Shown one piece after another: positions 1 to 64,000 of a DNA stretch of 64,000 nucleotides. A program made the position numbers and the translations under genes. The notes beneath the pieces were generated by a model. That model was not told where the DNA came from. It made no database searches and saw nothing but the letters and a program-made list of their open reading frames with translations. This stretch comes from Aureococcus anophagefferens (Eukaryota > Sar > Pelagophyceae > Pelagomonadales > Pelagomonadaceae): the NCBI RefSeq assembly GCF_000186865.1, contig NW_008705566.1:728432-792431 (forward strand). The letters run 5' to 3'. Each line of letters starts with the position of its first letter. Positions within the stretch are counted from its first letter, which is position 1.

Positions 1-406
1 GCGTCGCTGCCCCGGCGTTGAGGTAGCTGTAGCCGCAGCAGAGGCAGCAGGTGCCGAGGTAGCAGCCCGCGTGGGCCTCGGCGGCGACGTAGCGGCTCGT
101 CGCCGCGCCGCCGCGCGCCATGAGCTCCGCGGCCACGCCCGCGCCGCANGCGGGCGCGGCGACGACCGCGGCGTCGCCGCCCGCGGCGACGACGTCGGCC
201 TCGACGGCGGGGACGACGCGCGCGCCGCCCCGGGCCCCGCAGAGCACGCCCTGGCAGCGCTCGGCGCGGTCCACGAGCGAGCCCTCGTCCGCGACGTTGA
301 GCTGGGCGCAGGACTCGGCGACGACGTCGGCGGAGTTGCCCTTGAGGTTCAGCTCGCGCTTCAAGAGCTCGACGATCTCCCACAAGGGCACGGCGACCTC
401 CGCCAT
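1..406 (-). CDS. Partial hypothetical protein, Cys-rich C-terminal end
   Basis: The minus strand has an open frame from an ATG at 406 that stays open to the window edge, so only the N-terminal 135 codons are present. Codon use (GCG, GTC, GAC, CTC) matches the neighbouring genes, which supports it over the plus-strand frames here. The start reads MAEVAVPLWEIVELLKRE and is followed by an Ala/Val-rich stretch. The visible end has a tight cysteine cluster, GCYLGTCCLCCGYSYLN, which could be a lipidation or metal site; this is speculation. One codon contains the N near position 150. I recognise no family. It is divergent from the gene starting at 532. Confidence 0.5.
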   Translation of the reverse strand, partial: MAEVAVPLWEIVELLKRELNLKGNSADVVAESCAQLNVADEGSLVDRAERCQGVLCGARGGARVVPAVEADVVAAGGDAAVVAAPXCGAGVAAELMARGGAATSRYVAAEAHAGCYLGTCCLCCGYSYLNAGAAT

Positions 407-531
407 CGCCGAGGTTTCAGCCCGTCGTCATGGGGCGCACATTTAGAATGCAGCCCAATCTTGCGCATGCCATGTGATTTGCCCGGCAAAGATCAAACAC
501 CAGTTTGCCTTGATGTTGATGCCTAGAGCAT

Positions 532-1578
532 ATGAGCATGGGGTTCAGCCTTCTCGAGATGTACACTGTGTGGCTCTGGCTGCTCGCGCCGATGTGCGCG
601 GGCTTCGCGCCGCAGCAGCTCCGCGCGACGCACGCGCGGCTCCGCGCGCCGCACGTCCGCGCGACGCACGCGCGGCTCCCGGCGTCGCAAGTCCGCGCGA
701 CGCAGCCGCGACTCCGCGCGCCGCACGTCCGCGCGACGCACGCGCGGCTCCTGGCGCCGCGCCGCGCCGCCAAGGACGACGACGTGCTGTCGTCCGTGGG
801 CAACGCGACGGCGGGCCTCGTCGAGGGCGCCGTGCGCTCCGTGACGGGCGACGGGTCCTACAAGTTCGGCGACATAACCAAGCGCGCCGTCGCCGGCTTG
901 ACGGGCAAGGACGGCACCTTCGGCGACCTCAACGACGACGGCGTCGTCGACGAGAAGGACGCGGCGCTCGCGCTGCAGATGGTCGGCGACCGGGCGAAGA
1001 GCGCCGTCACGAGCTTCACGGGGAAGGAGGACTACGAGTTCGGCGACGTGGGGCGCAAGATCCTCTCGGAGACGGAGCGCGCGGCGAACGAGCTGCGAGC
1101 CTCGTACTTCAACGACCTGCCGGCGGAGCTGTCGCGCGCCATGTTCTCGGGCCTCAACGCGAAGCAGCGCGAGGCGCTCATGGTCGCCGTCGCGTCGTAC
1201 GGATCCGTCCTCGTGCTCACGTGGTCGCTCGTGTCGAACGCGATGACGGGGCTCAAGGTCGTCGCGTCCTGGGCGTACGCGACGCGGACCGCGGCGGCGG
1301 CGTCGCGCTGGTCCGAATTCATCCGGACGATCTACACGCTCCGGCTCTTCGAGGCGGCGCTCCTGCCGCTCAAGGCCCTCGCGGCCTACGCGCTCGTGCC
1401 GCGCTACCACGCGCTCGTCCTGCGGCTGGAGCCGCGCGTGCCGCTCCGCGAGAAGACGACGCTCCACCGGGCGCTCGCGCTCGCGCTCACCTACGTCCTC
1501 GGGACCGCGGCCGTGGGCGCCGCGACGGCGCTGGGCGTGCTGCTCGTGCCGCGGCCCGCGCCTAACTTCTGCCTCTAG
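532..1578 (+). CDS. Probable plastid-targeted membrane protein with an EF-hand-like loop
   Basis: 348 codons. The N-terminus is a hydrophobic signal peptide ending at a cleavage-like MCAG|FAPQ, the 'ASAFAP' style junction with Phe at +1 used by stramenopile plastid preproteins. The basic transit-like region after it is four near-perfect 12-residue repeats (RATHARLRAPHV type). Around residues 120-145 the segment GDLNDDGVVDEKDAAL has the D-x-N-D-D-G spacing of an EF-hand or dockerin calcium loop. The C-terminal half has several hydrophobic segments likely to span a membrane. Starts at 532, 538 or 559 are all possible. I do not recognise the family. Its stop overlaps the stop of the convergent gene downstream. 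Confidence 0.72.
   Translation: MSMGFSLLEMYTVWLWLLAPMCAGFAPQQLRATHARLRAPHVRATHARLPASQVRATQPRLRAPHVRATHARLLAPRRAAKDDDVLSSVGNATAGLVEGAVRSVTGDGSYKFGDITKRAVAGLTGKDGTFGDLNDDGVVDEKDAALALQMVGDRAKSAVTSFTGKEDYEFGDVGRKILSETERAANELRASYFNDLPAELSRAMFSGLNAKQREALMVAVASYGSVLVLTWSLVSNAMTGLKVVASWAYATRTAAAASRWSEFIRTIYTLRLFEAALLPLKALAAYALVPRYHALVLRLEPRVPLREKTTLHRALALALTYVLGTAAVGAATALGVLLVPRPAPNFCL
622..756 (+). repeat. 36-bp tandem repeat in a transit-peptide coding region
   Basis: Units begin at 622, 658, 694 and 730 with an exact 36-bp period, starting CGCGCGACGCACGCGCGGCT. The third unit is the most diverged and the fourth is partial. Each unit adds 12 residues to the basic N-terminal region of the 532-1578 protein without shifting frame. 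Confidence 0.85.
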
Positions 1579-4094
1579 AACGGCGCGCGCGTCGGCTCCG
1601 GCGACGGCCGGTGCAAGGACGCGCGCGCGTGTCCCACGGCCGTCGACGACGTGGCGATCTTCGCGAGGAGGAGCGACACGAGGCCGACGATGAGCAGGGC
1701 TTCCACGCCGCTCTGGAGGCGCTTGGGCGCCTGGGAGACGGCGCGGCGCCGGAAGTGTGAAGGCACGAACTGCTGCTCGCTCCGGTGGCCGAAGGCGTTC
1801 GAGACGTGCTCGTGCTCGAGGCGGAAGCAGGACCAGGCGCTGCGCCGCGCGAGCTCCGCGAGCGATAGGAGGGGCACGAAGAAGTCCGGCACGATGGCGT
1901 CGATGCGCCGCGACGTGTCCGAGGGCGGGAGGATCTGCGCGAGCCAGACGAAGCGGCCCACGGAGTCCGCCGCGGCCGCGCAGCGGTACCACCAGGCCGC
2001 CGGGTAGAGGCGCCGCGGCCGCGACAGGACCTCGCCGTCGGCGTAGGGCGCGAGCCCCCAGTCCACGAAGACGTCCCAGCACCACGAATAGAGCGACGAC
2101 CCGACGAAGACGGCGAACCAGAACGGCTGGGCCGCGAAGACGGAGCCGCCGCCGCCGCCGCCGACGTTGAGCGCGGAGAAGAGGCTCACGAAGAGTGATA
2201 GCGCGTACTTGGTCGCGTTCGCGAGCTGGAGCCAGCGCCGCGGCGACGCGCCGCTGTCGTTGTACTTGCGCAGGCACTGGAGGAAGCGCCAGAGCACGGG
2301 CAGGAGGCAGACCGCGGGCGTGAGCACGCGCGTCGCGAACCGCGACCGCGCCCACGTCGGCGAAAAGACCGCGTCGTCCTCGCTCGCGGCCGCCGCGACG
2401 ACGTCGCCGGAGAGGAAGAAGCATAACGTCCAGAGCACGTCGAGGAGCACCTTCACCATGCTCGTGAGCACGTCGGCCACGAAGGTGTCGACGAAGCGCA
2501 CCTCGCGGAAGGGCGCCAGGACGACGCGGCCGAGCGCGGCCCAGAGCTGGCGCCGCCGCTTCCAGGGGAAGACCAGGCGCCACGCGCCGAAGATCGCGGC
2601 CGCCAACGGGACGCCCGCCGCGAGCCGCGGCGCCGAGCGCCGGCCCGGGACGCCGTACGCGTAGGTGGATTTGTAGTAGATCAGGAGCAGCGCGAGGAGC
2701 ACGACGGTCTCGACGGACGCCTCCGCGTAGACGTCGAGGTGCGTCGCCGCGACCCGCGGGTCCGCGTCGAAGAGGAACTCGACGTTGACGCGGTAGCGCG
2801 CCCAGACGTGGAGCGACGCCCCCCAGAGCCAGTGCCAGGCGAGGAGGCAGCCGAGCCCGCGGAACACGGGCCAGGCCGGCGCCGCGGCGACGGACCGCCG
2901 CCAGCCGTCGACGTCCGCGCCGGACGCGACGACCTCGAAGCAGTCCCAGAGCAGCCAGGCGGCCAAGACGGCCGCGGCGCCGCAGCGGTAGCCGAGGCGC
3001 AGCGCGTCCGCGTCGTAGCCGCCGTGCGTCGTGTGGAGGACGACGTGGTCGTCGCGGAGCCCGCGCTCGGCGATGGCCTCGTCGCCGTCGTAGAACGCGG
3101 CCGCGTAGGACGCCTTGACGTCGTCCGCGAGCGCGCGGGCCTTGGCGGCGGACCAGCAGTCGCGGTGGCGCACGCCCTCGCAGAAGCGCTCGCGGATCTT
3201 CGGCTCGCGCTTCAGGAGCTTGTCGCGCTTCTTCGTGATTTTGACGAACGCGCTGTAGTTCCAGACCGTGTAATCGACCTGCGTTCGAGGCGGTCGCGCG
3301 TGGCCCGGCGGCGGCGGAAGCGCGGCGGCGCGTCCCGGTCACCTTTTCCCAAAACATCGCGGGACGCCGCCCGCGACGAGCTTCCGCGCGTCGAAGTCGA
3401 GCTGGGCCAGGGCCCGCTTCAGCGACTCGCGCGACGCGCGGTCCGTGGGCTCGGCGTCGGCCGTCGACGCGCGGCGCCGCGGCCCGCCCGGCTCGTCGGC
3501 CGCGACGGCCGCGTAGGACCCGCGGGAGCCGCGCCGCGGCGCGGCGACGTGCTCGCGGAGGTGGTGGGCCCAGCGCTCCTCGAGGAGCGCGAGCTCGCGC
3601 GTGTAGTGCCGCTGCACCTTGCGCAGCTCGGCGACGCACGCGACGTCGAAGCCGGCGGCCAGGACGTCGTAGGCGTCGCCCGGCGCGGGCGAGAAGAGCC
3701 AGCGCGTCCAGTGGCACGCGCCGCCGTCCTCCTCCTCGCCCGCCGCGAGCAGCAGCGCCAGCGACGGCGCGGAGCCCGCGAGGACGCCGAGCGAACCGAG
3801 CGCCGTCGCGCTCGCGGGCCGCGGGAGCCGAGGCGCGGCGTCGCAGTCGAGGACCGCGAAGAGCCGGCGCCGCGCCTCGCTTCCGAGGTGGGGCGCAAGG
3901 ACCGGCGTCGGCTCGAGCAGGCCGAAACCGCCGTCGATGTCGAAATTGCTGGCGCCGCAGGGCGCGTTGGCATTCGGCCGCTCGGCGGCGCGCACGATGA
4001 GTCGCAGGAGCAGCTTGAGCCGGTCGTAGTCGACGTAATACGCCGCCCACTCCGACTGCTTCGCGTCCTCGAGGCGCTCCGCGAACTTGACCAT
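1575..4094 (-). CDS. SPX-EXS domain phosphate transporter (XPR1/PHO1 family), two exons
   Basis: Family members export phosphate and sense inositol pyrophosphates through SPX. Exon 1 (4094-3378) starts MVKFAERLEDAKQSEWAAYY, the classic SPX N-terminus with the YDRLKLLL helix. Exon 2 (3278-1575) opens with VDYTVWNYSAFVKITKKRDK, the Lys-rich SPX C-terminal helix, then a multi-membrane EXS domain (FLQCLRKYNDSG, SWCWDVFVDWGL, HVSNAFGHRSEQQFVPSHFR). I infer a phase-0 intron (3279-3377): joining ..DFDARKL to VDYTVWNYSAF gives the family spacing without a gap. The product would be 806 residues. The donor, GTCGCG, is weak, so the exact donor is less certain than the gene. The start lies 187 bp from the divergent start at 4282. 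Confidence 0.9.
3279..3377 (-). other. Inferred 99-nt spliceosomal intron in the SPX-EXS gene
   Basis: In gene sense the intron runs from GTCGCGGGCGGC to CGAACGCAG, followed by exon GTCGATTAC. It was placed because it restores the SPX helix NYSAFVKITKKRDK at the correct spacing. Alternative in-frame donors exist a few codons downstream (GGC|GTCCCG). The first four bases of the intron and of exon 2 match (GTCG), so a decayed target duplication is possible but not demonstrable. Confidence 0.6.
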
Positions 4095-4097
4095 CGC

Positions 4098-4166
4098 TCG
4101 TGGGCTGCTGCGGCGCGTCTATGTACGCTGCCGCGTGGGCTGCTGCGGCGCGTCTATGCACGCTGC
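4098..4166 (+). repeat. Two tandem 34-bp copies upstream of the 4282 gene
   Basis: Copies at 4098-4131 and 4133-4166 (period 35) share CGTGGGCTGCTGCGGCGCGT and differ by one or two bases. They lie between the divergent SPX-EXS gene start (4094) and the ATG at 4282, so they are promoter or 5' leader sequence. Confidence 0.8.
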
Positions 4167-4281
4167 GCATTTGGCAGCTCCATGCTGCTCATCGTGTCCA
4201 GAAACTCAAATTCGCTTCATCATTGGCCGTGGCCCCGCGAGTGGAGATTTTGGCGCGCGACTCGCCCGCCGCGACGACGAC

Positions 4282-5991
4282 ATGGGCATCTTCCATCTCG
4301 ATTATTTGCTTGGGACCGACACGGCCATAGAATGCGTCGAAAAACTACTCCAAGTGATGTACGGCGACCGCGAGGATTTCGACACGCCGTCGATGAATTT
4401 CGGGCTGTTTATGCATAAGGCCACGTGTCCCGGGTCGGGCGTCCTGCCGGCGATGACGGCGCGCCATGCGGTTGAGTATTATGATAAGCTCTTCAAGTGG
4501 TGGACGCGGCTCCGCGCCGTCGACGTCGAAGCGAAGCTCTCGGAGCTCGTCGCCGTCGCGAACGCCTACGAGATGGGCCCCTACTTCGCGGAGAGCCATT
4601 ATGGGGAGGATCATCTTGTTGGGAACACCTACGTCGTCCTCGCGATGATCTGCATGGCCGCGGGCGCGCGCGTGCCGCCCGAGCTCGCCCAGGCGTTCGC
4701 CAAGGCCGCCGAGAACGAGGCGCGGCGCGTCCGGGCCGCGGGCGCGCCCGTGGACTCCATCGCCGTCGCGTACCGCCGGACTTTCGCCGCGATGGTCCAC
4801 GACCACGACTTCTCGGACAGCAAGACGCGCATGTTCATCCGCGAGGCCTTCGGCCCCCGGGAGCTCAACTTCTACGCGCACGTCGAAGCCGGAAACATCG
4901 TCATCGGCGACCGGCGCGACTACGCCAAGGGCGACAAGATTTCGCGCAGCGGCATGCGCATGGCCTGGACGCCGTCCAAGGACCAGCCCGTGCCGCGCAT
5001 GGGCACGCAGGGCCTCGGGCGCGCGACGCTCTCGCCGTGGGTCAACACGCCGACGTGCCACGAGCTCGCGGCGCAGGAGCCTCCCGTGGTGGCGCCCTTC
5101 GCGCCGCCGGACGTCGACGACAACGCGTCGCCGCCGACGCTCGAGGGCGTGAGCGTCTACCAGTTCAAGCGCGCGCCGCCGTCGATCGAGGAGCTCAAGC
5201 GCGAGCACGCGGCCAACGCCGAGAGCTACGAGCCGACGGAGCCGTTGGGGCCTGACGGAAAGTCCGCGCAGCAGATCGTGGACGAAAAAGCCGACGACAT
5301 CCGCGACTTCTACGAGGCGGCCTTCGCGGACGCGTCGAGCGGCGGCAAGAAGAAGACGCGCCGCGGCGGCAAGAAGAAGAAGAAGAAGAAGCAGCCCGAA
5401 CCGGCGGCGTCCGAGGCCGCCGGGCGCCTCGACGCGGCTTCCATCGGCGTCGTCGTCGCCGCCGCCGCGAAGCGGATCGCGGTGCTCCATCGCGCCAAGG
5501 GCGACCACAACTTCGACGACGAGGACCTCGTCGGGCGGAGCTACGGCGAGAAGCTCCTACCGTTCATCACGACCCTCGTGGACCCGGCGGAGCCCATGCC
5601 CCCGCAGCTCATGGTATTGGCGGACTTGATCGAACAGGGCGAGACCGACGACGTCCTCACCGATCTCACCTTCGCCGAGCGGGCTCCCGAAACGCCCGGG
5701 AGCATGGAGAAAGTCATCAGCGTCCCCGCCTGGAGCAGCGACGACGAGGACACGTACGAGGACACGGACGAGGAGACCGTGACCGAAGACGAGGACACGG
5801 ACGAGGAGACCGTGGCCGAAGACGACGTCGTCGACCCGTCGCTGCCGCCGGCGACGGAGGCCGCGCTGCGGTCCGAGAACGCGCGCCTGCGCGAGCGACT
5901 CGCGGCCGCGGAGGCGCGCGCGGCCGCGGCGGAGGCGAGCCTCGCGGCCAACGCCGCCGCGCCCGCGGCTCCCGTGTACAACTTCCTCTGA
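4282..5991 (+). CDS. Conserved-looking hypothetical protein with Lys-rich and acidic repeat regions
   Basis: I chose the ATG at 4282 (MGIFHLDYLLGTDTAIECVE). The frame is open further upstream, but through the promoter repeat. The product is 569 residues. The first 250 residues look globular and mostly helical (AVEYYDKLFKWWTRLRAVDV; NTYVVLAMICMAAG). A Lys-rich linker (GGKKKTRRGGKKKKKKKQ) follows, then a second helical block, an acidic duplicated segment (two copies of EDTDEETV) and a C-terminal Ala/Glu coiled coil. No domain was recognised. It is convergent with the DHHC gene, with 18 bp between stops. Confidence 0.7.
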   Translation: MGIFHLDYLLGTDTAIECVEKLLQVMYGDREDFDTPSMNFGLFMHKATCPGSGVLPAMTARHAVEYYDKLFKWWTRLRAVDVEAKLSELVAVANAYEMGPYFAESHYGEDHLVGNTYVVLAMICMAAGARVPPELAQAFAKAAENEARRVRAAGAPVDSIAVAYRRTFAAMVHDHDFSDSKTRMFIREAFGPRELNFYAHVEAGNIVIGDRRDYAKGDKISRSGMRMAWTPSKDQPVPRMGTQGLGRATLSPWVNTPTCHELAAQEPPVVAPFAPPDVDDNASPPTLEGVSVYQFKRAPPSIEELKREHAANAESYEPTEPLGPDGKSAQQIVDEKADDIRDFYEAAFADASSGGKKKTRRGGKKKKKKKQPEPAASEAAGRLDAASIGVVVAAAAKRIAVLHRAKGDHNFDDEDLVGRSYGEKLLPFITTLVDPAEPMPPQLMVLADLIEQGETDDVLTDLTFAERAPETPGSMEKVISVPAWSSDDEDTYEDTDEETVTEDEDTDEETVAEDDVVDPSLPPATEAALRSENARLRERLAAAEARAAAAEASLAANAAAPAAPVYNFL

Positions 5992-6009
5992 GGGGTGCAC
6001 TAGGTAAGT

Positions 6010-6804
6010 TTACCCGGGATCGTCGAAGCTCGAGAGCGCCAGCACCAGGAAGACGAGCGTCGAGAAGAACGCCGCGTAGCCCGTCGCGATGATCGCGAAG
6101 AAGAAGGGCACGTTGCCCGACGTCCTGCCGCCGGCGATGCAGCGGCCGTAGAAGCCGCAGTGGTGGTCGAAGTCGACGACGCAGCGCTGGCACTGGGAGC
6201 AGTGGTGCGCCTTGCTCCGCGGCGGCCGCCAGACGCAGCAGCGGACGCAGTAGGAGCCGAGGACCGGGTCGACGACGTTGTTGCCGCAGCCGACGACCGC
6301 GTCGGCCGTCGGGTAGCGGCGGAGCGCGTCGGCGACGCGCCGCGGCACGGGCCGCGTCGTCGCCGGCGTGCGCTTGATCGTGCCCGGGTCGCCGCGGAGG
6401 ATGCGCTCGAGGCAGAGCAGCGCGATCGAGACCTCGGCGTACGTGACCGCGAGGCACGCGGTTCTGCTCGCCGCCGAGAGCGACCCGGGGAGGATCGCGA
6501 GGTGCGTGATGATCAACACGACGCCGATGATCGCGAGGATCGTCTTGATGCCGATGCAGGATTCGGCGCGGAGCGCGGCGCGGCGCGGCCGCGGCAGCGG
6601 CGGCAGCGGCAGGTCCTCGTCGTCGTCGACGAACTCGACGTCGTCGGCCTGCAGCGGCGACGCGGCGACGATGGTCGCCGTCGCCGTGATTGCGGGGAGG
6701 AGCGACGGCTCCTTGACGACGGAGCCCTGCAGCGGCGCGGGTGGTACTGGTGCTCGCAGCGGCGCATCTGGCGGCGCTGCGTCTGCTGCGTCGGATGCGT
6801 CCAT
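6010..6804 (-). CDS. DHHC-type protein S-palmitoyltransferase
   Basis: 264 residues from the ATG at 6804. DHHC enzymes attach palmitate to cysteines of membrane-associated proteins. The cysteine-rich domain is clear: YCVRCCVWRPPRSKAHHC, SQCQRCVVDFDHHCGFYGRC, then SGNVPFFF. DHHC itself is intact, though the usual PW-N-C region is GFYGRC. Two membrane helices precede it (TILAIIGVVLIITHLAIL and ACLAVTYAEVSIALLCL) and one hydrophobic stretch follows. The protein ends soon after that helix, lacking the fourth helix and the TTxE region typical of the family. The stop lies in CCGGGTAAAC, which could instead be a splice donor, but any further exon would run antisense into the neighbouring gene. Confidence 0.85.
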   Translation of the reverse strand: MDASDAADAAPPDAPLRAPVPPAPLQGSVVKEPSLLPAITATATIVAASPLQADDVEFVDDDEDLPLPPLPRPRRAALRAESCIGIKTILAIIGVVLIITHLAILPGSLSAASRTACLAVTYAEVSIALLCLERILRGDPGTIKRTPATTRPVPRRVADALRRYPTADAVVGCGNNVVDPVLGSYCVRCCVWRPPRSKAHHCSQCQRCVVDFDHHCGFYGRCIAGGRTSGNVPFFFAIIATGYAAFFSTLVFLVLALSSFDDPG

Positions 6805-7044
6805 GGTGGTGGCGGAATAATCCGCCGGACAAGCAAGCGCGTAGCACTTGTTTGCGATCGATAAATTAAGAAGACGCTCGATGCTAGAGCCGCCGCTAGA
6901 GCTAGTGGATGGCGCGACTCCGGCGCCGCGCGGAGATCGAGGTAAATGCGCTGCATGTTGAACGGATGCTGCCCCCCGGGCTGGAGCAGCCCTCTTATGA
7001 TGACAAGGCATAGGTCCCGACTCCGCGCGGATCCCAGCTAGGCA

Positions 7045-7563
7045 ATGCCGCGCGTCGAGACGACGTTCATGACCGGCAACCTCCGCCCCGACTCGGCCGT
7101 CGACGGGCCCGAGCCGCGCGCGACCCCGGCGCCCGCGGCGGCGCGGCGGACGACGCCGGCGGCGCGGAGCCGGAGCACGCCCCCGACGAAGAAGTTCGAG
7201 TGCACGTTCCAGACGCCGCTGCGGCCGGACCAGGCGCTGCCCGCGGACGGCGCCGGGGCGGCGAGCCCGTCCATCGTCTGCACGGGGCCGGTCTCGCGCG
7301 CGTCGCCGGCGTCCGACGCGGACGTGAGCCCGGCCGTGCTGAAGCTGCGCCAGTTCGGCCGCAAGCGGCGGAGCCAGAGCGTGCCGCCGCCCAAGGCCGA
7401 GGAGGCCGCGCCGCCGGCGATCTGGTCGCGGTCCGACCTGCAAAAGGCCAAGGGCCTCGCGCCGCCGCGCGCGCCCGCGGCCGCGAGCCCGCCGCTCGGG
7501 TCGCGATGGCCGCGCACGCGACGGTTCCTCGGGTTCCGCGCGCTCGACCCGCTGAATGACTAG
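7045..7563 (+). CDS. Small basic low-complexity hypothetical protein
   Basis: 172 residues starting MPRVETTFMTGNLRPDSA. It is rich in Pro, Ala and Arg, with a short less-biased segment TKKFECTFQTPLRPDQALPA and a basic patch LKLRQFGRKRRSQSVPPPK that could be a nuclear or RNA-binding signal. Codon use fits the genome's coding bias in this frame better than in the antisense frame. No recognised family. It is tandem with MTFP1, 156 bp downstream. Confidence 0.55.
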   Translation: MPRVETTFMTGNLRPDSAVDGPEPRATPAPAAARRTTPAARSRSTPPTKKFECTFQTPLRPDQALPADGAGAASPSIVCTGPVSRASPASDADVSPAVLKLRQFGRKRRSQSVPPPKAEEAAPPAIWSRSDLQKAKGLAPPRAPAAASPPLGSRWPRTRRFLGFRALDPLND

Positions 7564-7719
7564 TAGCGGCTCTTGGTTTTTACCGCAGCGAGCACTGCTC
7601 GCTCGCCGCGCGCGGAGGGTCTCCTTCGGCAACTTGAAGCAAACTTTAGTAAGGCGCGGAGATCACAGCAAGCGCAGGATCATCACTCCAGCCGCCGCCG
7701 CCGCCCTCGTCGTCGCGCC

Positions 7720-8151
7720 ATGGCCGTCGACGCGTCGCGCGACCCGGTCGCGAAGGAGGTGGACATCTATCGCGACACGCCCGTGCGCTTTCTGGGCTAC
7801 GCCAACGAGATCGGCGAGTCCTTCAAGCCCATGGTGCCGCGCGCCTTCTACTTTGGGTCCTACGCCGTGGCCTGCACCTACGTCGCCGCGGACGCGAAGC
7901 ACAAGTTCGACGCCGACGGCGACGTGCGCCACGGCGTCGACGCGCTCGTCTGGCAGGCGCTCGCGTCCGTCGCGGTGCCGGGCGTCGTCGTGAACCGCGT
8001 CGTAACGCTCGCGGGCCGGGCGACGGCGCGGCCCTTCGTGCCGACGCTCTGCGGCCTCGGCTGCATCCCCTTCATCATCAAGCCCATCGACGCCCTCGTC
8101 GACGCGGCCATGGACGCGACGATCCGGCCCTTCTTGCTCGACGACGGGTAA
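7720..8151 (+). CDS. MTFP1: Mitochondrial fission process protein 1 (MTP18 family)
   Basis: 143 residues from the ATG at 7720; an in-frame ATG at 7573 would add a basic, possibly presequence-like 49 residues. MTFP1 is an inner mitochondrial membrane protein that promotes fission. Family signatures are dense: DTPVRFLGYANEIGESFKP, SYAVACTYVAADAKHKFDAD, ALVWQALASVAVPGVVVNRV, and near the end GLGCIPFIIKPIDALVDAAM. It is complete and close to the usual length. It is convergent with the PAH-domain gene, whose stop is 29 bp away. Confidence 0.9.
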   Translation: MAVDASRDPVAKEVDIYRDTPVRFLGYANEIGESFKPMVPRAFYFGSYAVACTYVAADAKHKFDADGDVRHGVDALVWQALASVAVPGVVVNRVVTLAGRATARPFVPTLCGLGCIPFIIKPIDALVDAAMDATIRPFLLDDG

Positions 8152-8180
8152 CGCGGTTTTTTTTAGCAGCTCCGTCGATT

Positions 8181-8843
8181 TTAGTAGCTCCGTCGCGCGC
8201 GCTTCGGCGCCGGGGGGCGGACGAAGCGCTGCGCGGGGCGCCGCGCCGCCGGCGCGGCGACGGGGGCCGCGCGGAGGCACGTCCGCACGGCCATCCAGCT
8301 CGCGTCGTTCCGCGCCATCGCGTGCTCGCGCCACGACGCGCACTCCGCGGCGGGGCCGTCGCAGAGGAAGCAGAAGCATCGAGGGCAGTGGACCTCCGCC
8401 GCGGGCCGGTCGACGTCGCGGCCGCCGCCGGGGGGGAACGGGTGCACGACGCACGCGTGCCGCGGGTGCGGGAAATCCGAGAGCGGGTTCGAGCCCGTGT
8501 TGCCCACGATCTGCACCTCCTCGTCCTCCGCCGCCTCCGGGACGACGGCCTCCTCGTCGCTGTCGAGGGTGATGGCGTCCTCGAAGGTCTTGCCGCCGCC
8601 CCGGCCGATCGGCGCGGCGGGGGCCGCGTCCTCCGGGAGGAACGACCGGAAGCCGCGCAGGAGCTCGGGCGTGCCCGCGAGGAGCGCCTCGACGCGCTGG
8701 CGGATGCCCTCCCGGTCCGCCGTGCCTCGCTGGAAGGCGTTCAGATTCCTCACCATCTCCGTGTAGATGGTCGGGCGCGTCGCGAACTCGCGCTTGCACA
8801 AGTCTAAAAATCGATGCGCTTCCTGGTGGCGCTGGGTCGCCAT
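8181..8843 (-). CDS. PAH (Sin3-type) domain protein with a Cys/His module
   Basis: 220 residues. The N-terminal 65 residues match a paired amphipathic helix of the Sin3 corepressor type (HRFLDLCKREFATRPTIYTE, then MVRNLNAFQRGT and LRGFRSFLPE). A linker with an acidic SUMO-interaction-like stretch (AITLDSDEEAVV) follows. The C-terminal third carries HACVVHPF, HCPRCFCFLCDGPAAECASW and REHAMARNDASWMAVRTCLR, a Cys/His pattern that looks zinc-binding and resembles a module in some plant nuclear proteins (from memory, unverified). A basic tail PKRARRSY may be a nuclear signal. A role in chromatin-linked repression is inference from the PAH domain. Confidence 0.75.
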   Translation of the reverse strand: MATQRHQEAHRFLDLCKREFATRPTIYTEMVRNLNAFQRGTADREGIRQRVEALLAGTPELLRGFRSFLPEDAAPAAPIGRGGGKTFEDAITLDSDEEAVVPEAAEDEEVQIVGNTGSNPLSDFPHPRHACVVHPFPPGGGRDVDRPAAEVHCPRCFCFLCDGPAAECASWREHAMARNDASWMAVRTCLRAAPVAAPAARRPAQRFVRPPAPKRARRSY

Positions 8844-8853
8844 CGTCGATGGA

Positions 8854-8937
8854 CGACGCTTTTGAGCGCTCGCGGCCGAGGTCGCGTGCCTCGGCGCGGG
8901 CGACGCTTTTGAGCGCTCGCGGCCGAGGTCGCGTGCC
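8854..8937 (+). repeat. 37-bp direct repeat just upstream of the PAH gene
   Basis: Copies at 8854-8890 and 8901-8937 (period 47) share CGACGCTTTTGAGCGCTCGC and continue identically through GGCCGAGGTCGCGTGCC. They start 11 bp upstream of the minus-strand ATG at 8843, in its promoter or 5' leader. Confidence 0.85.
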
Positions 8938-9087
8938 GCGGCGCGTCTGCCGAAACCACTCCACCTCGACTAAATCGATCGACGCTCTCCGAGGAGTGCT
9001 TCACGCGTCGCCATGTTGCAGCGATGTTGCCGCCGAGCTCGGCGCGCGGCCAGCCGTCGACACACACCACACAAGTACGCCGCGGCC

Positions 9088-9750
9088 CTAGGCCATGTCC
9101 TGGCGCGGGTCGAGCCAGCTCGGCGCGTCGGCGCCGGCCGTCGGCCGCGGCGGCGCGCGCGGAGGGTCGGGCTCCGCGGCCCTCGCGGGCGGCGCGGGGC
9201 CCTTGAGCTTCTTCTCGACGCCGGCGTGGAGGCCCTGCTTGCGGTAGTCGCGGTAGGACTTGACGCAGAAGAGGCCGAAGACGAAGTAGACCGCGCCGAG
9301 CGCGCACACGACGATCGCCGCGGACGTCTGGAGCGCGGAGTTGTTGTCGGCCTCCGTGTCGAGCGTGAGGACGCCGACGAAGACGACGAAGAGGCCCTTG
9401 AGGCTCCAGAACTCGAGGAACCGGCAGTAGTCGAGGAGGAGCCGCGGCCGCTCGAGCTCCGCGAGGACGATCAAGAGTCCGAAGAGCGTCGCGTAGCCCC
9501 GGAGCGCGTAGGCCTGGTAGCTCTCCTGGAAGTCGACGATCTCGAAGACGTTGACGGCCATGACGAGCGCGCCGGCGAGCATGGTCGCGAAGGACAGGGC
9601 CTTGAGGCCGCAGAGGCACGAGTCCGTGACCTCCTCGTTGACCTTGGCGCAGCCGACGACGAGGCTCGGCGCCTCCTTCTCCGGCGCCGACGACGCGGGC
9701 TCGTCGCCCTCGCCGTCGCCGAGCAGCTTCGTCTCCTCCGTGCCGTCCAT
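9088..9750 (-). CDS. COPI-associated (TVP15-like) tetraspanning membrane protein
   Basis: 220 residues from MDGTEETKLLGDGEGDEP. There are four hydrophobic helices: ALSFATMLAGALVMAVNVFE, GYATLFGLLIVLAELE, FWSLKGLFVVFVGVLTLDTE and SAAIVVCALGAVYFVFGLFC. The order and the 'GLLIVLAE...FLEFWSLKGLFVVFVG' signature match the COPI_assoc family of Golgi membrane proteins. The tail is Pro-rich and cytosolic-looking. It is divergent from GAR1, with about 205 bp between starts. Confidence 0.75.
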   Translation of the reverse strand: MDGTEETKLLGDGEGDEPASSAPEKEAPSLVVGCAKVNEEVTDSCLCGLKALSFATMLAGALVMAVNVFEIVDFQESYQAYALRGYATLFGLLIVLAELERPRLLLDYCRFLEFWSLKGLFVVFVGVLTLDTEADNNSALQTSAAIVVCALGAVYFVFGLFCVKSYRDYRKQGLHAGVEKKLKGPAPPARAAEPDPPRAPPRPTAGADAPSWLDPRQDMA

Positions 9751-9956
9751 CGGGCTGCGCGCGGCGCGACGACGCGTGTGCGAGACGAGAGGCCGCGGGG
9801 CTGCCCTTGGCAGGCCAACGCTGCCGTCAAGACGCGCATGTTGACGCGGCTCTCGGACCGTCTGGGCGAGCCAAGCAAGCACTTCTGGTGCTGCCGAGCG
9901 CCTGCGGACACCCCGAGGAACGAGCCCCCGGGGCGCGCACGGTACGTCCCCCAGCT

Positions 9957-10338
9957 ATGCGCCCGCCTCGAGGCTTCGGCAAGGGCGGCAAGGGCGGCGG
10001 CAAGGGCCGCGGCGCCGGGCGCGGCGGCGGCGGCCGCGGCTTCGGCAACCGGGCGCCCGAGGGCCCGCCGGAGCGCGTCGAGGCCGTCGGGTCCGTCATG
10101 CACTCCTGCGAGGGCGACATCGTCTGCAAGCTCACGCACACCATGGTGCCCTACTTCAACGCGTCGATCTTCGTCGACAAGGACACGCGCGTCGGCAAGG
10201 TCGACGAGATCTTCGGCCCCATCAACGAGGTCATGTTCACCGTCAAGCCCGAGGCCGGCGCGACGGCGGCGTCCTTCAAGGAGGGCGACACCTTCTGCAT
10301 CGACCCCATGAAGCTCCTGCCGCTGAGCCGGTTCACGA

Positions 10339-10369
<31 letters not shown>

Positions 10370-10493
10370 GGGCAAGGGCAAGGGCGGCAAGGGCAAGGGC
10401 GGCCGCGGCAAGGGCGGGTCCAAGGGCGGCAAGGGCAAGGGCAAGGGCTTCGGCCGCGGCGGCGGCAAGGGCCGCGGCCGGGGACGGGGCTAG
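9957..10493 (+). CDS. GAR1: H/ACA snoRNP protein GAR1
   Basis: 178 residues from the ATG at 9957. GAR1 is one of the four core proteins of box H/ACA particles that pseudouridylate rRNA and snRNA. The central domain is diagnostic: VEAVGSVMHSCEGDIVCKLT, PYFNASIFVDKDTRVGKVDE, IFGPINEVMFTVKPEAGATA. It is flanked by Gly-rich arms, but here the arms are mostly GKG and GRG instead of pure RGG, so Lys replaces many of the usual Arg residues. The length is typical. Confidence 0.95.
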
Positions 10494-10647
10494 GCGCGAC
10501 CGACGCGGACGTAAGAAGATGGACATGATGTGCAGCGCGGGGATCGGGCAGGAGGTCGCCGGTCCACGAAAGCCGACGACCCCCACGGGCGACGGGCGTC
10601 TTGCGTAACATATCCCGCCGGCGGGATGTGTTATGCGGCCATAAAAC

Positions 10648-12408
10648 CTACCAGGGCCGCGTGCTCCCCGGCGTGCTCCGCGGGGGCCGGAAGGGCAGCG
10701 GCGGCTGGGGCATGGCCGGCGGCGGCGGCGCCGGCGGCTCGTCGGCGTGGTACTGGGGGAAGCGCGACGCGCGGCCGTGCGCGGCCTGGTAGCTGTCCCA
10801 CGCCTTTTCGCCCGCCTCCTCTTTGGGGTCGCCCCAGTGCGCGCCCGTCGGCCGGGGGCCCGCGGGCTTCGGCGGCGGCGGCGGCCGCGCCGGGTCGGGC
10901 CCGAAGGCGCGGTCGTGGACCTTGAGGAGCGCGTCGACGTCGTCGACGGCGCCGGCCTCGCCCGCGGCGTCCAAACCCGCGCGGATGTGCGCGAGGACTT
11001 TGTGGCCCCGGGCCTCGCGCAGGACCCGCGCGTAGGCCGGCGCGTCGCCGACCAAGACGCGCAGCGCGGCGACGCACGCGGCGAGCTCGCCGGCGTCGAC
11101 GCGGCCGCGCGCGCCCGCGGCGACGAGGCCGACGACCGCGCCGGTCTTGACCGCGCGGTCGCGGTTGACCGCGTGGTCGAGGCAGCCGTTGCGCAGCGCG
11201 AGCGCCGCGGCCCCGAGCGTCCCGCCGCTCGGCGCCCAGTCCGGGGGCGCGTGGTGCGCGCCGAGGACGTTGCCCGCGCCGTCGACGGCGACGCCCGCGG
11301 CGTCGCGCGCGACGGCCGCGAGGACGCGGACGCCGTCGCAGGCGACGAGCGCGTCCCGCGCCGCGGGCTCGAGGCACAGGTTCGCGAGGCAGCCGCAGGC
11401 CGCGGCGTCGACGGCCGCCGGGTCCGGGCCCCGCGCGGGCCGCGACCGGAGGAGCCGGCCGACGGCGACCCTGACGCAGCCCGCGCTCGCGAGCCGCGGC
11501 CGCGTTGCCGCGTCCATGGCGCAGCGCGCGAGGGCCTCGAGCGCGTCGGCGACGACGGCGCCGTCGCCGCAGTCGGAGATCGTCGCCAGGAGGGACGGGG
11601 CCTCGGCCGCGACGGCGTCGCGCGAGGGCCCGGCGTCGCGCGCGAGGCACCGGAGCGCCGCGGCCGCCGCGCGGCCGGCGCCGAGGCCGAGGTCCGTGGC
11701 GCCCGCGCTCCGCGCGTCGCCGAGGGACGCGGCCCGCGCCGCGCACCGCGCCGCGCCCGCGTCGACGAGCGCGGCGACGGCCGCCGCGCCGCCGCGCTCC
11801 GCGAGCGCGCCGACGAGCGCCGCGGCGTCGCGGCGCGCGGCCAGCGGCGCGCGGTCCATGCCCGCGAGCGCCACGACGAGCCGCGGCAGCTCCCCCGCGG
11901 CCGCCGCCGCCGCCGCGGCGCCGCCGCCGCCGCCGTCGACGGCCGCGCGGAGGCAGCCCACGGACCGCGCGCAGAGCGCCCGCCGGTCCGCGTCGCGGTC
12001 CTCGGACGACCGCAGGGCCTCGACGCCCAGCGCCAGGGCGCCGAGGGCGCGCGCGTCGCCGGCGACGTCGGCCGCGAGCTCCTCGAAGCGCGCGCACCAG
12101 CCCCCGAGGCACGCCGCGGCCTCGGCCTTGACCGCGGCGCCCGACCCCGCGTCGACGAGCAGGGACCGCACGGACGCGTAGAGCCGCCGCGCGAGCGCGC
12201 CGCCCTCGCCGCCGCCCCGGGCGCCGTTGCCGAGCTCGCCGGCCTGGCGCGCGAAGTTGACCATGAGCAGCGTCGCCGGGTCGGTGCGCGGGCCGCGGTC
12301 CAGGCCCTGCCACGCCGCCGCCTGGCTCATGTGGTAGCTCTCGTAGTTCGCGTTCGGCGGGTCCGTGAACTGGCCATAGCGCGCCCGCTGGTGCGACGGC
12401 GTGAGCAT
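10648..12408 (-). CDS. Armadillo/HEAT-type alpha-solenoid protein
   Basis: 586 residues from the ATG at 12408 (MLTPSHQRARYGQFTDPPNA); the frame is open upstream but non-coding-like. Residues 60-480 are successive short helices with armadillo features: repeated Leu/Ala helices and Gly turns (VAVGRLL, ACGCLANLCLEPAARDALVA, CDGVRVLAAVARDAAG). The C-terminal ~80 residues are Pro-rich, with a repeated aromatic theme (GDPKEEAGEKAWDSYQAAHG). The sequence is extremely Ala/Arg biased, which weakens family assignment. A scaffold or adaptor role is inference. Confidence 0.65.
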   Translation of the reverse strand: MLTPSHQRARYGQFTDPPNANYESYHMSQAAAWQGLDRGPRTDPATLLMVNFARQAGELGNGARGGGEGGALARRLYASVRSLLVDAGSGAAVKAEAAACLGGWCARFEELAADVAGDARALGALALGVEALRSSEDRDADRRALCARSVGCLRAAVDGGGGGAAAAAAAAGELPRLVVALAGMDRAPLAARRDAAALVGALAERGGAAAVAALVDAGAARCAARAASLGDARSAGATDLGLGAGRAAAAALRCLARDAGPSRDAVAAEAPSLLATISDCGDGAVVADALEALARCAMDAATRPRLASAGCVRVAVGRLLRSRPARGPDPAAVDAAACGCLANLCLEPAARDALVACDGVRVLAAVARDAAGVAVDGAGNVLGAHHAPPDWAPSGGTLGAAALALRNGCLDHAVNRDRAVKTGAVVGLVAAGARGRVDAGELAACVAALRVLVGDAPAYARVLREARGHKVLAHIRAGLDAAGEAGAVDDVDALLKVHDRAFGPDPARPPPPPKPAGPRPTGAHWGDPKEEAGEKAWDSYQAAHGRASRFPQYHADEPPAPPPPAMPQPPLPFRPPRSTPGSTRPW

Positions 12409-12565
12409 GGTCGGCAAGTTGTTTAGCTGCCCATAAGCGCCCAGATTAAGCGCCCAACCGCTGAGTGCCGTGCAATTACACTTCAAATACACTTCACTTA
12501 ACGGCTGTAAACCACACTCAGCTCCACGCGATGCTGCGAGGCTGCCCCGCGCGCTCGTGAGGCCC

Positions 12566-13771
12566 ATGTCGAGCCTCGACGATCGCGCGCGGTACCTCGA
12601 GGCGTGGCAGGACGTGCTGCTCGCCAAGGAGCGGGCCGTGCAGGCCCGCGAGATCGCCGTCCAGGCGCGCGAGCAGACCGTGAGCTCGCGCGAGGCCGCC
12701 GTGCAGCTGCGCGAGTCGGCCGCGAGCTCGCCGCCGCCGGGCGGGTCGCCGGCGCGCCTGCGCCCCCCGTCGCCCGGCGGCGGCGCGACGCCCGGCCGCG
12801 AGACGCCGCCGACGCCGGGGACGCCCGGGAGCCGCGGGAGCCAGCCCGACCGCGTCGATCGGCACCCGTCGCGCGAGGAGTTCGACCACTACGACCCGCG
12901 GGGCGAGGTCGAGCTCTACGCCGCGGCGCCGGGCCTCGTCATCTCGCCGCCGGCGGCCGCCGCGCCGTCGGGCGCCGCCGCGCGGCTCCGGGGCCTCGGC
13001 GCGCCGCCGCCGCCGCCGCGCGCGGCGACGCCGCCGCCGGTCCTCGAGGCGCTGCCGGAGGACGACGTCGAGATCGAGGAGGGCGAGGGCGCGCCGACGT
13101 CGGCCGTGCCGACGTCGCCGCAGACCATCATCGCGCCGCCGCCGCGGCCCAAGGTCCGCGGCCTCGCGAGGAAGAAGGCCGCGCCCAAGGCCGCGGCCGT
13201 GCCGCCGGCCGCCGCGCCCGCCGCGCCGGCGCCGCGGCGCGACCCGCTCGGCGTGCCGACGGGCCAGGCGAGCCCGCTGACGTCGAAGATCCCGCGGCGG
13301 GCCAGGCCCCGCGCGGTGCCGACGCTCCGGCCGCCGCCGCGGCCCGCGCGGCCGCCGGCCGCGGCCGCGGCGCGGCCCGAGCGGCGCGACTCCGTCGAGG
13401 AGGACCTGGACTTCGACAAGTTCGCGAGCTCCGACGAGGACGACGACGGTGGCCAGATCCTCCTGCCGCGGCCGTCGTCCGACGAGCCCCTCGACCTCCG
13501 CGACTTCGCCCGCTTCGCGTCCGACGACTCCGACTTCGAGGACGAGAAGCACTCGCCGCCGGCGCCCAAGGTCTTCCGGTCCCTCGTCGGCCACCTCGAG
13601 AACGGCACGCCGCTCACGCCGGAGCGGCCCGCGAGTCGGCCCGCGCCCGGCAAGTTCGACTCGCCCGCGCTCACCGAGGACGACGAGGAGGCCGCGGGCA
13701 CCTTCAACGTGCGCCTCGGGCGCCGCGGCGGCCGCGCGCCGACGGTGGACCTCCGGCACGTCACGCCCTAG
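12566..13771 (+). CDS. Hypothetical protein: N-terminal coiled coil, long disordered Pro-rich body
   Basis: 401 residues from MSSLDDRARYLEAWQDVLLA. The first 55 residues are a coiled coil made of a seven-residue theme repeated five times (KERAVQA, REIAVQA, REQTVSS, REAAVQL, RESAASS). The rest is low-complexity Pro/Ala with acidic clusters (LDFDKFASSDEDDDGG; FARFASDDSDFEDEK), which themselves repeat a 'DFxxFASxD' motif and may be short linear interaction motifs. No enzyme domain is seen. It is divergent from the armadillo gene. Confidence 0.65.
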   Translation: MSSLDDRARYLEAWQDVLLAKERAVQAREIAVQAREQTVSSREAAVQLRESAASSPPPGGSPARLRPPSPGGGATPGRETPPTPGTPGSRGSQPDRVDRHPSREEFDHYDPRGEVELYAAAPGLVISPPAAAAPSGAAARLRGLGAPPPPPRAATPPPVLEALPEDDVEIEEGEGAPTSAVPTSPQTIIAPPPRPKVRGLARKKAAPKAAAVPPAAAPAAPAPRRDPLGVPTGQASPLTSKIPRRARPRAVPTLRPPPRPARPPAAAAARPERRDSVEEDLDFDKFASSDEDDDGGQILLPRPSSDEPLDLRDFARFASDDSDFEDEKHSPPAPKVFRSLVGHLENGTPLTPERPASRPAPGKFDSPALTEDDEEAAGTFNVRLGRRGGRAPTVDLRHVTP

Positions 13772-13845
13772 GCCGCGCCGCTTTCGTAAACCTGTTTGTG
13801 TTCACCTTGTGTTCATGTTGAACAATCGTTGCTGTTTCAAACACG

Positions 13846-14331
13846 ATGGACGGCAGCTCCGGCAGCTCCAGCGACGGTGAGAGCTACGTGCAAGGGTCGT
13901 GCAGCAGCGACGAGGAGGAGCCGGACATCGACAGGGCCGCGCTGCGGAGAGAGGCGGCGGAATTGGAGTTCAAGGCGTCGGACACCGAGCTCCTCGATGT
14001 CGTGAAGTATTATATGCGTAACATCTGCCCATACATCGACGCGTTCATAGAGGAGCACGGTGGAGAATTCCGAGACCTTCGTCGCGAGCAAACTCACGAG
14101 GCGATGACGCTCCACTCGAAGTTCCTCGGCGTCGTCGAAGGGAGGCTCGACGAGTTTGTGCGCGAGCGCGCGACGTCGCACGAGGATTTCATGGTTTTGC
14201 TGAGAAGGCACGCCGACGATCCCATGGCCAGGACGCTTCGCGATCTCATCGCCGCCATCGACTCGTATCCCGCCTTTGTCGACTTCGTCTGCACGGAGCG
14301 CAAGCGGCGCGCGCTCGCGGGACATGCATAA
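13846..14331 (+). CDS. BART-domain protein (ARL2BP / CFAP36 type)
   Basis: 161 residues. After an acidic Ser-rich N-terminus, residues 46-160 fit the BART fold, which binds ARL2/ARL3-type small GTPases and is found in cilium-associated proteins. Features: an F/Y-x-EH helix (PYIDAFIEEHGGEFRDLRRE), the 'LHSKFLGVVEGRLDEFVRER' helix at the position of the family IF-x-EY-x-x-LVE signature, then SHEDFMVLLRRH and a final SYPAFVDFVCTERKR corresponding to the DFxxFKxxxLxYK end. Assignment is by pattern only. Base composition is slightly less GC-extreme than neighbours. It is convergent with the next gene (21 bp). Confidence 0.6.
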   Translation: MDGSSGSSSDGESYVQGSCSSDEEEPDIDRAALRREAAELEFKASDTELLDVVKYYMRNICPYIDAFIEEHGGEFRDLRREQTHEAMTLHSKFLGVVEGRLDEFVRERATSHEDFMVLLRRHADDPMARTLRDLIAAIDSYPAFVDFVCTERKRRALAGHA

Positions 14332-14352
14332 AAAAGCTCGAAAAACGTTTTT

Positions 14353-16890
14353 TTACGCGTCGCTCGCGTCGGGCGTCCAGGGGCTCAGGGGCGCGGACTC
14401 GGGCCGCGACGAGCGGAGGCTCTCCGTGAGCGCCGTCTTCGCGGGCTTCTTGCGCCGGTTCTCCGAGGCCGTCGCGATGGCGCGGTGCCGCGCCTCGTGC
14501 GCCTGCTCGTGCTCGGCCGCGGGGCTCTTCCAGGACATGCGGTGCTTGTGGAGCGCGACGCCCGGCGGGACGAGGGGCGGCTGGTGGTTCGCGCCGGGGA
14601 ACGCGGGGATCGCGTGGGGCCCCTCGTCGCCGCCGGACGCGTCGCCGTCGCGGGGGATCGGCGCGAGCTTCTGCGAGTTGTGGAAGCTCTGGTGGCGCGA
14701 CGGCGTCTGCTTGCGGTAGGTCGCCTTGGGCGAGGCCTGGTCGGGCGTGCCCGCGGAGAGGCGGCGCCGGTTGTGCTGCTTCGGCGACGCGCCGCCCGCG
14801 TCCTTGAGCTTGTTGAGGTCCTCGTTCTCCAGGATGTGCTTCCGGAGCTGGATGATGAGCACCTCGAGCTTCTGGGCCGTCTCCGCGCTGCGCTGGGCCA
14901 TGCCCTCGCTGTGGATGATGCGCTCGGCGAGGGAGCCGATGGTGAGCGACAGCGCGGTCACGGACGACGCGACGTTGTCGACGTGGAACGTCGTGGCCTT
15001 GTCCTCGACGACGTCCATGTCCGCCTTCTTCATGAGGGCCTCCGTCGTCGCTTTCGTGCGCTCGAGGTCGCTGAGCTTGAAGCCCGTCTCCTCCGTGACG
15101 CGCTGCAGGTCCTCCGCGATGACGTCGACCTTGTCGAGCGTCGGCGCGAGGAACTCGCGGACCGCGCCGATGTTGTCGATGTTGAGCTGCTGGAACATGC
15201 GCCGGAGGCTCTCGATCTGCTGGGACACGGACGTGATGCGCTCCTGCTCGTTCTCGAGGCGCGCGTTCAGGTGCTCCGCGCCCTCGTTCAGATCCGCGAA
15301 CGCCTTCTCGTTGCGGCTCTCGTCGTTCGCGACGCGGTACTCGAGCCGCTTCTCGCTCGACTCGATGCGGTTGCGGTTGTTCGTGATGCCCGTCTCGTAG
15401 ACCCGGAGCTGCGACTTCTCGGCCTTGCCCGCCTCGATGCCCGACACGCGGCGGAGGATCGCGAGCACCGCGTCGGCGACGATCGTCTCCGGGAAGGACT
15501 CGACGACGACGGGCTCGTCGTCGGCGTCGTCGCCGTCGTCGTCGAAGAGCCCCGTGGAGTGCCAGATGGACGTCGGGCACGTGTTCGTCTTGATGAGCAC
15601 CCGGGGCTCGTCCGGGTCCGCGTCGCCGTCCGCGGCCGCCGGCGCGGGCGCGCCCGCGGCGCCGCCGCCGTCGAGGCCGCCCTCGAGCACGTGCCCGAGC
15701 ACGTTGGCGACGTCGCGGGCGAGGCCCGTCTTCTCCGGCGCCGTCGGCTTCGGCGGCTCCGGCGGCGGCGCCTCGACGGACTTGGCCTTCGGCGGGCCGT
15801 AGAAGTCGTCCGCGGCGCGCGGGATCGCGGGGATGGACGACGCGCGCCGCAGGCCGCCGGGCGTCGCGATGACGGACTTGCGCCGCACCTCCTCCTCCCG
15901 CGAGCTGCCCTCGGACGCCGCGTCGAGCTGGAGGCCGTGCTGCACCGCGAGGCTCTCGCCGCCGCACGAGCCCACGCGGCTCAGGCGGTGGAGCAGCGAC
16001 GCCTTCGAGGCCGTTTCGAAGTCGGGAAAGTCGTGGTCGCCGGACACGAAGGAGCTCCGCAGCTCCCGGGCGCCCTCGCGGTCGCCCTCGGCGGCCCGGC
16101 GCGCGGCCTCGTCGATCATGACCGCGGCCGCGATGCGGTTCGACAGCTTCGCGAGCGCGCGGTGCACGGGCGCCGCGCGCCGGTCCGCGGCGTCGATGCG
16201 CCGCGAGTCGCGCTTGATGCGCGCGACGACCTCCGTGAGCCACTCGTCGAGCTGCGACGCGAACGTCTCGATGTCCTCGCAGCGGCGGTCGAAGAGCGTC
16301 TCCGCGCGCGCCGCGCGCCGCTCCGCGCGCTCCGCCCGCTTCTCCAGCGCGACCAGACGCTCGTTGATCGACGCGAGCACGCTAATCTGCTCCTCGACGA
16401 CGCCGACGCGCGTCTCGCCGACGGCCTGCGCGGCCTCGGCCGCGTCGAGCCTCAGCCGCGCGTCGACGAGCTCGGCCTTCGGGCCCGCGACGCCCTCGGC
16501 GACGATGGCCGCCTGGCCGTCCTGGATCTCCTCGACGACGCTGTCGCGCATGTGGGCGATCTCGTCGCCCCAGCCCTTGACGTGCTCGCTCATGCGGCCC
16601 TCGAACGCGCGCTCGAGCGTCCACACCGTCTTCATGTCGCGCGCGAGGCGCTCGCAGGACCGCTCGCACTTGCCGACGCGGCCCTCGACCTCGCTCGAAA
16701 CCGTCATCTCGTCGTCCCGCAAACACTCTAAATTCTGCGTCGCCCCGTAGGACCGGTTCGCCACGGACCCGACGTCCTCGAGGGCCGACACCACGCTACC
16801 GTCGTCGGCCTCGCTCTCCCACTCCACGGCGACGAGGCCCGACGCGCGCTCCTCCGGCGTCATCGGCCGCAGGTCGAAGTGCATCCCCAT
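14353..16890 (-). CDS. Coiled-coil protein, paralogue A of a pair
   Basis: 845 residues, predominantly helical. It shares colinear blocks with the gene at 18300-21293: MKTVWTLERAFEGRM, KRDSRRIDAADRRAAPVHRA, LAKLSNRIAAAVMIDEAARR, ESFPETIVADAVLAILRRVS, VHVDN-type helices near ASSVTALSLTIGSLAERIIH, and a C-terminal RPESAPLSPW. An Ala/Pro/Gly-rich disordered stretch lies near residue 400. No catalytic motif is seen. A structural cytoskeletal or basal-body role is plausible but unsupported beyond architecture. Its start is 131 bp from the divergent PPX1/Prune gene. Confidence 0.75.
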   Translation of the reverse strand: MGMHFDLRPMTPEERASGLVAVEWESEADDGSVVSALEDVGSVANRSYGATQNLECLRDDEMTVSSEVEGRVGKCERSCERLARDMKTVWTLERAFEGRMSEHVKGWGDEIAHMRDSVVEEIQDGQAAIVAEGVAGPKAELVDARLRLDAAEAAQAVGETRVGVVEEQISVLASINERLVALEKRAERAERRAARAETLFDRRCEDIETFASQLDEWLTEVVARIKRDSRRIDAADRRAAPVHRALAKLSNRIAAAVMIDEAARRAAEGDREGARELRSSFVSGDHDFPDFETASKASLLHRLSRVGSCGGESLAVQHGLQLDAASEGSSREEEVRRKSVIATPGGLRRASSIPAIPRAADDFYGPPKAKSVEAPPPEPPKPTAPEKTGLARDVANVLGHVLEGGLDGGGAAGAPAPAAADGDADPDEPRVLIKTNTCPTSIWHSTGLFDDDGDDADDEPVVVESFPETIVADAVLAILRRVSGIEAGKAEKSQLRVYETGITNNRNRIESSEKRLEYRVANDESRNEKAFADLNEGAEHLNARLENEQERITSVSQQIESLRRMFQQLNIDNIGAVREFLAPTLDKVDVIAEDLQRVTEETGFKLSDLERTKATTEALMKKADMDVVEDKATTFHVDNVASSVTALSLTIGSLAERIIHSEGMAQRSAETAQKLEVLIIQLRKHILENEDLNKLKDAGGASPKQHNRRRLSAGTPDQASPKATYRKQTPSRHQSFHNSQKLAPIPRDGDASGGDEGPHAIPAFPGANHQPPLVPPGVALHKHRMSWKSPAAEHEQAHEARHRAIATASENRRKKPAKTALTESLRSSRPESAPLSPWTPDASDA

Positions 16891-17021
16891 GGCGGCGGAC
16901 GCGGCGCAAAGCGGCGCGACAACAGAGAGACGCTCCGCGGGGCAGCGCTGATCCTGTCGGGCGTTTCTTTACCTAACGTTGAAGATATATTGGCCAAAAT
17001 TGAACTTGGCGCCCAAAAAGC

Positions 17022-18293
17022 ATGGGCGTGAAAATGGTCCTCGCAGCGCTCACCTGCGCCCGGACCGCCCGCGCCCTGGCGACGACGACCGACGCGCTGC
17101 TCGCGGGGCTCGCGCAGCGCAAGGCCGCGTTCCTCGGCCCGGGCGACGACGCGGCGCGCACCGTCGCCGTGGGCAACCGCGCCGGCGACCTCGACTCCAT
17201 CGCGTCGGCGCTCGCCGTCGCGCACCTGACGTCCGGCGTCGCCCTGGCGCAGTTCGCGAGGCGGGATCTCGCGTTGCGCCGCGACGCGTCGGCGGCGCTC
17301 GACTTCGTCTCCGCGGGCGACGCGCTCGTCTTCGCCGACGACGTGTCGCCGGCCGTCGCCGCGCGGCGGCGGGACGTGGCCATCTGGCTCACGGACCACA
17401 ACCGCGCCGACCACGGCTTCCCGCTGACCGGCGCCGTCGCGGGTATCGTCGACCACCACGCCGACGAGGGCGCGCACGCGGCCGCGGAGCGCGACGTCGA
17501 CGGCGCCGCGGGCAGCTGCTCGTCGCTCGTCGCCGAGCGCCTCGTCGCGGCCGGCGCGGGCCGCAGCGACCTCGGCGCGCTGCTCCTCTTCGCCATCGCC
17601 CTGGACTGCCGGGGCTTCGACGAGAAGTTCAAAGGCACGAAGTACTCGGATCGCGACGTCGCGGCGGCGCACGCTCTTTTAGACGCGCTCTCCGGCGACG
17701 CCTTCGGCGAGCGGAGCGTCGACGGCCTGCGCGTGCGGGCCCTGCCGGAGGCGTGCCGCCTGGGCGGCGCGGCGACGATGAAGCACCTGAGCGACGCGCT
17801 GTCGGCCGCGCGCTTCGACGTCGCCGGCCTCGACGCGCGCCAGCTCCTCGCGCTCGACTACAAGCGCGCCTCAGTGAACGGGTTGCGGGTCGGCGCGGCG
17901 AACATCTTCCTGACGTTCGCCGAGTTTTCGGCCCGGGCGGGCGGCGAGGCCGCCCTGTCCGACGCGCTCCGGGCCTTCGCGCGCGACGAGCGCGTCGACG
18001 TCTTGTTCGCGATGACCAAGCACGACGACGCCGCGGGCGGCCGGTCGCTCGTCTACCACGCCACCAAAGGCGCGGCGACCCTCGAGGCGGACCTCGCGGC
18101 GCTCCCCGCGGGCCTGCCGCCGGACCTGCTGGAGTCGAAGATGTTCGTCGAGCAGGGCGTATCCGCGGCCGGCCTCGGCGCGACGACGTTCGGCGACGTC
18201 GGCGACGGCGCGCGGGCCTGCTCTTTGAACGAGCAGACGAGCCGGAAGACGGTCCTCCCGGCGATCCTCCACCTCCTCGGGAAGCCGCCGTAA
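17022..18293 (+). CDS. DHH-family phosphoesterase of the PPX1/Prune type
   Basis: 423 residues. Members hydrolyse short-chain polyphosphate or related phosphoanhydrides with divalent metals. Motif I is GNRAGDLDSI (residues 51-60), with the LDS variant typical of PPX1/Prune. Motif II is LTDHNRADHG (about 123-131), with DHN as in that subfamily. Motif III is GIVDHHADEG (140-149). A serine-rich GAAGSCSSLVAERL and a late LLFAIALDCRGFDEKFKGTK, where the fourth acidic residue sits, follow. The C-terminal half fits the DHHA2 domain. Residues 1-20 are hydrophobic and could be a targeting signal. It lies between two paralogous coiled-coil genes, with 6 bp to the stop of the downstream one. Confidence 0.85.
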   Translation: MGVKMVLAALTCARTARALATTTDALLAGLAQRKAAFLGPGDDAARTVAVGNRAGDLDSIASALAVAHLTSGVALAQFARRDLALRRDASAALDFVSAGDALVFADDVSPAVAARRRDVAIWLTDHNRADHGFPLTGAVAGIVDHHADEGAHAAAERDVDGAAGSCSSLVAERLVAAGAGRSDLGALLLFAIALDCRGFDEKFKGTKYSDRDVAAAHALLDALSGDAFGERSVDGLRVRALPEACRLGGAATMKHLSDALSAARFDVAGLDARQLLALDYKRASVNGLRVGAANIFLTFAEFSARAGGEAALSDALRAFARDERVDVLFAMTKHDDAAGGRSLVYHATKGAATLEADLAALPAGLPPDLLESKMFVEQGVSAAGLGATTFGDVGDGARACSLNEQTSRKTVLPAILHLLGKPP

Positions 18294-18299
18294 TTACGC

Positions 18300-21293
18300 T
18301 TAGAGCCGGCCGTGGCTCGGCGCGTGGCGGAGCCCGCCGCTGGACTTGCCCTTCTGGAGCTTGTTGTGGTTCGCCCAGGGCGACGGCGCGCTCTTGGGCC
18401 GGTGCTCGAGGACGCCCGACGCGAGGGACGGCTTGTGGCGCCGGCCGCCGGGCCCCGCGCTCAGGAGCCGCTCGGCCTTGGCGCTCTCGTCGTGCTCCGC
18501 GCCGGGGCCCTGCGGGTTGATCCAGGACTTGCGGTGCTCGTTGAGCACCTCGCGCTCGCGCACGGTCATGGCGTTGGACTTGCGCCCCCCGGGGAAGGAG
18601 GGGAAGGAGTGGACGCTGTCGTCGGCGCCGCGCGAGCCGAACTGCGGCGACCCCGGCGGCGACGACCGCGTCGAGTCGTCGCCGCGGGCCGGGCCCGCCT
18701 TGTCGATGGGCGTGAGGTTGCGCGGCTTGTGGCCCCGGTGGGGCTTCGGCGGCCAGGGCTCGTTCTCGTCGACGGGCTCGTTCTCGTCGACCTCGATTCT
18801 ACCCGTGGGCAGCGCCGCCATGCGCTTGCGGAGCTCGATGATCAGCGCCTCGAGCTTCTCCACGGTCGCGTTGCCGCGCTTGGCCATCTTCTCCGCCGTG
18901 ACGACGCGGTCGCTCAGGGAGCCGATGGTCAGGGACATGGTCGTCACGGACGCGGCGACGGTGTCGACCTGGACGCGCGACGCCTTCGTGTCCATGTCGA
19001 CGATGTCCGCCTTCTCGTTCATGGCCGCGTTCGTCGCCTTCTGGAACTCCATCTTCATGAACTGCTCGTTCGTCTTGCGCCGCAAATCCGTGAGGCCCGT
19101 CGACGTGTTCTGGACCTCCTCGAGCGTCGGCGCGAGATAGTCGCGGACCGCGTGGAGCGCGTCGTTGTTGATGCGGCCGACCTCGGACTTGAGCGTCTCG
19201 TGCTGGAGGCTCATGTCGCGGATGCGCTCGCCCTGGCTCTCGGCGACGGCGCTCCCGTGGTCGCCCGCCTCGCGGAGCTCGACGACGTCCGCGAGCGTCT
19301 TCTTCTCGTGCGACGCCAGCCGCGTCTCGAGCTTGCGCTCCGCGGCCTCCGTGCGCGAGCGGTTGTTGGAGATGCCCATCTCCAGCACGCGGAGCTGGCT
19401 CGACTCGGCCTTGCCCCGCTCGAGCGCCGCGACGCGGCGGAGGATCGCCAAAATGCTGTCGGCGATGATCGTCTCGGGGAACTGCTCGACCTCGACGTCG
19501 ACGTCGTCGTCGTCCTCGACCTCCTCGAGGATCGACGCCGCGCGGACCAGCGCCGGCGGGGGCGCCGGCGCGGCGGCCGCCGCGGGCCCGGGCACCGCGG
19601 CCTCGGGCACGGCGCCCGCGGCGCGCGCGCCCCCGGCGAGCGCCGCGGCCTCGGCCACGGACGGCGCCGCGACGACCTTGTCCTCGGGGGGCGTCGCCGA
19701 CGCCGGCGCCTCGGCAACGGCGGGGTCGTCGCGGCGCGGCGCGGCGGCCGGCGCCGGCGACGCGCCCGCGCGGCGCTCGCGGACGACGCCGAGGCCCGGC
19801 GGCGGGCCCCGGCTCCGCCGCAGCGTCGACCGGCGGCCGCCGCGCATGGACTCGCGGCGCAGGGACGTGCGCCGGGGCGCGTCCGCGCGGCGCTTCGACT
19901 CCTCCGACGCCGCGTCGAGGCGCAGGCCGTAGGTCATGGCGAGCGTCTCGCCGCCGCCGGAGCCGACGCGGCTCAGGCGGTGGAGCAGGCTCTCGCGGCG
20001 GCTCGACCCGCCGCGCGCGGTCGGCGCGGTCGGCGCCGCGTCGGGCTCGCCGCTCTCCTCGTCGACGATGGTCGTCTCCGCCGTCGCGAAGGACGAGCTC
20101 AGCTCCTTGGCGCCGTCGGCGTCGCCGCGCGCGGCCCGGTTCGCCGCGTCGTCGATCATCACCGCGGCGGCGATGCGGTTCGACAGCTTCGCCAGGGCGC
20201 TGTGGACGGGCTGGGCCCGCGCGTCGGCGGCGTCGATGCGCCGGCTGTCGTGGTTCGCCTTCTTCGCGAGCTCGCGGAGCCACGCGTCCATCGTCCGCCG
20301 CTGGCGCTCGAGCTGGCCGAACTGGCGGTCGCAGAGCGCCTCGGCGCGGTCCGCGCGGTCCTCGGCGCGGGACGCGCGGCGCTCGAGGGCGCACACGCGC
20401 GACCGGAGCGCCTCGAGGCCGCCGACGCGCCGCTCGAGCTCCGCGGCGCGGCGCGCCTCGTCCGCGACGCCGCCCTCGACGCCCGCGAGGCGCCGCGTCG
20501 CGTCGTCGAGCTTGCCCTGCGTCTGCTCGAGGGCGCCCTCGACGGCGGCGGCCTGGCCCGCGCGGATCTCGTCGACGACGCCGTCGCGCATGTTCGCGAT
20601 GTCCTCGGACCAGCCCCGGCACTCGTCGGCCATGCGCGCCTCGAAGGCCCGCTCGAGCGACCACACGGTCTTCACGTCGCGCCGCAGGCGCACGCAGCCC
20701 CGCTCCAGCGCGTCGACGCGCAGGGGCACGTCGCCGTCGGCCAAGTCGTCCTCGCCGTCGAAGGCGCCGCCCGCGACGCGTTTCGCGAACGCTTTCTCGA
20801 GCTCGACGGGCGCGCCGCGCGACACGCTCGTCGGCGTCGCGTGCGAGTCCTCGTCGTCCTCGAGGGCCGAGATGTAGCTGTCGAGGCGGCCGCCGCTGAG
20901 CAGCGCCGGCGCCGGGGCCGCCGCGGCCTCGATGGGCGTCAGAGCGCCGTCGGCCGGCGTCATCGCGGGCTCGGCGGGCGTCGCCGGCGGCGACGGCGCC
21001 TCGAGCGCCACGGCCTGCTCGAGCGCCTGCTTGAGCATCTCCATGGTCTCACGGAGTCGTGCGTTCCGGCCCGGCCGCTCACGGAGGTCGGGGAGAACGC
21101 TGCCCAGCCATCGTTGATAGCGCGCTAATTCAACGTCTTCACCGCGACCTGCACGGCAGACTATTTCTTTGGTAAAATAGACGGTAGCAAGAGCGGTAGC
21201 GCTGATCGACGCCCTGTCCGCGTCGAGCGTCGAGGAACTCGCGGGGGCGGGCGGCGTCGCGCCGTGACCGCGTCGGCGCGCCGCCGAGACCAT
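18300..21293 (-). CDS. Coiled-coil protein, paralogue B of a pair
   Basis: 997 residues from the ATG at 21293. An ATG at 21044 (MEMLKQALEQAVALE, 915 residues) is a credible alternative because 21120-21200 is AT-richer than the coding body and may be leader. Blocks match paralogue A in order: VKTVWSLERAFEARM, NHDSRRIDAADARAQPVHSA, LAKLSNRIAAAVMIDDAANR, EQFPETIIADSILAILRRVA, ASVTTMSLTIGSLSDRVVTA, and a C-terminal RPKSAPSPW. Divergence is strongest in the Ala/Pro-rich linkers. The function is unknown to me. If 21293 is the start, it sits 11 bp from the divergent ATG at 21305. Confidence 0.75.
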   Translation of the reverse strand: MVSAARRRGHGATPPAPASSSTLDADRASISATALATVYFTKEIVCRAGRGEDVELARYQRWLGSVLPDLRERPGRNARLRETMEMLKQALEQAVALEAPSPPATPAEPAMTPADGALTPIEAAAAPAPALLSGGRLDSYISALEDDEDSHATPTSVSRGAPVELEKAFAKRVAGGAFDGEDDLADGDVPLRVDALERGCVRLRRDVKTVWSLERAFEARMADECRGWSEDIANMRDGVVDEIRAGQAAAVEGALEQTQGKLDDATRRLAGVEGGVADEARRAAELERRVGGLEALRSRVCALERRASRAEDRADRAEALCDRQFGQLERQRRTMDAWLRELAKKANHDSRRIDAADARAQPVHSALAKLSNRIAAAVMIDDAANRAARGDADGAKELSSSFATAETTIVDEESGEPDAAPTAPTARGGSSRRESLLHRLSRVGSGGGETLAMTYGLRLDAASEESKRRADAPRRTSLRRESMRGGRRSTLRRSRGPPPGLGVVRERRAGASPAPAAAPRRDDPAVAEAPASATPPEDKVVAAPSVAEAAALAGGARAAGAVPEAAVPGPAAAAAPAPPPALVRAASILEEVEDDDDVDVEVEQFPETIIADSILAILRRVAALERGKAESSQLRVLEMGISNNRSRTEAAERKLETRLASHEKKTLADVVELREAGDHGSAVAESQGERIRDMSLQHETLKSEVGRINNDALHAVRDYLAPTLEEVQNTSTGLTDLRRKTNEQFMKMEFQKATNAAMNEKADIVDMDTKASRVQVDTVAASVTTMSLTIGSLSDRVVTAEKMAKRGNATVEKLEALIIELRKRMAALPTGRIEVDENEPVDENEPWPPKPHRGHKPRNLTPIDKAGPARGDDSTRSSPPGSPQFGSRGADDSVHSFPSFPGGRKSNAMTVREREVLNEHRKSWINPQGPGAEHDESAKAERLLSAGPGGRRHKPSLASGVLEHRPKSAPSPWANHNKLQKGKSSGGLRHAPSHGRL

Positions 21294-21304
21294 GTCGACC
21301 CAGG

Positions 21305-22189
21305 ATGGGCCCGAGGCGCGCGGCGGCGTCCTCGAAGAGCGGGCGTCCGGGGCAGCCCGCGCGCGCGACCGCGGGGCAGCCCGCGCGCCGCCGCGCGACC
21401 TCGAGCGTCGCGCGCGCGACCCGTCCGGCCCGCGCGCAGGAGTCCGCCGTCGCCGACTTCCTCCAGATCCTCGAGGAGCACCGGAAGAACTGCGAGCGGC
21501 AGGGCAAGTACGTCGAGGCCGAGATCGCGAAGAATCGCCTCGAGGAGCTGAAGATGCACGAGGAGAACCGGCGCAAGGAGGCCATGCGGTCGCGGCAGAT
21601 CGCGGAGCGCCTCGGCGTCGAGGAGGCGCACATGCTGGAGTTCCAGCAGTTCAACATCATCTGGGACAAGAAGATGAGCGAGTACGAGAACCACGCCGCG
21701 GACCTCGTCGAGGCGATGAAGGAGCGGCACGCGGCGGAGCTCCGCGACTTCCAGGGCGCGCTGCTCCAGCGCCAGGCGCGACCAAAGTTCTCGCGGGAGC
21801 TGCTGAACCTGCGGCGGATCCAGGAGCACCTCGCGCGCCAGAAGGACTACACCGAGGCGCACAAGATCAAGCTCAAGTGCGACGCGCTCGAGGCCTGGGA
21901 GCTCGAGAAGTGGCAGAACGGCAAGCAGCAGGAGATGTTCCAGCGCGAGGCCAAGTTCAAGCACCAGAAGCAGCAGGAGCTCGTCGCGCTGCAGAAGCGC
22001 GTGCAGACGGGCCGCGAGGAGCAGAAGAAGCAGCGCCAGATGGACCTCGAGCGCCTCCTCCAGCGATACCAGAACGTGAAATCCGAGCTCGAGGCCCAGC
22101 AGAACCTCGAGCGCATCCGGGCCGAGCGGATGGCGTCGAGCGGCCAGTGGAACTCGACGATCCAGAAGAGCGGCACCATCGTCGCATGA
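21305..22189 (+). CDS. Coiled-coil protein resembling flagellar/basal-body-associated proteins
   Basis: 294 residues. After a basic, low-complexity 45-residue N-terminus, the rest is one long charged helix with unusually little Ala for this genome and hence apparently conserved: FLQILEEHRKNCERQGKYVE, AEIAKNRLEELKMHEENRRK, FQQFNIIWDKKMSEYENHAA, and a second RQKDYTEAHKIKLKCDALEA module echoing the first (both 'x-QGKY/KDYxEAxxxKxxxxxLE'). This two-module arrangement is familiar from conserved coiled-coil proteins of flagellated protists, from memory. A cytoskeletal or flagellar role is inference. Confidence 0.7.
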   Translation: MGPRRAAASSKSGRPGQPARATAGQPARRRATSSVARATRPARAQESAVADFLQILEEHRKNCERQGKYVEAEIAKNRLEELKMHEENRRKEAMRSRQIAERLGVEEAHMLEFQQFNIIWDKKMSEYENHAADLVEAMKERHAAELRDFQGALLQRQARPKFSRELLNLRRIQEHLARQKDYTEAHKIKLKCDALEAWELEKWQNGKQQEMFQREAKFKHQKQQELVALQKRVQTGREEQKKQRQMDLERLLQRYQNVKSELEAQQNLERIRAERMASSGQWNSTIQKSGTIVA

Positions 22190-22385
22190 TCGCGCGGCCG
22201 CGCGCGACGCGCCTCCCCCGACGCCCGCCCCGCTTCGTAAGGGGGGTGTCTACAAGAGACCTCGGTCATTTTTGGGGTGGCGATCCGCCTACCTCGGTGC
22301 CCTCCTCTCGTACGCGCCGACCCCGTTTCAGGGAGCAAACTTTTAAACGAGTCGCGCGAGGATCATCGCGACGCGACGTCTCGGT

Positions 22386-22802
22386 CTATCGTGTGAAGCC
22401 GCGGCGCTTCTTGTCGTTCACGGCGTAGAAGCTGGCCGTCGCGACGGAGCCGTCCGTCCGTCGCACGGTCGTCGACGCGGGCATGCGGCAGCTCGGAATG
22501 AGACCGAGCGACGCGGGAAAGGTCGCGCTCTGGCTGGCGGCGTACCAGTGCACAGTCCACTGGCCGCAGCTGTCGCGCGTCCGGAACAGGGTGCGCGTGC
22601 TGCAGACATCCTCGCTGAGAGCGCAGTCCTGCCTGACCAAGTACTTCACATCCGAGTCGTCGACCACGATCGCTTGGAGGTCCTCGATGCCGCAGCCCGT
22701 CGCTGGCCAGGCGGTCGGCGCGTCCGTCACCGTGCAGGTCTCATCCGCGCGCAGCACGCCCACGAGCAACGCACACATTGCGTTGAATATATGCTTGCCC
22801 AT
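22386..22802 (-). CDS. Small secreted cysteine-containing hypothetical protein
   Basis: 138 residues. The N-terminus MGKHIFNAMCALLVGVLRAD is a plausible signal peptide. The predicted mature part has six cysteines (ETC, TGC, QDC, DVC, DSC, PSC), which would allow three disulfides. It lacks the Ala/Arg bias of shadow frames and is less GC-rich than neighbouring genes. A basic end NDKKRRGFTR closes it. No family recognised. It is tandem with, and downstream of, the C69 peptidase gene on the same strand. Confidence 0.5.
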   Translation of the reverse strand: MGKHIFNAMCALLVGVLRADETCTVTDAPTAWPATGCGIEDLQAIVVDDSDVKYLVRQDCALSEDVCSTRTLFRTRDSCGQWTVHWYAASQSATFPASLGLIPSCRMPASTTVRRTDGSVATASFYAVNDKKRRGFTR

Positions 22803-22881
22803 CGGGCCGCCTGGCAGTGCCAGGAAACGAAGTTGTTGAACATGTTGTTGAACTTCATCTTAGATTGTTTGAAGACAGCGC

Positions 22882-24596
22882 CTAGGGGCACGTCGTCTTG
22901 CACGCGTAGGTCGTGCCCTTCGTGTAGCCGATGTCGTCGAGCCACGCCGCCGGGTAGCCGACGCGGTTCGCGACGCGCGCGGCGGCGTCGTAGTCCCAGC
23001 CGTCGGAGTCGCGGACGAGGAGGCTGTCGTACAACTCGCGGACGGCGGCGATGACCGCGTCCGCCGCGACGGTCACGTCGCCTTCGAGGCGCTTCTGGAG
23101 CGCCTGGATCTCGGGCTCGACGACGGACCAGCGCGGGTAAGCATACTGCGCGAGCTCGCGGAAGGCCCAGAACGCCTTGGAGCGGTCCGGCGCGCGGTTG
23201 TCGACGCCTTCGAGCGCGCTCGGCGTCGGCCCGAAGACGACGTCGACGGGCAGGAAGACGCCGGCGACGGCCGCGTAGGGCAGGAACCACAGCACGGGCG
23301 ACGCCTTCGGGGCGAGGTTCGTCAGGTGAATGTTCGTCGACCGGAACGACGCGATGGACCGCTCCCACGTCTCGCAGGGCGATGCGTCGCTGCCGCAGGA
23401 GCCGGCGACGGTGCGCTCGCCCTCGCCCGGCTTGACGCGGATCGGCGTCCCGAAGGGCCCCGCCGCCGCGCCCGCGGAGAGGTCGTACTTCGTGCCCTTG
23501 TAGTAGTTGCGGTAGATCTTGTCGAAGAGGTCGCCGCGCGTGAGGCCCGGCGCGTCCGTCTTGGCGGACACGGGGAAGTTCCCGCCGACGGCGTCGACGT
23601 AGACGTCGTACTCGGGCTCCACGCCCAGGGACGGCGCGACGGCGGACCAGAACGCCCACATGCGCCGGCCCGAGTAGCCGTGGCTCGAGTACTCGCCCGC
23701 GGAGAAGGTCTTGGTGAAGTGGAGCTTGCCGGTGCCGTCCCACCAGCCCCTGGCCTTCGCGATGGCATGCATGGACTTCGCGTAGCGGAAGTCGTCGCTG
23801 CCCTCGTCGACGTCGCCGATGACGAAGGCGTTCGAGACGACCGCGGCGTGGTCGCGCGGGATCTTCTGCGCGCACCAGATCGCGCCGCCCTTATGCTCGT
23901 CGGCGGAGAGCACGTGGAAGATCCACTGCGTCTCGAGGTCCGCGACCAGCAACGACTCGCCGCCGGTGTCGACGCTGTCGTCGCCCCAGAAGCCGTATTT
24001 CTCCGCGAGCGCGCCCATGACGTCGACGGCGCAGGACGCGGTCTTGCAGCGCTCGGCTCCCAAACGCGAGAGCTCGTACATGCTCAGGAGCGCGGGCCCG
24101 CCCTTGCTCACGGGCGTCGTGAAGATCTTCGCCGACACCGTGGATTCGCCGAAGGCGAGGCCGTGCTCGTTGGAGATCGCGTAGTCCGCCTCGTAGTAGC
24201 CGAACGTGTGGGCGACCTGCGGGATGCTGCCGATCTTGCCGGCCGTCTCGTTGAACTTGTCCGTCGGGAAGTAGGCCGGGACCTACCAAGCATGACGGTG
24301 ACGATTTCTCAAGCTCTCGAAAATCGTCACGGCCACAGGACGCTGGCCGGGACCTTGCGCTCGCTGTCGACGATGCGCGGGAAGTCGCCGTAGTCGAAGA
24401 CCGGCCTTTTGGAGCCCGCCGGCCAGTCCATCGCCGGGACCCACACGAGGCGCGCATCGCCGGCGCCCTCGCCGTCGTCGGACTGGCCGACCCAGACGCT
24501 GCCGTCGGCGGTCGCGCCGGGGCCGAAGAGCACGCTCGTGCACGAGAGAACCGGTGCGACGGTCAAGGACGCGATCACGAGGGTGAGAGGCGCCAT
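22882..24596 (-). CDS. Peptidase family C69 (dipeptidase-like), secretory, two exons split by an introner
   Basis: Exon 1 is 24596-24354 and exon 2 is 24282-22882, giving 547 residues after phase-0 splicing. C69 enzymes are N-terminal-nucleophile peptidases acting on dipeptides. The protein has a signal peptide (MAPLTLVIASLTVAPVLS) ending directly at Cys19, the expected nucleophile, in SCTSVLFGPGATADGSVWVG, the family's C-T...AT-DGS motif. Exon 2 continues FGYYEADYAISNEHGLAFGE and carries the ESLLVADLETQWIFHVLSAD region. Splicing removes 24283-24353 and joins ..VDSERK to VPAYFPTDKF; without it the frame ends at a TGA eight codons further on. It probably acts in the secretory pathway, vacuole or outside the cell. 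Confidence 0.88.
24283..24345 (-). mobile_element. Introner family B, copy 1 (63 nt) inside the C69 gene
   Basis: In gene sense the element runs from CAGCGTCCTGTGGCC to ATGCTTGGTAG. It is flanked by an 8-bp direct repeat GTCCCGGC (24346-24353 and 24275-24282), which reads as a target-site duplication. The left duplication supplies the GT donor and the element's end supplies the AG acceptor, so the intron is 24283-24353 (71 nt) and the pre-insertion coding sequence is restored exactly. The interior is an imperfect hairpin with arms GTGACGATTTTC and GAGAAATCGTCAC. It shares its ends with the element at 55463-55543. Confidence 0.85.
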
Positions 24597-24719
24597 CGCT
24601 CCCTTCTGATTCCCTCGGGCTGCCACGACCAATACGAAAATCTTGAAAAATCAACCGCTGCAAGATGACGTGCAAGTTATCGATCGGAAACACTTATTTA
24701 GAGAGGCGGCGAATGATTC

Positions 24720-26740
24720 TCAGCTCCGCGAGCGCGAGCGGGACAGCGACGCGCCGCGCGCGAGCTCGTACTCGAGCTCGAGCGTGGAGACGGCGCCGTA
24801 GGCCTGGCGGCCGCCCGGGAGCGTGAGCTCCCGGAAGACGTCCTCGGGCGTGCGGCCGAACGTCTCCGGGAGCACCGCGAGGACGAAGACGAGCGCGGCG
24901 ACGAGGACGGCGGCGAAGGGGAGGAACGCGTAGGCGCCGAGCGTCGCGTTGAGCACGGGGAAGCCCAGCCCCACGAGGATGTTCATGCACCAGTTCAACT
25001 GCGACGCCATCGCCTGCGCCGGGACGACCTGCGCCGTCGTGAAGAGCTCGGGCACGATCATCCAGGGGATGGGCCCCAACCCGAGCTCGAAGAAGAAGAC
25101 GTAGAGGATGACGCCGACGAGGGCCCAGGCGTTGGACAACAGGCCCTGGAGCGCGAGCGTCAACACCGCCGCGCTCACGAGCATGCCGCCGATCGAGAGC
25201 GCGAGCATGGTCACGCGGCGCTGGCCGTCCATCAAGGACGAAGCCAACATGGTCGCGACGACGTTCACGAGGCCGACGAGCGCCGTGCCCAGGGCCGGGT
25301 TCGGGATGACGCCGTCGAGGAACGTCGTCGAGTAGTAAAAGACCGCGTTGATGCCGCTGAGCTGCTGCGTCGCGTGGAGCACGAAGGTCGACGCGAAGAG
25401 CACGCGCCGCGCCCGCGCGGCGACGGCCGCGCGGTCGCCGCCCGTCGCCTCCTCGCGGCGCCGCAGCGACCCGCGGTCCGCGTCGGGCGTCGCGGGGTCC
25501 TCGTCGCGCGCGACCGCCGCGGCCGCGGCGGCGATGCAGTGCGCCTCGTCGCGCGCCGACTCGTCGTCCAACGCGTACAAGCGCTTGCAGAGCTCGACGG
25601 CCTCGACCCAGTCCTCGGACGTGTCGTCGACGTCGCCGTACGTGTTCCGCGGCGCGCGGCCCACGGCCAAGACGCTCTTCGGCGTCGCCGCGAGGGGCAG
25701 CGCCCCGGCCAGCAAGAGCATGGCCAGCGCCACGAGCGCCGACGCGGCGAACAACACGCCCGCGCCGGCGCCCAACGCCACGACGTCCGCGGCGAGGATG
25801 CCCACGACCATCGCCAGCTGCGTCAACGTCCCGAACGCGCCCCGGAGCCGCGGCGGCGCGAGCTCGCCCAAGTACACGGGCACGACGACCGTCGTCGCGC
25901 CGCAGGCGACGCCCAGGAGCAAGCGCGCCCCGATGACGACGTCGATGCGCTGCAGCTCCAGGCCCCAGCAGAGCGCGATGCCCCCGAGGCCGTATAAAGC
26001 GCCGATGGACCAGAGCGCGCCGTCGCGGCCCAGGCGCCCGTCCGCCGCGCAGCCGCCGACCCAGGACCCGAAGGGCCCGCCCACGGGCAGCGCCGACACG
26101 GCCACGGACCACGCGAAGGACCCGTGGCCCGGCAGCGCCGTCGCCTCGGCCGCGTTCATGACCGACCTGGGCAGCAAAAGGGTGCGAAATTCCCAACTTC
26201 AAAGGCTCCTATCTCGGTCGTTTTCCGCTCGTTTCGGCTGATTTTTGGACGAGCGATCATCTCTCGGAGCGCTCTCGAAGCGTGGGTGCTGTTTCCGAAA
26301 CGCGCGCGCGCGGAACACTCACGTTGAATCGACGTTGAATCACCCTTTTCCTGCCCTGTGACCGACGTGTGGTAGCCGTTGAGGAACGACGCGAAGGCCG
26401 CCACGCAGAGGCAGCCGCCCAGCAGCGACGTCACCTTGAGCTTGGACTCCAAACTCTCCAACTCGTCGTAGAGCTCGTTGGCGTGCTCCAGCGACTTGGC
26501 CAAAAGGTTCACGGACGACACGCGCCGGAACTGCGCGGCGGACCCGTGCGGCGTCGCGAGCGCGCCGGAGATGTAGGTCGCCACGCGGATGCCGTGCACC
26601 TCGCCCTTGACGCTCGACGACCCCTCGCCGCTGCGCCAGTCCTCGTAGGACTGGCGGTAGCTCGGCCGCCGCTCGCGGGCCGGCTGCACCGTGTCGAAGT
26701 TGATCGGCGACACGACGTGCTGCGCCGGGGACGAGTCCAT
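24720..26740 (-). CDS. MFS sugar-porter family transporter, two exons split by an introner
   Basis: Exon 1 is 26740-26367 and exon 2 is 26166-24720, a phase-2 junction giving 606 residues. It is a sugar-porter type facilitator or symporter. Exon 1 holds a long cytosolic N-terminus and helix 1, ending FLNGYHT; exon 2 continues SVMNAAEATALP, so the junction recreates the 'GYxTxVxNxxE' helix-1/loop signature. Other family marks are ARLLLGVACGATTVVVPVYL followed by GELAPPRLRG (the PVYxxE-AP--RG motif), an LSGINAVFYYSTTFLDGVIP helix 7, and LPETFGRTPEDVFREL at the end. The unusually long N-terminal tail (about 105 residues) is Ser/Arg-rich. It is divergent from PRP5, with 216 bp between starts. Confidence 0.9.
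26167..26358 (+). mobile_element. Introner family A, copy 1 (192 nt), antisense to its host gene
   Basis: Plus strand ends are CTGGGCAGCAAAAGGGTG and CACCCTTTTCCTGCCCTG: terminal inverted repeats of about 16 bp with one internal mismatch. It is flanked by the 8-bp duplication TGACCGAC (26159-26166 and 26359-26366; GTCGGTCA in gene sense). The transporter is on the minus strand, so the element is transcribed in reverse and spliced as a 200-nt GT-AG intron (26167-26366): GT from the duplication, AG from the element end GCTGCCCAG. It differs from the copy at 29317-29508 at 16 of 192 positions by my count, with no gaps. Confidence 0.93.
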
Positions 26741-26956
26741 GGTCGGTGGTCGTCAGGAAGGTGCCGAGCGGCGTCTCGTCGGCAAGGGTTGAGGTCCAGC
26801 CGTGTCGGTGCACGCCTTGTCGAGCAGCAGCCTGTACGCGTCGCCGGCCGCGGACTGCGGCAAGGCCTCGGACAAAAAATCTTTGGAGCTCGCCGCGATG
26901 GTGCGGCGGCACTAGCGCGTGTTTATAGAAGAGCTGCCCGCGTAGAAAACTTTGCC
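26741..26956. promoter_or_regulatory. Bidirectional promoter region between sugar transporter and PRP5
   Basis: 216 bp separates the two divergent start codons (26740 minus, 26957 plus). It must hold both promoters and leaders. I see no canonical TATA box; an AT-richer stretch (GACAAAAAATCTTTGGAGCT, about 26872-26891) lies in the PRP5-proximal part. Confidence 0.4.
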
Positions 26957-29900
26957 ATGGGCCGCGATCGAGACAAGGACCGCCGGCGCCGGCGGCGCGA
27001 CGACGACAGCGACGACAGCCGCGACCGGAGCCGGCGCAAGGAGCACAAGCGCGACCGGCACCGGCGCGACCGGTCGAGCTCGCGCGACCGCAAGCGGCGG
27101 CGCGACGAGTACGGCGTGCCCGTGAGCGAGGGCTGGGTGTCCATGGAGCACGAGGCGCGGCTCAAGGAGATGAGCGCGGCGCCGGCGCCGGCGCCGCGGC
27201 CGCGGAGCCCGTCGCCGCCGCGGCGCGACCGGAACGGCGGCGGCGGCGGCGACGAGTCGGCGACCCAGGCCGCGGCCATGGCGGCCATGATCTCCGCGCG
27301 GCTCAAGGCCAACGCGCCCAAGAGCGCCGAGGAGCTCGAGGCCGAGAAGAAGCTCGAGCGCGAGCGCGACGCCAAGGCCGTCGAGGACGAGGCGAACGCG
27401 CGGCGCGAGCGCGTCGCCGCGTGGCAGGCGGCCCAGGGCAAGGCGTCGGGCGCCGGCGCCGCCGGCGGGCCCGGCGGGCCGACGTGGACCCTCGAGGACG
27501 AGGGCGAGGCGGACGACGACGACGAGCTATTGGCGGAGTTCGACACGGGCGACGCGGCCGCCGCGGCCGCGCCCGCGCCCGCGGCCGCCGTGAGCTCCCT
27601 CAAGGGCGCCGCGGCGGCGGAGCTGCGGAAGAAGCGCCTCGAGAAGAAGCGCGACGCGACGGCGGCGGCCGCGGAGAAGGCCGCGCCGTTCCTCGCGCCC
27701 GCGCCCGCGCCCGCGGCGGCCGCGGCCGCGGCCGCGCCCGCGGCGGACCCCCTCGAGGGCTTCCTCGCGTCCTTCTCGAGCGGCGCGCCGTCGGACCCCC
27801 TCGACACGTTCCTCACGTCGCTCGACGGCTCCGGCGCGACGTCGCCCGCGCGCAGCGACCGGAGCGAGGGCGCGCGGATCATGGACGCGGTCGAGGACGG
27901 CGACCGGGGCTACGTGAACCCGCACGCGACGAACACGATCACCATGGAGGAGATCCTCAAGGGCGCGAAGCCGCCCGACGGCGGCTGGGAGAGCAACTAC
28001 GAGTCCGAGAGCGACTCCGAGGCCGCGGGGCCCGCGGCGCCCGGGGGCGCGGCCGCGTCGGAGAAATCGGGCACGGGCTCCTGGCGCGCCTTCGCCGCGC
28101 TGCACAAGGACGAGGACAGCGACGACGAGCCGCCGGACGTCATGTCGACGTCCGAGCGCGTGCGCCTGGCCAAGGAGGACGCGGCCAAGGCCGCGGAGGC
28201 GGAAAAGCGCGAGAAGAAGGAGCTCGGCCGCTGCTTCGCCGACGACGGCGACGTCATGGAGGAGGGCGAGCGGCGCCGGGCCGAGCGGTCCGCCCTCGAG
28301 GTCTTCGCGGAGCAGCTCAAGAAGAAGGAACTAAAACCCGTGGACCACGCGCGCGAGAACTACGTGAAGATCCGGAAGAACTTCTACGTCGTGCCCCGCG
28401 CTTTGGGCGCTTTGAGCGCCGCGGACGTCGCGCTGCGGCGCGACGCCGACGAGATCAAGGTCCGGGGCAAGGGCTGCCCGCCGCCCATCGAGACCTGGGG
28501 CCAGTGCGGCCTGCCGGACAAGGCGCACGGCGCGCTCGTCAAGGCCTTCGGGGACCACACGGAGCCCTTCCCCATCCAGAAGCAGGCCCTGCCCGCGCTC
28601 ATGAGCGGCCGCGACGTCATCGGCATCGCGAAGACGGGCTCCGGGAAGACGCTGGCCTTCGTGCTCCCGCTGCTGCGCCACATCATGGACCAGCCGCCGA
28701 TCGTCGACGGCGGCGACGGCCCCGTGGCGCTGATCCTGGCGCCGGCGCGGGAGCTCGCGCTCCAGATCTGGCGCGAGGCGAAGCGCTTCGCGAACCCGCT
28801 GGGCCTGCGGGCCATCGCGGTCTACGGCGGCGCCAAGGTCGCGGACCAGATCGCGGACCTGAAGCGCGGCGCGGAGATCGTCGTCGCGACGCCGGGCCGC
28901 CTCATCGACATCCTCACCATGTCCCAGGGGCGCTTGATCGGGTTGCGGCGCGTGTCCTACGTCGTCCTCGACGAGGCGGACCGCATGTTCGACATGGGCT
29001 TCGAGCCGCAGATCGCGATGATCCTGCGGAACGCGCGGCCCGACCGGCAGACGGCGCTCTTCTCGGCGACGTTCCCCCGGGCCGTGGAGCAGCTCGCGCG
29101 CAAGGCGCTCTCCTATCCGCTGGAGATCGTCGCCGGCGGGCGGTCCGTCGCCGCGGACACCGTCGACCAGTACGTCGAGCTCCGCGCCGAGGGCACCAAG
29201 TTCATGCGCCTGCTCCAATTGCTGGGCCACTGGTTCGAGCGGGGGTCCGTGTTGATCTTCGTCGACACGCAGCTCAAGTGCGACTCCATCTACGAGCAGC
29301 TCATGAAGGCGGGCTACAGGGCAGCAAAAGAGAGCGAAATTCCCAACTTCAAAGGCTCCGATCTCGGCCATTTTCCACTCGTTTCGGCTGATTTTTGGAC
29401 GAGCGATCATCTCTCGGAACGGTCTCGAAGCGTGGATGCTTTTTCCGGAACGCGCGCGCGCGGAACACTCACGTTGAAGCGACGTTGAATCACCCTTGTG
29501 CTGCCCAGGCGGGCTACCCGGCGCTGTCGCTCCACGGCGGCAAGGACCAGGCGGACCGCGACGGCACCATCTCGGACTTCAAGAGCGGCGTCGCGACGGT
29601 GCTCGTGGCGACGTCCGTCGCGGGCCGCGGCCTGGACGTGCCGTCCATCGTCTGCGTCGTCAACTACTCCGCGCCGAACCACCTCGAGGACTACGTGCAC
29701 CGCGTCGGCCGCACGGGCCGCGCGGGCCGCGCGGGCACGGCCTACACGTTCCTCGACCCCGTCAACGAGGACGCCTACGCGCCCATCCTCCACAAGGCGC
29801 TGAAGCAGGCGAAGATGGCCATCCCGCCGGAGCTCGCGGAGCTCTCGAAGAAGTTCGCGACGGCCGCCGCCGCGGGCGAGAAGCAGTGGGCGTCGTCGGG

Positions 29901-30948
29901 CTACGCGGGCCGGGGCTACAAGTTCGACGACGACGAGCTCGACGGCGAGAAGGCGGCGGCGCGGGACCAGCGCAAGGCCATGGAGGCCGAGATGGGGCTC
30001 CACGACCCGGACCTCCGCGACGACGACGACGACGGCGGCGACGCCGAGGCCGAGGCGAAGAACGCGGCCGCGCGCGCGGCGCTCGCCGCCGAGGCCGCGG
30101 CGCCGGACGCGACGGCCCTCGCGACGGCGCCGGCGCCCGGCGCCGCGGCCGCGGTCATGCTCGCGGCCGCGGGCGTCGCGCCCGCGCCGGGCGCGGTCGC
30201 CAGGGCCGCGCCGCCGCTCCTCGGCGCGCTCCCGAGGGAGGGCGTCGTGCCCAACGCCGTCGCCCGGGCGCCCATCGAGGCCCAGATGGCCATGGCCGGC
30301 GTCGTGCCCGGCCTCGCGCAGGCGTCGAGCGCCAAGGAGATGAAGGGCATGTCGCCGCTCGAGCGCGCGAAGCTTTTGGCGGCGCAGTTCGGCCGGGGCC
30401 AGCAGGCCGGCGGCGGCGGCGCCTTCGCGGCGCTCGCCGCCGCCGCGAGGCCCGCGGGGGGCGCCGCCCAGCCCCTGGACTCGCTCCAGTCGCCGCAGCA
30501 CGCCGCGCTCGCGCGCGCGCGGGCGCTCGCGGCGCAGATGGGCGGCGCCGCGCCGCCGGTGCTCCAGCCCGCGGCGCCGGCGGCCATCCCCGTGCTCGGC
30601 GGCGTCCAGACGCTGCCGGGCGGCCACTGCTACGACGAGCTCGACGTCAACGACTACCCGGGCGAGGCGCGCTACCGCGCGACGCACCGCGACAACATCC
30701 TCCGCGTCCAGGAGGAGACGGGCTGCGCGATCATCGCCCGGGGCCAGTACATCGCGCCGGGCAAGGCGCCGGAGCCGGGCCAGAAGCGCCTCTACCTCGC
30801 CCTCGAGGCCAAGGACGAGCTCTCCATCAAGCACGCCAAGGCCGAGTTGAAGCGCCTCCTCGACGAGGAGACGCGCGAGCTCGCGACGTCCGGCGGCAAG
30901 CGCGGCCGCGACGCCATGGCCAACTACGGCAAGTACAGCCTGATCTAG
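26957..30948 (+). CDS. PRP5: DEAD-box pre-mRNA splicing helicase PRP5/DDX46, two exons split by an introner
   Basis: Exon 1 is 26957-29308 and exon 2 is 29509-30948, giving 1263 residues. PRP5 acts at U2 snRNP during branch-site recognition. The N-terminus is an Arg/Asp/Ser-rich RS-like region (MGRDRDKDRRRRRR..). The helicase core has AKTGSGKT near residue 560, PARELALQ, VVATPGRLID, DEADRMFDMGFEPQ near 670, SATFPR, then across the splice QLMK|AGYPALSLHGGKDQADRD, VATSVAGRGLD and HRVGRTGRAGRAG. ALKRGAE-type and 'GYAGRGYKFDDDE' elements match DDX46. The C-terminus has the KH-like END region (ELDVNDYPGEARYRATHRDN). The intron (29309-29508) is phase 0 with a GC donor. Splicing machinery itself thus depends on removing an introner. 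Confidence 0.95.
29317..29508 (+). mobile_element. Introner family A, copy 2 (192 nt), sense to PRP5
   Basis: The element runs from CAGGGCAGCAAAAGAG to CACCCTTGTGCTGCCCAG. It is flanked by the 8-bp duplication GCGGGCTA (29309-29316 and 29509-29516). The intron is 29309-29508 (200 nt), a GC-AG intron: the GC donor is the start of the left duplication and the AG is the element's own end. Removal restores ATGAAG|GCGGGCTAC, in frame, inside helicase domain 2. Same length and same genomic orientation as the copy 3 kb away in the transporter gene. The interior contains the tandem ACGTTGAAGCGACGTTGAAT. Confidence 0.95.
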
Positions 30949-31214
30949 ACCTCGCGTGGTTTCTTTTGGGGGTGGGCAGGTCGCGGGCGCGGCGCGGGAG
31001 CGCGTCCATCAGGCTATCAGCTCAGATCAGGGCGTCCATGCCGTTGGGGGTCGCCAGCCAATAGAAACCGCCTGTGGCGACGACCGCATGGTCCTGCCGA
31101 GCGGCGCCGCGCTGAGCGTTGCTCCGCCGCCGTGAGCGCGACGCACGCGCTGCGACGCGCCGTCGACGCGACGCGACGCATCGCTGCGGCGCCGTCGACG
31201 CGCGACGTGCGACC

Positions 31215-32828
31215 ATGACCGACGCGGCCTGGCTCGAGTTCGGCTGCGTGCTGCACCGCGCGCTCCAGTGCGAGGACGAGAACGCGACGGAGGCGGAGAG
31301 CCTGAACCACGTGCTCTGGTACCACCCGGCGTCGGACGGCGCGCGCGAGCGGCTCAAGCGCCTGAGCCTGCTCGAGGGCCTCATCGCGCTCGCGGGCGCC
31401 GTCGCGCCCGGCGACCACCTCGACGGCGTCGCGCTGAAGCGGAGCCGGTGGTGCGTCCACGAGCCGGAGCCGGGCGTCTGGCTCTGCTGGGCCGTGCGGT
31501 GCGCCGGCCGCGACGGGCCCGAGCCGCTCGCGGCGCAGTCGCTGCTCGTGCAGAGCTACGACGAGTTCGCGCTGTGCTACGGTTCCGTCTCGGACCTGCT
31601 GCGGGGCCCGCCGGACCCCGCGGGCGGCGACGGCGACGGCCTCGCCGTGCTCCGGGAGCTCGCGGCCCTGCGCAGGGCGGCGCGCAAGGCGCGGCGGCGC
31701 GTCGAGGACGCCGTCGACCGCGAGGACCCGGCGGACGTTTTAAATCCGCTCGAGGACGCGGCCGCGGACGCGGCCGCGGCGCTCGCCGTCGCCGAGGACC
31801 ACGACCCGTCCCGGAAGGCGCGGCGCTCCCTGGGCCGCCACTTCGAGCGGTCGCTGGCGCGCGTCGACGCGTCGCGCGCGCGCGCGGGCGACGACCTCGC
31901 GGGCTTCGAGCACCGAAGCCTCGGGCCCGGCACGTTCCTCGAGGTGCACGCCTTGCAGCGCCGCGCGACGGACCTCGACGGCGTGCGCGCCGTGTCCGTC
32001 CTGCTCGGGCGGAACGTCGTCTGGAACGGCATCGGCGTCGACGAGATGGCCGTGCTCTACCGGGTGCTGCTGTCGGCGCGCGACCGCGTCGGCGCCGACG
32101 CGATGGGCTTCGCGGCGCCGCGGCACGGGGTCGCGCGGCCCGCGGACGGGGGCGCCGTCGCCGTCGCCGACGAGGACGGCTCCGACGACGACGTCGACGG
32201 CCAGCTCTGGTGCCCGCCGCTCGCGTTCCCCGCGGCGCGCGCGGACGCGCCGCACGCGGCGGCGGGCGCGTGGTGGCGCGCGACGCGCGACGACGGCTCG
32301 CTGCGGGGGCCGGACCGCGGGCCCGGCGGCGAGCGGCTGCTCGTCTACCTCTGCGGCGGGTTTACGGTGGGGGCGCTCATCGACGAGGCGCGCGCGGCGC
32401 ATGCCGAAAAACTCGCGCAGACGCGGGACGCGCTGCACGTCGCCATGCACGACACGCTCAAGGACCTCGATTTGGACCTCGCGCTGCGCGCGCCGGCGCC
32501 GCGCGCCTTCCCCGTGCCCGGCGTGACCTTCGTGTACTTCAACCGCGGCAACCTGAGCCTCAAGGCCTTCGAGGACGGCATGCCGCGCGCGGCCGTCGAC
32601 GCGATCTCGGACATGCACGTCGCGTTCTTGCGGGATTTCGCGGGGCCGCCGGTGCAGGAGGAGATCGTCCAGCTCCCGGGCGACGAGGGCTGGGTCGTCG
32701 GCAAGAAGAACGACAAGCGGTTGCTGTTCCTCCACCTCGACGGCCGCTACCCGTCGCTCCACGACGTCTGCGCCGTCGTCGACCACCTCAAGACGGGATT
32801 GCTGAGCAACATCCGCGTGCTGCCGTAA
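31215..32828 (+). CDS. CCZ1-like protein (vesicle fusion, longin-type)
   Basis: 537 residues from the ATG at 31215. CCZ1 with MON1 activates Rab7 on late endosomes and vacuoles. The N-terminal 130 residues fit the first longin domain of CCZ1/INTU/HPS4 proteins: LNHVLWYHPASDGARERLKR, LSLLEGLIALAGAV, and the WCVHEPEPGVWLCWAV strand pair. A central Ala-rich helix region follows. The C-terminal part has VPGVTFVYFNRGNLSLKAFE, similar to the family's 'YxYFNxxNL' strand, and ends with LLSNIRVLP. Assignment is by pattern and needs profile support. The stop is 9 bp from that of the convergent sulfatase. Confidence 0.55.
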   Translation: MTDAAWLEFGCVLHRALQCEDENATEAESLNHVLWYHPASDGARERLKRLSLLEGLIALAGAVAPGDHLDGVALKRSRWCVHEPEPGVWLCWAVRCAGRDGPEPLAAQSLLVQSYDEFALCYGSVSDLLRGPPDPAGGDGDGLAVLRELAALRRAARKARRRVEDAVDREDPADVLNPLEDAAADAAAALAVAEDHDPSRKARRSLGRHFERSLARVDASRARAGDDLAGFEHRSLGPGTFLEVHALQRRATDLDGVRAVSVLLGRNVVWNGIGVDEMAVLYRVLLSARDRVGADAMGFAAPRHGVARPADGGAVAVADEDGSDDDVDGQLWCPPLAFPAARADAPHAAAGAWWRATRDDGSLRGPDRGPGGERLLVYLCGGFTVGALIDEARAAHAEKLAQTRDALHVAMHDTLKDLDLDLALRAPAPRAFPVPGVTFVYFNRGNLSLKAFEDGMPRAAVDAISDMHVAFLRDFAGPPVQEEIVQLPGDEGWVVGKKNDKRLLFLHLDGRYPSLHDVCAVVDHLKTGLLSNIRVLP

Positions 32829-32837
32829 CACCAAAAG

Positions 32838-34433
32838 TTAGCCGTGGGGAATATCGAACTTGGCCACGAGCACGGCGAGGAGCGCGGCGACCTCGTCGGC
32901 GAAGACGGGGTCGCCGGCGAGGTTCGCCGTCTCGTAGTCGAACGCGCTCCTGTCGCCGCCGCACGCGCCGTCGTCGCCCGCGTGGTCGTAGAGCTCGAGC
33001 GCGACGGGCGCGCCCGTCGCGCGGAGCGCCGCGCCGTCCCAGGCGTACCAGGCCGTGAAGCGCCAGCGCTCGTCCCGCGTCGAGTAGCCCATGTGGGTGA
33101 AGAGGTCGCGCGGGACGTCGTTGCAGTCGTTGAGGAACCAGTCCGCGTAGGTCGCGTTCCGCGCGTGGTTCTTGTTGTAGTTCTCGCCGCCGACGCAGCG
33201 CGGGAAGGTCGACAGGGCCACGTGGCCGTCGTCCGCGGCGCCGCCGCGCAGGAGGCCCGAGAGGTCGCGGCCCGCGAGCGGCGCCGACTCGGCGGCGACG
33301 TAGGACACGTCGACGCCGAGCAGGCCGCAGAGCGTCGGGTAGACGTCGACGAGCTCCACGGGGGCGGACACCGTCTTCCCGAAGCTCGCCGGCAGCCAGG
33401 GCGCCTTGATCAGCAGCGGCGTCCGCGCGGCGTTCTCGTAGTTCGTGAACTTCTCCCACTCGCCCTGGTCCCCGAGATGCCAGCCGTGGTCGCCAAAAAA
33501 GACGACGGCCGTGTCCTCGTCGAGCCCGTGGTCGTCGAGCCAGTCCAACAGCACGCCGAGCTGCTCGTCGACGTAGCTGACCGCGAGCCGGTAGCCGTAG
33601 CGGAAGCTCCGCTGGCAGCTCTCCGGGTACGCCGCCGTCGGCGCCATGAGGCCCGGCCCGCCGCACTCGGCCACGTCCTCAAAGGCCGAGAGCTCCGCGA
33701 AGGGCATGTGGAAGGCCAGGCCCGGCGCGCCCTCGGGCGCGACGTCGACGGCGGGCAGGGACACGTTGTCCGGCCCGCCGGGGTAGAGCGCGGCGACGCG
33801 CTTCGGCACGCGCCACTGGAGGTGCGGCTTCCGGTAGCCCACGGCCAAAAAGAACGGCGTTTCGTCCTCGGCCGTGACGTTCTCGAGCAGCGCGAGGGCC
33901 GTCGCCGTCGTCTTCGCGTCCTCGTAGTCGCCGTCGTCGTCGCCTAAACACCACGTCGACCGGTTCGCGCACCGCGGCTCCGACGGGTACATCCAGTCGG
34001 CCCAGGTCGCGTTCATGCGGTCGTCCCAGGACCGCGGCATGTCCCAGTTCGGCGGGAGGTGCGGGTGGAAGACCTTGCCGCAGCCGACGGCCTGGAAGCC
34101 CGCGCGCTTGAACGCGCCGGGCAGCGTCGTCCAGTCCGGCCCGGCCTCGCGGAAGTGGTCGACGAACTGCCAGGCCCGCGTCGCGTCGGGCCGCCGGCCG
34201 CTGAGGAACGAGTTCCGCGACGGCGCGCAGAGCGCCTCCTGGACGTAGGCCCGCGTGAAGCGCAGGGACTGGCCGGCGAGGCGGCTCAGGTGCGGCGCGA
34301 CGACGTCGTCGCAGCCGTAGCAGGGCAGCTCCGGACGCAGGTCGTCGCTGATGACGACGAGCACGTTGCGCTTCGCGGTGTCGGCGGCCCCTGCGAGGGC
34401 CAGCAGCAAGGGCAGGGCTAGGACGTTCTTCAT
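32838..34433 (-). CDS. Sulfatase, iduronate-2-sulfatase-like
   Basis: 531 residues from the ATG at 34433; an ATG at 34484 would add 17 more hydrophobic residues. Sulfatases hydrolyse sulfate esters using a formylglycine made from Cys in C-x-P-x-R. Here it is CAPSRNSFLSGRRP, with Cys at about residue 69. A signal peptide (MKNVLALPLLLALAGAADTA) precedes NVLVVISDDLRPELPCYG, which carries the metal-binding Asp pair. Later marks are FFLAVGYRKPHLQW and VVFFGDHGWHLGDQGEWEKF, which place it with the iduronate/choline-sulfatase side of the family. Several N-x-S/T sites suggest secretion. The start faces a second, unrelated sulfatase 272 bp away. Confidence 0.9.
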   Translation of the reverse strand: MKNVLALPLLLALAGAADTAKRNVLVVISDDLRPELPCYGCDDVVAPHLSRLAGQSLRFTRAYVQEALCAPSRNSFLSGRRPDATRAWQFVDHFREAGPDWTTLPGAFKRAGFQAVGCGKVFHPHLPPNWDMPRSWDDRMNATWADWMYPSEPRCANRSTWCLGDDDGDYEDAKTTATALALLENVTAEDETPFFLAVGYRKPHLQWRVPKRVAALYPGGPDNVSLPAVDVAPEGAPGLAFHMPFAELSAFEDVAECGGPGLMAPTAAYPESCQRSFRYGYRLAVSYVDEQLGVLLDWLDDHGLDEDTAVVFFGDHGWHLGDQGEWEKFTNYENAARTPLLIKAPWLPASFGKTVSAPVELVDVYPTLCGLLGVDVSYVAAESAPLAGRDLSGLLRGGAADDGHVALSTFPRCVGGENYNKNHARNATYADWFLNDCNDVPRDLFTHMGYSTRDERWRFTAWYAWDGAALRATGAPVALELYDHAGDDGACGGDRSAFDYETANLAGDPVFADEVAALLAVLVAKFDIPHG

Positions 34434-34705
34434 CGTGGTGGAGACGGCTCTTGCGAGGGCCAGCACGGCCAGGGCCAGCCTCATGCTTTTTGCCACTGGG
34501 AGGGGTGCAAGCCCTCTGCAACTTACAGATACAAGTAGTACAATATCAAAACCTCGATCACAATCGACGGACGCATTCGACGGGGCAGCCGAGTTCGACG
34601 GGCCGTGGCGTCGCATCGCATGGCGGGTTCGCAGTAGGCCTCGGTCGCGTCGCACTGTGCTTCCCAGCCCGAGGCGCCGGGCTCGCTCGCCCTCGCTTTT
34701 CCCAC
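34434..34705. promoter_or_regulatory. Shared promoter region between two divergent sulfatase genes
   Basis: 272 bp between ATGs at 34433 (minus) and 34706 (plus). The middle is AT-richer (about 34515-34575, including ACAAGTAGTACAATATC), a likely nucleosome-poor core. No specific operator was recognised. Co-regulation of the two genes is inference from this arrangement. Confidence 0.4.
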
Positions 34706-36682
34706 ATGAGTGAGGCGGCGGAGATGCTCGCGCAGCCCAGCGAGGCGCCGCGGCGGCGCTGGCCCGCGCGGAGCGTCGCGCTCCTGGGCCTGGGCCTCGT
34801 CGGCGCGCGGGTCGTCGCGCACGCGCGCCTCGGGGCGCTGCCGGCGCTCTACGCGCGCTACGCCGCCGCCGACGACGCGCCCCCCGCGGGCGGCGGCGCC
34901 GACGAGACGGAGACGGACGACGCCGCGGCGCGCGCGGACGGCGACGACGGCTTCGCGTCGCGCGGGGGCCTGCTCGCGACGACGGACTCGGCGAAGCCCC
35001 ACGTGCTCTTCGTCCTCGTCGACGACATGGGCTCCAACGACGTCGGCTACCAGTCGCACGACATGGTCGGCGTGACGCCGTTCATCGACGGCCTCGCGGA
35101 GCAGGGCGTGCGACTGAAGGAGTACTACTCCATGCACATGTGCACGCCGGCGCGCGCCGCGCTCATGAGCGGCCACTACCCCATGCGCATCGGCATGCAG
35201 CTCGAGAACATCAAGCCGGATTCGCCCTGGGGCATGCCCCGGGAATTGACGACGATGGCCGAGACGTTGAAGAACCTGGGCTACAACACGCACGGCGTGG
35301 GCAAGTGGGGCCTGGGCCACTCCCAGCACGGGTTCCTGCCCGTGAACCGGGGCTTCGACACGTGGTACGGCTACCTGAGCGACGAGATCGACTACTACAG
35401 CCACGAGTACCCCGCGCCGTTCGAGACCGTCGAGGACGGCGCGACGGTCATGGCGTCCTTCACGGACTACGTCTTCATGGAGCGGTCGCGGCCCTACGAC
35501 CTCCAGTACATGCCGGACCTCAACGGCACGCACAGCTCCGAGCTCTACACGCAGCGCGTGCAGCAGATCGTGAAGAGCGCGAACGCGAGCCGCGAGCCGC
35601 TCTTCGTCTACTACGCGTCGCAGATGACGCACGGGCCCCTGGACGTGCCGCCGCGGTCCGCGTTCTCCGACGCCGAGTGGGCGCGCATCGGCGCCGACAT
35701 CAAGGGCACGGTGCGCCGCAAGTTCGCGTCGCTCCTGCTCGCGCTCGACCAGTCCGTCGGCCGCGTCGTCGAGGAGATGAAGCGGTCCGACGTCTGGCGC
35801 GACACGTTGTTTGTGTTCGCCTCGGACAACGGCGGCTGCTGGGCCCAGGGCGGCACGAACTACCCGCTGCGGGGCGGCAAGCACTTCCTCTGGGAGGGCG
35901 GCGTGAAGGTGCCCGCGTTCGTCTACAGCGAGCTGATCCCGTCGTCGTACCGGAACCGGGCGCACCGGGGCCTCTTCCACGTGACGGACTGGTACCCGAC
36001 CCTCGTGAAGCTCGTCGCGTCGTCGAACTCGGTGCTCGCGTCGACGAACGACGACGACGACGAGACGACGACCGCGCTCGAGAAGGTCGACGACTTGGAC
36101 GGCTTCTTCCAGTGGGAGGCGCTCATGGGCCTCGCGGACCCGCCGCGCGTCGAGGTGCCCATCAACGTCCAGTCCTACGCCTTCACGTGCACGGGGCCCA
36201 ACGGCACGCTGCTGCAGGACGCGGACTCTTTGGGAGCGGTGTCGGACTGCGCGGACCCGTGGCACATCCTGGTGCGCCAGGGCAACGCGACGCGCGCGGC
36301 GCTCCGCTACGGCGACTGGAAGCTCCTCGTCAACGAGTTCGCCGAGCCCTGGTACGGCGTCCCCGCGGAGGGCGCGGACGCGCTCGGGCTGGACCTCGCG
36401 GACGGGTCCGCGGACCTCGGGGACGACGAGGGGCCCATGGACAACTGCGGCACGGCCGTCGGCACCGAGGCCCACACCTACCTCTTCGACCTGAAGAACG
36501 ACCCCTCCGAGACCATGGACCTCTCCGGCGAGAAGCCCGAGGTCCGCGACGCGCTGAAAGCCCGGCTCACGGAGCTCATGGCCACGGAGGCCGCGTCCAT
36601 CTGGAAGGCGGAGACGTCCGAGGCCTACGGCGCCTGGGCGAGCCACCACAACTGCATCAGCCCCTGGATCGACGCGAGGTAG
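34706..36682 (+). CDS. Arylsulfatase (ARSB/ARSI-like), membrane-anchored
   Basis: 658 residues from the ATG at 34706. The formylglycine motif is CTPARAALMSGHYPMRIG, Cys at about 146, with the upstream HVLFVLVDDMGSNDVGYQSH metal-site strand. Further family marks are GYNTHGVGKWGLGH, the PVNRGFDTWYGYLSDEIDYY loop typical of arylsulfatase B, and LFVFASDNGGCWAQGGTNYP. The N-terminus has a short basic segment then SVALLGLGLVGARVVAHARL, which looks like a signal anchor. The acidic insert after residue 515 (NDDDDETTTALE) is unusual. It probably acts in the Golgi, vacuole or on the cell surface on sulfated polysaccharide; the substrate is unknown. Confidence 0.92.
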   Translation: MSEAAEMLAQPSEAPRRRWPARSVALLGLGLVGARVVAHARLGALPALYARYAAADDAPPAGGGADETETDDAAARADGDDGFASRGGLLATTDSAKPHVLFVLVDDMGSNDVGYQSHDMVGVTPFIDGLAEQGVRLKEYYSMHMCTPARAALMSGHYPMRIGMQLENIKPDSPWGMPRELTTMAETLKNLGYNTHGVGKWGLGHSQHGFLPVNRGFDTWYGYLSDEIDYYSHEYPAPFETVEDGATVMASFTDYVFMERSRPYDLQYMPDLNGTHSSELYTQRVQQIVKSANASREPLFVYYASQMTHGPLDVPPRSAFSDAEWARIGADIKGTVRRKFASLLLALDQSVGRVVEEMKRSDVWRDTLFVFASDNGGCWAQGGTNYPLRGGKHFLWEGGVKVPAFVYSELIPSSYRNRAHRGLFHVTDWYPTLVKLVASSNSVLASTNDDDDETTTALEKVDDLDGFFQWEALMGLADPPRVEVPINVQSYAFTCTGPNGTLLQDADSLGAVSDCADPWHILVRQGNATRAALRYGDWKLLVNEFAEPWYGVPAEGADALGLDLADGSADLGDDEGPMDNCGTAVGTEAHTYLFDLKNDPSETMDLSGEKPEVRDALKARLTELMATEAASIWKAETSEAYGAWASHHNCISPWIDAR

Positions 36683-36852
36683 GCGAAGCGCGGACGCGCG
36701 CGCATCTTTAAATTATACAACATCATGAAGTACATCATTGGGCGGCTGCTCTTTGAGGGCAAGTTGAAGTGCAAGTTGTAGTTCAGAAGTTGCTCAGCCG
36801 GGACTTCGCAACCGAGTCCGCTCGTAAATTATCTACGAGTCGGCGACTACGA

Positions 36853-39800
36853 ATGATGAGGCTCGTCTTGGTGTTGGCGTTCGCCTGTCGCGGCCTCGGC
36901 GGCGTCGTCCCGGAGTTTGACGATATGGAGGTGTGGCGCCCCGGGATGCCGTCCTTCCTTCTCGTGTACCAGACGCCGTGCGAGGGGCCGTGCGCGGCGC
37001 TCATGGACCTTTGGGAGGCGGCGGCGAAAAAATTCCCGGGCCTGCTGCGCGTGCTCCCGCGGGGCAGGTGCCCCGGCGCGGCGTCGACGCCTGGGTCGAC
37101 GCCGCGTCTGTCGGCGGTCTGCGAGCTCGCGTTTCCCGAGGGGTCGTCGCCGGCGGAGCCGGACGTCGTCGTCTGGACGGGCGAGAAGTACGAGCGCTAC
37201 GCGGGGCGGCGGTCGACGGAGGCGCTCATGCAAGCCATACTCGAGGCCGGGCAGCGCGTCGCGTCGCCGGCGGCGGCGGCGGCGGAGGTCGCTTTTGACT
37301 CGACCGTCTCAGACCTCGGAGCCTCGGGTGCGGACGCGAGGGACTGGAAGGCGACGCTGCTTCGGAGTCTGTCCCTGTTCGGGAGGATCGGACCGCGCAT
37401 GGGGCCCGACGCGCAGAAGCCCATCGTCGAGGAGATCACGCGGGGCCTCGAGACGTGCTTCGAGGCCGTCGCGTCGCGAAGCGACCCCAAAAGGGCGGAG
37501 CTGCTCGTGGGCCTCGCGCGGACGGGGCATTACGAGCTCGCGCTGCGCTTCGAGGCGCGCCTCGACGAGCGGTTCGGCAGCGCGCCGCCGCCGCCGGACG
37601 GGGCGACGCCGCTCTTCGTCGCGGCGCTCGGAGGTAGTCTCGCGCGCGTCGAGGCCCTGCTCGCGACGCCGGACGTGGACGTGGACTCGACGACGGTGGA
37701 CGGTCGCACGCCGCTCTTCGCCGCGGCGAGCAACGGCCGCGCGGACGTCGTGCGGGCGCTGCTTCGGGCGGGCGCGAGCGTCGAGCGCGACGCGTGGACG
37801 CCGTTGCGCGTCGCGAGCCAGGAGGGGCACGTCGCGAGGGCGTGGGAGCTGCTCGAGGAGGCAGGGGTGGGGGACGACCCGGACGTGGCGCCTGTCGATG
37901 CGCTGCCGCCGCGCGGGGCCGCGCGCCGCCCGAAGATCATCCACCTCACCGACAAGTCGCGCGCCGCCGTCCCGCCCAAGGTCTTCGCGCAGTTCCGTCG
38001 CTTCGCGCCCGACCACGAGGTGCGATTCTACGACGACGAGGCGTGCCGAGCCTACCTCGCGACGCACTTCCCGCCCGCCGTCGTGGCCAAGTACCTGGAG
38101 CTCGACATGCCGGCGCACCGAGCCGACCTCTTCCGCTACGGAGTCATGTTCGTCGAGGGAGGCGTCTACCTCGACGTCAAGACCGTCCTCGTGCGCCCCT
38201 TGGACGAGGCGTTCCCGGACGAGGCGCGGCTCTACACCGTCCTGTCGAAGCACGCCGGGCGCATCCACCAAGGCATCCTCGCGAGCCCTCCCCGCAACCG
38301 GATCTTCGCGCGAGTCATCGAACTCGCGCTGGCGACGCCGCGCTTCGAGGGGCAGGGCGCGACTCTGAGCGAGTGGGACAAGGCGCTCTACCACTCGTTC
38401 ACGGAGCAGTTCTACGACGTCCTGCGCGCGCAGGCCGCGCCGCTCGTCGTAGGCTCGCTGAGCGGGACGAACGTGACCCTGCACGCGGAGCGGTGCTTCG
38501 ACGTCGGAGACGGCGGCTGCGCTCGCGGCGACCGCTACGGCGACTGCTGCACCGTTCGCGACGCCGCGGACCGGATCCATTTCGTGACGCGCTTCCAGGA
38601 CTACCGACTCGACGAGTCGATGGACAAAATGCGGCTGGCTTCGGAGCTCGCCGAGGCCGGTCGGCGCGACGAAGAAAAAGAAGCGCTCTACTCCGCGGTG
38701 GACGCGCACCAGGGCAACTGGAGAGCGATGCTCCTCTGGGGTCTGGCCCTCCTCGGGAAGCCCCCAGCGGCCGATCGGGGACAATCCCCAACCTTCGAAA
38801 GGGCCATGTGGGCCCTCCAACTCTGCGCGGCCGCCGTGGCGTCGCCGGAGCCGGCCGCGGTCGCGATCGCCCGCAGGGCGGAGATGCTCGAGCTGCTCGC
38901 GCAGTCGGGCCACCACGACCTCGCGCGGAGCTTCGAGCTCTTCTTCGACGAAAGGATGGCCAGCGCGCCGCCGCCGGCGGCCGCGGCCGCGGCCCTCGAA
39001 GAGGCGCGAGACGCATACGTCACGCTCGTCACCTCGGACCCGTTGTACGGGGTCGGGGCGGAGGTCCTCGGCCTCTCGATCCAAGCCGCGGAAGCCGAGC
39101 GGATGGAAGGGCTCGGCGGCCGTGGGGAGACGCGGGCCTTGGTCGCGCTCGTGTCGAACGAGCCCGAGATGGACGGCGCGGCTCGCAGGCTCGCGGCGGT
39201 CGGCTACGACGAGGTGCTCCGCGTCGAGACCCTGTCGTGCGCCCCGCTGCGCGGCCCCGCCGAGGTCCCCGAACGCTTCGAGACCGCCTGCACCAAGCTG
39301 CACGTCTTTAACCTCACGCGGTTCCGCACCGTCCTCTACCTCGACGCGGACGCCGTCGTGACGCACGAAACCGCGACGTCCCTCTTCGACCGCCAACTGA
39401 CGAGCGAGCGCCCGCTGGCCGCCGCGCCCGACGCCCCGGCATCGTCCCTCTTCAACACGGGGGTCCTCGTCCTGAAGCCGAGCGCCGAGCTCTTCGCCGC
39501 GCTCCTCGACGGCCTCGACGGCGGCGACTCGTACGACGGCGCCGACCAGGGCTACCTCAACGGCGTCTTCTCGGAGTGGTACGCATGGAGCGCGACGCAT
39601 CGGCTCTCCCCGCGCTTCAACCTCCTCCAGATCGTGAGCTTCGCCCACGAGCCAACGTTCCGCCACTACGAGCGCCAAGGCGTCGCCGTCTTCCAATTCG
39701 TCGGAGGCGACAAGCCGTGGCTCCCCGCGCACGCCCGCGCCCGGCCCACCGACGGCACCCCGACGGAGCCCTACCACCGGATGTGGCGCAGCCTCGCCGA

Positions 39801-39930
39801 CGAAAGCTGGGCCATCACGACGGGACAGCGCGAGCTGAGCGCCAACGCGTGGGCAGGCGCGTGGAAGCAGCTCCATCGCGATATTCACGCGCGCGCGCCG
39901 CGCGCCTCGAGGCCCTCCGCCCGAGGATGA
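36853..39930 (+). CDS. Thioredoxin-like / ankyrin / GT32-like / GT8-like multidomain glycosyltransferase
   Basis: 1025 residues with a signal peptide (MMRLVLVLAFACRGLGG). Residues 30-130 are thioredoxin-like, with TPCEGPCAALMDLWEAAAKK; the first active-site Cys of CGPC is Glu here, so redox activity is doubtful. Residues 251-336 are ankyrin repeats (DGRTPLFAAASNGRADVVRA). Residues about 359-600 resemble GT32 sugar transferases: PKIIHLTDKS, PAHRADLFRYGVMFVEGGVY, LDVKTV in the DxD region. Residues about 780-1000 resemble GT8 (glycogenin-type): RFRTVLYLDADAVVTHETAT with an intact DAD, then FNTGVLVLKPSAELF and GADQGYLNGVF. An 85-residue helical module occurs twice (about 162-243 and 620-703), each before a new domain. 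A bifunctional secretory-pathway glycosyltransferase is the likely role; donor and acceptor are unknown. Confidence 0.85.
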   Translation: MMRLVLVLAFACRGLGGVVPEFDDMEVWRPGMPSFLLVYQTPCEGPCAALMDLWEAAAKKFPGLLRVLPRGRCPGAASTPGSTPRLSAVCELAFPEGSSPAEPDVVVWTGEKYERYAGRRSTEALMQAILEAGQRVASPAAAAAEVAFDSTVSDLGASGADARDWKATLLRSLSLFGRIGPRMGPDAQKPIVEEITRGLETCFEAVASRSDPKRAELLVGLARTGHYELALRFEARLDERFGSAPPPPDGATPLFVAALGGSLARVEALLATPDVDVDSTTVDGRTPLFAAASNGRADVVRALLRAGASVERDAWTPLRVASQEGHVARAWELLEEAGVGDDPDVAPVDALPPRGAARRPKIIHLTDKSRAAVPPKVFAQFRRFAPDHEVRFYDDEACRAYLATHFPPAVVAKYLELDMPAHRADLFRYGVMFVEGGVYLDVKTVLVRPLDEAFPDEARLYTVLSKHAGRIHQGILASPPRNRIFARVIELALATPRFEGQGATLSEWDKALYHSFTEQFYDVLRAQAAPLVVGSLSGTNVTLHAERCFDVGDGGCARGDRYGDCCTVRDAADRIHFVTRFQDYRLDESMDKMRLASELAEAGRRDEEKEALYSAVDAHQGNWRAMLLWGLALLGKPPAADRGQSPTFERAMWALQLCAAAVASPEPAAVAIARRAEMLELLAQSGHHDLARSFELFFDERMASAPPPAAAAAALEEARDAYVTLVTSDPLYGVGAEVLGLSIQAAEAERMEGLGGRGETRALVALVSNEPEMDGAARRLAAVGYDEVLRVETLSCAPLRGPAEVPERFETACTKLHVFNLTRFRTVLYLDADAVVTHETATSLFDRQLTSERPLAAAPDAPASSLFNTGVLVLKPSAELFAALLDGLDGGDSYDGADQGYLNGVFSEWYAWSATHRLSPRFNLLQIVSFAHEPTFRHYERQGVAVFQFVGGDKPWLPAHARARPTDGTPTEPYHRMWRSLADESWAITTGQRELSANAWAGAWKQLHRDIHARAPRASRPSARG

Positions 39931-40003
39931 TGCGCGAAGATCCCCGCGACCACTGGCCCAGCCTCCTCGCGGACCTCCCGAGCTCATATACGAGTACGAG
40001 CGA

Positions 40004-40031
40004 TGTAATAACCACCATGGTGGTTATTACA
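40004..40031. repeat. 28-bp perfect palindrome between two convergent genes
   Basis: Each arm is TGTAATAACCACCA or its exact reverse complement, meeting at CCATGG with no spacer. A second, spaced inverted repeat overlaps it: ATTACACACACC (40026-40037) pairs with AGGTGTGTAAT (40089-40099). The position is 74 bp past the stop of the glycosyltransferase gene and 77 bp past the stop of the ankyrin gene. It could be an RNA 3'-end hairpin for both transcripts or a mobile-element remnant. Confidence 0.9.
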
Positions 40032-40107
40032 CACACCCCTTTTAGTCTAGCGGGCGAACAAGCGGAGGCGGCGGTGGCGGGAGACGCGAGGTGTGTAATT
40101 AGCTTGT

Positions 40108-40929
40108 CTACGGCGCCTCGTCAACGTCTGACGAGTCCAATACGTGCAATGGACTATCATGATCTTCGTCTTCGCTGGCATACCGGGACACGGGGGGTGC
40201 CCTCGCCGCGCTGTAATCGCGTGAGGTGCGCCAGAACGTGAGAATGTGCGAGAAGACGTCGTCGGGGACGTCGGCGCGGAGGAAGAGGCGCTCGTGTGCG
40301 GGCACGCTGCTCGGCGACGCGCGGCCGGACTCGCGGAGGGCGGGCAGCGCGCGGCGCAGCGCGAGGAGCTCGAGGCGCGGCACGCCGACGTAGGCCGCCC
40401 AGCCGCCCGCCGCCCGGACGCCGCGGAGAAGGGCCAAAGTTTTCCTGCAGCGACACGCGCGGGCTTCGGGGTCTCGACCTCTGAAATCACGCGGGTCGAG
40501 CGACGCGCCGCGACTCAGTAGGAGCTTGCTCAGCTTGAGTAATCCTCGATAGGCAGCGATGTGGAGGGCGGTGCGCCGCCCGTTTCGAGTGCGATCATCG
40601 ACTCGAGCGCCGGCGTCGAGCAGGAGGACCGCTGCGTCGTGACGGTCGAAATAAACAGCAGCGTGTAGTGCCGTCCAGCCTCGACGGGGGCAGCCTCGGT
40701 GCACGTCAGCGCCCTGCTCCAGGAGCCAGGGCACATGAGGGTACCAACCGAGCTTTGTGGCATGAAAAAGGCGCGTGGATCCATCTGGATTACTATAGAA
40801 CCTCATGACCATGCCAACTCCCACGCTATAGCCTTCTTCAATATTAACAAGCGCATCAAGGTCGCCGCCCGCCGCATGATAGCGTTGCGTTTGTGTCATG
40901 AACGAGCGTCGCAGCCCGGGCGAATCCAT
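40108..40929 (-). CDS. Ankyrin-repeat protein
   Basis: 273 residues from MDSPGLRRSFMTQTQRYHAA. Three to four ankyrin repeats are visible: STRLFHATKLGWYPHVPWLL, RGWTALHAAVYFDRHDAAVL (then LLDAGARVDD) and GRRTALHIAAYRGLLKLSKL (then LLSRGASLDPRD). After the repeats comes a Cys/Arg-rich stretch and a VPDDVFSHILTFW segment reminiscent of the end of an F-box or SOCS-like helix, though too short to call. The tail is acidic. The function is unknown; such proteins are adaptors. Confidence 0.8.
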   Translation of the reverse strand: MDSPGLRRSFMTQTQRYHAAGGDLDALVNIEEGYSVGVGMVMRFYSNPDGSTRLFHATKLGWYPHVPWLLEQGADVHRGCPRRGWTALHAAVYFDRHDAAVLLLDAGARVDDRTRNGRRTALHIAAYRGLLKLSKLLLSRGASLDPRDFRGRDPEARACRCRKTLALLRGVRAAGGWAAYVGVPRLELLALRRALPALRESGRASPSSVPAHERLFLRADVPDDVFSHILTFWRTSRDYSAARAPPVSRYASEDEDHDSPLHVLDSSDVDEAP

Positions 40930-41082
40930 CGCGCAGGCCCCCGCTGTCGCGCAGCGCGCCTCGAGATCGAGCTCCAGCTCGACCCGGCTGGGGCTGCACA
41001 CGAGCCTGGGCGTTCGAGCCGCTCTTGCGCGATCGTCTTATCGCACCGGCGGCCGGCACCGCTCGCCGCTGGCAGCAGCGCG

Positions 41083-41775
41083 ATGCCGCCAGCTAGCAAA
41101 GACGCAAAGACACCGCCGATCAATGCGTACAGCTTCAGCGGCGACACGCGCGTGGCGACCAAGGCCGAGCCCGACGCGCGGCTCGAGCTGCTGCACGACC
41201 GCGTGAACGTCGTCGTCTTCGGCGCCATCTTCGGCTGCGCCTTCGCGTCGCTGCAGGGCGCGTGGCCCGGCCACCTCGCGACGACCTACGCCAGCCTCGC
41301 CTACCTCGTCGTCGACCTGGCGCTCGCGCTGACCGTCCCCGCGATGTTCAAGTCGCCGGGTCCCATCGTCATGCACCACCTCGTGACCATCGCGCTCCAC
41401 CTGCACCCGATCCTCGTGGAGCCGGCGCACGCGGAGTACGCGTCCATGGCGCTGCTCGTCGAGCTCAACACGCTCGTGCTCACGCTGCGGCGGCTCCTCG
41501 ACTACCCGTTTCCGTTGGAGGTCGTCTTCTGGGGCTCGTGGGTCTTCCTGCGCCTCGTCTGGTTCCCGTGCCTCGCCTGGGGCATGATGGACAGCGCCTA
41601 CACGCCCGACGGCGACTACTACCCCATCCCCAAATTCCTCAGCTCCACGCCGCGCGTCGGCGTCTGCCCCAAAAAGGTCGCGTGGCTCTTCGTCGCTTTG
41701 ACGGCGCTCCAGATCTACTCGACCTTCGTGTTGCTGCGGAACGCGTGGCAGCGACGACGAGACAAGGCCGACTAG
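41083..41775 (+). CDS. TLC-domain (TRAM-LAG1-CLN8) membrane protein
   Basis: 230 residues from MPPASKDAKTPPINAYSFSG. Five or six hydrophobic helices. The core segment GPIVMHHLVTIALHLHPILV carries the conserved His-His of TLC domains, followed by YASMALLVELNTLVLTLRRL with the acidic helix found in the CLN8/TMEM56-like branch. It lacks the Lag1 motif with further His/Asp residues expected of ceramide synthases, so a non-enzymatic lipid-handling protein is more likely. Probable ER membrane. Its start is 153 bp from the divergent ankyrin gene; 22 bp separate it from the convergent cupin gene. Confidence 0.8.
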   Translation: MPPASKDAKTPPINAYSFSGDTRVATKAEPDARLELLHDRVNVVVFGAIFGCAFASLQGAWPGHLATTYASLAYLVVDLALALTVPAMFKSPGPIVMHHLVTIALHLHPILVEPAHAEYASMALLVELNTLVLTLRRLLDYPFPLEVVFWGSWVFLRLVWFPCLAWGMMDSAYTPDGDYYPIPKFLSSTPRVGVCPKKVAWLFVALTALQIYSTFVLLRNAWQRRRDKAD

Positions 41776-41797
41776 GTAATTCGCTCATTCGTGCGTC

Positions 41798-42721
41798 TCA
41801 GCGGCGGCGCGCGAGGACCAGGAGCGCGGCGATGGCGGCGGCGGCGACGGCGGCCTTCTTCGCCGCGGCGAAGGGCGTCGAGGCGACGTCCGTGACGCCG
41901 GGGCAGGACGCGAAGGAGCCGTCGCCGCGGCGGACGATGGCGTACTCCTCGAGGACCGCGGCGGGCGGGATGCCGCCGTGGAGGTGCGGGAAGAGCTCGC
42001 CGCCGGAGGCCGCGTCGGGGAGCGCGGGGATGTCGCCGACGGGCGCGACGGCCTCGAACTTCGTCTCGACGCCCGCGGCGCTCAGGCTCTTGGCGCTCAT
42101 GCGCAGGCAGACCCAGTCGCCCTGCGTCGGTTTGTAGAACCAGTTGAGCACGCCGAGCAGCTTCGCGGGATCCGCCGTCGCGTGCGTGAAGCCGTCCTGG
42201 CCGTAGGTCGGCGGGTAGTAGACGGCGCCGTCCGCCTTCGCCTTGTCCCAGAGCGCCTTCTGCGCGCAGTGGTAGAGCCAGGGGTGCTTCGCCTTCGCGT
42301 GGAGCTCGTGCAGGTAGTCCATGGCCGCGGACGTCTTCGCGTGGAGGCCGCCGTCGTCCTCGCGGCCGCAGTTCGTCGGCGTGAAGCCGGGCAGGCAGAT
42401 GGGCACGTACTTGCAGGGCCCGGGCCAGACCCACTTGACGCGCGTGCCCGCTTTGAGGACCGCGCCCTGGCCCGCGGTCACGACCGTCGTGCCCTTGGCG
42501 TGCTCGAGCCGCACGGATCCCTCGAGCACGAGCACGTACTCGTCGAAGGCCGGCGTCTGCGGCGCCTCGGACGTCGCCTTCTTGACCTCGCAGACGCAGG
42601 CGCTGATCTCTGGCGTCACGCTAGCAACATTGCCGATGTACTCCGTGATTTTCAGGTCCGGCGCGTCGACGACGGCGACGGGCTCGACGACGCGCACGTC
42701 GTCGTAAGTGACGACGGCCAT
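41798..42721 (-). CDS. Cupin + DUF952 fusion with a C-terminal membrane tail
   Basis: 307 residues from the ATG at 42721. Residues about 40-120 form a cupin-like barrel (FDEYVLVLEGSVRLEHAKGT; VVTAGQGAVLKAGTRVKWVW) with few metal-ligand histidines, more like EutQ-type cupins. Residues about 148-275 match DUF952: HPWLYHCAQKALWDKAKADG, YYPPTYGQDGFTHATADPAK, GDWVCLRMS, and ELFPHLHGGIPPAAVLEEYA, where GFTHAT and PHLHG correspond to the family's conserved GFIH and PHLYG. The last 25 residues (AVAAAAIAALLVLARRR) are a probable tail anchor. The combination is not one I know. It is divergent from the macro-domain gene (119 bp). Confidence 0.75.
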   Translation of the reverse strand: MAVVTYDDVRVVEPVAVVDAPDLKITEYIGNVASVTPEISACVCEVKKATSEAPQTPAFDEYVLVLEGSVRLEHAKGTTVVTAGQGAVLKAGTRVKWVWPGPCKYVPICLPGFTPTNCGREDDGGLHAKTSAAMDYLHELHAKAKHPWLYHCAQKALWDKAKADGAVYYPPTYGQDGFTHATADPAKLLGVLNWFYKPTQGDWVCLRMSAKSLSAAGVETKFEAVAPVGDIPALPDAASGGELFPHLHGGIPPAAVLEEYAIVRRGDGSFASCPGVTDVASTPFAAAKKAAVAAAAIAALLVLARRR

Positions 42722-42840
42722 TGGTGCTAGTATTTGCAAACAGGGGCCTGGAGGTGACGACGCGGCTGGTGATGGGCTGAGCTGGCTTTGCGTTTTTTCT
42801 TGTGATGATGCTTGTGGCAATTTGATGTAAAAGCAGCGCC

Positions 42841-43587
42841 ATGCGCGCGCTGTTGCGGCCGGTTCAGCGCACGCGACCTCGACGAAGAGCGCTGACAACG
42901 GACAGAACCTTCACGCGCACCCTCGGTCGCCTGGAAGTCACGGTGGAACGAACCGAGTGCGTCGTGCGCTGCGCCAGCGCGCGCACGCTGATCACGCCGG
43001 CCAACGAGACGCTCGTCGGCACCGCGCTCCCCTACTTCCCGCGCGGCGGTCCCTGCCCGCCGCCGCTGCCGCGGGAGCTCGCCGGGCGCGCCGACGCCTG
43101 GGGCGCGCTCGAGACGGGTCCGGGCTTCGTGTTCCCGGCGCAAGCCGTCGACGGCGTCGTCGGCGTCTACGGCGGCAAGGCGCTGCGCGAGGCGTGCGCG
43201 CGGCTGCCGCTAAATGCGTCCGGCGAGCGCTGCGGCGTCGGCCGAGCCGTGGCGACGGACGCGCCCGGCGCGCTACGCTTCGACGCCGTCGTCCACGCGG
43301 TCGGGCCCTTCTGGGCGGCGAATCACTGGGCCGACGAGCTGCGGTCGACGTACCTCAGCGCGCTGCGCTGCGCCGACGCGCTGGGTGGCGGTTCGTTCGA
43401 CGTCGCGGCGCCCCTGCTGGGGTCGGGCGCGCGCGGCGCGCCCGTCGCGGACGCCGCGGCCGTCGCCGCGGACGCGGCCGTCGCCGCCGCGGGCGAGCTC
43501 CGCGGGCCGGCGCGGCTCGTCTTCGGCGTCGTCGATCCCGACGCCTTCGGCGCGCTTCGGGGCGCGTTCGACGCGCTGCCCTCGTAA
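42841..43587 (+). CDS. Macro-domain protein
   Basis: 248 residues. Macro domains bind or hydrolyse ADP-ribose derivatives. The N-terminal 30 residues are basic (MRALLRPVQRTRPRRRALTT) and may be an organelle presequence. The domain shows ASARTLITPANETLVGTALP at the usual 'xVNAAN' site (PAN instead of NAAN), the substrate loop GVYGGKALREACARLPLNAS, FDAVVHAVGPFWA, and SFDVAAPLLGSGARGAPVAD at the 'PaLGtGifG' loop. The altered first loop may reduce catalytic turnover; that is inference. Confidence 0.85.
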   Translation: MRALLRPVQRTRPRRRALTTDRTFTRTLGRLEVTVERTECVVRCASARTLITPANETLVGTALPYFPRGGPCPPPLPRELAGRADAWGALETGPGFVFPAQAVDGVVGVYGGKALREACARLPLNASGERCGVGRAVATDAPGALRFDAVVHAVGPFWAANHWADELRSTYLSALRCADALGGGSFDVAAPLLGSGARGAPVADAAAVAADAAVAAAGELRGPARLVFGVVDPDAFGALRGAFDALPS

Positions 43588-43714
43588 GAAGTTCAACTCA
43601 ATCGATGGTGAAGTTGCGCAAAAACCTCGGGCCACGAGCTTATGCAAACGTCGTGAGGCAGCCCACTCCAAGAGGCTGCGGCCCGACGACGACCTGCAGA
43701 TCTCCTCGAACTAG

Positions 43715-45136
43715 ATGGCGGAGCTGAGCGAGCGGCCCATGACGCCTCTCCCGTACCAGAAGATCGCCGTGCTCGTCATGGTCTTCCTCGGCGACTCGCT
43801 CTGCATGAGCGTCGTGCTGCCCTTCGTGCCGTTCATGGTCAAGACCTACCTGGGCCTCCCGCCGGACCAGGACTACCTCGTGGGCTACTACGCCGGCGCC
43901 GTCGCCGGCGCCTACATCGCGGGCCAGCTCTGCACGGCGCCGCTCTGGGGCGCGCTGAGCGACCGCGTCGGCCGGCGGCCCGTCATGCTCGCGTGCCTCT
44001 TCCTCTCCGCGGCGTGCCTGCTCGCCTTCGGCGCGGCGCCGGACCTGCGGTTCGCGCTCGTCGCGCGCTTCGCCCACGGCCTCTGCAGCGGCAACGTCGT
44101 CGTGGCCAAGTCGATGATGGCGGACCTCACGGACGAGACGAACGAGGCGGACGCGTTCGTCTACGTGGGCGCGACGTTCGGCGCGGGCGCCATGCTCGGG
44201 CCGCTGATCGGCGGCGCGCTCTGCGAGCCGGCGACGAAGTACGCGGGGCTGCCGCTGATGGCGCTCTGGGCCGAGCGGCCCTATCTGCTGCCCTGCGCGG
44301 TCGTCGCGGCGGTGACGTTGCTGGACCTCGCGGCCGCGGCGGTGCTGCTGGAAGAGTCGAAGCCGGAGACGCCGGACGCGCCGGCGGACGGCGTCTCCGA
44401 CGCGGCGGCGGACGCGGGCGTGCGCGAGCTCCTGCGGGACCCGGGGTCGCCGTTCCGGGCCGTCTGCGCGTCGTTCGTGCTCTTCGGCCTGTGCTTCATG
44501 GCGTTCCAGGAGGTGTTCCCGGTCTTCGGCCGCGCGCCCGTCGCCGAGGGCGGCCTGGGCCTCGACTCGACGTCCGTGGGCGTCCTGCAGGCCGCGGCGG
44601 GCGCGGCGACGCTCGCGGGCGTCGTCGCGGTCTACCCGCCGCTCGCGCGGCGCGTCGGCGTCCCGGGCGCGTACGCGTGCGCGCTCCTGACGTGCGCGGC
44701 CGCGGCCTACCCGGCGCCGCCGCTCCTCGCCTACGCGTCGGCCGGCGACACGCCCTGGCTCGCCCTGGCGGCGGCGAACGGCGCGGTGTCGCTCGCGACG
44801 GAGGTGTCCTTCACGTCGCTGAACCTCATGCTGAAGCGATCCGCGCCGCCGAATCTCGTCGGCGCGGCCATCGGCGCGGGGTCGTCGCTGGGCATGCTCG
44901 GCCTGGCCTTCGGGCCCGTCTTCGGGGGGTCGCTCTTCGCGGCGTCGTCGGACCCGGCCGCGCGGCTGCCGCCGGCGCTCGCGCAGGGCCGCCTCTTCTT
45001 CCTGGCGATCTCGCTCGTCGCGCTCGCGAACGCGGGCCTCGTCGCGAACCTCCCGTCCTGGCCCGCGGAGCCGGGGGCCGTCTGGCGCCGGGCGGGCGGC
45101 GGCTACGCGAAGGTCGACGCGAACGACGCCGCCTAG
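43715..45136 (+). CDS. MFS transporter, DHA1/ZIFL-like
   Basis: 473 residues with about 12 predicted helices. Motif A of the major facilitator superfamily is clear: LWGALSDRVGRRPVMLACLF. Helix 1 PYQKIAVLVMVFLGDSLCMS and the FAHGLCSGNVVVAKSMMADL segment with TDETNEADAFVYVGATFGAG resemble zinc-induced-facilitator-like and tetracycline-type proton antiporters. An acidic loop separates the halves (EESKPETPDAPADG). The substrate cannot be read from sequence. The upstream 127 bp to the macro gene holds no evident element. Confidence 0.85.
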   Translation: MAELSERPMTPLPYQKIAVLVMVFLGDSLCMSVVLPFVPFMVKTYLGLPPDQDYLVGYYAGAVAGAYIAGQLCTAPLWGALSDRVGRRPVMLACLFLSAACLLAFGAAPDLRFALVARFAHGLCSGNVVVAKSMMADLTDETNEADAFVYVGATFGAGAMLGPLIGGALCEPATKYAGLPLMALWAERPYLLPCAVVAAVTLLDLAAAAVLLEESKPETPDAPADGVSDAAADAGVRELLRDPGSPFRAVCASFVLFGLCFMAFQEVFPVFGRAPVAEGGLGLDSTSVGVLQAAAGAATLAGVVAVYPPLARRVGVPGAYACALLTCAAAAYPAPPLLAYASAGDTPWLALAAANGAVSLATEVSFTSLNLMLKRSAPPNLVGAAIGAGSSLGMLGLAFGPVFGGSLFAASSDPAARLPPALAQGRLFFLAISLVALANAGLVANLPSWPAEPGAVWRRAGGGYAKVDANDAA

Positions 45137-45297
45137 CTCCTGGAGTTTTATAAAACCCATCGAAACTTGAACTGTGATTTGAAGTGTCGTTTTATATAAC
45201 ACCCGCGAAGCAGCCCAGGGAGTGCTTACTCGAACGCCACCCTCTGTGTCCCGCGTGCGCCTTGCTGCAGGCGGGAGTCCCGTCGGATCGCCGGGCG

Positions 45298-46926
45298 ATG
45301 GCGACCTTCGAGGCGCGGCCGAACGCGCCGGCCCCGCGGAGCGGGGGCAACTCCCCCGAGAGCGCGCGCCTCACCATCGGGCTGCCCAACGCGCAGTACA
45401 GCGAGTCCGGGTCGAGCGTCGCGGGCGAGGAGTGCCCGAGCTCGTCGTTCTGGCCCGAGTCGCTGTCGAGCAAGTACGAGATCTCGTCCATCATCGGCAA
45501 GGGCGCCTCGAGCGAGGTCTTCGCCGCGCGCGTCCGCCGGCGCCCCGGGACGCGCGTCCGACCTGAAGGAACCCCCGCCCGAAATCGTAGGCGCTGCCGC
45601 GTGACGGGCGAGGAGTGCGCCCTCAAGCGCATCTACAAGCCGCGGTGCTGCACGGGCGCGCGGGCGACGCGGCGGCTGCGGGACGAGGTCCGCGTCCTGT
45701 CGACGCTGCGCCACCCGCACATCGTCGAGATGCGCGAGGTCTTCGAGACGCCGACGGAGCTCTACATCATCATGGAGCGCGCGCGCGGCGGCGAGCTCTT
45801 CGACCGCATCGTGGAGAAGGGCAACTTCAGCGAGGCCGAGGCCGCCGCGGTCATGTACCAGCTCCTGAGCGCGCTGACGGACATGCACCGCCGCGGCGTC
45901 ATCCACCGGGACATCAAGCCCGAGAACCTGCTCCTGACGACGCGCGACGGCTGGGAGCTGAAGCTGTCCGACTTTGGTCTCGTGAAGACCCTCGAGGCCG
46001 ACGACGACCCGCCGTCGCTCTCCGAGCTCCGCGGCGGCGCGGACCCGGGCCGCCGCGTGACGCCCGAGGCGTCGCCCGCGCGCCCGGAGCCCGCGCCCGC
46101 GGGCCTCGCGTCGCCGGAGCTGCGCGCCGCCGCGGCGCCGGCGGGCAGCTCGGGCGGCGTGTCCTTCAACCTGCCCCACCACATGGAGCGGTCCGAGGAG
46201 CGGGCGCACGAGCGGTCCATCGCCGAGCGGTTCGGCCGCGCGCGGACGCACACGCTCTGCGGGTCGCCCTACTACATGGCGCCCGAGGTCTGCAGCCGCG
46301 AGCGCTACGGGCCCGCCGTCGACGTCTGGTCCGCGGGCGTCGTGCTCTACATCCTCCTCACGGGCAGCCCGCCCTGGGAGCGGCCGCCGCTCTTCGGCGC
46401 GAGCCCGCGGATCGACGTCGACGGCGAGCTCGGGTCCATCTCCCGGGACGGCGTCGACCTGCTCCTGTCCATGCTCCGGGGCCAGCCGGGCGACCGGTGC
46501 ACGGCCCAGGACGCGCTCCGCCACCCGTGGATCAACCGCCGGAGCTGCCTCCTCCGCGAGTCGCTGAGCAGCCCGCACTACGGCTCCTCGCTCAAGGCCT
46601 TCTGCGAGAAGCGCAAGCGCGCGTCGTCCTACGCGAACCTGGACATGACGCCCGTGGCGCGCGCGCTCGGCGAGAGCTTCCCGAGCCGACCGCGCGGCGT
46701 GTCGAACTGCCAGGTCCGCGTGAAGAAGAACCGGAAGAACGCGGACGGCGTCGGCGCCATCCCGCCGGACTACGACGGCCCGCCGCCGCCGGGGCGGAAC
46801 ACCGTCGTCAGCGACCTGAGCTCGAACCCGACGGAGTACGACACGATGTCCTCCGAGGACGACGACATGGACGCGTCGGACCAGACGTTCCGCCTGTCCA
46901 TCGACGAGACGCACGAGGATAATTAG
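45298..46926 (+). CDS. CAMK-like Ser/Thr protein kinase with a long activation-segment insert
   Basis: 542 residues if unspliced. Kinase motifs: IIGKGASSEVFAA (about 66-78), EECALKRIYK with the catalytic Lys, VIHRDIKPENLLLTT (about 202), LSDFGLVKTL (about 224), TLCGSPYYMAPEVCSRERYG, and DVWSAGVVLYILLTGSPPWE. All catalytic residues are intact. Between DFG and the APE segment is a roughly 90-residue Pro/Ser/Ala-rich insert. Between the Gly loop and the Lys there are about 21 extra residues (VRRRPGTRVRPEGTPARN region), which may be an in-frame intron (45528-45590). The disordered C-terminal tail has acidic stretches. The N-terminus is Ser/Pro-rich, with no signal peptide. Confidence 0.88.
   Translation: MATFEARPNAPAPRSGGNSPESARLTIGLPNAQYSESGSSVAGEECPSSSFWPESLSSKYEISSIIGKGASSEVFAARVRRRPGTRVRPEGTPARNRRRCRVTGEECALKRIYKPRCCTGARATRRLRDEVRVLSTLRHPHIVEMREVFETPTELYIIMERARGGELFDRIVEKGNFSEAEAAAVMYQLLSALTDMHRRGVIHRDIKPENLLLTTRDGWELKLSDFGLVKTLEADDDPPSLSELRGGADPGRRVTPEASPARPEPAPAGLASPELRAAAAPAGSSGGVSFNLPHHMERSEERAHERSIAERFGRARTHTLCGSPYYMAPEVCSRERYGPAVDVWSAGVVLYILLTGSPPWERPPLFGASPRIDVDGELGSISRDGVDLLLSMLRGQPGDRCTAQDALRHPWINRRSCLLRESLSSPHYGSSLKAFCEKRKRASSYANLDMTPVARALGESFPSRPRGVSNCQVRVKKNRKNADGVGAIPPDYDGPPPPGRNTVVSDLSSNPTEYDTMSSEDDDMDASDQTFRLSIDETHEDN
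45528..45590 (+). other. Candidate 63-nt in-frame intron in the kinase gene
   Basis: The segment starts GCGCGTCC and ends AAATCGTAG, followed by GCGCTGCC, which matches the start at 6 of 8 positions, like a worn target duplication. Removing it as a phase-2 GC-AG intron gives EVFAARCRVTGEECALKRI, with 16 residues from the Gly-loop Val to the catalytic Lys, the normal kinase spacing. The segment has no stop codon and a length divisible by three, so translation through it is also possible. Confidence 0.4.
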
Positions 46927-46970
46927 ACCTGTAGAACGACCGCGCCAGTGGGGATTTATAGAGAGGACAA

Positions 46971-47690
46971 TTAGGGTCGCAGCCCGACGCCCGAGTACTC
47001 CGCGTCGTAGCGCGCCGCGAGGTCGTTCGCCCACGTCGTGTAGACGCTGTCGGGCCCGTGGTACGCCGCGGAGTTCGTCGCGACGCGGCGCACGTCCGCG
47101 CGCAGCGCGGCGTCGTCCGCGTAGTGGCGGCCCTTGGCGCGCTGCCGCAGGAGGGCCAGGTCCACGACGTCGCTCACGACGTCGTGGTAGTCGGGCATGC
47201 CGAGCTGGGCGCAGGCCTCCTTGGTGAGCCGCGTGCGGTACGGGTTGCTGGGAGGATCGCCGAACTGCATGTCCCAGCAGGCCTCGAGCGCGGCCCGCGC
47301 GCGCGCGCTGACGGGGTCCGGCGCCGCAGGCGCCGGCGCCGGCGCCTTGCGCTTCGTCTCCTTCTTCGCCTTCTTCCGCGGCGGCGGCGCGGCGGGGAAG
47401 AGCTCCTCGGCCGTCTTTTCGACCTTGGCGACGGGCGGCGCCGTGCGCACCAAATTGTCGATGGCCGCGATCTCCTCGGGCGTGAGCGGCGCGACGCCCT
47501 TGGGCGGCAGGCTCGTCCTCTGCGCGTACTCGCGGAAGGTCGGCGTCGGGTCCACGTCCATGGGCACCGCGTGTCGGTGCTTGTCCGGCAGGTAGTCGCG
47601 CCAGGTCTTGTCGGGCCCCGTGCGCGCGGCGAGCTGCGCCTCGAGGCGCGCGAGGCCTTCCGAGGCATAGATGCGCTCCTGCGCGGACAT
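46971..47690 (-). CDS. Bromodomain-like protein
   Basis: 239 residues from MSAQERIYASEGLARLEAQL; an ATG at 47849 would add 53 residues but nearly meets the divergent start at 47864. The N-terminal part is Pro-rich with a basic patch (PPPRKKAKKETKRKAP) that looks like a nuclear signal. The C-terminal ~105 residues fit a bromodomain: LGMPDYHDVVSDVVDLALLR at the ZA loop, RQRAKGRHYADDAALRADVR, then RRVATNSAAYHGPDSVYTTW. The usual acetyl-lysine-binding Asn (NAxxYN) is His here, so acetyl-lysine recognition may be altered. Confidence 0.7.
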   Translation of the reverse strand: MSAQERIYASEGLARLEAQLAARTGPDKTWRDYLPDKHRHAVPMDVDPTPTFREYAQRTSLPPKGVAPLTPEEIAAIDNLVRTAPPVAKVEKTAEELFPAAPPPRKKAKKETKRKAPAPAPAAPDPVSARARAALEACWDMQFGDPPSNPYRTRLTKEACAQLGMPDYHDVVSDVVDLALLRQRAKGRHYADDAALRADVRRVATNSAAYHGPDSVYTTWANDLAARYDAEYSGVGLRP

Positions 47691-47863
47691 GATATGGCGC
47701 AGTACGGGCGGCGCGTTGGCGGCGGGCGGCGGTGCGCACTGCCAAGAGCTGTGTTTGCTGAGAGCCCGCTGTGCAACATCGCGGCAATAAGGCTTCAACG
47801 TCGCGCGCGACGCGTTCTGGGCACGCTGCTGCGCCCTCAAAACCTCCAAAATCCATCGCAGCG

Positions 47864-48520
47864 ATGGCGCGCAAGCCGTTTTCGCTCACCTACGTGACCT
47901 ACGAGGAGGGCGACAGCGTGGGCCTCGTCTGTGCTCTGCTGGCTCTGGCTCCCGTCTTCATCATCGTCGCCTACGCGACGCTGCTCGTGAGTCGGCGGGA
48001 GCTGCACGTGTTCTATATCCTCGCGGGCCAGCTCGCGAACGGCGCGCTCAACGGGCTCCTCAAGGCCTACTTCGACGCGCCGCGGCCCGAGGGCGCGGAC
48101 CGAGCCGGCCCGGGCTTCCCGTCGGACCACGCGCAGTTCATGGGCTTCTGGGCCGCCTACGCGGCGCTCTTTTTGATCTTATACGTGCCGCGCGTCGGCC
48201 GGCCCTACTGGCGCGAGCTGCTCGGCGCCGCGGTCGTCGCGCTCGCGGCCGCCGTCGCCGGGAGCCGCGTCTACCTGGGCTACCACAGCGCGGACCAGGT
48301 CTGCGCGGGCCTGGGCTTCGGCAGCGTCTTCGCCGCGGGCTGGATCGAGGCGTACGGTCGCTTGCTCCGGCCGCGGCTCGGGGGCTGGGTGAGGAACTCG
48401 CCCGTGTGCCGCTACCTCCTCGTCCGCGACTGCGCGCACGTGGCCGACGTGCTCCGGGTCGACTACGACGCGGCCATGCGGCGCCTCGGCTCCTCGTCGC
48501 CGCGTAAGAAGCGGTCCTAG
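47864..48520 (+). CDS. DOLPP1: Dolichyldiphosphatase (DOLPP1/CWH8), PAP2 family
   Basis: 218 residues from MARKPFSLTYVTYEEGDSVG. The enzyme dephosphorylates dolichyl diphosphate on the lumenal ER face, recycling the N-glycosylation carrier. All three PAP2 motifs are present: KAYFDAPRPEG (67-77), GFPSDHAQFMGF (84-95) with the catalytic-relay His, and SRVYLGYHSADQV (134-146) with the nucleophile His. Four helices and a basic SSPRKKRS C-terminus fit the family. It is complete and the length is normal. The stop is 3 bp from the convergent dehydrogenase stop. Confidence 0.92.
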   Translation: MARKPFSLTYVTYEEGDSVGLVCALLALAPVFIIVAYATLLVSRRELHVFYILAGQLANGALNGLLKAYFDAPRPEGADRAGPGFPSDHAQFMGFWAAYAALFLILYVPRVGRPYWRELLGAAVVALAAAVAGSRVYLGYHSADQVCAGLGFGSVFAAGWIEAYGRLLRPRLGGWVRNSPVCRYLLVRDCAHVADVLRVDYDAAMRRLGSSSPRKKRS

Positions 48521-48523
48521 GCC

Positions 48524-49660
48524 TTACTTCGCGTCGACCCAGTCGAGCTTCTGCGCGTCCCACTCGCGCGCCGCGGTCTCGCGGAGGTCGAGGTGGTCGA
48601 GCGTGCCGCGGGCCTCGCCGTCGTCGCTCGCGGCGCCGCCGTTGACGCTGTCGAGCTCGAGGGAGATGAGGCGCAGCTCCAGGTCCGCGAGGGCCTTGCG
48701 GAGGCAGAGCAGCGTGGACTTGGAGTGCTGGTTGTAGCGGTAGAGGCCGTAGAAGAGGTCGAAGGAGTCGTCGCAGGTCGTCTCGACGATCTTGAGCACG
48801 GATTCGAAGCCCTTGGTGTCGATGGGCGTCGGGTGGAGCCGGCCGATGGACCCGAGCATGCGGCCGACGAGGTGCGTGAGGAACTGGGAATTCGCGGCGT
48901 AGACGTCGTGCTGCGTGCAGGTCATCTCGACCATCTTGCAGCCCGCGCTCTCGAAGATGCTGAGGAACCGCTCGCAGGTCTCGGAGCGGTCGTCGCGCAC
49001 GCGCACGCGGTCGTAGACGAACGCCAAATTCTCCCAGCCGTGGCGGCCGCTCTCGGGGCCGAACATGGGGTGCGTGCAGAGCACGGACGTGCCCGACGGC
49101 ACGCGCGCCAGCAGCGAGTTCTCCGCGTGCTCCTTGACGCTCAGCACGTCGGCGATGAGCACGTCCTCGTGCGTCTCGAGCCCCGGCCGCAGCGCCGCCA
49201 GCGTCTCGTCGAAGCTCACGATGGACACGGCCAGGACGACGACGTCCAGGTCCCGGCCGAAGAAGTCGAGCACGTCCTCGCGCTGGTCCAGCACGTACGA
49301 CCCGAGCGCGCCGACCTCCTCGGCCTCGGCGGACCGGTCCGACTTGCTGATCGTGTAGATCTCGTGGTCGTAGTTCGCGAACTTGCGCGCGAGGAACTGG
49401 CCGAACTTCCCGAAGCCCACGATGCCGATCTTCAGGCGCCGCTTCGCCAGCACCTGCGCCTTCTCCCGCTGGATCGCCGCGAGCTGCGCGCGCAGCTGCG
49501 CCTCCGACGCCTTGATCGCGCTCAGCTTCTCGGGGAACTCGCTCTCCGAAAAGACGCGCGTCGACGGGCGTGCGGCGTGTCGCGTTGGCGCGAGGAAGCC
49601 AAAAGCGCCGGCGGCGCAGAAGAGCAGGAGAACTCGTCGTCTACTCGCGGCTGCGACCAT
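48524..49660 (-). CDS. Arogenate/prephenate dehydrogenase (TyrA type), plastid-targeted
   Basis: 378 residues from MVAAASRRRVLLLFCAAGAF. It catalyses the last NAD(P)-linked step of tyrosine synthesis in the plastid. The start is a signal peptide ending AAGAF|GFLAPTRHA, the Phe-start plastid signal of stramenopiles. A short helix precedes the Rossmann motif IGIVGFGKFGQFLARKF (79-95). Other TyrA marks are DVVVLAVSIVSFDETLAAL, DVLSVKEHAENSLL and SVLCTHPMFGPESGRHGWEN, where the H-P-M-F-G-P signature binds substrate, then DVYAANSQFLTHLVGRMLGS. The arogenate-versus-prephenate preference cannot be decided from what I see; plant-like arogenate dehydrogenases share this THPMFGPESG pattern. Confidence 0.92.
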   Translation of the reverse strand: MVAAASRRRVLLLFCAAGAFGFLAPTRHAARPSTRVFSESEFPEKLSAIKASEAQLRAQLAAIQREKAQVLAKRRLKIGIVGFGKFGQFLARKFANYDHEIYTISKSDRSAEAEEVGALGSYVLDQREDVLDFFGRDLDVVVLAVSIVSFDETLAALRPGLETHEDVLIADVLSVKEHAENSLLARVPSGTSVLCTHPMFGPESGRHGWENLAFVYDRVRVRDDRSETCERFLSIFESAGCKMVEMTCTQHDVYAANSQFLTHLVGRMLGSIGRLHPTPIDTKGFESVLKIVETTCDDSFDLFYGLYRYNQHSKSTLLCLRKALADLELRLISLELDSVNGGAASDDGEARGTLDHLDLRETAAREWDAQKLDWVDAK

Positions 49661-49779
49661 GTTTGCCCACCGCGTGGTCGGCTGGAGCATCCACGGCATC
49701 ATATGATCATCGCTGATCGAGCAAACCTCCTTGTGGCAGCTGGTGACGACGCTGATGCGCGCAGCGATTTGTTAGACCA

Positions 49780-49932
49780 GACCGGGCTTACGTGCAAAAC
49801 TAGTAGCGCGAGGGTGCCCAGCGTGTCACCCGACCAAGCTCACGTGCAAAACCTAGCTGCCAGGGGGCCCAGCGTGACGCCCGACCAAGCTCACGTGCAA
49901 AAACTAGCAGCCAGGGTGCCCAGCGTGACGCC
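49780..49932 (+). repeat. Three tandem ~51-bp promoter repeats carrying CACGTG/ACGTG boxes
   Basis: Copies begin at 49780, 49832 and 49883 (lengths 52, 51, 50) and end exactly at the ATG of the DExH helicase gene (49933). Each has GACCAAGCTCACGTGCAAAA or a variant, then a CTAGC and a GCCCAGCGTGACGCC block. Copies 2 and 3 hold CACGTG (G-box/E-box); copy 1 has TACGTG. Copies 2 and 3 are the most alike, suggesting recent duplication. Confidence 0.9.
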
Positions 49933-52900
49933 ATGGGCCCCAACTCCGGCGGTGGAAAAAAAAACAAGGACGGCAAGGGCAAGGGCGGCGGCAAGAAGTA
50001 CGACAAGCTCGGTCGGCCGCTGAACTTTGGCAACTACCGCAACGGCGTGCTCGTGACCAGCGGCGGCGGCAAGGGCAAGGGCGGCAAAGGCAAGTCCAAA
50101 GGCGGCGGCAAGAGCAAAGGCGGCGGCAAGGGAAGCTCCGGCGGCCGCGGCGGCGCGTCCGGCGGCGGCCGCGGCGGCGCGGCCGGCGGCCGCGGCGCGA
50201 GCTCCGGCGGCCGCGGCGGGTCCGCGGGCCGCGGCCGCGGCGCCGCGCCGCCGAAGAAGGACGACAAGACCGTCGCCGTGTCGCTGTCGGCGGCGGACGA
50301 GGACAAGGTGCGCGGCGCGCTCGAGGCGACGGCCGGCGGCGTCGAGCGCTTCGTCGCGAGCCGCTACCGCGTGGGCCAGCGGGTGAGCTGCTACTGGGAG
50401 GAGGACGGCGAGGGCGCCTGGTACGACGCCATCGTCAAGGACGTGTCCTACGACGACGAGGTCGGCGTCTACTTCGAGGGCCTCGACGACGACGAGGGCC
50501 ACCAGGTCGTGCCGCTGGCCGAGTGCCGCGAGCGCGCGCCCAAGAAGCGGCCGAAGCGCGCGGGCGCCGACGACGCCAAGGCCGCGGGCCCGCCGCCGCC
50601 GGCGAAGGGGTCCCCGTTGCGGGCGCAGCGCGAGTCGCTGCCGGCGTTCGAGTTCCGCACGCGCATCCTCGCGGCGATCCACGGGAGCCGCGTCGTCGTC
50701 GTCGAGGGCGACACGGGCTGCGGCAAGACGACGCAGGTGCCCCAGTTCGTGCTCGAGGACGCGGCGGAGCACGGCGAGGCCTGCTCCGTCGTCGTCGCGC
50801 AGCCGCGGCGCATCTCGGCCATGGGCGTCGCGGAGCGCGTCGCCGCGGAGCGCGGCGAGGCCGTCGGGTCCGGCGCCGTGGGCTACTCCATCCGCCTGGA
50901 GACCAAGACCTGCGCGAGCACGTGCCTCCTCTTCTGCACGACGGGCATCCTCATGCGGCGCCTGTCGGAGAACCCGGATTTGGAGGGCGTCACGCACGTC
51001 TTCGTCGACGAGGTCCACGAGCGGACCATCGAGTCCGACTTTCTGCTAATGGTCCTGCGCGACGTGCTCGCGCGGCGCGCGGACCTGAAGCTCGTCCTCA
51101 TGTCCGCGACGCTCGACGCGGACCTCTTCGCGAACTACTTCCCCGGCGACGTGCCCACGGTGTCGATCCCGGGCCGCGCGTACCCGGTCGCGGCGCTCTA
51201 CCTCGAGGCGGCGCTCGAGCTCACGCAGCACCGCGTGCGGTCGGGCGCCGACTGGGCCCGGAAGAGCGGCAAGGGCGGCAAGGGCGGCGCGCCGTCCTCC
51301 GGCAAGGGCGGCAGGGGCAAGGGCGCGCCGGCGCCGCCGGGCGAGGACGCGCTCGCGGAGGCGGACTTCGCGAAGCGCTACCGGACCTGCGGCCGGACGG
51401 CGCACGCGGCCCTCGCGGCGACGAACTTCGAGGAGATCAACTACGAGCTCGTCGTGTCGCTCGTGTCGGCGCTCATCGCCGACTTCGACGGGCCCGACGC
51501 CGTCGTCGCCTGGGCCGCGCGCAAGGGCTTCCTGAAGCCGGCCGCGGCGGCCGCGGGGTTGGAGGGGCGGCCCGAGGCGGGCCTGAGCGACGCGATCCTC
51601 GTGTTTTTGCCGGGCTTCAAGGAGATCCAGACCTTGCACGAGGCGCTCCTCGCGACGCGGCCCTTCGACCGGGAACCGCAGAAATCCTGGGTGCTGCCGC
51701 TCCACTCGCAGCTGCCGCCCGAGGAGCAGAAGCGCGTCTTCAGCCGGCCGCCCAAGGGCGTGCGCAAGGTCGTCCTCGCGACGAACATCGCCGAGACGGC
51801 GATCACCATCGACGACGTGTCCTTCGTCGTCGACTGCGGGCGCATGAAGGAGAAGCGCTTCGACGCGGAGAAGCGCATGGAGTCCCTCGAGGACGTTTCC
51901 GTGTGCCGGTCGAACGCGAAGCAGCGCCGGGGCCGCGCGGGCCGCTGCCGGCCCGGCTGCTGCTTCCACCTGCTGACGTCCTTCGCGCACGACTCCGTCG
52001 TCGCGGGCCACCAGACGCCCGAGGTGAAGCGCGTGCCCCTCGAGCGCCTCGTGCTCACGATCAAGGCCCTCGGCTACGAGAAGACGGCCGGCGCGGTCCT
52101 CGCGGCGCTGCTCGAGCCGCCGCGGCCCGCCGCCGTGCGCCGCGCCGTCGACGAGCTCGCGACGCTCGGCGCGCTGGAGACGTCCGAGGGCCGCGAGGAC
52201 CTTACAGCGCTCGGCGCGCATCTCAGTTTGCTGCCGACGGACGCGCGCATCGGCAAGTTCATACTGTTGGGCGCCATCTTCGGCGCGGTCGACGAGACGC
52301 TGACCATCGCGTCCGTGCTCACGTCGCGGTCGCCCTTCGTGGCGCCCTTCGCGCTGCGCGACGAGGCCGACGCCGCGAAGCGGTCCATGGCCGGCGCGAC
52401 GCAGAGCGACCATCTGGCCGCGCTCCGCGCGTACGCGGAGTTCGACGGCATCAAAGGCAACGGGAAATACGACTTCGCGCGCCAAAACTTCCTCGGCATC
52501 AAGTCGCTCCAGCAGATCGCGGCGCTGAAGCGGCAGTTCCTCGAGCTGCTCTCGGACGCGGGCTTCGCGCCGCGCGGGTTGCGCGCGCGTCGGGTCGAGG
52601 CCGTCGGCCGGCGCGACGGCGGCTCCGACGGCGTGAAGGCGGCGCTCAGGGGCGGCGCCCTCGACGACGGGCGCCGCGGCCGCGACGGCCGCGACCGCAA
52701 GAGCGACCGGAAGGCGCGGCCCCGGGACGACGAGATCGACGCGGCTTTGGAGGGTTTGGCCCTCGAGGAGCCGGAGCGCGCGCCGGACACGCTCCTCAAG
52801 GCGCTGCTTTGCGCCGCGCTCTACCCGCAGGTGGCGCTCGTCGAGACGAAGGAGTCGTCGTCCAAGGGCAAGGGCAAGGGCGGCGGCGGGTCCAAGCTAA

Positions 52901-53307
52901 AGATCCGCGACGAGGACGGCGCCGAGATGGCCGTCGCCCTGCACCCGTCGTCCGTCAACGCGAGGCTCTCGCGCTTCGAGTCGCCCTACGTCGTCTTCGC
53001 CGAGAAGCTCAAGACGGCCCAGGTCTACCTCCGGGACACGACGCCCGTGTCGCCCTACGCGCTGATGCTCTTCGGCGGCCGCCTCCGGGGCAAGGGCGCC
53101 GGCGGGGCCCGCGTGCTCTCCGTGGACGACTGGATCCAGTTCCGCGTCCCCGGCGGCGTCGAGAAGCTCGTCACGGGCATCCGCGTCCAGCTCGACTCGC
53201 TCCTCACGCAGAAAATCGAGAACCCGGACCTGGAGCTGTCCGCCGCGGGGAAGGGCGTGCTCGAGGCCGTCGTCGCGCTCCTCGACACGCCCGCGCCCAA
53301 GTTCTGA
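49933..53307 (+). CDS. DExH-box RNA helicase with Gly/Lys/Arg-rich arm and Tudor-like domain
   Basis: 1124 residues from the ATG at 49933. The first 110 residues are GKG/GRG repeats, an RNA-binding arm. Residues about 135-200 look Tudor-like (RYRVGQRVSCYWEEDGEGAW, then YDAIVKDVSYDDEVGVYF). The DEAH-type core has GDTGCGKTTQVPQFVLED (about 258), QPRRISAMGVAERVA, FVDEVHERTIESDFLL (about 358), SATLDADLFANYF, LATNIAETAITIDDVSFVVD and QRRGRAGRCRPGCCF (about 664), then HA2 and OB-fold regions. A GK-rich insert near residue 440 sits between the RecA halves. It belongs to the DHX29/36/57-like group; the exact orthologue is not resolved. Confidence 0.92.
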   Translation: MGPNSGGGKKNKDGKGKGGGKKYDKLGRPLNFGNYRNGVLVTSGGGKGKGGKGKSKGGGKSKGGGKGSSGGRGGASGGGRGGAAGGRGASSGGRGGSAGRGRGAAPPKKDDKTVAVSLSAADEDKVRGALEATAGGVERFVASRYRVGQRVSCYWEEDGEGAWYDAIVKDVSYDDEVGVYFEGLDDDEGHQVVPLAECRERAPKKRPKRAGADDAKAAGPPPPAKGSPLRAQRESLPAFEFRTRILAAIHGSRVVVVEGDTGCGKTTQVPQFVLEDAAEHGEACSVVVAQPRRISAMGVAERVAAERGEAVGSGAVGYSIRLETKTCASTCLLFCTTGILMRRLSENPDLEGVTHVFVDEVHERTIESDFLLMVLRDVLARRADLKLVLMSATLDADLFANYFPGDVPTVSIPGRAYPVAALYLEAALELTQHRVRSGADWARKSGKGGKGGAPSSGKGGRGKGAPAPPGEDALAEADFAKRYRTCGRTAHAALAATNFEEINYELVVSLVSALIADFDGPDAVVAWAARKGFLKPAAAAAGLEGRPEAGLSDAILVFLPGFKEIQTLHEALLATRPFDREPQKSWVLPLHSQLPPEEQKRVFSRPPKGVRKVVLATNIAETAITIDDVSFVVDCGRMKEKRFDAEKRMESLEDVSVCRSNAKQRRGRAGRCRPGCCFHLLTSFAHDSVVAGHQTPEVKRVPLERLVLTIKALGYEKTAGAVLAALLEPPRPAAVRRAVDELATLGALETSEGREDLTALGAHLSLLPTDARIGKFILLGAIFGAVDETLTIASVLTSRSPFVAPFALRDEADAAKRSMAGATQSDHLAALRAYAEFDGIKGNGKYDFARQNFLGIKSLQQIAALKRQFLELLSDAGFAPRGLRARRVEAVGRRDGGSDGVKAALRGGALDDGRRGRDGRDRKSDRKARPRDDEIDAALEGLALEEPERAPDTLLKALLCAALYPQVALVETKESSSKGKGKGGGGSKLKIRDEDGAEMAVALHPSSVNARLSRFESPYVVFAEKLKTAQVYLRDTTPVSPYALMLFGGRLRGKGAGGARVLSVDDWIQFRVPGGVEKLVTGIRVQLDSLLTQKIENPDLELSAAGKGVLEAVVALLDTPAPKF

Positions 53308-53546
53308 TTGTGTCCTTCGCTTCTCGCTTTCGCTTCGTTCGTAACATCTGGCTCGGTATGTGCGGAGGCCCTCGCGATGTGCCATCGCGTGCGTCCGCTC
53401 GAGTGGCGCTTCGGCGATCGCAACAAAAAATTAAAAAAACGTGGCGGCCGGCCGGTGTGGCTTGTCGACATCGATGCCGAGGCTATGAAAAATTCTGGAG
53501 CGGGCGGTGCCGGGAAGCTCTAGAGGCGACCCGCCAGCTCCGAGCC

Positions 53547-55067
53547 ATGAAGAAGGCCAGCGAGAGAGAGAAGCGCGCGGCGAAGCTGTCGACGCTGGAC
53601 GCCAAGCTCCTGTCCTTCAGCTACTCGGCGTCGGGGGTGTCCTGGAACCGCTTCTGCAACATGTGGCTCCTGAAGAGCGGGTTCTCGCCGCGCGAGGTGG
53701 GCCTCATGAAGTCGCTGTCGCTCGTGGGCAAGTTCGTCGCCCAGCCCGTGTGGGCGGGCACCGCGGACGCGGGCTCGCCGCCGGCGGTCCTCGCCGCGTC
53801 CGTCGCGGCGTCCGTGCTCACGCTCGAGGGTTTGCGCCTGGGCACGCGCGACGGCTACAACGCCCACGCCCTCGCGGCGGCGGCGGGCGGCGCGGCGCGG
53901 GCGGCGCCGCACCAGGCGCTCCGGACCGTCGCGTCGCTCCGGGTGCTGCGGTCGATGGCGTCCGCGGCGTCGCCCGTCGCCGACTCCATGGTGCTGGCGC
54001 TGGCGCGCGAGGGCGGCGAGGCCTGGGGCCGCCAGCGCTTCTGGGGCTCCGCGTCCTGGGGTCTGGGGTCCGTCGTCGTCGGGGCGCTCATCGACCGCGT
54101 CGGTCTGGAGGCCGGACTCTTCGGCGTGTCGTACGTCGTGTCCTTCGCGCTGCTCCTCGTCCTCCTGGCGAGATTGCGGCCGGCCTGGCCGCGGAAGAAG
54201 CCCGTCCCCGACGACGCGGGCGCCTGCTGCGGCGAGGGCGACGCCTTCGAGTCCGCGAGCGACGCGGACGACGCGCCGGCGCCCGCGGCGGAGACGAAGA
54301 AGCGCGCGCCGCGGAATCTCGGCGCCGTCTGCTCCCGGGGCCTCGTGGCGCTGCGGCGGTCGCCGCCTTTGCGTTTAGCGCTGGCGAACGGCGTCGTCTT
54401 CGGGACCGGGGTCGTCGTCGTCGATTCCATCCTCTACATGCAACTGGAGTCGGAGCTGGGGGTGTCGCGCACGGTCAACGGCCTCGCGACGGCCGCGGCG
54501 ACGGCCTCGACCTTCCCCTTCTTCTGGCACTCGGCGGAGCTGCTGGGGGCCTACGGCCACTGGCGCGTGCTCTTCGCGGCGCAGTGCCTGCTGCCGATCC
54601 GCCTGCTGCTCCACGCGTGCGTCACGGCCGACAACTTCACCTGGCTCCTGCTGCCCGTCCAGTGCCTGCACGGGCCCATGTTCGCCGCCTGGCTCTCGGC
54701 GGCCGTGGAGCTCGTGGACGCGCTGGCGCCGCCGGAGCTGCGGGCGTCGTCGCAGTCGCTGCTGACCATGGCCTACTTCACCGTGGGCGGCGCCGTCGGC
54801 CACCTGGTCTGGTCCGCGATCTTCGAGGCGCGCGGCGGCGTCGCGACGTACCTGCTCGCGGCGGCCTTCTCCGCGGTGGCGACGGCGGTCTTCGCCCTCG
54901 CGGCCGCGCCCCTCATGCGCGACGAGCGCCGCGCCGCGCGGAAGGCGGCCCTCGAGAGCCCGAGGACGCCGGGCGCCCTCGTCTACGACGACGACGTCGA
55001 GCGGGGCCTGCGCGCCGGCGCCGCAGCCTCGCGCGGCCGTCCGAGGAAGGACAGCACGCAGCCCTAA
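53547..55067 (+). CDS. MFS-like transporter (MFSD6 / MFS_1_like group)
   Basis: 506 residues from MKKASEREKRAAKLSTLDAK, about 12 helices. The N-terminus FSYSASGVSWNRFCNMWLLK and SPREVGLMKSLSLVGKFVAQPVWAG resemble the MFS_1_like group (MFSD6/LacY-like), where helix 2 ends P-x-W/x-G instead of in the classic motif A. RQRFWGSASWGLGSVVVGAL (helix 5) supports this. The cytosolic mid-loop is acidic, with a cysteine pair (GACCGEGDAFES). The substrate is unknown. The 239 bp upstream contains no gene and has an A-rich stretch (AACAAAAAATTAAAAAAACG) near 53420. Confidence 0.8.
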   Translation: MKKASEREKRAAKLSTLDAKLLSFSYSASGVSWNRFCNMWLLKSGFSPREVGLMKSLSLVGKFVAQPVWAGTADAGSPPAVLAASVAASVLTLEGLRLGTRDGYNAHALAAAAGGAARAAPHQALRTVASLRVLRSMASAASPVADSMVLALAREGGEAWGRQRFWGSASWGLGSVVVGALIDRVGLEAGLFGVSYVVSFALLLVLLARLRPAWPRKKPVPDDAGACCGEGDAFESASDADDAPAPAAETKKRAPRNLGAVCSRGLVALRRSPPLRLALANGVVFGTGVVVVDSILYMQLESELGVSRTVNGLATAAATASTFPFFWHSAELLGAYGHWRVLFAAQCLLPIRLLLHACVTADNFTWLLLPVQCLHGPMFAAWLSAAVELVDALAPPELRASSQSLLTMAYFTVGGAVGHLVWSAIFEARGGVATYLLAAAFSAVATAVFALAAAPLMRDERRAARKAALESPRTPGALVYDDDVERGLRAGAAASRGRPRKDSTQP

Positions 55068-55137
55068 CACTATCGCACGTTCATTAACTGGGGGAGGAAG
55101 GGCAGCACGCACGGCCAGCCCGAACACTATCGCACGT
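55043..55137 (+). repeat. Direct repeat across the 3' ends of two convergent genes
   Basis: 55043-55081 and 55094-55137 share GAGGAAGG-CAGCACGCA and ACACTATCGCACGTT. The second copy contains the minus-strand stop codon of the oxygenase gene (55127-55129); the first contains the plus-strand stop of the MFS gene (55065-55067). A small tandem duplication of the gene junction explains it. Confidence 0.75.
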
Positions 55138-56664
55138 TTACCAATCGGTCGATGAGCTCGGCCTTCCGGCCGCCGACGCGGAGGCCCCGCGCGCGGAGGA
55201 GCGCCTTGAGCTGGGGCACGGTGCGGTTGGCCAGGTCCTCCGCGGGTGTCTCGTCGGATGCGCGGTCTTCCACGTGGTCCTCCGGCGGTCGCCGCGCCGC
55301 GGACCCGACGCGGGTCGCCGGCATGTCCGGTCGAAAGTCCGGCGCGTGCCGCGAGTGTGAGGGGTGGAGCGCGAATTTGACGACGAGCGAGTAGCGCGGT
55401 CGATCGCCCGCCGCCGCATTCGGGCACGTGACCGAGTGAGTAATGTCCTGATCGTAGATCGCCTACCAAGTGCGACGGTGTCGGATTTCTTCACATCTTC
55501 AGGCGAAATTCACGCGAAAAAACACTCCTGTCGCTCAACGCTGTCGATCGCGACGCGGCCCGGCCTCGGCGACACCTCGAAGATCTCGTTCGTCGGCGGA
55601 TCGACGTAGCGCGTCGGCGCGCCCCACGCCGTCTCCCAGATCGCCGGGAGGTAGACGAGGCAGCTGATGAATCGCGGCTTTCCCCGTCGCCGGTTCCCGT
55701 GGAATCCGAAGGCGTCGGTCCAGGGAGACGGCGGATGCTGCGCCGGGTCGCCGTCGATGTGCCAGTCGAACGCGTCCGAGCCGTCCCGATGCTGCGGAGC
55801 GTTCGCGGCGATGGGAAGAATGTCGTCGCCGAGGCACGCAGGGGGGACGCGGCAGAGAGTGATGCTCGGATCCAAATATTTCGTGAGCCGCGTCTGGAGC
55901 TCGAGGATCGGGCGAGGGACGGTGTCCTCGTCGCAGAGAGCCAGCAGGTGGTCGCCGTCGAGGCCCCAGCACGCCTTCGCGCCGGGCGGCGGAGGAACCT
56001 CGTTCCCGGCCGCGTCGAGCACTAATTCCGTGTAGAGGTCCTTGGTCCACACCGACGGATCGGGGTCGCAGCGGCCGTCGCCGCTATCGCCCAGCAAGCC
56101 CAGGAGGTCGCGCCGCAGCGGCTCGTCGACTAAGCCGTCGAGCACGACCAACCGGCTAACGTCGAACTCGCCGTCGTCGTCCACGGCTCCGTCGATCTCG
56201 ACGTGGGCGACCGGCGATACTACCTTCGGGTCCCATGTCGACGTCGCGTCGACGGCGACGCGCTTGCGCAGCTCGAAGCGCTCGACGTGGTCTCGGAGCG
56301 CGCCCGCGTAGCTGTCCTCGTCGGCGCTCCCTCGCCAAGGCGCGACGAGCGCCGACGCGCCGCCGAGCGCGTCCAGCGACTCCATGACGCCGAAGACCAG
56401 CGGTTCGTCGTCCTCCGCGTCGCAGTCGACGAGGATCGCGGCGCGCTCCTCGCCGGCGACGGCCACGACGTCGGCCGCGTAGCCGAGGCGCTCGCAGGTG
56501 TCTCTGATCACGCGATGCTCCGTTGCGGCCAGCGCGCGCGCATGGATGGTGATAGGTTTGAGCGCTGCTGCGGTATGGACGAGCCATGCCGCCAGCAGCA
56601 GCGCTTGAGTGTTGACGAGCCATGCCGCCAGCAGCAGCGCTCGAGCGTCAAATCGAGCAGCCAT
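55127..56664 (-). CDS. 2OG-Fe(II) oxygenase with C-terminal SAP domain, two exons split by an introner
   Basis: Exon 1 is 56664-55552 and exon 2 is 55462-55127, giving 482 residues after phase-0 splicing. Such enzymes hydroxylate proteins or small molecules with Fe(II) and 2-oxoglutarate. The signal peptide region contains a duplicated ALLLAAWLV(N/H)T block. The HxD of the iron site is FDWHIDGDP (His about 302, Asp about 304), followed by RFISCLVYLPAIWETAWGAP. Exon 1 ends at PRPGRV; the distal ligand His (DITHSVT, about 380) and the 2OG-binding Arg (RPRYSLVVKF, about 394) come from exon 2. After a linker, TVPQLKALLRARGLRVGGRK with AELIDRL is a SAP motif, usually DNA/RNA-binding. A signal peptide together with a SAP domain is odd, so the N-terminus may instead be an organelle signal. 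Confidence 0.85.
55463..55543 (-). mobile_element. Introner family B, copy 2 (81 nt) inside the oxygenase gene
   Basis: In gene sense it starts CAGCGTTGAGCGACAGG and ends ACACCGTCGCACTTGGTAG, sharing CAGCGT and ACCGTC..CTTGGTAG ends with the copy at 24283-24345. It is flanked by GCGATCGA (55544-55551) and GCGATCTA (55455-55462): an 8-bp duplication with one mismatch. The intron is 55463-55551 (89 nt) with a GC donor from the duplication and AG from the element. Reading through would truncate the enzyme before its last iron ligand. Confidence 0.88.
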
Positions 56665-56770
56665 TGCGCGGCAGACTCGGAATTCTAGGTCGACGTTTGC
56701 CTTCAACGAGCACATTCTCACGCGGCACCAAAAAAGGGCACTTTTTTCATGTTTGGCACATGGCGAGGAG

Positions 56771-56852
56771 AAAAAAAAAAGAAAAAAAAAAAAAAAAAAG
56801 AGGCGCCGAAGGCGCCGAAGGCGCCGGAGGCGACAAAGGCGCCGAAGGCGCT
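56771..56852 (+). repeat. Poly(A) tract followed by GGCGCCGAA repeats
   Basis: Ten A, one G and eighteen A (56771-56799) are followed by GAGGCGCCGAAGGCGCCGAA and further 9-bp units to about 56852. Such an A-run is unique in this GC-rich window. It lies upstream of the oxygenase gene start (56664, minus strand). On the minus strand it would be a long T tract. Confidence 0.9.
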
Positions 56853-56912
56853 GAAGCCAGGCGGAGCGACGCGCGGACTCGTCCCGCCGACCCGTCTTTA
56901 AACCCCGCGGAA

Positions 56913-57832
56913 TTATCCAGGCGGCGGCGACGCGGCGGCGCAGCGCCGCACGGGCGATCGCGCGCGCGCCGTCCGCGCGGCGCCGCCGCGCCGCGGCCCG
57001 CTCGGCCACGGCGGCGCCGACGCGCGCGACCGCGCACGCGAGGACCGCGCGGCGCGGCCGCGCGGCGCTGCTCTGCGGCGCGCGGCGCGCGCGCACCAGG
57101 CGGCGACCGCGCCGCGCCGCGCGTCGAGCGCCGCGGCCGCGGCCGCCGCGGCGATTGCCGCGAGCGCGCCGCGGAGCGCGCGAGACCGCTGGACGTGGAC
57201 CACGTGGCGCGCCACCGTCAGCCGGAGCGTGCGGCGCGCGGCCGCGGCCCAAGCCGCGAGGCCCCGGCGGAGCCGGCTCCGAGCGGCCGCCGCTGCGGCC
57301 GCCGCCGCGGCCGCCGCCGCCGCCAGACAGCGACGCGGCTCCTGAGCGCCGCGCCGTCCGCGGCGGCGGCCGCGGACGCCGCCGCGGCCGCGCGCCACGC
57401 GCGGAGCGCGCCGCGTGAGGCCGGCGCGATGTGGCGGAGGCACCGGAGCGCGGCCGCGACGTCCGCCGCGGCCGCGGGGCCCTCGACGTCGGCGACGCGC
57501 GCCTTCCACCAGCGGCCGAGCGCCGGCGCCGCGCCGCGGTGGAGCGCCGCGGCGCCCGCGGCCGCCTCCCAGCGCCGCCGCCACGCGCCGAGGCCCCAGG
57601 CGAGCCGCCGGCGCCGTGACCGCGCGCGGAGCGCCGCGGACCCGCGCCCGCCGCGAGAAAGCGGCCCAGGGCCGCGGACCGCCGCGCGCAGGCCCGCCGC
57701 TCAGGCCGCGAGCGCGGCGAGCTCCGCGCGGCCGCGGGCCGCCAGGAACCGGCCGCGGGCCGCGCCCTCGCGCCGGCGCCGGGCCGCGCCGCGCGCCGCG
57801 GCCGCGCGGCGACGCAGCGCTCCGAACCGCAT
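56913..57832 (-). pseudogene. Possible frame-broken gene: Trp-spaced Ala/Arg helical repeats
   Basis: This is a 1.6-kb stretch (56665-58285) with no intact gene that I trust. On the minus strand, helical segments with a regularly placed Trp occur in sequence but in different frames: MRFGALRRRAAAARGAARRR (from 57832) ends in a stop at 57701; then RLAWGLGAWRRRWEAAAG, ALGRWWKARVAD, ALRAWRAAAAAS and RVAVWRRRR in a second frame (57610-57317); then LRRGLAAWAAAARRTLRL and RGAVAAWCARAARRRA in a third (57290-57060). The pattern recalls SFI1/IQ-like Trp helices. Either a real gene is broken by frameshifts (true decay, draft error or missed introns) or the signal comes from extreme composition. Low confidence. 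Confidence 0.25.
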
Positions 57833-58136
57833 CGACGGCGGTAGCAGGCACACGACGACGTTGGTCGCTGTCGTCGGCTGTGGCACCCATGGCGGCGGCG
57901 AGGCAGCGCACGACGACAGAAACGCCGCCGTCGCGTGCGCCAATGCGGGGCAGCCCCGGAGTTGCATGGGACGCGGAAGGTATGCGACAGCGTGCCGACG
58001 CACTGGAAGCGCTGGAAGGGCGTCACATGCAAGGACGTCGATGCAAAACACCGTTTCCGCGCTCAGACGCTGCCTCCGCACTCCTGCTGATAGTGTGTCT
58101 TGGGACGAGCATTGGACATTGATGGTGCCGTGCAGA

Positions 58137-58190
58137 TCTTTTGTTAAACGCGTCGAATCTTTTGTTAAACGCGTCGATTCTTTTGTCCGT
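58137..58190 (+). repeat. 21-bp tandem repeat, about 2.5 copies
   Basis: The unit ATCTTTTGTTAAACGCGTCG(A) occurs at 58137-58157 and 58158-58178, followed by a partial copy TTCTTTTGT. It lies in the gene-poor stretch before the SDR gene end (58286). Confidence 0.85.
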
Positions 58191-58285
58191 CGCCTAACAT
58201 AGAATAGCTGCCGTGTTCCAAAAAAGCCATGACATTGTTCCACTGCGCAGAGTTTCCTTCGTCTTACGCTCCTTCGCTGCCGCAC

Positions 58286-59083
58286 CTACGCGGACATGCC
58301 CTCGCGCGCGGCCGCGCTGCGGTCCTTGACCCAGGACGTGCCGCCCACGGAGCTGATGCAGGGCGTCTTGCCGATGTAGGGGAAGTCGGGCTCCAGGACC
58401 GCGCCGATGCAGAAGTCGGCGACGTCGGCGCGGGGGATGGAGCCCGCCTCGCCGTCGATGACGTTGACGACGCCGGTCGGCGCGTCGACGGTGAGGCCGC
58501 CCGGGCGGACGATGCACCACTCGAGGTCCTTGCCCGGGCCCGACGTGAAGAGGGCCTCCTGGTTGTTCTTGTCCGTGAAGATGGACGACATGACCGTGTT
58601 CATGAGGATCTTGAAGAAGAAGGGCGCCTGGTCCTTGGAGTCGCCCGCGCCGATGGACGTGACGACGGCGACGCGCTTCACGCCGTACTTCTTCATGGCG
58701 TCGATGATGATGGCCGAGCCGTCCGTGAGCATGGTCGGGCCCACGTCCTTGGTCTTGCCGCCGAGCGCGATGATGACGCCCTCGATGTCGCCGGACTCGA
58801 AGACCTTCTCGACGTCCGCGGCGACGTCGACGGAGCCCTTGAACTTGAAGAGCTGGTCGCTCGTCACCGCCTCCTCCTTGCCCGCGGAGCCCAGGGGCGT
58901 GAGCACGTTCGCCGGCGTGCGGCAGAGCGCGCGCACGGCGACGCCGCGCTCGAGGAGCTGGTGCGTGCACTCGCGGCCCGTCAGGCCCGTCGAGCCGAAG
59001 ACGGCGATGCTGGCGCGCGGCGCGACGCGCGTGAGCGCCGAGGCGGCGCCGGAGAGCAGCGCGAGCGCAACGAGACGGAGCAT
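58286..59083 (-). CDS. NAD(P)-binding atypical SDR, probably plastid-targeted
   Basis: 265 residues from MLRLVALALLSGAASALTRV. The start is a signal peptide with a cleavage-like AASA|LTRVAPRA, consistent with plastid or secretory import. The Rossmann loop is SIAVFGSTGLTGRECTHQLL (G-x-x-G-x-x-G at 30-36), the NmrA/HSCARG-like atypical SDR pattern. Further marks are GDIEGVIIALGGKTKDVGPT, VKRVAVVTSIGAGDSKDQAP and LEWCIVRPGGLTVDAP, and a late IPRADVADFCIGAVLEPDFP typical of this group. No YxxxK catalytic pair is seen, so it may be a sensor or assembly factor and not a reductase. The substrate is unknown. Confidence 0.87.
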   Translation of the reverse strand: MLRLVALALLSGAASALTRVAPRASIAVFGSTGLTGRECTHQLLERGVAVRALCRTPANVLTPLGSAGKEEAVTSDQLFKFKGSVDVAADVEKVFESGDIEGVIIALGGKTKDVGPTMLTDGSAIIIDAMKKYGVKRVAVVTSIGAGDSKDQAPFFFKILMNTVMSSIFTDKNNQEALFTSGPGKDLEWCIVRPGGLTVDAPTGVVNVIDGEAGSIPRADVADFCIGAVLEPDFPYIGKTPCISSVGGTSWVKDRSAAAREGMSA

Positions 59084-59791
59084 CGTGGCTGCAGGCGGGC
59101 GGATTCTTACCACGCTTGGCGCTTCGATGGTGGCAGCGAGGAAGGCCTTCGAAGGCGGGGTTTGCTCCGGCGCCAGCGTCCGATGGCCGACGCGCCCCCC
59201 GTCCAAACTGCCGGGGATTGGTGTGCGGCCAAGGACGCCCGGTGGCTATACGTAACAAAAACAAGCGCTCGGATTGGGACGAACGGCTAGCCGTTTCGCT
59301 GGCTAGAGCACCAAACACGTACGCGCGGGCCAGGAACGGCGACCTCTGAGGCCAAGCTCCCGACGCACGGCAGCCCGTTCTGGTGGTCGGAGTGGCCTTC
59401 CATGACCCCTAGGCGTAAGCCTGACCGTCGGTGCCCCCATCGGAGGTGGTTCTGGCGTCGACCAAATTCCACCGCGCGGGCCTCGTCTCCGCGGGGCGGC
59501 CGCGGCGTACAAGTCCGTGCCAGCGAAGCGCGTCACCATCGATGGCGTTGGATACGCCCCTTGGTTTTGGGCGCGACGTGGGTGTGACGGCTGGGGAACG
59601 CCGTTTCCCTGCAGTAAGATGTACCACCCCGCCGCGCACGCAGGGGTGCCGGCGCCAGTGGCGGCGCAAACCCCGCCTTAGCGAGGAGATCGCAGCTGTT
59701 TTGTGTGAATTCAGCAACTTGCCTTCAACGCGAAAACCAAGATCCCTCAAATTAAGCGGACGCGCGACGTGGGGAAGGGGAGGCGCGTCGC
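59084..59791. other. 708-bp intergenic stretch without a supportable gene
   Basis: Short frames on both strands here have no recognisable domain and mixed composition. I see a small perfect hairpin (CTAGCC / GGCTAG around 59287-59305) and an AT-richer zone at 59700-59760 next to the 3' end of the flanking ASH-domain gene. No tRNA-like fold was found by eye. Confidence 0.5.
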
Positions 59792-62700
59792 TCATCGCGG
59801 GAGGAGGCGCTGGACGGGCGCGGCGGTGAGCTCGAACTCGTTGTGGAGTGCTTCTTGGATGAGGTTGAAGAGCGTGCCCTCGATGCAGGAGTGGACCATG
59901 CCCTGGAAGGCCGGGTCGCCGAGCAGGCGCTTCGCCGTCGTGTCGAGGCGCTTCTTCGCCGCGGCCTTCGCCGCGAGGCGGCTCTGGCGCGCGCGGAACG
60001 TCGACTGGAGCGCCGTCGCGCCCTCGCGCTCGGCCTGGCCCTTCTTGGACCGCTCGTAGCGCTTGTGGGCCACGGTCTGGCGCGCCTTGCGGGACCGCGT
60101 GATGTTCTGGAGCTTCGTGGCCGCGTTGGTCTGGTCGCCGGCCATCTCGCGGAGCCGCGCCTCGTGGCGCTCGAGCTGCACGGCGAGCCGGTGCGCGTGC
60201 TCCGTGTCGTCCAACGCCGTGATGATGGCCAGCGCGACGTCCGGCGTCAGCTCCTCGACGTAGTCCGCCAAATCCACGACCGTGGCCTCCTCGTCGTGGA
60301 GGTGGCGAAAGAACTGCTTCGTCTCGGAGATCGTCGCCTTGCAGCCGAGGTCCACGAGGCTCTGGCGCAGGTCGCCCAGGGCGATGCGCCCGCCCTCCTT
60401 GAGGCAGTCGCCGCAGGCCTCGCGCACGCGGTCCACGAGCGACGGCTTGTCCTTGAGCTCGACGTAGAGCGGCACGACGGGCTTTTTCGGGAGCATGCGG
60501 AACATGGCCTTGATCTCGAAGAGCTTGAGCAGGTCCTGGAAGACGAAGCCCATGGCCGACCGCGCCGCCCGCGCCTTGACCAGCGCGCTCTCGGGCGTGC
60601 CCGGCCGGTCCGCGGCGGACGCGCCGTCGTCCGCGGGCTCGAGGCTCCGCGGGCTCAAAAACGGGTCGTCGTCGAGGGCCGGCGGCGGCACGAAGACGAG
60701 GGGCCGCGGCACGTAGATCTTGTCGAGCTCGCTGCGGCCGTCGTGGAGCTGGAGGTGCTGCGCCTCGCCGACGACCTCCGCGACGATCTTCAGCCGGAGG
60801 AAGCAGACCGCGCCGCCCTGCGCCGCGGACGCGGCGCTGTGGAGCGTGTTCTCCGTGCTCAGCAGGGACGTCGCCGACGGCCCCCGGGCCAAGTTCGTGT
60901 TCGCGAAGCCCTGCATGAGCGGCGCGAGCGCGCTGCCCGCGGTGCCCGGCTTCGCCGTCGCTGGCGTCGGCGGCGCGGACGTGCCCCCGAGGCCGCCGCG
61001 GCCGCCGGGCGCCGAGCCGAGGCGCGCGGACCCCGCCGTCGGCGGCGCGGGCAGGGACTCGCCGTAGCCGCCGCGGCTCTCGCCGGAGCCGCCCGCGGAC
61101 GCGCCGCCGCCGGGCGGCGGCGCGCCGAGCGGCGGCGGCGCGACGGCCGTGCCGCTCGTGGGCATCATGGGCAGGCGCGAGTTGGGCAGCGTCGTCTGCG
61201 TCAGGGACCGCTCGCGGCTCACGGTGCAGCGCGTCACGAGCGACCGGTGCGCCGTCGACGCCTTCGACGGGCTCGCGCTGTGGTCGAGGGACCCGCCGGC
61301 AGCCCCCGGCGTCGCGCCGCGCCGCTCGCGGCGCGACCCCGTCGCCGCGGGCCGCTCCTTGACGAGGACGAGCACGGAGCCATCCAGGACCACGGGCTCG
61401 CAGTCCGCGCGGAGGATCACGCGGCAGACGACGACCTGGCCCGGGAAGATGGCCCCCGAGAGCGGCTCCACGTCGAGGATGCCGTTGGCGATGAGGTCGT
61501 GGGCCGCCTCCCACTGGAAGTCGTAGACGGGCCCGTCGGCGCTGTCGGCCCCAAAGGGCGCGAGCTTCGTCGCGCCGGGCGCGCGCAGCGTCACGAGGCG
61601 GTGCACGTGCGTCCGCTGGGGCACGCGCCCGAAGACGAGCGTCTCCTGGGACAGGACGGCGGGCTGCGACGGCGACTCGACGATCTGGCAGCTCGGCGGG
61701 TGGAAGGCCTTCTCGTCGTCCGCGCCCGCGCGGTCGCCGTAGGGGTCCTGCCGTTTGTCGCGCGGGTTGTAGCCCGACGTCACGAGCGTCGTGTCGAGCG
61801 CGTAGTCGTGGGTCTCGCCGCCCCGCAGCCCGTCGGACGTGTAGCGCACGGTGAAGGGGATGGTGTACTTGCAGGCCATGATGGGCAGGAAGCGGATCCG
61901 GAGCTGCACGAGGCCGTGCGCGGGGACCGCGCCGGACGGGTTCTCGACGCGCATGAGGTCGCAGCCCACGGACGTCGCCTCCGAGGGCGCCGACTGGATC
62001 GACGGCGCGTCGAGGTGCACGGGCTGGGGCTGGCCGAAGACGACCTCGTACTGGAGCGGCGCCGCGCCGACGTTGACGACGTCGACGAGCTGGAGCGGCG
62101 CCTGCTCGGGCTTCGTGCCCACGGCCACGGGGTGGATGGCCAGGTCGCCCGTCGTCGGGTCCTGGGGCACGACGAGCAACGGCTCGTTGGGCGCGAGCGT
62201 GCGGCCCGTGAGGTCGAGCCAGAGCTGCTTGCCCTGCGCGACCCTCAACAGCACGGGCAGCTCGTGGACGCCGTCGAACTCGCGCGAGTTGAAGACGTAG
62301 GCGAAGCGCAGCGTCACGGCCTCGCCCGGCGCGAGGGTCGCCTTGCGCGGCGACACGTCGAAGCACTTGAGCTCGTCGATGACGCGGTTCACGCGCACGT
62401 CCGCCTCCGTCGGCTCGCCCTCGTCGGCCCAGGGCTCGAGCTCGATGTCGCGCTCGTTCGGGAGGTGGATGGAGAAGGTCGTCGGCAGCAGGCCCGGGTT
62501 CTTGACGTCGACGAGGACGATCTGGGGCGGCGAGCCCAGGGGCTCGGGCACGAAGCGGAGCGGGAACCGCGTGAGCGCCGACAGGTCCGGCGAGCTCTCG
62601 AGGTTGAAGCTCACCTCCTCGCGCGTCAGCGGCGTCAGCAGCGCCGCGTTCAGCGACGCGACGGAAAAATGGGCCCACATGTTCGGCGTCGAGCAGCCCA

Positions 62701-64000
62701 GGCGCATGCCCTCGACGCGGATGTCGCGCATGACGACCGTCGGGAACGACGCCCTCCCTCTCACGACGCAGGTCAGCGGTAGGACGGCGCTCTTCTTCTT
62801 CCGGCGCTTGCGCGTCGTCGCGCCCGCGGGCGCCTCGTCCTCCTCGCCGTCGCCCTCGGCGGCGGCCTTGGCCAGGCGGCCCGCCTCGGACAGCTCCGCG
62901 ACGAGGTCCTTCGCGAAGGGGTCCGCGCCGCGCACGAGCGCCGTCTCCCGCGCCTCCTCGCCCAACGCCAGCAGGGCCGCCTCCGCCGGGTCCATGGCGA
63001 CGTGGTCGCCGTGCTCGTCGACGGCGTGGACCTTGCAGACGCACGCGAACTCGAAGTCGCCCGCGGCGTCGGGCTGGAACGTGACCTTGACGCGCTGCCG
63101 GCTCCGCGCGGGCAGCACGCCGCAGGGCTGGTCGATGAGCACGCGCTCCGTGCGGCCCTCGGAGGGCGCGGGGAGCAACGTCCGGTCCGCCAGCGACGTC
63201 TCCACGGGCTCCTCGCCCTGCGCGAACGCGCGGAGCCGCGCGCAGTAGTCGATGGAGTAGCGCACGGCGCAGTCCGACGCGTTGGCCAGCACGAGCTCCT
63301 TGGACTCCGTCGTGTTCACGAGGAGCGTCGGGTACTCGAGCACGGGCGGCTCGAAGGCGATGACGCCGCACGTGCCGGGAGCGACGAGCCGCGCGACGAT
63401 TTTTTGGAGCACGCGGACGTTCGCCGCGTTGCCGATCTGGCGGCCGTCGGGCCGCGACGGCGGCGGCGCGCCGGCTAAAGGCCGCACGGCGACGACGCAC
63501 TTCGTCTTCACCAAACCCCGCGACGACGGCGCGAACGTCACCGTGATCGTCGCGGACTCGTTGCCCCGGAGCACGCCCGTCCGCGGCCGCAGCGAGAAGG
63601 ACGCGCCGGACCGCGCGGGCAGGGCGACGTCGAAGACGAGGGGCACGCGCGTCGTGTTGTGGACCTTGAACGTGCGGCGGCTCAGCAGGCCCACGCACGT
63701 CGGCTGGAACGTGACGTGGCCCGCGCCGTTCTCGGGGTTCGTCGTCGCGTCCATGCCGTGGAGCACGGCGCAGGGGACGTGGCCGCTGCCCAGGAGCAGG
63801 GGCCCCGTCGTCTCCTCGCCGTTGACCTCGAGGCGGACGAGGTGGCGGTAGTGGCGCACCTCCTTGGGCTCGAACTTGCACACGAGGAGCTGGAAGCCGC
63901 CCGCGGGGATGAGCCCCAGGGCCGGCTTGATCGTGAAGGCCTTGACGAGGTCCTCGTGGACGACGAACATGGCCGGGAGGTTGCTGCGGTTGCGCAGCGT
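59792..64000 (-). CDS. ASH/MSP-domain flagellar-type protein with C-terminal IQ region (partial, 5' end missing)
   Basis: The frame is open through the window edge (first visible residues TLRNRSNLPAMFVV), so the N-terminus is missing; 1402 codons are visible. The body is a series of ASH/MSP-type beta domains with recurring 'N.. P..F.. P..G.v...' patterns: FKVHNTTRVPLVFDVALPAR, LVLANASDCAVRYSIDYCAR, VDVKNPGLLPTTFSIHLPNE, VDVVNVGAAPLQYEVVFGQP. These resemble CFAP65, HYDIN and related axonemal proteins. A Ser/Gly-rich linker leads to a C-terminal part with an EF-hand-like helical pair (RIALGDLRQSLVDLGCKATI) and IQ-like helices (ATKLQNITRSRKARQTVAHK; ALQSTFRARQSRLAAKAA). The exact CFAP orthologue is uncertain. 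Confidence 0.8.
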   Translation of the reverse strand, partial: TLRNRSNLPAMFVVHEDLVKAFTIKPALGLIPAGGFQLLVCKFEPKEVRHYRHLVRLEVNGEETTGPLLLGSGHVPCAVLHGMDATTNPENGAGHVTFQPTCVGLLSRRTFKVHNTTRVPLVFDVALPARSGASFSLRPRTGVLRGNESATITVTFAPSSRGLVKTKCVVAVRPLAGAPPPSRPDGRQIGNAANVRVLQKIVARLVAPGTCGVIAFEPPVLEYPTLLVNTTESKELVLANASDCAVRYSIDYCARLRAFAQGEEPVETSLADRTLLPAPSEGRTERVLIDQPCGVLPARSRQRVKVTFQPDAAGDFEFACVCKVHAVDEHGDHVAMDPAEAALLALGEEARETALVRGADPFAKDLVAELSEAGRLAKAAAEGDGEEDEAPAGATTRKRRKKKSAVLPLTCVVRGRASFPTVVMRDIRVEGMRLGCSTPNMWAHFSVASLNAALLTPLTREEVSFNLESSPDLSALTRFPLRFVPEPLGSPPQIVLVDVKNPGLLPTTFSIHLPNERDIELEPWADEGEPTEADVRVNRVIDELKCFDVSPRKATLAPGEAVTLRFAYVFNSREFDGVHELPVLLRVAQGKQLWLDLTGRTLAPNEPLLVVPQDPTTGDLAIHPVAVGTKPEQAPLQLVDVVNVGAAPLQYEVVFGQPQPVHLDAPSIQSAPSEATSVGCDLMRVENPSGAVPAHGLVQLRIRFLPIMACKYTIPFTVRYTSDGLRGGETHDYALDTTLVTSGYNPRDKRQDPYGDRAGADDEKAFHPPSCQIVESPSQPAVLSQETLVFGRVPQRTHVHRLVTLRAPGATKLAPFGADSADGPVYDFQWEAAHDLIANGILDVEPLSGAIFPGQVVVCRVILRADCEPVVLDGSVLVLVKERPAATGSRRERRGATPGAAGGSLDHSASPSKASTAHRSLVTRCTVSRERSLTQTTLPNSRLPMMPTSGTAVAPPPLGAPPPGGGASAGGSGESRGGYGESLPAPPTAGSARLGSAPGGRGGLGGTSAPPTPATAKPGTAGSALAPLMQGFANTNLARGPSATSLLSTENTLHSAASAAQGGAVCFLRLKIVAEVVGEAQHLQLHDGRSELDKIYVPRPLVFVPPPALDDDPFLSPRSLEPADDGASAADRPGTPESALVKARAARSAMGFVFQDLLKLFEIKAMFRMLPKKPVVPLYVELKDKPSLVDRVREACGDCLKEGGRIALGDLRQSLVDLGCKATISETKQFFRHLHDEEATVVDLADYVEELTPDVALAIITALDDTEHAHRLAVQLERHEARLREMAGDQTNAATKLQNITRSRKARQTVAHKRYERSKKGQAEREGATALQSTFRARQSRLAAKAAAKKRLDTTAKRLLGDPAFQGMVHSCIEGTLFNLIQEALHNEFELTAAPVQRLLPR

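Follow-up and report, generated by a model that had tools for sequence, protein, structure and literature searches.

How two nearly identical 192-bp sequences came to lie within the coding regions of two adjacent genes, and how both proteins could stay intact, is the question raised by this locus of Aureococcus anophagefferens, which we analysed in a window comprising the whole stretch of DNA under study (64,000 nucleotides). With a probability of about 0.93, both sequences (copies A and B, Table 1) are insertions of a single short non-autonomous DNA transposon (MITE) that makes introns on insertion. Introner introns are already known in A. anophagefferens and the window comes from this very species, whose introners the sequence-only reading had named as background, so the discovery of introners itself is not new; what the copies show is how one element can serve as an intron on either strand.

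Two introner copies in adjacent genes

A recount confirms that the two elements are 192 bp long each, differ from one another at 16 positions and are flanked by different exact 8-bp direct repeats, TGACCGAC for copy A and GCGGGCTA for copy B, as the sequence-only reading had described them. Its claim of inverted ends is borne out as well, with 16 of the outer 20 bases in A and 14 of 20 in B matching the reverse-complemented opposite end, and so is its claim that removal restores conserved motifs: taking out each copy with one repeat (200 nt) gives GYHTSVMNAAE in the sugar porter and QLMKAGYPALSLHGG in the DDX46/PRP5-like helicase. Without removal, both copies are out of frame and the reading frames meet a stop at codon 195 (A) and codon 844 (B). 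A search with a profile of 89 copies finds A and B as the only copies in the window at E-values up to 10.

The two copies have the same orientation in the DNA, their host genes lie on opposite strands and both of their ends differ, an arrangement on which the earlier reading had not remarked. An RNA hairpin was set aside as evidence, as folding shows no consistent excess stability across the two elements (z -2.26 for A, z +1.01 for B); the end stem leaves the AG unpaired in both.

Table 1. Features of the two introner-bearing genes, in window coordinates
Feature	Position	Strand	Remarks
Sugar-porter exon 2 with stop	24720..26166	-	Sugar_tr PF00083
Single 8-mer GTTCCTCG, putative empty target site	25316..25323	-	Sugar-porter gene; from P0124 protein letters
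Target duplication copy TGACCGAC	26159..26166	+	Minus strand GTCGGTCA = first 8 bases of porter exon 2
Predicted GT-AG intron, 200 nt, sugar-porter gene	26167..26366	-	Element + one target copy
Introner copy A	26167..26358	+	192 bp, ends CTGGGCAG...CTGCCCTG; R type, acceptor AG on minus strand
Target duplication copy TGACCGAC	26359..26366	+	Minus strand GTCGGTCA gives GT donor
Sugar-porter exon 1	26367..26740	-	Start codon at 26740
DDX46/PRP5-like helicase exon 1	26957..29308	+	DEAD PF00270
Target duplication copy GCGGGCTA	29309..29316	+	Gives GC donor
Predicted GC-AG intron, 200 nt, DDX46/PRP5-like helicase	29309..29508	+	Element + one target copy
Introner copy B	29317..29508	+	192 bp, ends CAGGGCAG...CTGCCCAG; S type, acceptor AG on plus strand
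DDX46/PRP5-like helicase exon 2 with stop	29509..30948	+	
Target duplication copy GCGGGCTA	29509..29516	+	First 8 bases of helicase exon 2

Homologues P0007, P0008, P0122, P0123 and P0125 read through the junctions with no insert. The exactly joined products are carried by P0121 (605/606 residues identical to the joined porter) and P0002 (958/963 compared residues identical to the joined helicase), both from 'ena' contigs, which could represent transcripts or alleles lacking the intron. Copies A and B are not spliced exactly in any of the five named gene models of A. anophagefferens that were compared: P0001, P0003 and P0004 retain 21 introner-coded residues, and P0005 and P0126 leave out genuine exon sequence. 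The presence of introner-coded residues in database helicase models of A. anophagefferens is a matter for annotation. The porter gene also bears on the proposal that orthologous loci be compared for empty sites: P0124, an allele of this gene from a metagenome, appears to have an R-type introner where the window holds a single 8-mer (Table 1), one putative filled/empty pair read from protein letters.

A genome-wide family with two mirror forms

The whole-genome search, likewise proposed beforehand, recovers 1,314 or more copies that have exact ends and an acceptor in the A. anophagefferens genome (49.05 Mb), i.e., ~1.7 per 64 kb, which makes the pair ordinary for this genome; of the earlier claim that a recent family is active in this locus, the family is thus real, but it is not special to the locus. 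The strict copies fall into four end classes (CA..AG 1,084, CG..AG 183, CC..AG 33 and CT..AG 14), with 0 matches for the backwards-pattern controls in all six end-class searches. Acceptor-less ends, searched genome-wide, gave 0 copies of CA..TG and otherwise 2 matches of odd length. Of 1,316 strict copies, 1,314 retain the acceptor base, whereas its mirror position at the opposite end carries a base other than A in 230 of 1,314, a sign of splicing constraint. The 29-base end pattern has 0 exact matches in viral_contigs and genome_contigs, collections that may leave out near relatives.

The sample drew on 90 loci, namely the 30 that matched A best, the 30 that matched B best and the first 30 of a further match list; it held 103 copies, 100 of them typeable as S or R. 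Old copies are under-represented in it, since the loci were picked mainly as best matches to A or B. Pfam searches of both predicted exons covered 20 frame-consistent loci, taken in list order from the 76 passing a length filter and skipping the window genes (L031 and L001): ten gave a match, to various families, and ten gave none. The same or an adjoining family is found on both sides in L032, L036, L041, L004 and L009, some of these matches lying below Pfam's cut-off, unrelated domains lie on the two sides of L042, and L033, L005, L007 and L012 match on one side only.

As judged from its sequences, the family is made up of two mirror forms, S (CA...AG, predicted to be spliced forward) and R (CT...TG, predicted to be spliced in reverse). 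Pairing of the inverted ends was counted in 97 sampled copies (>90% identity, N-free, >=180 bp): base 1 and bases 3-8 pair in 95-97 of them and base 2 in none, a mismatch owing to which just one of the two ends bears the acceptor AG. The S and R interiors are near-identical on opposite strands (15 consensus differences), and the tree of copies needs 5 switches between the two forms. The CT..AG class was considered as a bidirectional ancestor or intermediate and dropped; such an ancestor is not claimed because the class counts above, read as a spectrum of A, G, C and T at that base, fit mutational decay from A. Four of its 14 copies were read, with a gene strand that is S-like in L093 and L094, R-like with a weak score in L095, and probably R-like in L096, which has a 9-bp duplication and no consistent frame in the 8-bp test.

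Donor, strand and frame

Duplicated 8-mers with at most two mismatches flank 94 of the 100 typed copies (77 perfectly), and donors were tallied in these 94, excluding the six typed copies with more than two mismatches. The first donor base is G in 94/94 and the second is C in 51, T in 42 and A in 1, the opposite end of the target 8-mer being without such constraint; an acceptor in the element thus faces a G-Y donor in the target copy in 93/94. According to a codon model applied to the 98 typed copies with enough flank, the gene lies on the acceptor-matching strand in 97 (S 56/56 sense, R 41/42 antisense). The 200-nt removal restores the frame in 93/98 (90/98 with both flank scores positive), as compared with 2/98 at each of the shifted offsets -2, -1, +1 and +2, which upholds the earlier identification of the elements as introner introns of DNA-transposon kind; the baseline at 3,865 random window positions is 0.77, or 0.71 with both scores positive. 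The frame is not restored in L025, L038, L060, L079 and L082, and at most 5 of the 98 sampled copies look non-coding.

According to the mechanism that we propose, insertion would double 8 bp of coding sequence, which would have to start with GT or GC when read on the strand that shows CCCAG at the end of the element; the spliceosome would use this G-Y, in the first target copy, for its donor and the terminal AG of the element for its acceptor, so that 8 + 192 = 200 nt would be spliced out and the mRNA left unaltered. A copy would be S or R depending on the inverted-repeat end that bears the acceptor. We infer that these copies are spliced in RNA, as their sequences suggest, and purifying selection would be the filter on them, the near-absence of copies with the acceptor on the wrong strand for the gene being most simply explained by a broken gene. 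This filter does not fully account for the rarity of non-coding copies, since random insertion followed by selection predicts ~75% non-coding survivors.

Few or no non-coding copies are found even at 98-99% likeness, which would be expected if a transposase preferring AG|GY targets and sensing the coding strand, instead of selection for splicing, set the G-Y and strand rules; PMC9860276 points the same way, reporting introners to be enriched in genes in 161 of 175 introner genomes. However, a target motif alone cannot yield the 97/98 agreement with the coding strand, and retention of the acceptor base beside a variable mirrored base also argues against such a substitution, which we consider unlikely; transposase targeting and selection for splicing may act together.

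The strand agreement and the scarcity of non-coding-looking copies would also be predicted, without any selection, if a spliced introner were reverse-spliced into a transcript and then copied back, giving copies that are always genic and sense, as fungal introners are interpreted in PMC9860276. We hold this to be very improbable here: the 8-bp duplications and inverted ends, both lacking in RNA-propagated introners of the fungal type, are marks of DNA transposition, and spread through RNA would give copies of one strand only, yet the S and R interiors mirror one another across strands and the tree has its repeated switches. Finally, A and B might be ordinary gene-disrupting MITE insertions, unspliced and with conserved motifs arising by coincidence, as the five named models that do not splice them exactly would allow. 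We consider this extremely improbable, since each copy lies out of frame and introduces stop codons, exactly joined products exist (P0121, P0002), and the tallies of frame (93/98), strand (97/98) and donor G (94/94) speak against it.

Searches for a mobilising transposase

Transposons of the hAT superfamily have 8-bp target duplications and CAGGG-type ends. The Aureococcus introners resemble hAT-superfamily MITEs in the 8-bp duplication and in one CAGGG end, which suggest a hAT-like transposase, but differ from them in the other end, which is CTGGG on its own strand and holds the acceptor-making base; CAGGG at both ends is not found, as CA..TG has 0 copies genome-wide and base 2 pairs in 0/97. 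A genome search with PF05699 gave four matches just over Pfam's cut-off, on C1, C6, C8 and C13, of which those on C1 and C13 were inspected. These two share a stretch that is near-identical for ~1,050 bp (97.5% over 1.4 kb) and is followed by repeats, and inspection by eye of the ~1.4 kb downstream of the C1 copy showed no introner-type end. The inverted-end pattern with a next base that is neither C nor A occurs at 15 places in the genome (backwards control 1), none of them shown to be autonomous, at least one, C1:2003308, being an ordinary mutated copy from the CA..AG list. Neither the two inspected PF05699 matches nor the end-motif search of the genome yielded a transposase with introner ends.

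GC-AG introns and known introner systems

In PMC3033335, GC-AG introns are given as 39.6% of A. anophagefferens and 22.2% of M. pusilla introns and termed an enigma. Among the coding GC and GT dinucleotides of the window, 77% are GC, and against this background the 51 GC and 42 GT donors mean that GT is favoured only ~2.8-fold (our own arithmetic). Introner donors offer an explanation for these enigmatic introns, such donors, with GT only weakly preferred, being a simple and testable candidate source for them in A. anophagefferens and perhaps in M. pusilla. More generally, the family represents bulk intron birth from a recognisable transposon, with its donor, acceptor and strand rule legible in the sequence. 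A wider reading is tentative, and we would sooner bet against it than for it: one family would make introns on both strands, switched by base 2 of its inverted repeat and with several changes of strand, the confinement of almost all copies to coding exons in a spliceable orientation would reflect insertion or survival coupled to transcription or splicing, beyond a filter of gene damage, and donors sampled from GC-rich coding DNA would be the source of the unexplained GC-AG introns here and perhaps in Micromonas pusilla too.

The family has the traits of introners, namely numerous introns of nearly identical sequence spread over unrelated genes in a single genome (1,314 strict copies; various Pfam families), duplication and inverted ends, a split origin of the splice sites, and a frame kept on removal. 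Introner elements of DNA-transposon type were reportedly described in A. anophagefferens by Huff, Zilberman & Roy in 2016 (Nature 538:533); they are reported to be likewise short DNA transposons with inverted ends and a target duplication, one splice site being in the element and the other from the duplicated target, and the mRNA being unchanged on removal. Mirror strand forms with a base-2 mismatch and the end tally were not met in the available parts of the literature searched, and Huff 2016 may contain both. PMC9481584, citing Huff 2016, gives a characteristic length near 210 bp for A. anophagefferens introners, and the ~210 bp introns of Pelagomonas calceolata described there have a length peak close to that of element plus duplication. 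The introner families of PMC9860276 (Gozashti et al. 2022) likewise have TSDs, TIRs and gene enrichment, with up to 50.0% GC donors (51/94 here), insertion between nucleosomes is reported for A. anophagefferens, and the Symbiodinium example likewise has its acceptor in the element and its donor from the duplication. In contrast, family 4 of an Aureococcus sp. (Tara MAG) in the same source has both splice sites in the element and lengthens the transcript by 12 nt, whereas the introners described here supply the acceptor only and add nothing to the transcript.

The introner pair, its joined products and a putative empty site

Both elements singled out in the sequence-only reading are, exactly as described there, 192 bp long with 16 differences between them, each flanked by its 8-bp target duplication, and these elements, copies A and B, are the window's sole matches to a profile made from 89 copies (Table). 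Copy B is of the S form (ends CA...AG, spliced in the element's forward direction) and shares the plus strand with its DDX46/PRP5-like helicase gene, while copy A has the same orientation, yet sits in a sugar-porter gene coded by the minus strand, i.e., it is of the R form (ends CT...TG, spliced in reverse). Of the joined products, the porter agrees with the database protein P0121 (606 aa) at 605/606 residues and the helicase with P0002 at 958 of the 963 residues compared, P0121 and P0002 both being of 'ena' source (RNA or intron-free DNA). Relatives have no insert at the junctions, with GYHTSVMN in P0122, P0123 and P0125 and AGYACLSLHGG and AGYASLALHGG in P0007 and P0008.

Helicase residues 480-784 are 100% identical to the annotated A. 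anophagefferens proteins P0001 and P0003, which places the window in this species; P0001, P0003 and P0004 retain 21 residues coded by copy B (RAAKESEIPNFKGSDLGHFPL). As the contigs of these three proteins differ in length from the window's, other A. anophagefferens assemblies most likely contain copy B too. Real exon sequence is lost from the annotated helicase P0005 and also from the porter model P0126, which contains a wrong join; introner introns with GC donors may be mis-annotated species-wide.

The proposed comparison with empty sites yields one putative pair. In P0124, a JGI metagenome protein with 99% identity over 55% of the query, a translated R-type introner follows TTFL, then a different frame, and the residues are compatible with the duplication GTTCCTCG, which occurs once at the matching place in the window. 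We infer a filled (P0124) and an empty (window) site from the protein letters.

Table. Coordinates of introner copies and other features (window positions unless a contig or locus is named)
Feature	Position	Description
Copy A	26167-26358	R; predicted GT-AG intron 26167-26366
Copy B	29317-29508	S; predicted GC-AG intron 29309-29508
Putative empty site	25316-25323	minus strand
Tandem repeat	590-769	36-bp unit, four copies in register
Repeat pair 1	14834-15055 / 18820-19041	~4 kb apart, 71% identity; with pair 2, probably a tandem gene duplication
Repeat pair 2	16047-16215 / 20087-20255	~4 kb apart, 79% identity
GC dips	36701, 56651, 58076-58275	0.43-0.47 (150-bp windows) vs 72% overall; no introner; may mark other introns or intergenic stretches
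Gene pair (L091, L092)	G000:C1:943300-944733, C13:599554-600987	97.5% identical over 1.4 kb; weak hAT dimerisation domain; adjoins repeat-rich sequence
CT..AG copy	L096:171-362	9-bp, not 8-bp, target duplication (GTCGACGAA); GT donor
Relatives	L007:2495-2686, L016:1857-2040, L071:2010-2202	85-90% identity to query, CGGGGCGGG-like ends, CCCAG acceptor retained; probably a diverged subfamily of greater age

Copy number and two mirror forms

The whole-genome search that had been suggested, run on an assembly of 49,050,692 bases in 86 contigs, gives 1,314 strict copies with an acceptor (pattern for both ends, 155-185 bases between): 1,084 with CA..AG ends, 183 with CG..AG, 33 with CC..AG and 14 with CT..AG (20 matches, 6 copies having matched on both strands). 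Genome-wide, CA..TG ends, with the acceptor on neither strand, occur in no strict copy, and the wider class lacking an acceptor at either end has two matches, 202 and 207 bases long; backwards-pattern controls gave 0 in all six end-class searches. Similarity searches named 1,795 and 2,053 candidates at first look, 40 of each being scored. With ~1.7 strict copies expected per 64 kb, two in the window are average, and the family, which had been claimed to be active in this locus, is not specially so.

Among 103 copies sampled from 90 loci, 100 could be typed as 56 S (AG at the end, start not CT: 49 CA, 5 CG, 2 otherwise) and 44 R (CT at the start, end not AG: 40 TG, 4 CG). Pairing across the inverted repeat, scored in the 97 copies whose ends are complete, occurs in 95-97 at bases 1 and 3-8, in 80 at base 9 and in 82 at base 11, but in none at base 2, the mismatch there being A with A in 50/53 S and T with T in 40/44 R; genome-wide, base 2 does pair in the 14 strict CT..AG copies. 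Base 2 decides the strand on which the element ends in AG. Because the acceptor base and its mirrored base belong to the same inverted repeat, the mirrored base provides an internal control: the acceptor is retained in 1,314/1,316 strict copies, whereas the mirrored base is not A in 230/1,314.

The forms may also have switched. A tree of element interiors, ends excluded (101 rows: 55 S, 44 R, 2 untyped), requires five S/R changes (4-6 in bootstraps), at least two of them forced by well-supported branches. Bootstrap values had yet to converge, with weak support for most inner branches (6/82 starred). The interior of the S copy L085 is shared without a difference by 13 R copies, and by eye an R interior occurs in 31 of the first 100 listed CA..AG places.

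Gene strand, reading frame and donor

Both flanks of 98 typed copies were scored with a codon model that was first trained on the two host genes of the window and then widened to the window's ORFs (third-position GC 0.95). The acceptor strand is the gene strand in 56/56 S and 41/42 R copies, and removal of exactly 200 nt leaves the flanks in a shared frame in 93/98 (90/98 with both scores positive; exceptions L025, L038, L060, L079 and L082), against 2/98 at each of the offsets -2, -1, +1 and +2 and a baseline of 0.77 (0.71 requiring positive scores on both flanks) for 3,865 random positions in the window. Independent support comes from Pfam, applied to both predicted exons at 20 loci on the predicted strand only: the same or adjoining families flank L032 (both sides below cut-off), L036, L041 and L004 (one side each below) and L009, while L042 has unrelated domains, L033, L005, L007 (below cut-off) and L012 match on one side only, and neither exon matches at the other 10.

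In 94 copies with target copies at most two mismatches apart (77 perfect), the first donor base, in gene sense, is always G and the second is C in 51, T in 42 and A in 1. The opposite end of the target 8-mer carries no comparable rule, so the bias is no symmetric target preference. The GC share of GC+GT is 0.77 in window coding ORFs vs 0.55 at introner donors, so that GT is favoured ~2.8-fold and GC widely accepted.

Relation to known introners

Enrichment of introners in genes is already reported in PMC9860276. Random insertion followed by selection, if 0.23 of positions are taken as non-coding (window test) and ~10% of coding positions as acceptable (right strand, G-Y), predicts 75% non-coding survivors, or 53% with the genome 90% coding, figures that rest on one window's coding density and samples of young copies; at most 5/98 are seen, a scarcity this model leaves unexplained. 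Searches of this genome did not find a mobilising transposase. The mirror forms and base-2 rule are not described in the available sections of PMC9860276, PMC7789003, PMC9481584, PMC3033335, PMC3488318 and PMC11237714, which is weak evidence as the main paper, Huff 2016, falls outside that scope. PMC3033335 gives the share of GC-AG introns as 39.6% for A. anophagefferens and 22.2% for M. pusilla and calls their origin an enigma; introner donors drawn from GC-rich coding DNA would explain their source.
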